Below are positions 1 through 32,688 of a stretch of 32,688 nucleotides of DNA, piece by piece (position 1 is the stretch's first letter; each line of letters opens with the position of its first letter). The stretch comes from Bacteroidota bacterium. Lineage in GTDB: Bacteria > Bacteroidota > Bacteroidia > Bacteroidales > GCA-2748055. A program made the position numbers and the translations under genes. Below the pieces are notes generated by a model. It was given only the letters and a program-made list of their open reading frames with translations. It had not been told where the DNA came from and did no database searches. The stretch spans positions 1 through 32,688 of the forward strand of contig QMPQ01000013.1 of NCBI GenBank assembly GCA_003648635.1, read 5' to 3'.

Positions 1-250
1 AATGATTATGAAAACCACCATGCGGATTATCAAGTTTGAGCCAATTTCCATCGCACATCGATACAACCTGCGATCCGTCTTTTGCCCAGGTTATACACCA
101 ATTATCGCCACCGGCACCCAATCTCTTAAGGGTTTCTTTATTGAACTCTACTCCCACAGGGAGTAATTTTTCTTCCTTTTTTTGTGGTGTAGAACAACTT
201 GTTATACCAATATAAGCAATTGATAAAAAAATAATAATTAGATTTTTCAT
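1..250 (-). CDS. Putative lipoprotein, 5' part only (runs off left edge)
   Basis: An open frame of 83 codons starts at the ATG whose complement is at 248-250 and is still open at base 2, so the C-terminus lies outside the window. The N-terminus reads as a lipoprotein signal: Lys, a hydrophobic stretch, then ITSCS, with Cys19 as the likely lipidated residue. The mature part contains GAGGDNWCITWAKDGS, a Gly/Asp/Trp-rich stretch that reminds me of the start of beta-propeller or DUF4185-type glycan-related proteins. That similarity is from memory and weak. The protein is probably an exported, membrane-anchored protein of unknown function. The upstream stretch 251-468 carries no recognisable gene. 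Confidence 0.7.
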   Translation of the reverse strand, partial: MKNLIIIFLSIAYIGITSCSTPQKKEEKLLPVGVEFNKETLKRLGAGGDNWCITWAKDGSQVVSMCDGNWLKLDNPHGGFHNH

Positions 251-468
251 TGGTTTGATTTAATGATTAAAAGTAATATTAGCACATTATTAGTGTACAA
301 AGCGTTAAAGATGATCTTGTCATTTGAATATATTTCTTAGTGAGGTTATCGCTTGACTAAATTATTGGAAAGATTCATTAAATCATATTAGACCGTGTTC
401 ACATTTGCGGGCTGGGTTTTTTGTATTTTGCTGTCGATATAGTGTTCCATAACCCATAAATAAAAATC

Positions 469-2157
469 ATGAAAAGTATCCTTATTAGTTTGAGTCTGGC
501 CATGCTCTTTACTGCTGTATTTGGACAGGACAGGATTACCGGGAAAGCATTTGCTACCCGTTCCGAAGTAATTGCCCAGCACGGGATGGCCTGTACCAGT
601 CAACCCCTGGCCACACAGGTAGCTCTTGATATATTAAAAGACGGAGGTAATGCAATTGATGCTGCCATTGCTGCAAATGCGCTGCTTGGATTAGTGGAGC
701 CCACTGGAAACGGGGTAGGTGGGGATTTGTTTGCCATTGTGTGGGATGCAGAAACTAAGCAATTGTATGGACTGAATGCCAGTGGCAGATCGCCACGATC
801 CCTTACTATGGACTATTTCAAAGAGAACAATTATGAAAAAATTCCAGCTTACGGGCCCCTTCCGGTATCCGTACCAGGCTGTGTGGATGGATGGTTTGAA
901 CTAAATAAGCGCTTTGGAAGCATGGATATGAATCAGATTCTGAAACCAGCAATTAGCTATGCCAGGGAAGGATTCCCGCTTACGGAACTTATTGCTTATT
1001 ATTGGGCCGGTAATGCGAGGTCTCTCAGTCGTTACCCCAATGTGAATGAAGTTTATATGCCAGGTGGGAAGGCACCGGAAAAAGGGGAGATTTTCAAGAA
1101 CCCATACCTGGCCTCTACCCTGGAAGCTCTTGCTGAGGGAGGCAGGGACGCCTTTTACAAAGGAGAGATTGCGCATACCATTGATGCATTTATGAAGGAG
1201 CAGGGTGGAAAGCTATCCTATGAAGATCTGGCCAGTCATACATCTGAGTGGGTGGAACCGGTCAGTTCATCTTATCGCGGTTATGATGTGTGGGAGTTGC
1301 CCCCCAACGGACAGGGAATTGCAGCCCTTCAGATCTTAAATATTCTTGAGCAATATGATATTGCTGCAATGGGTTTTGGAAGTAGTGAATACATTCATCA
1401 CTTTGTTGAGGCCAAGAAACTGGCATTTGAGGACAGGGCGAAATACTATGCCGATCCAGCTTTCAACCAACTTCCAGTGGATGAGCTGATCTCCAAGGAA
1501 TATGCAGCAAAAAGAGCGGAGCTGATAAATCCAAAGAGAGCATCCCGCAACCTGGATGCCGGGGAGATGGAACATGGCAATACCATCTATATGACAGTTG
1601 CTGATAGTCATGGGAATATGATTTCATTAATTCAGAGCAATTTTCGGGGTCTGGGTTCAGGCATGTGTCCTCCGGGACTGGGATTTATTTTACAGGACCG
1701 GGGTGAACTCTTTACGCTGGAGGAAGGACACTACAATGTGTATGAGCCGGGAAAAAGACCTTTCCACACCATTATTCCTGCATTCATTACAAAGGATGGC
1801 TTACCCTATATGAGCTATGGAGTGATGGGCGGATCTATGCAGCCTCAGGGCCATGCCCAGATTGTTGTGAATATGATAGATTTCGGGATGAATATACAGG
1901 AAGCTGGAGATGCTCCGCGCATTCGTCACGATGGCTCATCTCAGCCCACAGGGACAAAGATGACTGATGGAGGTGTAGTAAACCTGGAGTCAGGAATCCC
2001 CTTAGAAAGCATTCGTGAATTGATGAAACGCGGGCATCATATTCAGAGTTCGAATGGAGGTTATGGTGGATACCAGGCCATTATGTGGGATAAGGAGAAT
2101 GGGGTCTATTATGGGGCTTCGGAGTCTCGGAAGGATGGACAAGCAGCTGGGTATTAG
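469..2157 (+). CDS. ggt: Gamma-glutamyltransferase, exported
   Basis: Gamma-glutamyltransferases hydrolyse glutathione and other gamma-glutamyl compounds or transfer the glutamyl group; they mature by self-cleavage in front of a Thr that becomes the nucleophile. The 562-residue protein has a signal peptide (first ~19 residues, ending FGQ), the family N-terminal region DGGNAIDAAIAANA, and the C-terminal ASESRKDGQAAGY close to the family ending. The nucleophile is predicted at Thr372 in HGNTIYMTVAD, so cleavage would be between Asn371 and Thr372; the second Thr of the classical TTH motif is Ile here, as in many bacterial homologues. The length is full. The product should be periplasmic. The gene stands alone and ends 3 bases before a convergent transporter gene, with no terminator between. 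The enzyme family is clear; the substrate is not. Confidence 0.95.
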   Translation: MKSILISLSLAMLFTAVFGQDRITGKAFATRSEVIAQHGMACTSQPLATQVALDILKDGGNAIDAAIAANALLGLVEPTGNGVGGDLFAIVWDAETKQLYGLNASGRSPRSLTMDYFKENNYEKIPAYGPLPVSVPGCVDGWFELNKRFGSMDMNQILKPAISYAREGFPLTELIAYYWAGNARSLSRYPNVNEVYMPGGKAPEKGEIFKNPYLASTLEALAEGGRDAFYKGEIAHTIDAFMKEQGGKLSYEDLASHTSEWVEPVSSSYRGYDVWELPPNGQGIAALQILNILEQYDIAAMGFGSSEYIHHFVEAKKLAFEDRAKYYADPAFNQLPVDELISKEYAAKRAELINPKRASRNLDAGEMEHGNTIYMTVADSHGNMISLIQSNFRGLGSGMCPPGLGFILQDRGELFTLEEGHYNVYEPGKRPFHTIIPAFITKDGLPYMSYGVMGGSMQPQGHAQIVVNMIDFGMNIQEAGDAPRIRHDGSSQPTGTKMTDGGVVNLESGIPLESIRELMKRGHHIQSSNGGYGGYQAIMWDKENGVYYGASESRKDGQAAGY

Positions 2158-2160
2158 CTA

Positions 2161-3966
2161 CTAAAAGGGCCAGAAACGGGGAATTACCAGCAGCGAAATG
2201 ATCAGCGCCAGGATATTAAGCGGCAGACCAATCTTCCAGTAGTCACTGAATTTATAATTGCCAATACTCTGTACAATCAAATTGGTCTGGTAGCCAATAG
2301 GTGTAGAGAAGCTGGCTGATGCAGCTATACAGATGGTAATAAAGAAAGGCCTGGGGTCCACCCCCAGCTGGGTAGCCGCCGCATAAGCAATGGGAAAGGT
2401 GATAGCCGCCGCCGCATTGTTTGTAATGATCTCGGTAAAGACATTGGTAATGATGAAAATGGCTGCCATTACGCCAAGTGGACCAAAACCTTTGGATAGA
2501 TTGATGGTACTTCGCGCAATAAAATCTGCTGCCCCCGAATTCTGAAGGGCACGGCTTATCCCAATAGCACAGGCGATGGTGATCAGTACATCCCAGTTGA
2601 TGGGTTTGGTGTATTTTTTTGCCGAAAATATTTTCATCATGGCCATAAGGACCACCGTAATAGCAGCAAAAAAGAACATATCAAACTGGACCTTACCCTG
2701 TGCGGGGATAAATTGACCTGCAGTGGCTCCGGCAATCATAAAGAATACAAGAATCATTGCAATCCATCTTCTGCGGCGATCCTTGGCATCATCCATATCA
2801 CCTCTCTCAGAGGCCATGTAGAAAACTCTCGATTCGCCCCAGTACCGGGTGAAATCTTCAGTGGCCAGAAGCATCAGATTGTCTCCGGTCTTCAATTTGT
2901 GGTTGTTAAGATCTGTGGTGATGCGTTCACCATTTCGATGCACAGCCATTACTACAGCGTTGTAGTGGCCAAAAAAATCGAACTCTCCAAGTGTACGCTG
3001 GATTCCGGGGAAACGGGGGGCGATCACCACTTCCACCTGGCGCAGCGATCTCTTAAGGAAATCGGGTGCCACCTTGTCCAGGGCTTTCATCTTTACTTCT
3101 GAGGCCTGGGTCAGGTAGCCTACATTCTCGGAGCTTCCGGCAACAATTAACTGATCATCAGCTTCCAGGCGGAAGGGAGAGTTGGAGATACGTATGTGTT
3201 TTCCATTCCGTATAATGGTTCGAACTGTAAATTCATTAAGCCCTGGTATGCGGCGTTTCTCAATCTCTTTTCCTATCAGGTTCGAATTTTCAGGTAAATA
3301 AAGATCAAAAAAGTACTCCCGGGTGTCGTTGGGGAAACTGAACTTAGGAATTTTTTCTCCTGGCAAAAGCCTGTTGGAGAAGATATTCATGTATATGAAA
3401 CCGAAAAAGACAATGAAGAGGCCCACCTTGGCAAGTTCAAACATTCCCAGACCAGCCATTCCCCGGTCGAGCATCATACCGTGCACCAGTAGGTTGGTGG
3501 AGGTACCGATTAGGGTACAAGTGCCACCAAATATGGTAGCATATGAGAGGGGAATCAGGAATTTTTGCGAAGGCAGGCTCAGTTTATCAGCCCATTTTTT
3601 CAGCATGGGAGCGAAAATGATGACCACCGGTGTGTTGTTCAGAAAGGCCGAGAGGGCCGCTACCGGGATCATGATTTGCATAAGCAGCCTGGGAATTGGT
3701 TTCCGCTTTTTTGGAAGGATGACCCTTCCAATCCTGTTCAACACACCCGATTCTTTTACACCTTCACAAACCAGGAACAGAAGCGCAACAGTGATCATTG
3801 CTGTATTTGAAAAGCCAGACAGAGCCTCCTCTGCTGAAATAATATCGGTAATCATGAAAATTACCAGGGCGCTGAATAGAATAAGACCGGGACGCATCAT
3901 TTCCCGGATCAGGGCAATAACCATCAGGAGAATTACTCCAAGGGCTATGTAGGCTGTGATTGTCAT
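2161..3966 (-). CDS. SLC13/DASS family anion permease with two RCK_C domains
   Basis: This 601-residue inner-membrane transporter has hydrophobic helices at roughly 1-200 and 410-601 that flank a soluble middle. The middle holds two RCK_C (TrkA-C) regulatory domains at about 210-290 and 300-385. The two re-entrant substrate/sodium signatures are present: IGTSTNLLVHG in the first half and TPIGYQTNLIV in the second. Family members move sulfate, dicarboxylates or similar anions with sodium, and the RCK-containing subgroup is usually annotated only as SLC13 permease, so the substrate is unknown. The start ATG lies 2 bases past the stop of the corrinoid/Fe-S gene upstream (stop ends 3968), so the two are almost certainly cotranscribed. 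Tandem stops (2158-2163) end the gene. Confidence 0.93.
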   Translation of the reverse strand: MTITAYIALGVILLMVIALIREMMRPGLILFSALVIFMITDIISAEEALSGFSNTAMITVALLFLVCEGVKESGVLNRIGRVILPKKRKPIPRLLMQIMIPVAALSAFLNNTPVVIIFAPMLKKWADKLSLPSQKFLIPLSYATIFGGTCTLIGTSTNLLVHGMMLDRGMAGLGMFELAKVGLFIVFFGFIYMNIFSNRLLPGEKIPKFSFPNDTREYFFDLYLPENSNLIGKEIEKRRIPGLNEFTVRTIIRNGKHIRISNSPFRLEADDQLIVAGSSENVGYLTQASEVKMKALDKVAPDFLKRSLRQVEVVIAPRFPGIQRTLGEFDFFGHYNAVVMAVHRNGERITTDLNNHKLKTGDNLMLLATEDFTRYWGESRVFYMASERGDMDDAKDRRRRWIAMILVFFMIAGATAGQFIPAQGKVQFDMFFFAAITVVLMAMMKIFSAKKYTKPINWDVLITIACAIGISRALQNSGAADFIARSTINLSKGFGPLGVMAAIFIITNVFTEIITNNAAAAITFPIAYAAATQLGVDPRPFFITICIAASASFSTPIGYQTNLIVQSIGNYKFSDYWKIGLPLNILALIISLLVIPRFWPF

Positions 3967-3967
3967 G

Positions 3968-5176
3968 CTATTCTAATATGTCTGACCAATCGGGCAATGG
4001 TCTTATTGCAGGTTTCCGGCCGTAAAACAGATCGTCCAATTTAAGAGCCAGATGTCGGAAAAGCAAATTATTTTTTATACAACATCTAATAAAACGATGA
4101 AATACGTCATCGGGATGACTGTAGGGACATGCCGCAATGCACCTGCCACAATCGGTTCCCGAGGTGGTCCAGTAGTGATAACATTTCTCCGAATCTATAC
4201 GCCAGCGCTCTTGCCCATCAAAAGTTTCACGGGGGCCATCGGGGATGGCGGATGAGGGACAAACCCCCGCACACTTTTTACAAAGGTGACAGAAATGAAG
4301 GGTGGTTCTGTCAGGCTTTGCATCCCCATAGGAAATGGGCAGGTTGGTGGTAACCACCGAGATTCTAACCCTTGGGCCAAGTTTTGGAGTCATAAGGAGC
4401 CCCATCCTTCCTATAGTCCCGAGTCCTGCATCAACCGCTACCAGCGGACAGATCACTTCGTAGTTTCCATCTATGTGGGCGGTGGCCTCATAACCAAGCT
4501 CTCTGATCCATGCGGCCAGTTTCAGAGCGAGAACCCCCGCTTGCAGGTACTGCTCAGACGACTCCATGATTGAGCTTCCTTCCGGGGCTGATTGCATCAT
4601 ACGGTGATCCATCTCAACGGTGAGTGCGATGGCATTCTCATGTTCTTTATAGATGGGTGAGCCTGATTTGGGTCCTCTTCCTTTGTAGGAGTAAAGATGA
4701 TACTCCTGTAAGCGGGTAAACCCTACATCGAGGGCGCCTGTTTGTTTCAACCATTTTGAGATGAAGCGGGCCGTACGATCCGGATTTACTTTCACAGGAT
4801 TTCCTGAGGGTGAGTCAGGTGACTTACTCTGTGCTGGGTTTATTCCATGGGTGAGCCTTCCCAGGTATTCGATTACTTCAAAATTAGCCTTTGCAGCAGC
4901 AAAGGTACCCGTATGGTAATACCTTGAACGGGAATCCAGGAGTCCCGGTGTTTTTCTTGAACGTTCGTCTGCTTTCAGGAATTCCGGATGTAGTTTATAA
5001 TACGAGTCATAGGCTTCACTGCCAGGAACCAGTAAGCGTCTTGAAAGCACTATATCGGCTTCATTAACTCTCTTGACCGGACGGCCCAGGCTAAAAGAAC
5101 GGGCACCTTTAAAAGGAATAAAAAGTAAGAGGCCTGTGCCCCCAATAATGCAGAGAACTAGGTATAAGAAGTTCAT
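3968..5176 (-). CDS. Membrane-anchored reductive-dehalogenase-like corrinoid/Fe-S protein
   Basis: The 402-residue protein has a single N-terminal hydrophobic helix (about 4-20, no Tat motif), a middle part with the reductive dehalogenase (RdhA) and epoxyqueuosine reductase type of fold, including VDAGLGTIGRMGLL and GPRVRISVVTTNLP, and two 4Fe-4S motifs. The first is Cys296-x2-Cys299-x2-Cys302-x3-Cys306-Pro; the second is Cys332-x10-Cys343-x2-Cys346-x3-Cys350-Pro. This is the family layout for a cobalamin enzyme fed by two clusters. Respiratory RdhAs normally have a Tat signal and an adjacent RdhB anchor; neither is here, and the protein supplies its own membrane helix. It is not QueG: the N-terminal helix and long middle region do not fit. 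The substrate is unknown, and dehalogenation is only one possibility. The gene is tightly coupled to the SLC13 permease. Confidence 0.82.
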   Translation of the reverse strand: MNFLYLVLCIIGGTGLLLFIPFKGARSFSLGRPVKRVNEADIVLSRRLLVPGSEAYDSYYKLHPEFLKADERSRKTPGLLDSRSRYYHTGTFAAAKANFEVIEYLGRLTHGINPAQSKSPDSPSGNPVKVNPDRTARFISKWLKQTGALDVGFTRLQEYHLYSYKGRGPKSGSPIYKEHENAIALTVEMDHRMMQSAPEGSSIMESSEQYLQAGVLALKLAAWIRELGYEATAHIDGNYEVICPLVAVDAGLGTIGRMGLLMTPKLGPRVRISVVTTNLPISYGDAKPDRTTLHFCHLCKKCAGVCPSSAIPDGPRETFDGQERWRIDSEKCYHYWTTSGTDCGRCIAACPYSHPDDVFHRFIRCCIKNNLLFRHLALKLDDLFYGRKPAIRPLPDWSDILE

Positions 5177-5179
5177 CGG

Positions 5180-5228
5180 GTGGTCAATCTATGCTGCAAT
5201 AGTAAAAAAAAATAGTTAATTTGACCAC
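5180..5228. promoter_or_regulatory. Inverted repeat in divergent intergenic region
   Basis: GTGGTCAA (5180-5187) and TTGACCAC (5221-5228) form perfect 8-base arms with centres 41 bases apart, about four helical turns. They lie in the 73-base gap between the divergent corrinoid/Fe-S gene (-) and the YfiR/PP2C gene (+). The position and symmetry suggest a binding site shared by both promoters. The arms are short and no regulator gene is nearby, so chance is a real alternative. Confidence 0.3.
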
Positions 5229-5249
5229 ACTCTACTGAAATTGGGCTCT

Positions 5250-7064
5250 ATGAAAAGCTTCAGGTATTTGCAGATCCTGGTGTTACTTGCATTGTCAGCA
5301 TCCGCTCTGTTTGCTCAGCAGGGATTTACAAATGAGACCCGCGCACTCTATATACTGGATATTTCCAGGTATGTACGCTTTAATGATTCTATTCAGGCAC
5401 GGGAGGAGTTTGTAATTACAGTTCTGGAAAAAAATTCGAATCTATATTTTGAGCTTGAAGAATTATCGAAGAACAGAAAGGAGATCCAGGGAAAGCCTAT
5501 TGCCATCCGTGTCTGTACAGATATCCCTAAACTACAAGCTGGACAGGTCGTTTTTTTGAACCGGGAGGACGGGTTTAATATGGATGAAGTGATCGAGCAA
5601 ACCAAGGGCTCGAATACGCTACTTATTTCGGAAGGCTATCCCTTCCGATCGTCCATGATCAATTTTGTGGTGGTCGATGGCGAACCCAGATTTGAGGCAA
5701 ATGAGGAATTGATGGTTCAGGAAGGCCTCTATGTTAATGAGTTGTTCCTGGCCCAGGCCATTAAAACCAGGGAAGATTGGGAGTCTCTATATGAAGTGAC
5801 AGAAGGTGAGCTGGAATTAGAAAAAAGCATTACCGAGCAACAGCACCTGTTGATTGAACAGCAGTGGGATCAGATACGGGATCAGAAGGTGCTAATACGA
5901 GATAACCGACAGACTCTTGAGCTCTTAAGAAGTGAAATTCAGGATAGGGAGGCAGAGATTGAACAGAAAACGAAAGTTTTGCAAATTCAGGAAGCAGAGA
6001 TTGATTCACAAAGTACAACCATTGAAGCTCAATTAATGGAGGTGGACCGGCAAGGGGAGGTATTGGTCCACCAGGAACTAAGTATCAAAGCGAAAGAGGA
6101 GGCCATTTCACTAAAAGAGGAAGAGATCAGGGAGCAGGATGAAAAAATTGTGCTGCAGGCAGAGGCTATTCAGAAACAGCGGATTATCATTCTGGCAGTA
6201 GCCCTTGCACTTCTTCTCGTCTTCGGCCTTGGTTACTTCATTTGGCGAAATTACCAAATTAAGAAGAGGGCTAATATTCTCTTGAAGGCGCAGAGGGACC
6301 AGATTGCCTATCAAAAGCAACATATCACCGACAGCATCGAGTATGCAAAGATGATCCAGACTGCCATTCTACCATCCATGGAACTGTTCTCCCACAAGGT
6401 GGAGCATTTTGTGGTATTTAAGCCAAGAGATATTGTAAGCGGTGATTTTTATTGGGCAGAGGAGATCGATGGGAAATACCTGATTGTTACAGCCGACTGC
6501 ACAGGTCACGGGGTTCCTGGAGCATTTATGAGCATGTTGGGAATCAGTCTGTTAAATGAAATCATTATCTCAAGGGAGATCAGCAGGCCTGATCAGGTCC
6601 TGAATCATTTGCGGGATAAAATAATTGAAGCACTTAAGCAGAAGACCGGAAGTATCGTCAAGGATGGAATGGATATGACCGTTTGCCTTTTCGACAGGAA
6701 TACACTCCAGCTGCAATTCAGCGGAGCCAATAATCCGCTCTACCTGATATCGGATGGACTTCTTACACAGATTAAAGGGGATAAAATGCCTGTTGCCATT
6801 CACGATATAATGGATCCCTTTTCACTGCATCAATTGATCTTGAAACCGGGAGATACCTTTTATACATTCTCTGACGGATTCGCTGACCAGTTTGGAGGTC
6901 CGAAGCGAAAGAAATTTCTTGCAAAAAATTTCAAGAACCTTCTATTATCTGTCCAGGATCTCTCCATGATTGAACAGGGAAACAGGCTGGATGAAGTATT
7001 TACAGATTACCGTAAAGAGGTAGAACAGATTGACGATGTGGTGGTTATTGGAGTAAAGGCCTAG
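5250..7064 (+). CDS. YfiR-like / coiled-coil / TM / PP2C-type SpoIIE phosphatase
   Basis: A signalling protein of 604 residues. A signal peptide (1-23) is followed by a YfiR-like (DUF4154) periplasmic domain at about 25-175. A long Glu/Gln-rich coiled coil spans about 170-310, a membrane helix about 312-336, and a cytoplasmic PP2C/SpoIIE Ser/Thr phosphatase domain about 360-604. Metal-binding acidic residues are visible at Asp399 (GDFYW), Asp416 (ADCTGHGVPGAFMS) and Asp595-Asp596 (IDDVVVIG). YfiR domains in other proteins act as periplasmic repressors in c-di-GMP systems; here such a sensor seems wired to protein dephosphorylation. I chose the ATG at 5250 over an in-frame TTG at 5241 because it places the signal peptide at the N-terminus. 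The partner kinase and anti-sigma factor are not in the window. The stop shares bases with the convergent lipoprotein stop. Confidence 0.9.
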   Translation: MKSFRYLQILVLLALSASALFAQQGFTNETRALYILDISRYVRFNDSIQAREEFVITVLEKNSNLYFELEELSKNRKEIQGKPIAIRVCTDIPKLQAGQVVFLNREDGFNMDEVIEQTKGSNTLLISEGYPFRSSMINFVVVDGEPRFEANEELMVQEGLYVNELFLAQAIKTREDWESLYEVTEGELELEKSITEQQHLLIEQQWDQIRDQKVLIRDNRQTLELLRSEIQDREAEIEQKTKVLQIQEAEIDSQSTTIEAQLMEVDRQGEVLVHQELSIKAKEEAISLKEEEIREQDEKIVLQAEAIQKQRIIILAVALALLLVFGLGYFIWRNYQIKKRANILLKAQRDQIAYQKQHITDSIEYAKMIQTAILPSMELFSHKVEHFVVFKPRDIVSGDFYWAEEIDGKYLIVTADCTGHGVPGAFMSMLGISLLNEIIISREISRPDQVLNHLRDKIIEALKQKTGSIVKDGMDMTVCLFDRNTLQLQFSGANNPLYLISDGLLTQIKGDKMPVAIHDIMDPFSLHQLILKPGDTFYTFSDGFADQFGGPKRKKFLAKNFKNLLLSVQDLSMIEQGNRLDEVFTDYRKEVEQIDDVVVIGVKA

Positions 7065-7291
7065 TAACAATTCCAGTAAGTAGTGACTCCGTTGATCGTA
7101 ACAGGCAATGCATCTTCCTTATCTTTTAAATCGTCTCCACAGAAAGGCAGGGGTGTACCATAGGTCTTGTTTCCATCACCATCCTCAGTGACCAGTTCGC
7201 AGGTCCCGCATTCTTCAATGACATCGCAGGCAGGAAGAACTCCCATGGCCATTACAAACACTGCTGCAATCAATATATTTCTCTTTTTCAT
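7061..7291 (-). CDS. Small Cys-rich putative lipoprotein
   Basis: A 76-residue product if translation starts at the ATG at 7291; upstream in-frame codons to 7321 exist but would spoil the signal peptide. Residues 1-24 form a lipoprotein signal ending LPAC. The mature peptide is about 55 residues and acidic, with Cys residues in CDVIEECGTC and later FCGDD and NCY, so disulfide bonds are possible in the periplasm. I recognise no family. Its stop codon TAG overlaps the stop of the convergent phosphatase gene in the palindrome CTAG at 7061-7064. The signal peptide makes it a likely real gene, but function is unknown. Confidence 0.65.
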   Translation of the reverse strand: MKKRNILIAAVFVMAMGVLPACDVIEECGTCELVTEDGDGNKTYGTPLPFCGDDLKDKEDALPVTINGVTTYWNCY

Positions 7292-7429
7292 CTTAGCTCT
7301 TATTATCCTGCAAAAATACAATAAGATGCAGGTTTATTCAAGGATATATACGAAGCATTTTTACAAAAGGTTCGTGGGATTACATCCTTAATTACTAATT
7401 TCGGTCTAAATTCAATTATTTCTAATTAA

Positions 7430-10400
7430 GTGGCCAAGCGAAAAGTTAAAATCCTCAGGATAGGAGGCTGGATCATTATTGGGATTATTTCATTGATCCT
7501 GCTCACCAGCCTGATTTTTTACATCAGACGGGACTATGTTGTGGAACGGGCTATGGTTTTTTTGAATGAGCAACAGCCCGGTGAGGTGCAGATGGGAAAG
7601 ATGTACCTGATTCCATTCATGAATTTCCCTGACCTAACACTTCACCTGCAGGAGGTACAATTTTACGAAAAGGAGTTAAGTGCAGAAATGTCCACTTTAG
7701 AACCCATTCTATCGCTGAACGAGATTTCTGTAACATTGGACCTGCTTGAACTTATAAGAGGTGGCATCATGGTTTCGGAGGCCAGGCTGAAGGACGGATT
7801 TGTGCATATGGAGATTTACCCTGACTCAGTAAGCAATCTGGAACGAGCACTGGGGATCAGGTTTGGAACTCCATCTCAAAAGGATACAAGTCTTAACTCA
7901 TCACTTGCAATTGATCTGGATAAAATGGAGCTTGTTAATGTTCGCGTCCGAATGGATAATCGGGTGAATAACGAATATGTGGATGTTGAGGTGAACCAGC
8001 TGGAGAGTAGCTTCTCTTACCTGTCGGGCCAGATTCAATCTAGCCTTGAAGTCGATATTTATATAAATACAGTTAATTATCAAACAATCAATGCACAAGT
8101 AGATAAGAATATTAAGCTCAAAGGAAGCGCTATTCTGGACCCGGATGCGCATATGCTGAAACTCGAGCCAAGCAGCTTAAGTGTTTCTGGGCTAGCGTTC
8201 GAAACATGGGGGAGTATTGATCTCAGGTCCACTCCCCGACTTGATCTTGCTTTTGTAGCAACCAACGAGGGCCTGGAACTTTTGAATTTCCTGTTCCTGG
8301 GAGTTCTTGACCTGGATGAGATTGAACAGATTGGAGGAGGGAGCATTCATTTGAATGGTACCGTACAGGGGAATATGAGTGGGGGAGAACTTCCTGTGAT
8401 CCGAATGAATGGATATGCAGAGGATTTGGGATTCAGAATTAAAACGGTGGACCGGGACGTAAGCGGTATTTCATTTCGCCTTTTTGCCACCAACGGCAGG
8501 AAGAATGACTTAAGCGAGGGCCTGGTGGAAGTGCAAGCTTTTAGCGCACACTTCCCTGAAGGAAATATAAATGCCAATGTAATAGCGGGAAATATATTGT
8601 CACCTGAATTAAATATTGAAGTAGATTGTGCTATAAACCTTGAGGGGCTGGAGGAGATGTTTAAAAAGGACTTTCTGAGTAATTTGTCGGGATCTGTAGA
8701 CATTCAGGGACAGCTAAGCGGGAATGTCAACCGGGAATCCGGAAGTTTTCTAAATGATGAAGGATCATTAACAGCTATACTGGACGATGTCTCCTTTGTG
8801 CTAAACCACGACAGTGTAAACAAGGATAGTATTCAGTATATTTCTGGTGAGCTTGTCCTGCATGATACAATTCTGGAGACTGAGCTCTTGGCTCTTGAAG
8901 TTAATGGTAATCGATTCGATCTTGGTTTTTCAATTGAAAATCTACTGCTTTACCTTCTCGATTATAACAGGGATCTTAGCGCGGGGATCTCCATTTCATC
9001 AAAGCGTTTTGATCCTGCAACACTCTTACAGGATACATCTATAAGCAAGATGATTGGGGGTGATATCGAGGATTTTTATCTTCGTGCAGCTGCGACCATT
9101 AGAAAAACAGATCTGGATAATTTTCTGGATAATGATACGATTTCAGAACTTGAAATTAGCATTGATAGTTTTGGAATTGGCTTGCCGTTACTGGCCGACA
9201 TCTCCAATGTGAGTGCAGCCTTTACCTTCAGCCGTGATTCCATAACTCTTCATCATCTTGATGCAAGCATCGGGGAAAGTTCGTTTGAATTTTCCGGAAA
9301 CATTACCAACTATGATGCTTTTTCACAAACTGATTCGGGAGATGTCGTGGCGCTTTATTTCAACCTTTCTTCGGAACTGTTAAGAGCTGAGGATCTATTC
9401 ACAATTAATAATGAGTTTCTTCTGCCTCAGGATTACAGCACGGAGTATCTTAAAGATTTCAGAATTGCCGGGAGCTTGGAGGCTCCTGTGGCAGGTCTGG
9501 TCTATGACAGTGTTTCTCCGGATTTTCTTATTGATATTGAAGATCTTGGATGGAGCTTCAGGTACTACCCAAGCAAGTTTAAAGATTTTTTGATACGGAT
9601 AGAACGGAAAGGGGACCTCTTGGTGATTGAAAATTTTCAGGGCAGTATTGGGGAGAATAATATGGCATTGTCCGCATCCATTGAGAACTTTACCGATTCC
9701 CTTGTGGAAAACATGTATGGTAGTTTTGAATTGTATTCCGATCTGCTTGATATTAATGAACTGCTTAATTACCAGCAGCCAGATGATGGAAACGAGGGGG
9801 TGGACTCGGATAGCACGGAGGTGCGTGAGCCTCCAAAGATCAATGAGATGGATTTCCCGAATATCGATTTCACAGTTAATATTGGTGAGCTGCATTATGG
9901 GAAACATACGATTTACGGGATGAATGGTAAGTTGCGGACCAGCAAGGAAAAGGTATTGTATCTGGACCGTTTTGTTATCTCTCCTGAGGGAAGGGGCACC
10001 CTGGAATTAAATGGACAGTTAAATGTAGCCAATCCCAGGCAATATGTTTTAAGTGCAGATATGAATCTGAAGGGGATAGATATTGGTGATTTGAACCTGG
10101 AGCTTGAGTCTGAGGATAGTATCTATTTATTGAAGGATAATTTCCGTGGAATTGTAGATGCAAGAGGATTGGCAGAGATCTTTATTACACCGGAGCTGAA
10201 AGTGGATATGCCTTCCTCTGTAGCACAGTTCAATGTTGTAGTGAGTGATGGAGCCTTGATTAATTTTACACCTTTGAAGGCAGCAGGAAAATTTCTGGAC
10301 AGCAAGGACCTGAATAATGTCAGGTTTGATATATTAAGGAATCGTTTTACCCTGATGGACTCTCGGATCTTTATCCCAAGGATGAATGTGGAATCGACTG

Positions 10401-10642
10401 TAGGTCAAATGCTTATTGTAGGAGATCAGGGCCTGGATGGATCTTACCTTTACCTGGTGCGTGTTCCCCCGAAACTTGCCAGGGAGGCAGCCAGAAGCGC
10501 CATGTCTGAAGGCGCAAAAGATGATGGAGAGGATCAGGTAAGCCAGATGAAAAGGGGGAATTTCCTTGGGATTACTCTATGGAGCAATGGGACAGAATCG
10601 GATGTTAAACTGGGAGACAGGAGGAAAAAGTTTCAAAAATGA
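7430..10642 (+). CDS. AsmA-like/DUF748-type envelope protein
   Basis: A 1070-residue protein with an N-terminal membrane anchor (about 8-33, flanked by basic residues) and a very long region of repeating beta-rich segments typical of the AsmA/TamB/YhdP group. The C-terminal AsmA-like domain lies at about 820-1010. Such proteins span the periplasm as hydrophobic-groove beta structures and are linked to lipid transport and outer membrane assembly. The start is a GTG at 7430: it directly precedes the basic residues and anchor, and the next ATG is inside the mature protein. The ORF ends with a four-base ATGA overlap with the SNF2 helicase gene, so the two are translationally coupled. The family call is good; the cargo is unknown. 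Confidence 0.82.
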   Translation: MAKRKVKILRIGGWIIIGIISLILLTSLIFYIRRDYVVERAMVFLNEQQPGEVQMGKMYLIPFMNFPDLTLHLQEVQFYEKELSAEMSTLEPILSLNEISVTLDLLELIRGGIMVSEARLKDGFVHMEIYPDSVSNLERALGIRFGTPSQKDTSLNSSLAIDLDKMELVNVRVRMDNRVNNEYVDVEVNQLESSFSYLSGQIQSSLEVDIYINTVNYQTINAQVDKNIKLKGSAILDPDAHMLKLEPSSLSVSGLAFETWGSIDLRSTPRLDLAFVATNEGLELLNFLFLGVLDLDEIEQIGGGSIHLNGTVQGNMSGGELPVIRMNGYAEDLGFRIKTVDRDVSGISFRLFATNGRKNDLSEGLVEVQAFSAHFPEGNINANVIAGNILSPELNIEVDCAINLEGLEEMFKKDFLSNLSGSVDIQGQLSGNVNRESGSFLNDEGSLTAILDDVSFVLNHDSVNKDSIQYISGELVLHDTILETELLALEVNGNRFDLGFSIENLLLYLLDYNRDLSAGISISSKRFDPATLLQDTSISKMIGGDIEDFYLRAAATIRKTDLDNFLDNDTISELEISIDSFGIGLPLLADISNVSAAFTFSRDSITLHHLDASIGESSFEFSGNITNYDAFSQTDSGDVVALYFNLSSELLRAEDLFTINNEFLLPQDYSTEYLKDFRIAGSLEAPVAGLVYDSVSPDFLIDIEDLGWSFRYYPSKFKDFLIRIERKGDLLVIENFQGSIGENNMALSASIENFTDSLVENMYGSFELYSDLLDINELLNYQQPDDGNEGVDSDSTEVREPPKINEMDFPNIDFTVNIGELHYGKHTIYGMNGKLRTSKEKVLYLDRFVISPEGRGTLELNGQLNVANPRQYVLSADMNLKGIDIGDLNLELESEDSIYLLKDNFRGIVDARGLAEIFITPELKVDMPSSVAQFNVVVSDGALINFTPLKAAGKFLDSKDLNNVRFDILRNRFTLMDSRIFIPRMNVESTVGQMLIVGDQGLDGSYLYLVRVPPKLAREAARSAMSEGAKDDGEDQVSQMKRGNFLGITLWSNGTESDVKLGDRRKKFQK

Positions 10643-13581
10643 GGGAGATTAGATTTGCGTTGGGGTATATGCCGCACCGCTTGTGGGGGAGCATATTTCA
10701 GGCCCAGGTACTTGAAAAGGAGCCAGGAAGAGATTTTTATAGTCCGGGAGAATATATACAGAACGACAGCAGCACCAGCGCATATCAGCGTCTGAGTCCC
10801 ATGCAGAGGGAGGTACTCCGGCTGATGGATGAGTACAGCGACCGGAACCTTCACCGCATTTTCTCCAAACTTAAGACGGCAAAGCAGTTCCAGGATAAGG
10901 TGGACCAGACTACGATCAGTGAGCATATCAGGCCTTATATTGAGAAGCAACTATACGCCATCCTTGAAATTGCCCGGGACATGCAAATCCCTGTTTTCGT
11001 AAAAGAGAAAAGCAGTAGGAATATCTTTCCTGAAGACTTTCTTCATTTGGAACGGGTTCCTGCAACACCTGTTTTTAGTTTCAGCTATAAGGAACAACTC
11101 TCCTATGCCCTGTTTCTGAATCATGGCGATATGCAGCTTATCTTAAAAGATAATCCGGTAGAGGTCGTAAGCAATAATCCCGCCAGCATTATCCTGGGAG
11201 AGAAGCTATATTTTATCAGTGAGATAGATGGTAAAAAACTTAAGCCCTTTATGACCAAGGACCGGATTCAGATTCCTCCCCAGTTTGAAGGGAAGTATTT
11301 CGCATCCTTCGTAAGGAACACGCTTAGGGATTATAATGCATTGACCGAAGGTTTTGAGGTTCGGACAAGCATTCCTTCCCGGAGAGCCGAGCTAAGCCTG
11401 GAGATAGGAATTTCCGGTAAAGCTGTCTGGATCCTGACGCTTCACTATAATAATTACAGCATTGCCCGTGAAAGTGCCACTAGAAGGTTTGTAAACTATC
11501 TGGGAGAGGCGGAAGGGCATGCTTTTGAAAAATTCGAGCGGGATGATGCCTGGGAAGAACATATTGTGGATGTCTTAAATGAGGCAGGACTTCGGTCCAG
11601 GGATGAACAGAATTTCTATTTGAACAATAAGTTTGATCAAGAGGATGCTCTTGGAATATACTCAGCTATTAGTTTCATTAATGAGTATGGATCATCTCTG
11701 CAGGATTCTGACATAAAAGTCCAACAGCGCCTGCAAGAGGAATATTATCTTGAGAATATTGAGCTTGATATTGATTCAAAAGAAAAGCAAGATTGGTTTG
11801 ATATATATGGAGTGGTCAGACTGGGTGATCTGGAGATCCCCTTTCTCTCTCTGAAGAGCCATATTCTGAATGGCAACAGGGAATACCTGCTACCGGATAA
11901 CAGGATTGTTATACTGCCTGAAGCCTGGTTTGCCCGTTACCGCTCCATGTTTGAATTCGGGAAATCTTCAGGAGAAAAGATCAGGATTCACAAACAGCAT
12001 TTTTCCCTGGTAGATGATACGGTACGAGAATTTCATACAGAAACCCTTGAGAAACTGGAGGCTCTAAACAGCGTTGAGACCCTTCCCGAATTGGAACTAC
12101 CCAAGGGCTTGGACGCCACACTTAGGAGCTACCAGGTGGAGGGCTTCCAATGGTTATGCTTTCTTCAAAAATATGGATTTGGAGCCTGCCTGGCAGATGA
12201 TATGGGACTGGGGAAAACACTGCAGACCATTGCTGTATTATTACGCTCCAAGGAGTTGAGCCGGGAAAATGATGTAGCTCCACAGGAGCAGGGACCACCC
12301 GTAGATGGGGGACAGTTTTCTCTTTTCAGCAGTACTAGAAAGAAGCTTACCTCGCTGATCGTTGTTCCGGCGTCCCTGCTGCATAACTGGTCGAAGGAGT
12401 GCCGAAGGTTTGCACCAGGCTTGAAAGTACTGATTCATGTGGGTAGTCAGCGAAACCGGGAACTCACCTCTTTCTCTTATTTCGACCTGGTGATTTCGAC
12501 CTACCATACAGTGCGCCAGGATAGCATGGCGCTTTCGGGCTTCCACTTTCACTATATTGTTCTTGATGAAAGTCAGATGATCAAGAATCCATCTTCCAAA
12601 CTTTACAATGCGATAGTTACATTACAGTCTGATCATAAGGTGGTTCTTACCGGGACACCCATTGAGAATTCGCTGACTGATCTCTGGTCGCAGATTAACT
12701 TTGTAAATCCGGGTTTGTTGGGAACACTGGGATTTTTTAAGCGTAGTTTTGTTCAGCCCATTGAAAAAAGGGGAGATGAGGAACGGGAGGAAAAACTTAA
12801 GGAGTTGATCAATCCTTTCATACTCAGGCGCACAAAAAATGAAGTCGCCCGGGAGTTGCCCCCGGTCTTTGAACAGGTTCGTTTTGTGAATATGGCTGAA
12901 TCCCAGCTAAGGTTGTATGAAGAAGAGAAATCCCAGGTTCGAAATGCTCTCCTGGAGAACCTTGAGGAGGTGGGCCTGGAGCGATCTTCCATCATGGTAT
13001 TGCAAGCGCTTACCCGCCTTCGTCAGATTGCCAATCATCCCGATTTACTTGAGGATTATAATGGAGAAGATTCAGGGAAGTTCACAGAGGTGTACAGGAA
13101 TATCGAAAGTGTAATTTCTGAGGGGCACAAGGTGCTTGTTTTCTCATCATTTGTGAAGCACCTGGAGTTGTTCAGGACCCGCCTGGAGGAGGATGGAATC
13201 GAATATGCCTACCTCACCGGTTCCAGGAATCAGCGTCAGAGGGAGGCAGCCGTGAATGATTTTCAAACCAGGAAAGCTTGTTCTCTCTTCCTGATATCCC
13301 TAAAAGCAGGAGGAGTTGGACTTAACCTGACAGCTGCCGACTATGTTTTCATTCTGGATCCATGGTGGAATCCAGCTTCAGAAATGCAGGCACTTAGCCG
13401 GGCTCATCGAATTGGACAGGAGAACCGGGTCTTTGTTTACCGATTTATCTCCAATGATTCCATCGAGGAGAAGATACAGCGTCTGCAGGAACGTAAACGT
13501 GAATTGGCTGAGACTTTCGTCACTTCAAATAACCCTTTGAAATCCCTTTCGGAAAAGGAGCTCATTGAGCTTTTTACTTAG
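10639..13581 (+). CDS. SNF2-family DEAD/DEAH-type helicase-like ATPase
   Basis: A cytoplasmic 980-residue Swi2/Snf2 ATPase. The N-terminal ~480 residues are a less conserved bacterial SNF2-associated region. The first RecA-like lobe follows, with Walker A ADDMGLGKT (Lys526) and motif II DESQ (Asp643). The second lobe ends with motif VI, ALSRAHRIGQ (Arg921, Arg924, Gln927). A Gln/Gly-rich insertion sits at about 540-565 between motifs I and Ia. Family members translocate on double-stranded DNA and remodel protein-DNA contacts; the bacterial ones are poorly understood. No methyltransferase, nuclease or other defence partner is adjacent, so a phage-defence role is not supported here. The gene starts inside the AsmA-like gene by an ATGA overlap and ends 11 bases before a convergent gene. 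Confidence 0.94.
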   Translation: MREIRFALGYMPHRLWGSIFQAQVLEKEPGRDFYSPGEYIQNDSSTSAYQRLSPMQREVLRLMDEYSDRNLHRIFSKLKTAKQFQDKVDQTTISEHIRPYIEKQLYAILEIARDMQIPVFVKEKSSRNIFPEDFLHLERVPATPVFSFSYKEQLSYALFLNHGDMQLILKDNPVEVVSNNPASIILGEKLYFISEIDGKKLKPFMTKDRIQIPPQFEGKYFASFVRNTLRDYNALTEGFEVRTSIPSRRAELSLEIGISGKAVWILTLHYNNYSIARESATRRFVNYLGEAEGHAFEKFERDDAWEEHIVDVLNEAGLRSRDEQNFYLNNKFDQEDALGIYSAISFINEYGSSLQDSDIKVQQRLQEEYYLENIELDIDSKEKQDWFDIYGVVRLGDLEIPFLSLKSHILNGNREYLLPDNRIVILPEAWFARYRSMFEFGKSSGEKIRIHKQHFSLVDDTVREFHTETLEKLEALNSVETLPELELPKGLDATLRSYQVEGFQWLCFLQKYGFGACLADDMGLGKTLQTIAVLLRSKELSRENDVAPQEQGPPVDGGQFSLFSSTRKKLTSLIVVPASLLHNWSKECRRFAPGLKVLIHVGSQRNRELTSFSYFDLVISTYHTVRQDSMALSGFHFHYIVLDESQMIKNPSSKLYNAIVTLQSDHKVVLTGTPIENSLTDLWSQINFVNPGLLGTLGFFKRSFVQPIEKRGDEEREEKLKELINPFILRRTKNEVARELPPVFEQVRFVNMAESQLRLYEEEKSQVRNALLENLEEVGLERSSIMVLQALTRLRQIANHPDLLEDYNGEDSGKFTEVYRNIESVISEGHKVLVFSSFVKHLELFRTRLEEDGIEYAYLTGSRNQRQREAAVNDFQTRKACSLFLISLKAGGVGLNLTAADYVFILDPWWNPASEMQALSRAHRIGQENRVFVYRFISNDSIEEKIQRLQERKRELAETFVTSNNPLKSLSEKELIELFT

Positions 13582-13592
13582 GGCGACAGCTA

Positions 13593-14186
13593 TCAGAATC
13601 TTAATACTACAGTAGCCAGGGCACCACCTTCCAGGGGGGCAAGGCCCAGATGCAGGGAGGTGGATCTGTTTGTCTCCATCTCATGGGCGGTTTTTGCTCT
13701 GTTGAATGCATAGGAGGTCATTGCAATAATGCTTGCTGTACCCAGAATCCCGCTGGCAATGGTCAGGGGTATGGTGGCTCCCCAATCCGTTGTAAAACCA
13801 TAGAGGGCCATAGAAGTTGGAATGATTGACAGGGCGTAAAGGGTCCATCCCAATTTGGCCCTGGGGTGGGAGATTTCTTTGGAGATATCCACAGAACGGC
13901 CACCGGCATATATCAATGGAGGAGCCAGGAAGATCATGGCCGAAGCAGGAATTCCGACATATCTGGCATTCCATTCATTTATCAGTGCAGAGACGAACAT
14001 CAGGGTGATCACCGATGGAGCCGTGACATAACCAATGCTTACCGCTTCATCTGCCCATCCTGTTGAGATGGACTCCAGAGATAAGGTTTCGACCACTGCT
14101 GTGTCGTTCAGCTGAGGCTCCTGTCCGTGGAGATGACTGAACATAAGACTTAGGAGAGGCAGGAAAAGAATGAGTTTCTCTCTCAT
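13593..14186 (-). CDS. Exported membrane protein of unknown function
   Basis: A 197-residue product with a signal peptide (1-21, ending HLHG) and then about four hydrophobic segments, at roughly 50-68, 80-95, 110-130 and 138-158. The C-terminus ends in a short beta-like stretch finishing with Phe. It contains no catalytic motif I can name and no Cys pattern. The signal peptide, the multiple helices and the clean position between two other genes make it a probable real gene. It converges with the SNF2 gene and diverges from the ArfB-like gene, so it is likely transcribed alone. Confidence 0.7.
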   Translation of the reverse strand: MREKLILFLPLLSLMFSHLHGQEPQLNDTAVVETLSLESISTGWADEAVSIGYVTAPSVITLMFVSALINEWNARYVGIPASAMIFLAPPLIYAGGRSVDISKEISHPRAKLGWTLYALSIIPTSMALYGFTTDWGATIPLTIASGILGTASIIAMTSYAFNRAKTAHEMETNRSTSLHLGLAPLEGGALATVVLRF

Positions 14187-14247
14187 GTCAGGGATGATTT
14201 TTTCACAAGTTACTTATATTATTCAATCATCATATTACCTTTAATCC

Positions 14248-14649
14248 ATGCGTGAATGTTTACATCGGGAAGTGGAATTCAGGACCAGCCGATCGTCCGG
14301 ACCGGGCGGTCAGCATGTGAATAAAACGGAATCGCGGGTGGAGCTATTGTGGTCTCCACAGGAATCAAATTGCCTGACTGAAGAACAAAAAATGCTGGTA
14401 GCGAGCCGGCTAGGAAGTCGTATCACAGATGAGGGAGTATTAATCCTGGCATCAGAAAAGTACAGGTCTCAACATAGGAATAAGGCAGATGTTACTGAAC
14501 GCTTTTTCGACCTGGTAACAAGCAGCCTGGTGCCAGTTAAGAAGCGCAGGCCGACCAGGCCCACCCGTTCAAGTGTTGAGAAGCGGATCCGATCCAAGAA
14601 GATCCGGGGAGATATCAAAAGGTCACGGAGAAAGGGCCCTGAAGAGTAA
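14248..14649 (+). CDS. arfB: ArfB-like peptidyl-tRNA hydrolase (ribosome rescue)
   Basis: A 133-residue class I release-factor-like protein. The catalytic motif is GPGGQHVNK at about residues 18-26, where GGQ hydrolyses the ester bond of peptidyl-tRNA. It lacks the codon-recognition domain of RF1/RF2 and has a basic C-terminal tail (KKRRPTRPTRSS onward), which in ArfB/YaeJ enters the empty mRNA channel of stalled ribosomes. Size and layout fit ArfB well. It is a single-gene unit, followed by the hairpin that terminates the opposite-strand operon. Confidence 0.92.
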   Translation: MRECLHREVEFRTSRSSGPGGQHVNKTESRVELLWSPQESNCLTEEQKMLVASRLGSRITDEGVLILASEKYRSQHRNKADVTERFFDLVTSSLVPVKKRRPTRPTRSSVEKRIRSKKIRGDIKRSRRKGPEE

Positions 14650-14660
14650 ACCAAAGATTT

Positions 14661-14703
14661 TATGCATATAAAAAGGAGACTGCCCCTGGCGGGACAGCCT
14701 CCT
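14661..14703 (-). terminator. Rho-independent terminator of the NOR-like operon
   Basis: A hairpin spans 14674-14703: AGGAG pairs with CTCCT, CTG with CAG and CCC with GGG around a CTGGC loop, with small bulges. On the minus strand it is followed by a T-rich run (14673 downwards, TTTTTATATG). It lies 48 bases beyond the stop of the subunit I gene. The plus side lacks a T tail, so it is not a good terminator for the arfB-like gene. Confidence 0.75.
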
Positions 14704-14750
14704 GAAAATTATTGTTCCGGCATACAAGCCGGCATCAGAGTTAATGCAGA

Positions 14751-16376
14751 CTATTCTGCGGGAACCAGATCTTTGTTCTTGTTCTTTACCGGTTTGAAAA
14801 TTCCGATCAGCCCTTCGAGTCCTACGGTCATCACAATGTTGATGAAGAAGAGCAGGAATGCGATAAGTAACAGGGCTCCACAAACCAGGGCCAGGATCAT
14901 GTATAGGTCATACTCCCCATTAAAGTAGAGGGTTCTTCTGAGCATGCCTTTCAGTCCGGCCATACCCATGAACGCTCCCATACCAATACCGCCAAACAGA
15001 TGGAGCCAGAAATGAAGATTGGCCAGTTTCTGACTGTACAGTTTAGCCCCATTGGTCAGAATTGGTAGCAGGAGATAGATTGCCGCGTAAAGGGTCATGG
15101 TTAAACCTACCAGTATCGCCACATGCACGTGAGGTCCTATAATCCACTGGGTGTTATGAAGGACACGGTTCAATCCAACATCTGCCTGCATAATACCGGC
15201 AGGGACAGCCAGTGCAAATCCAAGAAGTCCGCCCAGCAGGAATTTCAACTCATTGGTCATCTTTAATGGTCTGGCGGCCCATAGGGTAGCCAGGGTGATA
15301 AAGAAGGCCAGTCCCTGTGTAATCAGTTCAAAAGCCGTCACCATCTCACCTGACACTACTTTTAGTATAGCAGGTTGAGCCTGGTCAGCCAAGAGGTGGT
15401 GCGACCAGACGGTCCAGGATACAACCAGTTCCAGAAGCAGTGCAGCACGAGCTATGTTCTGCATAAATAGCTTCTTTCCTGTGATCATCGTAGCCAGGAG
15501 GTACCAGGTACCGGCCACAAAGATCAGGACCAGTCCGTCGGCAATCAGGTCGAGTCCCCACCAGAACCAATTCTTATAAAGAAGAGCATCTACAGCCGTA
15601 TCCTTCAGGTCATATCCAAGGATGGCTGCAACCATGTAGGTCAGGATCAATAAGCCGGTAAAGAGGATAATCCCTGCATTCAGAGCCATGTCCACTGTTC
15701 CCCGGGCAATGGCAGCCACAGGTAGGGATACCAGGTGCTCTTTCCGTTTCTCCTTTTTCCGAAGTAGATTTCCAAACCCTACAGTTCCTATTGCCGAACC
15801 GAGCAGTTTAGCACCGGGTTGTTTTTCCCAACCTTCGGGAGTATAAGCTATAGTTTTGAAGATGTTAATCACGAAGAAAATTGAACCCACCATCACCAGG
15901 GCAATGCCCAGTATAAAAAAGGCACCTCCCACCGGATTGAACTGGGTGAAGTCAGCGGGCAATGGCCAGTACAAGGTGTACAGAGGGGCGTAATGAGAAA
16001 TAAATCCCGCCAGCCAGAAGATAAATGTACCACCTGCGATCAGGAAAAAATTCCAGTGCGCCAGTTTCATACTGTAAAGTGGTTTTTTCATCAGGTAGGG
16101 AACCAGAAACAGAAAAGCTCCCATGACGATAGCGTAAGTGGAACCAAAGATTCCCACCAGTGGATGTGCTGTCAGGATGGCGAAGAACTGCTCCTGGGAA
16201 ATCATGTCGATCTGTTCAACCTCCACAATCCGCATGATCATTCCTTCGACCACAACAAAAAGATAATAAACCAGGCCTACGACCACAAAGCGCAGTGTAA
16301 GCTTCTGCATAGCGGTGAGGGATTCTGCTTTGAACAATCCCTGTTCACCTTTCATCAGTGTATTTACAAATGACAT
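14751..16376 (-). CDS. Divergent heme-copper oxidoreductase subunit I, probable nitric oxide reductase
   Basis: A 541-residue protein with 12 or 13 membrane helices and the heme-copper oxidase subunit I fold. Low-spin heme ligands are His71 (LTAHPLVG) and His418, the high-spin heme ligand is His416 (GPHVHVA), and two copper/iron-site ligands are His326-His327 (VWSHHLL). Helix VI reads WFWWGLDLIADG. It lacks the HPEVY of A-type oxidases; it lines up with NorB HLWVEG as Asp276 for the His and Asp280 for the Glu. His-to-Asp at the metal-B site is seen directly. No active-site Tyr is evident in helix VI or helix VII, which argues against oxygen reduction. Alternative NO reductase families with unusual active sites (eNOR, sNOR, gNOR, nNOR) have been described, and this may belong to one of them. 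Subunit II lies 12 bases upstream, and a terminator follows. Database names such as cbb3 oxidase would be misleading. Confidence 0.88.
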   Translation of the reverse strand: MSFVNTLMKGEQGLFKAESLTAMQKLTLRFVVVGLVYYLFVVVEGMIMRIVEVEQIDMISQEQFFAILTAHPLVGIFGSTYAIVMGAFLFLVPYLMKKPLYSMKLAHWNFFLIAGGTFIFWLAGFISHYAPLYTLYWPLPADFTQFNPVGGAFFILGIALVMVGSIFFVINIFKTIAYTPEGWEKQPGAKLLGSAIGTVGFGNLLRKKEKRKEHLVSLPVAAIARGTVDMALNAGIILFTGLLILTYMVAAILGYDLKDTAVDALLYKNWFWWGLDLIADGLVLIFVAGTWYLLATMITGKKLFMQNIARAALLLELVVSWTVWSHHLLADQAQPAILKVVSGEMVTAFELITQGLAFFITLATLWAARPLKMTNELKFLLGGLLGFALAVPAGIMQADVGLNRVLHNTQWIIGPHVHVAILVGLTMTLYAAIYLLLPILTNGAKLYSQKLANLHFWLHLFGGIGMGAFMGMAGLKGMLRRTLYFNGEYDLYMILALVCGALLLIAFLLFFINIVMTVGLEGLIGIFKPVKNKNKDLVPAE

Positions 16377-16388
16377 ATCAATAATCTT

Positions 16389-16937
16389 TTAAGGTTCGAC
16401 AACTTCCACTGCATTCTCTTCAATCATGGCAATTCCTTTGGGACCGGAATACTCGGTAGACCGGATGGTGTAGAGACCCGGTTTAAGGAATTTCCATAAG
16501 ATATCGTTGCGGTGGCCCGGGACCACCTGCATCTGGAATAACATGGTGTTATCCTCACGGAAGAGTCCGAACCCGTAAGTCAGGTCTTTGGATGTCACAT
16601 CAAATTCGACAATCTGACCCACTTCGATTACCATCTTTTCTTCGGGAAGAATGAATTCATGGTTAGCCACATCAATGGCAAAGGATTGATCAGGAGTGAT
16701 CTCATGACGTTTCAGGTCCATTTCGGACCAGGGGATCGTGTTGTAGGTAATGATGTGCAGGGAGACTCCCAGCACAGTGAGGAACCCGACAAATGTGTAA
16801 AAAAGAGCGGGATTCACTTTACTTTTTCCAGGTCTGGTGATGCGAAGTGCAAACCAGGCCATCACCAGCATAATGACTACTGTGTAACAGGTGTAAGCAA
16901 TTGTTTGTCCTTTCAGGACCAGGGCAGAATCTACCAT
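16389..16937 (-). CDS. Cytochrome-oxidase-subunit-II-like cupredoxin lacking the CuA site
   Basis: A 182-residue partner of the subunit I gene. Two membrane helices (about 12-33 and 44-65) precede a periplasmic cupredoxin domain (about 85-180) with the COX2 features VPGHRNDI and PGLYTIRSTEYSG. In CuA-containing subunits the last stretch is C-x-E-x-C-G with a later His and Met. Here both Cys are Ser (Ser160, Ser164), the upstream His is Tyr121 (LTYGF), and the later His is missing, while Met171 remains. The site therefore cannot bind CuA, so electrons must reach subunit I by another route. The gene lies between the Rrf2-type regulator (70 bases upstream) and subunit I. Confidence 0.87.
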   Translation of the reverse strand: MVDSALVLKGQTIAYTCYTVVIMLVMAWFALRITRPGKSKVNPALFYTFVGFLTVLGVSLHIITYNTIPWSEMDLKRHEITPDQSFAIDVANHEFILPEEKMVIEVGQIVEFDVTSKDLTYGFGLFREDNTMLFQMQVVPGHRNDILWKFLKPGLYTIRSTEYSGPKGIAMIEENAVEVVEP

Positions 16938-16973
16938 AGGACTTAGGATTTTTGTTAGAGTTAGTAATTAAAG

Positions 16974-17011
16974 GCTATACGAAGATAGCATATTATCAGA
17001 AAAAAAATCAA
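16974..17011 (-). promoter_or_regulatory. Candidate promoter with overlapping palindrome for the NOR-like operon
   Basis: On the minus strand a TTG (17009-17011) lies 21 bases before TATCTTCG (16987-16980), a one-mismatch TAnnTTTG element. The inverted repeat GCTAT-n6-ATAGC (16974-16989) covers the -7 element and likely start point. Transcription would begin about 35-40 bases before the subunit II ATG. An Rrf2-type repressor encoded just upstream would be the obvious ligand; the binding is inference. Confidence 0.4.
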
Positions 17012-17418
17012 TGAGATTTGTCAGCTTTTAATAGCTGGTCTAATGTTGTGTTATTTAGAATTTTAAGAATGCTATTCCGGGTTTCATCCCAAACTTCATG
17101 CATGGCACAAGTATGGTCGAAAGGGCATTGTTTAAATCCCATAATGCATGTGTCCAATACATTTAAACCTTCTACTGAATCAATAATCTCGGCCAGGACA
17201 ATTTGGTCGGCAGGCTTGTTCAACCGAAAGCCACCATTGCGCCCCTGGGTGCTAAATATGAATCCGCTTTTTGAAAGGCTGGTAAGCAACTGTCGTAAAT
17301 AAGGCCAGGGTATCTCCAGTATTTCATTTAGCTTTTTGGCAGAGTAAAGCTCTCCTTCAATCTTAGCCATAAAGCTGAGGACCGAAATAGCGTAAGATGT
17401 GGTTTTACTGAAATTCAT
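17008..17418 (-). CDS. Rrf2-family regulator with three Cys (NsrR/IscR type)
   Basis: A 136-residue winged-helix regulator. The N-terminal HTH (about 1-65) includes PYLRQLLTSLSKSGFI and the wing RNGGFRLNKP. Three Cys follow at 91, 98 and 104 (Cys-x6-Cys-x5-Cys), the position at which NsrR and IscR hold a [2Fe-2S] or [4Fe-4S] cluster. NsrR senses nitric oxide through that cluster and derepresses NO-detoxifying genes. The next genes in the same direction are the heme-copper enzyme subunits, so an NO-responsive local regulator is a good inference. An IscR-like or other redox-sensing role is possible; no Fe-S assembly genes are present. Confidence 0.88.
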   Translation of the reverse strand: MNFSKTTSYAISVLSFMAKIEGELYSAKKLNEILEIPWPYLRQLLTSLSKSGFIFSTQGRNGGFRLNKPADQIVLAEIIDSVEGLNVLDTCIMGFKQCPFDHTCAMHEVWDETRNSILKILNNTTLDQLLKADKSH

Positions 17419-17479
17419 CTATTGTGATTAGGGTGTGAAATTAATAATTCCTGCAATATCCCTTGTGAGCTTACATGTT

Positions 17480-17487
17480 TATCTTTG
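17480..17487 (+). promoter_or_regulatory. Promoter -7 element for the glycosyltransferase gene
   Basis: TATCTTTG matches the Bacteroidota -7 consensus TAnnTTTG and lies 20 bases before the ATG. The nearest upstream TTG (17463-17465) is only 14 bases away, short for a -33 element. Confidence 0.4.
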
Positions 17488-17506
17488 TCAGAACTAAAAA
17501 TGATTT

Positions 17507-18520
17507 ATGCCAGGTCCCATACCAGAAGTATCTGTTGTACTTCCTTTCTATAATGCAGAGATGACGCTTTCCGGGGCGCTGCAAAGCATTTCAGATCAGG
17601 AATTCTCCGATTGGGAGTGTGTAATGGTGGATAACAACTCGAGCGATGGAAGTAGGGAAGTTGCAGTCAGATGGGAGCGTTACGATCCAAGATTCCGACT
17701 TATTGAGGAGAAGAGACAGGGGGTGATGTTTGCCTCCAACCGGGGGTGTGAAGCAGCCCAGGGAAGATATATTGCCAGGATGGATGCCGACGATGTAGCC
17801 CGACCAGGCCGACTCAAGGTGCAATGTGAATTCCTGGATAGTCATCCGGATTTCGGTGCAGTGGCCGGATTGGTGACTCATGTGGGAGATCCTGAGACCA
17901 CCGGAGGGTTCAAGCGATTTGTGGAATGGAGTAACTCGGTAATTACTTACGAGGATATATATAATAGACGCTTTATCGAAGCACCAATTGTGAATCCGAC
18001 GGCCATGTGGAGAAGGGAAACCATGGAGCTCTTCGGGCTTTACCAGGCGGGCGATTTCCCGGAGGATTACGAGATGTGGTTAAGGTGGCTCGACCGGGGA
18101 GTACAGATCGCAAAAGTACCGGAGGTGGTGCTGGACTGGCATGATTCGGCAGGAAGGCTGACCCGCACACATCCTATATACAGCGAAAGGGCTTTTTACG
18201 AGATTAAGAGTCAGTACCTGGCTAAATGGCTTTCGGAACACAACCCCTATCATCCCGCAGTTTGGGTATGGGGGGCCAGCAGAATTTCCCGCAGGAGGGC
18301 AAGGATTCTGGAGCAACATGGTGTAGAAATGGAAAGCTACATTGATACCAAGAAAAGTCGACAGCTGGAGAAAGAAGTAATCTACTACGAAGATTTGCCT
18401 GCATCTGGAAAGGGCTTTATCCTAACCTATATCAGGCAGATGGACAACAGGGAGAAGATCCGGACCTTCCTTAAGGAGCGGGGGTATGTGGAAGGGAATG
18501 ATTATTTGCTGGTTTCCTGA
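17507..18520 (+). CDS. Family 2 glycosyltransferase
   Basis: A 337-residue inverting GT-A glycosyltransferase. The N-terminal domain (about 5-230) begins PEVSVVLPFYNAEMTL, has the nucleotide-sugar region DNNSSDGS, and carries the metal-binding motif MDADD at about 90-94; the acceptor-site segment DFPEDYEMWLRW follows. The last ~90 residues form a separate small alpha/beta domain starting VWVWGASRISRRRARIL and continuing to YIDTKKS, which looks like a Rossmann-type fold often appended to GT2 enzymes in this phylum. There is no membrane helix. The sugar donor and acceptor are unknown, and no polysaccharide cluster surrounds the gene. Confidence 0.92.
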   Translation: MPGPIPEVSVVLPFYNAEMTLSGALQSISDQEFSDWECVMVDNNSSDGSREVAVRWERYDPRFRLIEEKRQGVMFASNRGCEAAQGRYIARMDADDVARPGRLKVQCEFLDSHPDFGAVAGLVTHVGDPETTGGFKRFVEWSNSVITYEDIYNRRFIEAPIVNPTAMWRRETMELFGLYQAGDFPEDYEMWLRWLDRGVQIAKVPEVVLDWHDSAGRLTRTHPIYSERAFYEIKSQYLAKWLSEHNPYHPAVWVWGASRISRRRARILEQHGVEMESYIDTKKSRQLEKEVIYYEDLPASGKGFILTYIRQMDNREKIRTFLKERGYVEGNDYLLVS

Positions 18521-18552
18521 GATAATAATATAAAAGATTGTCTAATCTCTAT

Positions 18553-18560
18553 TATATTTG
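18553..18560 (+). promoter_or_regulatory. Promoter -7 element for the DUF5916 gene
   Basis: TATATTTG matches TAnnTTTG exactly and lies 16 bases before the ATG at 18577. A TTG at 18538-18540 is closer than the usual -33 distance, so only the -7 element is supported. Confidence 0.4.
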
Positions 18561-18576
18561 AGCTACACCTCGACAT

Positions 18577-21183
18577 ATGAGACAAACCGGGATATTTCTA
18601 CTCTTTATTGTTCTTTCTTTTACCCTGAATCCCATTTCAATCCAAGGCCAGAATCTGGATTCCCTATTAAATAACAAACGGGTATATACCTCAGTAAATA
18701 TTGGCGATCTGCCCCAGCCCAAAATAGACGGACTTTTGGGTGATGAGATCTGGAGCCTGGGGGAGTGGCAGGGTGATTTTACCCAACAGCAACCCGTGGG
18801 GAATGCTGATCCTACAGAGGAAACCTATATCAAAGTATTGTATGACCATTCTAACCTTTTTGTGGCCATAATCTGCCAGGATGATGAGCCGGACCTGATT
18901 CGGGATATTTTTGATCGCCGGGATGCGCTCAGCGGTGATATGGCGGGGATCGCCTTAGACAGTTATGAGGATAAATTAACAGCCTTTGAATTTAATCTGA
19001 GTGCAGCCGGACAGAAAATGGATTTGAAACACCTGGGCGATTACCAGTGGGATTTTAACTGGAACGGGGTGTGGGATGGGGCCACCTCGAAGAATGATAC
19101 CAGCTGGGTGGCAGAAATGCGTATTCCCTTCAGCCAGATTCGTTATACCAACAGGGAAGAGCATGTATGGGGGATGCATGTATGGCGATGGATCGACCGA
19201 AGGCAAGAAGAGGACCAATGGCAATACATTCCCTTAGATGCACCGGCAATGGTTTATCTTTTCGGGGAATTGAAGGGTGTTAAAAATATCCGTGAATCCA
19301 GGCAGGTAGAGTTTCTGCCCTATGTATTAAGCTCCATTGCGAAACCTGCTGATGGTGATGGATACGACCCTTTAAGATTTAACGCGGGACTTGATGCTAA
19401 AGTGGGGATCAGCAGTGATTATACCCTCGACCTTACCATTAATCCGGATTTTGGTCAGGTAGAAGCAGATCCTTCGGTACTGAATCTCACCTCTTTTGAG
19501 ACCTTCTATGAAGAAAAAAGACCTTTTTTCCTGGAGGGCAATGAAATTTTTGATTTTGAGCTGGATGGAGATATTCCCTATTACTCCAGGAGGATTGGCA
19601 GCGCACCCATTTTTCCGAGCACTCTGGATGCATATGAGATTTCGGAGATACCCCAACGAACCACCATTCTGGGTGCTGCCAAACTAACCGGTAAAAGCAG
19701 CAAAGGACTATCTGTTGGACTGCTTAACGGATTGACGGCAGAGGAGTATGGGGTGGTAATGGATGAGACAGGTCAAGAGCAGGAGATTCAGGTGGCTCCC
19801 TTGAGCAACTACCTGTCCACACGTGTGAAGAAAGAATTTAATGAAGGAAATACCATTGCCGGAGGGATGTTCAGCCTGGTGAACAGAATTTCTCCCGACT
19901 CAGCAGTTTATGCACTTCATCCGACGGCTGCGCTTACAGGTGGAATGGACCTGTTGCATTACTGGGACAATAAGAATTATTTTGCAGAAGCAAAAATTGT
20001 GGCCAGCCAGTTACAGGGAAGCCAGGATGCCATTCTTAAAAAGCAGCTGGGACCCATCCACCGCTTTCAGCGCTCCGATGCATCATACCTGGAAATAGAC
20101 AGTGCAAGGGAGCAGCTGGGTGGACATGGAGGATTGATACAGGTGGGGAAGAAGGGAGGAAAGATCAACTTTAATCTCCTGGGGCAGTATCGTTCACCCG
20201 GACTGAACCTGAATGATATAGGTTATATCCGCCAGGCTGATTTTGTGGGCGAGCGTGGAGAGGTCTCATACAGGATGCTTGAGCCAGGAGATTGGGTGAG
20301 GGAATATACCCTATCGGTTCAGCAGGAGGCCCGCTGGAGCTTTGGAGGAGAAAATATTTACAACTTACTGGGCGCCAGTTTTATGCTAAGAACTAATAAG
20401 CTTTGGCGCTATTCAGTTGCATATAATTACGATTTCTCTCATCTCGATATCCGCGAATTAAGAGGAGGACCAGCTCTCAGGATGGACGGAGAGCATCAGA
20501 CCAGCGCGTTTATCTCTTCGAATGGTTCAAAGGATTTCTCTGCCAGGATGGGTGCTCATGTCAACTGGTATAATGTGGACAATTCACACCAGGAGGTGGC
20601 TTATACCGAGATCACCTGGTTACCCATCAGGAAAATCAGGCTGAGTGCAATAGCTTCCATGAACTGGCGAAAGTACCACCAGCAGTATGTGCAGACCCTC
20701 ACTGAAGATGAGGAAACCATTTACCTGGTGGGACAGATTGATCAAAAAACACCCTCTCTTACTTTTAGGGCTGAGCTATTTCTTAATCCGGAATTGTCTC
20801 TGCAGTATTACGGTAGTCCCTATTTCTCGGTAGGAGATTTTGATGAATTTAAACGGGTTGACCAGAGTACGGAACGTGATATGGACAAGCGGCTTGAAGC
20901 CCTGGATGTCACTTATGATGAAGGGAGCAGCAGCTATAATTTTGACTACGATGGAACTTCCTGGAATTTTGCAAATCCCGATTTCAGCTTTTCGCAGTTT
21001 CGCTCCAACCTGGTATTCAGGTGGGAATACCATCCGGGATCCACACTTTACCTGGTGTGGGCTCATGATCGTTCCGATTGGCAGGGAGCCTACAATCCAA
21101 TATCGCATATTGTGGGGGATCTTTTTCAAACAGGGGGAAACAATGTTTTTATGTTTAAACTGAATTTCTGGTTCTCCTTATAA
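18577..21183 (+). CDS. DUF5916 outer-membrane protein with CBM9-like N-terminus
   Basis: An 868-residue exported protein. After a signal peptide (about 1-24, ending IQGQ) comes a carbohydrate-binding family 9-like beta-sandwich at about 45-225 (PKIDGLLGDEIWS, then YIKVLYDHSNLFVAI). The remaining ~600 residues are rich in alternating aromatic/polar strands and fit an outer-membrane beta-barrel of the DUF5916 family, including FYEEKRPFFLEG, a stretch I associate with that family. The C-terminus ends FKLNFWFSL, near the aromatic barrel-closing pattern. The function of the family is not established; binding or passage of a glycan or peptide at the outer membrane is plausible. The gene is flanked by genes in the same direction but with gaps of 56 and 71 bases. 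Confidence 0.87.
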   Translation: MRQTGIFLLFIVLSFTLNPISIQGQNLDSLLNNKRVYTSVNIGDLPQPKIDGLLGDEIWSLGEWQGDFTQQQPVGNADPTEETYIKVLYDHSNLFVAIICQDDEPDLIRDIFDRRDALSGDMAGIALDSYEDKLTAFEFNLSAAGQKMDLKHLGDYQWDFNWNGVWDGATSKNDTSWVAEMRIPFSQIRYTNREEHVWGMHVWRWIDRRQEEDQWQYIPLDAPAMVYLFGELKGVKNIRESRQVEFLPYVLSSIAKPADGDGYDPLRFNAGLDAKVGISSDYTLDLTINPDFGQVEADPSVLNLTSFETFYEEKRPFFLEGNEIFDFELDGDIPYYSRRIGSAPIFPSTLDAYEISEIPQRTTILGAAKLTGKSSKGLSVGLLNGLTAEEYGVVMDETGQEQEIQVAPLSNYLSTRVKKEFNEGNTIAGGMFSLVNRISPDSAVYALHPTAALTGGMDLLHYWDNKNYFAEAKIVASQLQGSQDAILKKQLGPIHRFQRSDASYLEIDSAREQLGGHGGLIQVGKKGGKINFNLLGQYRSPGLNLNDIGYIRQADFVGERGEVSYRMLEPGDWVREYTLSVQQEARWSFGGENIYNLLGASFMLRTNKLWRYSVAYNYDFSHLDIRELRGGPALRMDGEHQTSAFISSNGSKDFSARMGAHVNWYNVDNSHQEVAYTEITWLPIRKIRLSAIASMNWRKYHQQYVQTLTEDEETIYLVGQIDQKTPSLTFRAELFLNPELSLQYYGSPYFSVGDFDEFKRVDQSTERDMDKRLEALDVTYDEGSSSYNFDYDGTSWNFANPDFSFSQFRSNLVFRWEYHPGSTLYLVWAHDRSDWQGAYNPISHIVGDLFQTGGNNVFMFKLNFWFSL

Positions 21184-21254
21184 AGATTACCAAAGGAAAT
21201 ATTTATTACATTTAAGTTCTTCGAACATATTTTCAACTTAATAAAGCGATTACT

Positions 21255-22181
21255 ATGCAACGCAGATCTTTTCTTAAAAGTAGTGCGGTAGCCACCGGAG
21301 CATTAGTCACTGGTGGAATGGCACATGCCTCAGCAGCTTCAGCAACAGTTTCTGCTGTCGGCAAACATCAGTTTAAATTAAAGTATGCCCCTCATTTTGG
21401 CATGTTTAAGCACTCTGCCGGGGACGACCTGCTGGATCAGCTCCAGTTTATGGCAGATGTGGGATTTACCGCCATGGAAGATAATGGCATGAAGGGAAGA
21501 GAGATCTCCATGCAGGAGAAAATAGCCAGCAAAATGGCCAACCTGGGTATGGAAATGGGTGTGTTTGTGGCTCACACCATATATTGGAGTGAACCCAGTC
21601 TGACCAGTGGTAAACAGGATAAACTGGACCAGTTTCTGAAAGAGATCGAGGAATCGGTTGAGGTGGCCAAGCGGGTCAATGCCCGCTGGATGACCGTTGT
21701 TCCCGGATTTGTTGATTTAAGAAAGGATATGGATTATCAGACAGCCAATGTGGTCAATGCCCTCAGGCTTGCCAGCGAGATTCTGGAGCCGCATAAAATG
21801 ACCATGGTGCTGGAGCCCCTGAATTTCAGGGACCACCCCGGCCTTTTCTTAAATAAGATCTCACAGGGATACCAGGTTTGCAGAGCCGTTAATAGTCCAT
21901 CTTGTAAGATCCTGGATGACCTGTATCACCAGCAAATTCATGAAGGGAACCTGATTCCCAACATCGACCTGGCATGGGATGAAATTGGATACTTCCAGAT
22001 GGGCGATAATCCTGGAAGGAAAGAACCCACTACCGGTGAGATTAACTATCTGAATGTGTTTAAGCATATCCATGAAAAAGGATTTACCGGCATTATGGGA
22101 ATGGAACACGGCAACTCAATGCCAGGCAAAGAGGGAGAGCTGGCTGTTATTGATGCTTATGCTAAGGTGGATAATTTTTAA
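21255..22181 (+). CDS. Tat-exported hydroxypyruvate-isomerase-like TIM barrel
   Basis: A 308-residue sugar-isomerase-like protein of the Hyi/AP-endonuclease-2 family. The N-terminus has a Tat signal (RRSFLK plus an Ala/Gly-rich helix), so it is exported. Four metal ligands of the Hyi family can be placed: Glu187 (LEPLN), Asp221 (ILDDLYH), Gln in YFQMGDNPGR and Glu284 (GMEHGN). The segment DNPGRKEPTTGEINY is nearly diagnostic of the family. Cytoplasmic Hyi isomerises hydroxypyruvate and tartronate semialdehyde; an exported copy more likely acts on another small sugar or keto compound. The gene converges with a Tat-exported Gfo/Idh/MocA oxidoreductase across a shared terminator, and the two may serve the same periplasmic sugar pathway, though they are not cotranscribed. 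Confidence 0.88.
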   Translation: MQRRSFLKSSAVATGALVTGGMAHASAASATVSAVGKHQFKLKYAPHFGMFKHSAGDDLLDQLQFMADVGFTAMEDNGMKGREISMQEKIASKMANLGMEMGVFVAHTIYWSEPSLTSGKQDKLDQFLKEIEESVEVAKRVNARWMTVVPGFVDLRKDMDYQTANVVNALRLASEILEPHKMTMVLEPLNFRDHPGLFLNKISQGYQVCRAVNSPSCKILDDLYHQQIHEGNLIPNIDLAWDEIGYFQMGDNPGRKEPTTGEINYLNVFKHIHEKGFTGIMGMEHGNSMPGKEGELAVIDAYAKVDNF

Positions 22182-22200
22182 AGCCGATCTCCGAAATAAA

Positions 22201-22235
22201 AAATCCGGGCTGCCATCTTTAGGCAACCCGGATTT
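22201..22235. terminator. Bidirectional Rho-independent terminator
   Basis: AAATCCGGG (22201-22209) pairs with CCCGGATTT (22227-22235), and after one mismatch TGCC pairs with GGCA around an ATCTTTA loop. A T-rich run follows on plus (CTTTTATTAG), and a run of T follows on minus (TTTTTTATTTC). It sits in the 72-base gap between two converging stops. Confidence 0.92.
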
Positions 22236-22253
22236 CTTTTATTAGATAAATTA

Positions 22254-23606
22254 TTACATTTCCGCTGCTGATCCGGCAATGGGACTGACTTTATCCATGT
22301 CAACCGGACCCATGGCAAGTTCTCCTTTTGGCCCAAGTTTCCATTCCGCACCCATCATCTCTTCCCAGGTCACTTTTGTACCTGTGTATGCAGCGTGCCG
22401 TCCCATAATGGCAGTCAGGTTTGACTTGGCTGTTTCTTCGGCTTCCACAATCTGATTTCCTGTCCGAATGGCGTTTACCAGATCAATGTGCTCCTGTACA
22501 TAAGGATCATTTTCAAGGCGTTCGCCATTTTCATCTTCCGGAGATGCGTACTCATAAAGCGAATTGCCTTCGTGATCCCAGATGTTATATTGCCTGTCTC
22601 CTGTGATCATATATCCTTTAGTACCGGTGATGTGTTCGCTCACACTGTTTGCACAATCATTTATTTGACGGCACATACTACCCATATGAACCTGCTTATC
22701 ATATACAAAATCAATGCTGAAATTGTCATAACAATCACCTGTGAGCCTTCTTAGCCTGGAACCCATACCTACTGCTTCAACGGGTGTCTTACCCATAAAC
22801 CAGTTACTTACATCGATGTTATGAATGTGCTGTTCTACAATATGATCTCCTGAGAGCCAGGTCCAGTTTACCCAGTCACGGAGCATATATTCCATTTCAT
22901 TCATCCCTGAAGGCTTCACGTGCCAGAGTTTCCCCATGTTCCAGTAAACATTGGTGGAGACTATATCTCCCATCATGCCAGAATTTAGCCTGGCCAGCAT
23001 ATTCTGGTAGGACCACTGGTGGCGCCGCTGTGTGCCGGTAACTACACACAAACCGGCAGCTTCAGCCTGCTTGGATGCAGCCATAATGGACCGTGCACCT
23101 GCCGGATCCACAGCCACAGGTTTCTCCATAAATACATGCTTCCTTGCTTCCACACAAGCCTGGAAATGCTCAGGCCGGAAGTAAGGAGGAGTGGCCAGGA
23201 TGACGATATCCACATCTGATTCGATGACCCTTTTAAACGCATCAAATCCAGTGAAACACATTGAATCGTCCAATTCAACATTTCTCTTTTCCTTTAGATC
23301 GCTACGAAATTTATCAAGCCTGTCCTGAAATACATCGCCAGCAGCTACAATATTGAGATTAGGACCTGCATCCAGGTGATTGATAGCCGCACCAGTTCCA
23401 CGTCCACCACATCCAATCACACCTGCCTTCAGTGGTTCTCCGTCAGGAGCGGTAGCAAGGAATGATGGTTCCACAAGCTCAGAGCTAGCGGCCTCCTCAG
23501 GTGAACAAGATCTGATTAGCTGACTTGCGCCAATAGCCCCGATGGCGCCAATGGCTGCGGTGTTCTCTAAAAATCTTCTTCTACTTGTTTTTTTAGTTGG
23601 TTTCAT
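22254..23606 (-). CDS. Tat-exported Gfo/Idh/MocA-family oxidoreductase
   Basis: A 450-residue NAD(P)-dependent sugar oxidoreductase. The N-terminus is a Tat signal (SRRRFLENTAA) with the odd repeat IGAIGAIGAS; Cys34 after it could be lipidated, but Arg at -2 is unusual for a lipobox. The Rossmann domain starts at about 60 with AGVIGCGGRGTGAA, and the family's catalytic EKP motif is at Glu161-Lys162-Pro163 (VFMEKPVAVDP). The C-terminal alpha/beta domain covers about 190-430. Members act on free or linked sugars and inositols; exported forms, which must carry their cofactor through the Tat pathway, are common in this phylum. It is the last gene of a minus-strand run, 40 bases after the heme/SUMF1 fusion gene, and ends at the strong terminator. 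Confidence 0.93.
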   Translation of the reverse strand: MKPTKKTSRRRFLENTAAIGAIGAIGASQLIRSCSPEEAASSELVEPSFLATAPDGEPLKAGVIGCGGRGTGAAINHLDAGPNLNIVAAGDVFQDRLDKFRSDLKEKRNVELDDSMCFTGFDAFKRVIESDVDIVILATPPYFRPEHFQACVEARKHVFMEKPVAVDPAGARSIMAASKQAEAAGLCVVTGTQRRHQWSYQNMLARLNSGMMGDIVSTNVYWNMGKLWHVKPSGMNEMEYMLRDWVNWTWLSGDHIVEQHIHNIDVSNWFMGKTPVEAVGMGSRLRRLTGDCYDNFSIDFVYDKQVHMGSMCRQINDCANSVSEHITGTKGYMITGDRQYNIWDHEGNSLYEYASPEDENGERLENDPYVQEHIDLVNAIRTGNQIVEAEETAKSNLTAIMGRHAAYTGTKVTWEEMMGAEWKLGPKGELAMGPVDMDKVSPIAGSAAEM

Positions 23607-23646
23607 ATTGTTTGGTCTTTTGGAAATAAGTTAGATAAGTTACGAA

Positions 23647-25170
23647 TTATTCATTAACAGAAGGTTTATTATATTCACAGACTACCCTGAAGCCCACATG
23701 GAAACAGTCGGAATACCACCAGACGCTTTTAGGAATTTGAGGATCAGTCTTCATCCAGGATTCTGATTTAGTGGAGTCCCTGAAAGCACACCGAACCTGA
23801 TCTGCTTCATCCTTATAGGAACCACCCCTGATCACATGTTCTTCACCGCTTGCAGGTCCGGTAGGATTGGATAGGATACCATCCGGATACTGGGAGAAGG
23901 CATCAGCCGCATACCAGTCAGCGCAGAACTCAGCCACATTTCCCAGCATATTGACCAGTCCAAATGGATTTTCAAATATCTCCTCGGGATGAGCAGATCT
24001 GGCCATACTATTTTCATCATAGTTGATAAAGCTATTAATCCCGCTTGTATCAATACCGAAAAGTTTGTTCCTAATCCCTCTCTTCACATATCGCTTTGGA
24101 TCGCCCTCAAAAAAATAGGGTGTGGAGGACCCTCCGCGTGCAGCATACTCCCATTCGGCTTCTGTTGGAAGCCTGTAAGTTTTTCCTGTGATTTCAGATA
24201 ACCACTGACAATAGACTTCAGCTGCTTGATGAGTCATTGACATGGCAGGCATTTTCCCTTTCCCCCACCCCTGGTCTGGGGCTCCATAAGGAGGAGTGGG
24301 CCCCGATATGGCATCAACATCTCCCTTATCTACATTGAGGTAGGTATCTGTGGTTTTCCCCTGTGCACCAGTCTGCTTGAAGAAGGCCAGGTACTCATTC
24401 CAACTTACCTCGATTTTTGCCATAAAGAAGGGATCGACTTTTACCTCCCGTACCGGTCCTTCGTCAGCATTTCGGAAGGGTTCATTTTCAGGACTCCCCA
24501 TCTGGAATGAGCCTCCGGGAATAGCCACCATTTCAAAACTGATGGCCGAACCCACAATATTTTCTGTAAAATCATTGAAGCCATTCATCCCTCCCGGTTC
24601 TGTGTAAATTTCGGTTTCAACCGTTTCAGTTATACCAAAACTGGTATTCTTTGCATGCAGCCTGTCCGGATCATAGTGCCCTACGGTAATGTGACAATTG
24701 ATGCAATGCAGTTCACTAGCCTGCTGTTCATAGTAGAGATGTGCCTCACGCCCCTCTTCGGTTAATCCCAGAGGGTAATTGTTCTGGTGACAATGAATAC
24801 AGGAGATTTCAAAGGCATGACCCTTGGCATAATCAATCTGTGATTTCTCTTCCCAGTTGAAGCTGGCAGAGTCTTTAAAGGTATTGGACCAAAGATCGCG
24901 AAGACCGGTCTTTGCCTTCTCTACCAGGTACCCTTCGCCATGTGGCGGAAGATGACAATCCACACAATGCACCTGTATACCCCGGGGATTGTCATAGTGG
25001 GTGGAGCGTTTCCAGCTTTGGGTCGAATGGGGATGAACATGGCATGAAGCACAATACTCATCGGTCGATGTTTTTACTACAGCTTTGTTTCCCAGGAAGA
25101 TGATAAGGGAGGCAATAAATATTCCTGACAGGAAAATTAATCTGCCGGCTCTTTTTCTCTTTAGTCTCAT
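23647..25170 (-). CDS. Tetraheme NapC/NrfH-like cytochrome fused to an SUMF1 domain
   Basis: A 507-residue fusion from the ATG at 25170; an in-frame TTG at 25212 would only add 14 residues in front of a good membrane anchor. Residues 11-27 are a single membrane helix. Four CxxCH heme motifs follow at 40-44, 69-73, 124-128 and 156-160, the number and spacing of the NapC/NrfH quinol-dehydrogenase family. A formylglycine-generating-enzyme/SUMF1 fold then covers about 205-500, with MVAIPGGSFQMGSP, RLPTEAEWEYAARGG, GNVAEFCADW and HVIRGGSYKDEADQVRC. The Cys pair of true aerobic FGEs (after GGSY) is absent: Asp and Gln stand at those positions, so sulfatase activation is unlikely. The protein should sit on the periplasmic face and draw electrons from menaquinol. 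Its substrate is unknown. TauE/SafE and Gfo/Idh genes flank it on the same strand. Confidence 0.9.
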   Translation of the reverse strand: MRLKRKRAGRLIFLSGIFIASLIIFLGNKAVVKTSTDEYCASCHVHPHSTQSWKRSTHYDNPRGIQVHCVDCHLPPHGEGYLVEKAKTGLRDLWSNTFKDSASFNWEEKSQIDYAKGHAFEISCIHCHQNNYPLGLTEEGREAHLYYEQQASELHCINCHITVGHYDPDRLHAKNTSFGITETVETEIYTEPGGMNGFNDFTENIVGSAISFEMVAIPGGSFQMGSPENEPFRNADEGPVREVKVDPFFMAKIEVSWNEYLAFFKQTGAQGKTTDTYLNVDKGDVDAISGPTPPYGAPDQGWGKGKMPAMSMTHQAAEVYCQWLSEITGKTYRLPTEAEWEYAARGGSSTPYFFEGDPKRYVKRGIRNKLFGIDTSGINSFINYDENSMARSAHPEEIFENPFGLVNMLGNVAEFCADWYAADAFSQYPDGILSNPTGPASGEEHVIRGGSYKDEADQVRCAFRDSTKSESWMKTDPQIPKSVWWYSDCFHVGFRVVCEYNKPSVNE

Positions 25171-25270
25171 AATCAGTGAGGTAAAGAAAGTGATTTTTGT
25201 CCTCAGATTCAAGAAAGATGTACTTGGAACACTTATTTAAATAGATTCTATGAACTGAGCTAAAAAGTGC

Positions 25271-26035
25271 TTAAAACAGGAGCAGCGCAGAAAGCAGGGT
25301 GGTGACAATCACCAGGATTCGATAGAACTTCTCTGGCAGAAGACGAACCAGCCAAATTCCAAGAAAAGCTCCTGCTGCTATGGCAGGAATTACAAGCACA
25401 TCCAATAAAAATGAATTCAAGGTGATGGTTTTCCATGACCAGATATGCAAAGGAACTTTAGACAGGTTTACAATAAAGAAGAACCAGGCTCCCGTTCCGA
25501 TGTAAATGTTCTTTGGCAAGCGCATGGATAAGAGATAAAGTGCCATCACCGGTCCGGCGGCATTCCCGATCATGGTTGAAAAACCACCAAGAAGCCCGAG
25601 TCCCCCTGCAAACCATCTTGACTTGGGAATTTTGATTTTATCGGCTCTGATATCTCGCCATATCAGGATGGCAATTCCGCCAATTATCAGCGCTGCAAGG
25701 AGCCTGCTAAAAGTCTGATCTGAAATTGATTTTCCTACCAGTGTTGCCAGGATAATGCCTGCAAAGGCCCAGGGGAGCAGGCGAAGAATATGTTTCCATT
25801 GTGCGTGTCGGTTGTACCAGGTGACTGCAAATATATCTGCAAAAATCAGAATGGGAAGCAGAAGTCCCACCGAGGGCCGCCCCCCGAAAGCATTGGCGAG
25901 CAGGGGCACCACCATCAGTCCTATCCCCGAAATGCCAGTCTTTGACATACCAATAAGCAGGCCACTGATACCCAGGAGTACCCATTGGAGATTGCTCAGG
26001 TCATATGATGAAATTAGGTCGGCCAGGGACTGCAA
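25271..26035 (-). CDS. TauE/SafE family permease (sulfite exporter type)
   Basis: A 254-residue protein with about eight hydrophobic helices, two homologous halves, and the family sequence GISGLLIGMSKTGISGIG near the start plus GGFSTMIGNAAGPVMALYLL in the middle. TauE/SafE proteins export sulfite, sulfoacetate or related anions. The first usable start is a TTG at 26035: an in-frame stop lies two codons before it, and the next ATG is inside the first helix. The start lies 7 bases past the stop of the acyltransferase gene, so coupling is likely. The transported anion is unknown; a link with the heme protein downstream or sulfated glycans is conjecture. Confidence 0.9.
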   Translation of the reverse strand: MQSLADLISSYDLSNLQWVLLGISGLLIGMSKTGISGIGLMVVPLLANAFGGRPSVGLLLPILIFADIFAVTWYNRHAQWKHILRLLPWAFAGIILATLVGKSISDQTFSRLLAALIIGGIAILIWRDIRADKIKIPKSRWFAGGLGLLGGFSTMIGNAAGPVMALYLLSMRLPKNIYIGTGAWFFFIVNLSKVPLHIWSWKTITLNSFLLDVLVIPAIAAGAFLGIWLVRLLPEKFYRILVIVTTLLSALLLF

Positions 26036-26042
26036 AGCTTAT

Positions 26043-27155
26043 CTATACCTTGATGAAGATCTTTTTCCTGTATAAGATGAGCGCAGGTACAAAAATAATC
26101 AGCATATAGATGATTGCATAGAGCATGGAGGCAAAGCGGGGATCAAATCCTATGGAAGTCACTGTGCTCATAAACCAGTCATTGAGGGATGATCCACCAA
26201 TTTTAAGTCCATAGAAAACTACAGTTAGCATACCTGCCAGCACATAGGAGGTAATGGCATTGGCACCATAGACCACTCCAAGGAAGGTCCACTTTTTATA
26301 TCCCCACATATCAACTATCAGGATGCAGGTGGCCAGTCCCAGCGTACCCAGTCCCGATGTATAGAGCACATACGAGCTGGTCCAGATATTCTTATTGATA
26401 GGGAAAAACCAGTTCCAGAATCCACCTGCCAGAAACATGGAGAAGCCGGCGAAATAGAGCCAGACCAGTCGTTTGTTCTCATCCTTTACACTGAGGTAGA
26501 GCTTTCCTATCAGCATCCCGATTATTCCGGATACGATGGCCGGGAAGGTGCTGAGAATTCCTTCAGGATCCCAGGTCTCTTGCCACATGTATCCAGGAAG
26601 AATCAGAGTATCCAGGTGACAGGCCCAGTTCATGCCTGCAACGGACAGGTCTGGCTTCCCAATGCCCGGCATTGGGATATAAGCTACAATTATGTAGTAA
26701 AGGATCAATATAATGGCCCCGATCTTGATTTGTTGTTTCCAGTTGGTATTGAGGAAGAGCAAGGCACAGGCCAGGAACACAAAAGCAATTCGGGGAAGAA
26801 CCCCTACCCACCTCATATTCCCGAAATCAAACTGGGGAAAAAGCCAGAGGAAGAGCCCAAGCAGGTAAATGGTTAGCGACCGGATCAGAATCTTTTTATA
26901 TAGACCTTTTTTCGGAGCACCGGCATCCAGACGTTTGGAGTAGGCCAGTGCGATGGAAACTCCGATAATAAATAAGAAAAATGGAAAGATCAGGTCGGTG
27001 ATGGTACAGCCATTCCAATCTGCATGAAGCAGGGGACGGTATACGCTATTCCAGCTGCCGGGATCGTTTACTATTACCATAGCAGCAATGGTAAATCCCC
27101 GGAGGGCATCAAGTGAGACAAGTCTTTTCGATTTGGCTGGGGCGGAGTCAGACAT
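26043..27155 (-). CDS. HGSNAT-like membrane acyltransferase (COG4299/DUF5009)
   Basis: A 370-residue inner-membrane protein with about ten helices. The N-terminus carries the family signature RLVSLDALRGFTIAAMVIVN, followed by HADWNGCTITDLIFPFFLF. In the human enzyme a His carries the acetyl group from cytosolic acetyl-CoA across the membrane to terminal glucosamine of heparan sulfate; the His in LLHADWNG is a candidate here. Bacterial members (often called NagX) sit in N-acetylglucosamine loci. This fits: the divergent neighbour is a GH20 beta-hexosaminidase. The gene heads a run of four minus-strand genes. The direction of acyl transfer and the substrate are not known. Confidence 0.9.
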   Translation of the reverse strand: MSDSAPAKSKRLVSLDALRGFTIAAMVIVNDPGSWNSVYRPLLHADWNGCTITDLIFPFFLFIIGVSIALAYSKRLDAGAPKKGLYKKILIRSLTIYLLGLFLWLFPQFDFGNMRWVGVLPRIAFVFLACALLFLNTNWKQQIKIGAIILILYYIIVAYIPMPGIGKPDLSVAGMNWACHLDTLILPGYMWQETWDPEGILSTFPAIVSGIIGMLIGKLYLSVKDENKRLVWLYFAGFSMFLAGGFWNWFFPINKNIWTSSYVLYTSGLGTLGLATCILIVDMWGYKKWTFLGVVYGANAITSYVLAGMLTVVFYGLKIGGSSLNDWFMSTVTSIGFDPRFASMLYAIIYMLIIFVPALILYRKKIFIKV

Positions 27156-27175
27156 AGCAGATCTTATTGAAGGTT

Positions 27176-27207
27176 TTTGTAGTTTTGTTGTCGTACTAAA
27201 CTACAAA
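27176..27207. promoter_or_regulatory. Perfect 10+10 bp inverted repeat in a divergent promoter region
   Basis: TTTGTAGTTT (27176-27185) and AAACTACAAA (27198-27207) are perfect inverted arms separated by 12 bases, lying between the divergent acyltransferase and GH20 genes. The left arm overlaps TAGTTTTG (27180-27187), an exact plus-strand TAnnTTTG element about 49 bases before the GH20 ATG. The right arm read on minus gives TAGTTTAG, one mismatch from the same element. It therefore looks like an operator covering both promoters. Confidence 0.55.
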
Positions 27208-27235
27208 GAAAAGCAGAATAAAAAATTACATCCCC

Positions 27236-29812
27236 ATGAAAAAATCTCTCTTATTTCTTATTGCACCCATCTTTATCATATCATGCAAGCAGATGAATCA
27301 ATCTAATACTAAAGATGACAGTGCTATTTCCCTGACCTGGAGTTTCCTGGGGAACAATGCTGTTGAGGGCAATTATAGTGCAGTATTTGTTCTGGAGAAC
27401 CATGGCGAAACAGCTTTGACAGATAAGGGATGGACCATCTATTACAATCATGAGGGCTTGGGTGTTGTGGGTGAATCGGTGACCGGGAACGTAAGCCTTG
27501 AGCATATTAATGGGGGTCTAAAGAAGATGAGCCCACTGGAAGGATTCAACCTTGAACCAGGTGCTTCGATTGAAATTGCATATCGCAATCCCGGTTCACT
27601 GCTCGTGAAAACAGAAGCTCCCCAGCATCCCTATATGGTATATGGAGACCCTGAAGCAGGAGATGGTGAAACTGTGGCTAAGGTTGATTACAGCATCCTG
27701 CCATTTCCATCCCTGGAAAAATTCCATCACTCAGATATGGGAATTAGAGTACCCGATGCAGCATGGGTTTATGAGCAAAATAGCGGGACTTCGCTGATGG
27801 AGCCGAAAGAAACGGGTTTCATTCTTCCAAGCCCAGCGAGGGAGGAATACTTCAATGAGACCATAAACTTGAGTAAAGATGTAGTGATTTACTACCAGGA
27901 AGGATTGGATAAGGAGGCCAACTACTTATCCGCTTTGATGGAGCAGGTGAGTGGCTTTTCCCCGAAGGTTCAGGAAGGTGTGGTTCAAGCCCCCGGAATG
28001 ATTAACCTGCGAGTTGATACTATGCACATTACTAATCCTGAAGCATACGAGCTTAGAATCAACGCAGAAGAGGGGATCCTAATTTCAGGAGGTGCTCAGG
28101 CAGGTGTTTTTTATGGAATCCAGACCTTATTGTCCCTAGTTCCAACCAAGGCCTGGGCCAAGCCGGATTCAAAGCTGGAGTTGAGATCCGCTTTTATTGT
28201 TGACCGGCCCGCCTTCGGCTACAGGGGATTTCACCTGGATATTGCCAGGAACTTCATTGAGCCCGCAGCTATCAAGAAATTGATTAAAGCAATGGCTTAC
28301 TATAAACTGAACAAATTGCATTTGCATATGACTGATGATGAAGGATGGAGACTGGAGATTCCATCCCTGCCCGAATTAACGGATGTGGGTGCTCACAGAG
28401 GGCACTCGCTGAATGAGCGGGATCACTTGATTCCTGCCTATGGTTCGGGACCCGATCCCAGTACGGAAAGTAGTCATGGTAGCGGGTACCTCTCCCGTGA
28501 GACCTTTATTGAACTTCTGAAGTTTGCAGATGCACATCATGTGGAGGTGATTCCTGAAATCAACTTTCCTGGCCATGCCCGTGCTGCTATCTATGCCATG
28601 GAGTCGAGATATGACCGCTTGATGAAAGAAGGCAGACAGGAGGAAGCAGAAATGTACAGGCTTATCGATCCTGATGATACATCCATTTACAATTCCGCGC
28701 AGAATTTTAACGATAATGTCATCTGCGTTTGTACGGAAGGCCCTTACAGGCTCTTTGAAACTGTGGTTGATGAAGTAATCGCAATGTACGTTGAAGCGGG
28801 ACTTACTCTGAAGATTCTTCATACTGGTGGAGACGAAGTCCCCCGAGGAGTTTGGGAAGACTCACCCCTTTGTCAGGCCTTTTTGAAAGAACATCCCGAA
28901 ATTGGTAATTTTGAAAACTTACAGGCCTACTGTGGAAGCAGGTTCTTTGAGATTCTTGAAAAGAAAGAATTAGTTATGGCAGGATGGGAGGAAATTGTCA
29001 TGAAAAAGGACGATGAGGGAAAGTGGATTCCCAACCCCGAGTTTGTTGGAAAGGATATGCTTCCCTATGTCTGGAACAGTATTTATGAGAACCTGGACCT
29101 GGGCAACAGGCTTGCCAATGCAGGTTTCCCTGTGATCCTATGCAATGTGAATAATTTTTATTTTGACCTGGCCTATACACATCATCCGGACGAACCAGGC
29201 CAATACTGGGGTGGTTTTGTAAATACACGTAGTTCCTTTGACTTTATTCCCTTTGATGTATTCAAAAGCACCTTTGCCGACAAATGGGGCAATCCTTATG
29301 ATCCTCTTACAGATTTTGCAGGGATGAAGCGATTAAGTGTGCGTGCCTATAATCAGGTTCTTGGACTGCAGGCCGAGCTCTGGAGCGAAACGATTAAGGG
29401 GGGTACAATGGCCGAGTACTATTATCTGCCAAAACTGATCGGATTTGCGGAGCGTGCCTGGACGGGGCAGGCTTCATGGGGCTCAATCAGTGACCAGGAG
29501 AAGAGGGTGGCAGCCATGGATAAGGATTGGAACCGCTTTGCCAATATAGTAGGTCAACGCGAACTGCCAAGACTCGATTACCTCCATGGCGGATTCAACT
29601 ACAGGCTTCCTCCTCCCGGGGCTATGATTAAAGAGGGCATGCTTCATGCGAACATTGATTTTCCCGGACTAGTCATTCGATATACCACCGATGGAACAGA
29701 ACCAGGATCAAAATCACCACTCTATTCAGGTCCGGTTGAGGTAAGCGGAAAGGTCATGCTAAGGTCATTTGATACGCGTGGCCGGGGTAGCAGGATTTCT
29801 GTGGTGGAATAG
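27236..29812 (+). CDS. GH20 beta-N-acetylhexosaminidase, lipoprotein
   Basis: An 858-residue glycoside hydrolase family 20 enzyme that removes terminal N-acetylglucosamine or N-acetylgalactosamine. The signal ends IISCKQ, with Cys17 as lipidated residue, so it is anchored in a membrane. The N-terminal carbohydrate-binding domain (about 30-160) is followed by the GH20b domain (about 195-315) and the catalytic barrel (about 320-760), starting RPAFGYRGFHLDIARNF. The catalytic Asp-Glu pair is Asp533-Glu534 in HTGGDEVP. The last ~60 residues, with IRYTTDGTEPGSKSPLYSG, are a chitobiase-type C-terminal domain. A GH20 lipoprotein next to an HGSNAT-like acyltransferase suggests use of amino-sugar glycans (chitin, peptidoglycan or glycosaminoglycan). 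An arsenate-reductase gene starts 8 bases after the stop. Confidence 0.96.
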   Translation: MKKSLLFLIAPIFIISCKQMNQSNTKDDSAISLTWSFLGNNAVEGNYSAVFVLENHGETALTDKGWTIYYNHEGLGVVGESVTGNVSLEHINGGLKKMSPLEGFNLEPGASIEIAYRNPGSLLVKTEAPQHPYMVYGDPEAGDGETVAKVDYSILPFPSLEKFHHSDMGIRVPDAAWVYEQNSGTSLMEPKETGFILPSPAREEYFNETINLSKDVVIYYQEGLDKEANYLSALMEQVSGFSPKVQEGVVQAPGMINLRVDTMHITNPEAYELRINAEEGILISGGAQAGVFYGIQTLLSLVPTKAWAKPDSKLELRSAFIVDRPAFGYRGFHLDIARNFIEPAAIKKLIKAMAYYKLNKLHLHMTDDEGWRLEIPSLPELTDVGAHRGHSLNERDHLIPAYGSGPDPSTESSHGSGYLSRETFIELLKFADAHHVEVIPEINFPGHARAAIYAMESRYDRLMKEGRQEEAEMYRLIDPDDTSIYNSAQNFNDNVICVCTEGPYRLFETVVDEVIAMYVEAGLTLKILHTGGDEVPRGVWEDSPLCQAFLKEHPEIGNFENLQAYCGSRFFEILEKKELVMAGWEEIVMKKDDEGKWIPNPEFVGKDMLPYVWNSIYENLDLGNRLANAGFPVILCNVNNFYFDLAYTHHPDEPGQYWGGFVNTRSSFDFIPFDVFKSTFADKWGNPYDPLTDFAGMKRLSVRAYNQVLGLQAELWSETIKGGTMAEYYYLPKLIGFAERAWTGQASWGSISDQEKRVAAMDKDWNRFANIVGQRELPRLDYLHGGFNYRLPPPGAMIKEGMLHANIDFPGLVIRYTTDGTEPGSKSPLYSGPVEVSGKVMLRSFDTRGRGSRISVVE

Positions 29813-29820
29813 AAGAAGCA

Positions 29821-30231
29821 ATGAAAATACTAATACTCTGTACCGGGAACAGCTGCAGGAGCCAGATGGCCGAAGGTTTTTTGAGGTCATTTGATCCTGA
29901 GATAGAAGTATTTAGTGCCGGAACAGAACCCTCGAACCAGGTGCATCTCAAAGCTATTGAGGTGATGAAAGAGAAGGGCATTGATCTATCAGGCCATTAT
30001 CCTAAAAAAGTCGACGAATTCCTGGATGATTCTTTCGATTATGTGATCACGGTATGTGGCCATGCAAAGGAAAACTGTCCGGTATTCCTGGGTGAGGTGA
30101 AGCAGCACCTGCATATCGGATTTGAGGATCCGGCCGAGGCTACCGGTACGGAAGAAGAAATCCTGGAAGAATTCAGACGAATCAGAGATGAAATCCGGGA
30201 GCGAATTCAGGCTTTTTTACAATCCCTTTGA
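29821..30231 (+). CDS. arsC: Thioredoxin-type arsenate reductase
   Basis: A 136-residue protein of the low-molecular-weight tyrosine phosphatase fold. The P-loop is CTGNSCRS (Cys7-x5-Arg13). Two further Cys, Cys79 and Cys86 in VCGHAKENCPVF, match the redox pair of thioredoxin-coupled ArsC; the spacings (72 and 7 residues) equal those of Cys10, Cys82 and Cys89 in the S. aureus enzyme. It reduces arsenate to arsenite for export. Oddly there is no arsenite exporter or ArsR gene in the window, and the gene follows GH20 by 8 bases, so it is probably cotranscribed with it. Its 3' end overlaps the convergent ATP-grasp gene by 15 bases. Confidence 0.93.
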   Translation: MKILILCTGNSCRSQMAEGFLRSFDPEIEVFSAGTEPSNQVHLKAIEVMKEKGIDLSGHYPKKVDEFLDDSFDYVITVCGHAKENCPVFLGEVKQHLHIGFEDPAEATGTEEEILEEFRRIRDEIRERIQAFLQSL

Positions 30232-31398
30232 TTGCTTCAGGTGAATGTACTTTCTTAAGTCTGAAACCAGAATTTTGTTAAGCTCCTCTTCGTTGCCAGG
30301 GCTGGTTTCGGCAAAGACAAAACCAAAAACCGAATACTTTTCTACATCCATCTTCCGTATTAGCAGGGGCTTTTCAAAATCTTTTGCAAGAAGCTCATAA
30401 TTGAAGTAATCGATCTCTTCCAAAGCGTAGCCAGAGTTGTTATTCAGGACAATGATGCTGAACTTAAGATTGCTTTTACCTTTAAATACCAGGTCCCAGT
30501 CCGGTTTTTCATTTTTAAGATAGAGATCATAGGGACTATATCCTGTGGCTATTCCCAGTAAATCGGCTGTAGTACACCATCCCCCGAATCTCAGCGGATT
30601 TATCTCTATAGGATTTATCCGGCCCTCTGCATCTACCCTTAATTCAACATGAGCAGGAAAATTTTTTATTCCTGCTTTTTGGCCAATTGAGTGAAGGAAG
30701 GCTTCAAAGCTGCTTTTGTATTGGAGAACTATATCCAGGGAGGTGGAATAGACCCTGTCGCTGGTATCGGCTCCCGATGAGAAAAGGTGATGGAGGATAT
30801 TCAGAATTACCACTTCTCCCTCATTGTTGAAGTAGCAATCAATGGCAAACTCTTCACCTTCAATATATTCCTCCATGATGAAGATACTTGTATCCAGCAC
30901 ATTCCCGGGGAAGATTGATTCTAAGTTCTCGTAATTCAGCTCTTTCCTTGCAAGTTCCCAGTCAGCCTCGTTCTTTACCACATGAACCCCAATACTAAAA
31001 AAGCCAACCGAGGGCTTGATAACAAAGGGGTAGGGAAGCTCTTTTTCGTTGAGGGATGGAATATCCTGCAGTTTAACGCTTCTGAAGAAAAATCCGGGAT
31101 ATAATGAATGAATCAATTCCCGGAACCTGGTCTTGTCTTTGAATAGGCGCGCATGTTTCACAAAATCAGAGTCGCCCAGGTGATTGTCCAGCCAGGACAG
31201 GGCATTTTCGGAATTTGTATAAAGAGGAGCTCCGGGGTTCTCTCGTATAAACCTACAAGCCTCTTTTTCGGGTATCCAGGATATTTCTTCATCCTCAATC
31301 AAGGCCCTGGCATCTTCAGTTGAAACAACTTCGTAATTATTCTCCTTGATTGTTTGAATTAAAAAGTCAGAAGCAAAGGGTTTGTCGATTAAAATCAT
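30217..31398 (-). CDS. ATP-grasp ligase-like protein
   Basis: A 393-residue ATP-grasp protein. The N-terminal ~100 residues form a preATP-grasp alpha/beta domain. The ATP-binding Lys is in PYPFVIKPSVGFFSIGVHVV, the second lobe has IMEEYIEGEEFAIDCYF, and the metal-binding acidic residues are in HVELRVDAEGRINPIEINP, followed by FGGWCTTAD. The family joins a carboxylate to an amine or thiol through an acylphosphate, typically in dipeptide, amide or small-molecule biosynthesis. The substrates cannot be read here. The gene lies 57 bases after a MarR-GNAT fusion gene in the same direction, so a small regulated unit is likely. The C-terminal ~90 residues after the ATP-grasp core are of unknown type. 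Confidence 0.88.
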   Translation of the reverse strand: MILIDKPFASDFLIQTIKENNYEVVSTEDARALIEDEEISWIPEKEACRFIRENPGAPLYTNSENALSWLDNHLGDSDFVKHARLFKDKTRFRELIHSLYPGFFFRSVKLQDIPSLNEKELPYPFVIKPSVGFFSIGVHVVKNEADWELARKELNYENLESIFPGNVLDTSIFIMEEYIEGEEFAIDCYFNNEGEVVILNILHHLFSSGADTSDRVYSTSLDIVLQYKSSFEAFLHSIGQKAGIKNFPAHVELRVDAEGRINPIEINPLRFGGWCTTADLLGIATGYSPYDLYLKNEKPDWDLVFKGKSNLKFSIIVLNNNSGYALEEIDYFNYELLAKDFEKPLLIRKMDVEKYSVFGFVFAETSPGNEEELNKILVSDLRKYIHLKQSKGL

Positions 31399-31455
31399 GG
31401 ATGCAAAGAAAACTACTTTTTTTCGGATCGATGGTCCCTGTTGGATTTATGTGAA

Positions 31456-32406
31456 TCATAATTCCAGGCACATTGCTTTTTTGGTTAGCTCCTGTAGCAT
31501 CATACCTGCATGCGGCGCTTTGTCAACGAAGCCTATTGCATCATAGAGAATTTGGGCCTCAGTCTTACTAATTGAGGTTTGAAGCCAGAGTTCGTCGGCT
31601 TCATTTTCCATACATCTGCTTATACATCTCTCTATCAGTAAGGTATCTATCCCAAGGTTTCGGTAATTGGGATTGATATAGAGACTGGCAAATTCAAAGG
31701 CATTGTCATCCAATCTTTTTAAAGCAACATATCCAACTATCTGATCTTTGTACTTTGCATAGAAGAGAAATCCCCCTTCTATGAAGTGCGCTTCATCCGG
31801 ATTTTGAAGTTCGATGCCATCTTCCTCCTTCAGCTGGCCATTAAGCTCTTCTGTTAACCAGGGCCCGGCCAACTCATGAAAGTGTTTATTCAGACTTGGT
31901 TTATAGTCAACCACAAGCACAGATTCCACTTCCTGTTGTGATACCATATGGTTGAGGGGATTCTCTTCAATCTGCTGATCAATCCGATTCAGTATATTCA
32001 TAAAGTCCGGATGACCCGCCTGAAATACTTTTTTCAGCGCTGTTGAAAAGGAAATCCAGAGTGGCTTTAGTCGGTATATTAGTTTTTGACCTTTAAGAGA
32101 GAGGGAAACCAATTTTGAGCGCTTATCCTCTGGATTTTGTTCAATGGATACCAACTCTTCCTGTTCCAGCTCTCTCAATACATTCTTAACTGTAATATGG
32201 GAGAAATCAATTTGCTTGGCAATCTGCAAAACTGTCATGGGGGACTCAGAGAGTGCCAGTACATAGTATACCGGGAACCAGCTTGCCTTAAATTGAATCC
32301 CGGCTTCCTTATAGATTTTATCTCCATCCACATATAATTTCTCACTAATGCGTCTGAAGCGTGTAGCCCCAGCCAGATAACCCAATATTTCGAATGCACT
32401 TGCCAT
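31456..32406 (-). CDS. MarR-GNAT fusion regulator/acetyltransferase
   Basis: A 316-residue fusion. The N-terminal MarR-type winged helix (about 1-150) has IAKQIDFSHITVKNVLRELE as recognition region and NPEDKRSKLVSLSLKG as wing. The C-terminal GNAT acetyltransferase domain (about 165-310) has the acetyl-CoA segment INPNYRNLGIDTLLIERC and the later LYDAIGF. MarR-GNAT fusions are known and probably bind DNA and acetylate a small molecule or protein. The promoter in front of it carries two palindrome copies, so self-repression is likely. The ATP-grasp gene downstream is the obvious target. Confidence 0.92.
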   Translation of the reverse strand: MASAFEILGYLAGATRFRRISEKLYVDGDKIYKEAGIQFKASWFPVYYVLALSESPMTVLQIAKQIDFSHITVKNVLRELEQEELVSIEQNPEDKRSKLVSLSLKGQKLIYRLKPLWISFSTALKKVFQAGHPDFMNILNRIDQQIEENPLNHMVSQQEVESVLVVDYKPSLNKHFHELAGPWLTEELNGQLKEEDGIELQNPDEAHFIEGGFLFYAKYKDQIVGYVALKRLDDNAFEFASLYINPNYRNLGIDTLLIERCISRCMENEADELWLQTSISKTEAQILYDAIGFVDKAPHAGMMLQELTKKAMCLEL

Positions 32407-32419
32407 TATTGTATTTATA

Positions 32420-32455
32420 TGAAAGGCCTTTCACAAAAATATGAAAGCCCTTTTA
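32420..32455. promoter_or_regulatory. Two palindromic operator copies at the MarR-GNAT promoter
   Basis: TGAAAGGCCTTTCA (32420-32433) is a perfect 14-base palindrome. A second copy, TGAAAGCCCTTTTA (32442-32455), matches it at 12 of 14 positions. Their centres are 22 bases apart, about two helical turns, and they bracket the -7 element. This is a typical layout for a dimeric repressor such as the MarR domain encoded just downstream. Confidence 0.65.
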
Positions 32456-32464
32456 TATATGCAA
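32434..32464 (-). promoter_or_regulatory. Promoter of the MarR-GNAT gene
   Basis: On the minus strand TTG (32464-32462), then 20 bases, then TATTTTTG (32441-32434) give an exact match to the Bacteroidota promoter TTG-N~20-TAnnTTTG, about 28 bases ahead of the start codon. Confidence 0.75.
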
Positions 32465-32560
32465 GTCCTTAATTAGAAAATATTTACACAGGTATATATT
32501 ATGAAAATCAGCAACATAGAGTGTTTGTGCCGGATCAATCTAAGCTTGACGAGTACTTGT

Positions 32561-32688
32561 AGGGCCAGGGCCAACGCATTTAAATCCTTAGGATTTTTAG
32601 CAGGAACTTATCGTCCCAGGCTGCTACCAGCCGTTTGTTTTTGAGACTCATCTGTTTGGACTCTTCTTTTTTGAGCAGATTGAGTGCG
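32561..32688 (-). mobile_element. End of an insertion sequence, probably ISAs1 family (cut by window edge)
   Basis: The transposase 3' end and about 20 bases beyond it. The outer boundary near 32561 is guessed from AGGGCCAGGGCCAACGC, which looks like a terminal repeat, but the other end is outside the window and cannot be compared. Confidence 0.4.
32580..32688 (-). CDS. Transposase C-terminus (partial)
   Basis: The last 35 codons of a gene entering from the right edge, ending with TAA at 32580-32582. The peptide starts ALNLLKKEESKQMSLKNKR and ends AAWDDKFLLKILRI. The ALNLLK...K.KR...WDD..LL pattern is what I know from the ends of ISAs1/H-repeat-type DDE transposases. Whether the rest of the gene is intact cannot be seen. 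Confidence 0.6.
   Translation of the reverse strand, partial: ALNLLKKEESKQMSLKNKRLVAAWDDKFLLKILRI

Follow-up and report, generated by a model that had tools for sequence, protein, structure and literature searches.

A probable two-subunit heme-copper nitric oxide reductase, likely of the gNOR type, in a Bacteroidota genome

The gNOR enzymes are reportedly treated in Hemp and Gennis 2008 and in Murali et al. 2024. They may carry an Asp in place of the helix VI metal-ligand His; the passages of the gNOR literature consulted here do not describe such a replacement. In the published excerpts that we draw on, gNOR has D as its active-site residue, no proton channel (0 in Table A4) and a cupredoxin subunit II, with members in Sulfurimonas, Sulfurovum and Persephonella (PMC8756737). 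It is given as quinone-oxidizing and non-electrogenic (norGH) in one excerpt (PMC8906906); contrary to both of these, another lists it among the energy-conserving types (PMC6349771). The sNOR, gNOR and nNOR families are described, in the part of the source used, as proposed and as related to B-type enzymes (PMC11388526). In the better-known NO reductases, glutamates near the active site matter, as far as the excerpts go: in cNOR both activity and proton uptake depend critically on Glu211 and Glu280 (PMC3431322), Glu559 of AxqNOR is the equivalent of cNOR Glu280, and Glu490 mutants of a qNOR lose >90% of activity (PMC6713497).

The window, by which we mean the whole 32,688-nucleotide stretch analysed, is contig C13 of a Bacteroidota genome of 4.1 Mb (416 contigs, 97% complete). 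It carries a presumed operon of three genes:

14751..16376, minus strand: subunit I, heme-copper superfamily, catalytic, 541 aa, ATG start (PF00115 COX1, E 4e-55)
16389..16937, minus strand: subunit II, 182 aa, two helices and a cupredoxin domain (from a model and a profile alignment)
17008..17418, minus strand: Rrf2-family regulator, 136 aa, three Cys in a C-x6-C-x5-C pattern, first gene of the presumed operon

The subunit II gene lies 12 bases upstream of subunit I and the Rrf2 gene further upstream, all three on the same strand. Many similar copies of this operon exist. Among the best 80 of 323 relatives, subunit II adjoins subunit I in 79/80 loci, and the 80th is cut 40 bases upstream. The only PF00115 matches in the host genome are the window gene and one other subunit I, which is of the A type by motif.

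The residues expected at the hemes and the metal site of subunit I are located as follows:

16164..16166, minus strand: His71, low-spin heme ligand by homology (alignments)
15549..15551, minus strand: Asp276 codon, at the position of the helix VI CuB/FeB His ligand (ba3 alignment; invariant in 97/97)
15537..15539, minus strand: Asp280 codon, at the position of the oxidase Tyr and of NorB Glu211 (alignments; invariant in 97/97)
15396..15401, minus strand: His326-His327 codons, the rest of the metal site, a His pair (alignments; invariant in 97/97)
15327..15338, minus strand: Thr347-x-x-Glu350 in helix VIII, at the position of cNOR Ser277-x-x-Glu280 (alignment)
15123..15131, minus strand: His416-Val-His418, helix X heme ligands by homology (alignments)

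An earlier sequence-only reading of this DNA had named five His (71, 326, 327, 416, 418) together with Asp276 and Asp280, and every one of these is present. H71, D276, D280, S320, H326, H327, T347, E350, H416 and H418 are invariant in 97/97 aligned sequences, i.e., the window protein, 80 close relatives (the best 80 of 323, one of which, L126, is cut at its C-terminal end) and 16 sequences of a Chloroflexota type, from which fragments (L174 and two further pieces) were left out. With the catalytic columns invariant, a decayed gene or a sequencing error is ruled out. The Chloroflexota type is ~43% identical to the window protein, so the active-site pattern has persisted through a long period of divergence.

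Aligned with the Thermus ba3 oxidase, helix VI has no gaps, and the CuB His is matched by Asp276 and the cross-linked Tyr by Asp280; two other alignments put a one-residue gap in helix VI, and the ungapped ba3 pairing was adopted. The helix VI stretch reads WW-GL-D-LIA-DG in the family and WW-VV-H-LWV-EG in qNOR. One extra residue precedes His416 relative to the aligned A, B and C rows. The lack of an active-site Tyr that had been claimed holds at both known positions, which are occupied by Asp280 in helix VI and by Ser320 in helix VII, the cbb3 Tyr position (Ser in 97/97; Tyr in 5/5 C-type rows). The three Tyr positions of the ba3 K-channel read D280, V/T287 and W291 in the family. In ba3 the helix VI His stands 49 residues from the HH pair. 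From D276 to H326 the distance is 50, and it is 51 in AxqNOR by the numbering of PMC6713497; the NorB-like spacing seen earlier is not specific to NorB. A further expectation, that automatic annotation would return a cbb3 oxidase, is not clearly borne out. The 541-aa protein passed none of the NCBIfam subunit I models; it came closest to CtaD_CoxA, with 105.7 bits against a cut-off of 670.75, and to ccoN, with 56.3 bits against 583.15. Only COX1 passes its cut-off in subunit I, and the N-terminal cytochrome c-like domain of qNOR (PF22085) is absent.

By alignment, Glu350 of helix VIII is a further NorB-type acid, one that the sequence-only reading had passed over and that is common only to qNOR within the tree set. 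Column 350 of the 46-row tree alignment holds Glu in 14/14 family rows and 4/4 qNOR rows, and elsewhere Val (10/10 B-type), Ala (6/6 Gln-type), Ile or Val (6/6 A), Leu (5/5 C) or Ser (1/1 Asn-type). Row L151, a qNOR, has this Glu 22 residues past the first His of HH, the distance that separates Glu559 from His537 in AxqNOR. The assignment of Glu350 to Glu280 is alignment-dependent, as the family has two more residues in the loop that follows HH. The position of the third NorB glutamate (Glu215) is Leu284.

The tree was built from 14 family, 6 A, 10 B, 5 C, 4 qNOR, 6 Gln-type and 1 Asn-type rows; the qNOR rows are partial, with their first 200 residues removed and their loci ending before the gene end. 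The family forms one clade (support 100/99) apart from the A, B, C, qNOR, Gln-type and Asn-type rows, and is thus placed outside the sampled oxygen reductases. Its branching among A, B and C has supports of 45 to 48 with a long-branch warning, and it is not joined to the B-type rows. The Gln-type rows form another clade, sister to the B-type oxidases. They comprise six subunit I sequences (L199-L204) in which the Tyr position is a Gln (GH[PG][AS]QQ) and are eNOR-like, called so from the residue in the excerpted Table A4 of PMC8756737. The Asn-type row (L034:1480-2997, minus strand, genome G228) carries an Asn where helix VI would have its Tyr (GHTLVN) and sits on a very long branch (3.07); it may be sNOR/bNOR-like or a further divergent type. 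The structure model of the window subunit I (pLDDT 79.7, pTM 0.85) resembles oxidase subunits I, with TM-scores of ~0.7 to 0.8 by query length and a best structure row of Z 34.3, rmsd 3.1 and 468 aligned. It is least certain near the active site, which is adjoined by all the parts of low confidence: helix VI, where blocks score 54 to 65, 329-332 and 400-414.

Subunit II is modelled (pLDDT 89.5) as two long helices and a cupredoxin domain, and the structures that it matches best are oxidase CuA subunits or CuA domains; the structure alignments took in 75/81 and 64/80 of the available rows. In the profile alignment the CuA ligands His, Cys, Cys and His read Tyr121, Ser160, Ser164 and Gly168, so that of the set Met171 alone remains. 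All 64 of 64 aligned sequences have these four replacements and 63 have Met171. In the Chloroflexota type, the same STEYSG stretch is found in subunit II at 15/16 loci; the remaining one, L161, is truncated where its contig begins. Read from these positions, CuA has been lost from subunit II, as it has in relatives that are fed by quinol. As its ligands are gone, the electrons probably come from quinol and not from cytochrome c.

The Rrf2 gene was found in 49/80 loci, which is a minimum as some contigs end early. For the 31 loci without a match, a scan of 22 upstream genes gave two of the CRP/FNR type. The three Cys are in place in 51/51 Rrf2 copies, presumably as in Fe-S Rrf2 regulators, e.g., NsrR and IscR. 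The Rrf2 protein of the window passes the superfamily model only, scoring 64.4 bits against the NsrR model cut-off of 182. The inverted repeat ATACCT-N2-AGGTAT stands upstream of the Rrf2-led operon in L083, L084, L087, L093 and L122. A count of 6-mer inverted repeats found it in 5/79 upstream regions; in 20 mononucleotide shuffles the highest count was 3. The palindrome is a possible regulator site.

Clustering of neighbour genes across loci found no widely kept neighbours besides subunit II and Rrf2, and no conserved NO-metabolism neighbour was found apart from the regulator. Individual flanks vary. In the window, a small RF-1 domain protein, ArfB-like by size, is encoded directly downstream of the operon on the opposite strand (14248-14649, plus strand). 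YeeE-type transporter-like and rhodanese-like genes, recognized by eye, lie downstream of the operon in the flanks of L078, L079, L085 and L096 (4 to 6 loci per cluster). In L147, of the Chloroflexota type, a gene resembling type II NADH dehydrogenase by eye is found beside subunit II. Elsewhere in the window, a single ORF (23647-25212, minus strand) has the odd pairing of an N-terminal NapC/NirT cytochrome c region (residues 24-183) and a sulfatase-modifying-factor domain (residues 227-482), and it adjoins a TauE/SafE exporter gene (25271-26035).

The family is patchily distributed even within the window's genus, where 8/18 genomes have it; it is in 12/61 near relatives overall and in 10/296 genomes of the phylum, the ten including the window genome, G216, where the gene is divided between two contigs, and G323, which has a fragment of 92 aa. 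In the phylum of a MAG titled Anaerolineae it was found in 2/201 genomes (G356 with the Bacteroidota type and G552 with the other type), and in the class of G552 the Chloroflexota type is present at >=66% in 17/150 genomes, one by fragments only. The phylum of a MAG titled Acidobacteriota has the family in 2/199. Two scans found no relatives on viral contigs; there were none in phages, and plasmid relatives were limited to Nostoc. No Sulfurimonas, Sulfurovum or Persephonella names occur among the best 80 of the 323 relatives.

NrfA was detected in 6/10 family genomes vs. 46/296 (Fisher p 0.001), qNOR in 2/10 vs. 27/296 (p 0.23), and NosZ, which is not enriched, in 4/10 vs. 98/296 (p 0.73), all with lineage uncontrolled. 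The NosZ counts leave a link to complete denitrification unsupported. In the window genome neither qNOR nor NrfA gave a match at the thresholds used, and NosZ gave only a 21.8-bit partial match, far below the cut-off; the genome thus does not look like that of a denitrifier at these thresholds. In G232, G302, G243, G279, G315, G331, G115 and G288, several NrfA-family matches cross in-frame stop codons; these matches are perhaps two adjacent ORFs or cases of recoding.

In the mechanism that we propose, His71 and His418 would hold the low-spin heme and His416 the high-spin heme, and a non-heme metal would be held by His326, His327 and Asp276. As such a 2-His-1-carboxylate set would favour iron over copper, the metal is probably iron. 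Asp280 and Glu350 would stand in for two glutamates with which NorB serves its site, and at neither known position is there a Tyr that O2 reduction could use. Subunit II would have the cupredoxin fold without CuA, with quinol as the probable donor. The net reaction, on the presumed substrate, would be 2 NO + 2 e- + 2 H+ -> N2O + H2O. It would most likely be non-electrogenic and perhaps serve mainly in detoxification, under the putative control of the three-Cys Rrf2 regulator, which may sense NO.

We put at roughly 0.68 the probability that the operon encodes a two-subunit membrane NO reductase of the heme-copper superfamily that works in this way and is most likely gNOR. The general reading as an unconventional NO reductase, advanced earlier, gains from the missing Tyr, the acid at the NorB position, Glu350 and the clade outside the oxygen reductases. 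Its suggested membership of an alternative NOR family finds its best fit in gNOR, an assignment that is likely on published descriptors as excerpted. The Asp listed for gNOR at the Tyr/Glu position (PMC8756737 Table A4) is D280 in 97/97, and the second subunit has the cupredoxin fold given in the same source. The absence of CuA ligands in 64/64 fits the quinone oxidation ascribed to gNOR (PMC8906906), the donor here being the probable one. The loss of the ba3 K-channel Tyr positions would agree with the lack of a proton channel as far as the K-channel goes; other pathways may exist. On the kinship with B-type enzymes (PMC11388526) the tree speaks neither for nor against: the family is not joined to the B-type rows and the backbone supports are 45 to 48. 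This separation from every sampled group, together with a likeness to gNOR drawn in excerpted sources by residue D, quinone donor, absent proton channel and cupredoxin subunit and not by sequence, would suit an NO reductase with the same mechanism from another family, either nNOR or one without a name. We regard this as unlikely, as the gNOR descriptors that can be checked agree with or fit the family. It is also doubtful, to a similar degree, that the family lies outside the named ones and came independently to a NorB-like carboxylate-rich iron site and helix VIII Glu, with quinol as donor and a copper-free cupredoxin subunit alongside.

An oxygen reductase with an altered site, drawing its fourth electron from another residue, would account for the fold and the sequence being nearest to oxidases among solved structures. 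We reject it on the Tyr positions (no Tyr at either in 97/97), the missing metal-ligand His and the lost CuA, to which the lost ba3 K-channel Tyr positions and the separate A-type subunit I (by motif) in the same genome can be added; it is highly improbable. A different NO or N-oxide reaction in the same scaffold, e.g., NO dismutation, or a role in sensing or scavenging NO, would sit well with a small self-contained operon led by a three-Cys Rrf2 and with a genome where NosZ, NrfA and qNOR are missing at the thresholds used. Against this, the NorB-type acids point to reduction with protons, and the heme ligands and the CuA-less subunit II are kept. To our knowledge, the known NO dismutases are qNOR-like. 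We consider this reading very improbable as well.

If the gNOR-type NO reductase reading is true, many uncultured Bacteroidota and Chloroflexota would turn NO into N2O and be missed by NorB-based surveys; 8/10 of the family-bearing Bacteroidota genomes have no qNOR match. The helix VIII Glu, shared with qNOR by a clade otherwise remote from it, would allow convergence on a carboxylate-rich site for NO reduction to be put to the test, and the family raises the question of iron binding by a 2-His-1-Asp site.

A B-type (ba3) oxidase is the nearest solved sequence to the family (phmmer E 8e-10), and the two have the fold and a cupredoxin subunit II in common, but ba3 has the CuB His, the cross-linked Tyr, the K-channel Tyr and CuA, and the family is without all four. 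The cbb3 (C-type) oxidases have the helix VII Tyr and helix VI His where the family has S320 and D276. The Gln-type (eNOR-like, Chloroflexota set) enzymes also have an altered residue at the Tyr position; they keep the His, have Gln at the Tyr position and Ala for Glu350, and are sister to the B-type, whereas the family has D280. The sNOR / bNOR (CuANOR) enzymes are listed with Asn at this position (excerpted Table A4 of PMC8756737), again unlike D280. With cNOR/qNOR (NorB, NorZ) the family has in common an acid four residues past the helix VI ligand followed by Gly, the helix VIII (S/T)xxE and the lack of an active-site Tyr. It differs in its ~14% identity to the qNOR rows, its separate clade, the lack of a cytochrome c-like domain and the missing third Glu, and where the FeB of cNOR/qNOR has three His and a Glu, the family has Asp276 (for His) and Asp280 (for Glu). 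With gNOR it shares the active-site Asp and the cupredoxin subunit II; its CuA loss would fit the quinol donor given for gNOR, and its lost K-channel Tyr positions would fit the absent proton channel. The difference lies in the hosts: the named gNOR members are Sulfurimonas, Sulfurovum, Persephonella and Methylomirabilis, and the family here is of a Bacteroidota type with a Chloroflexota sister group.
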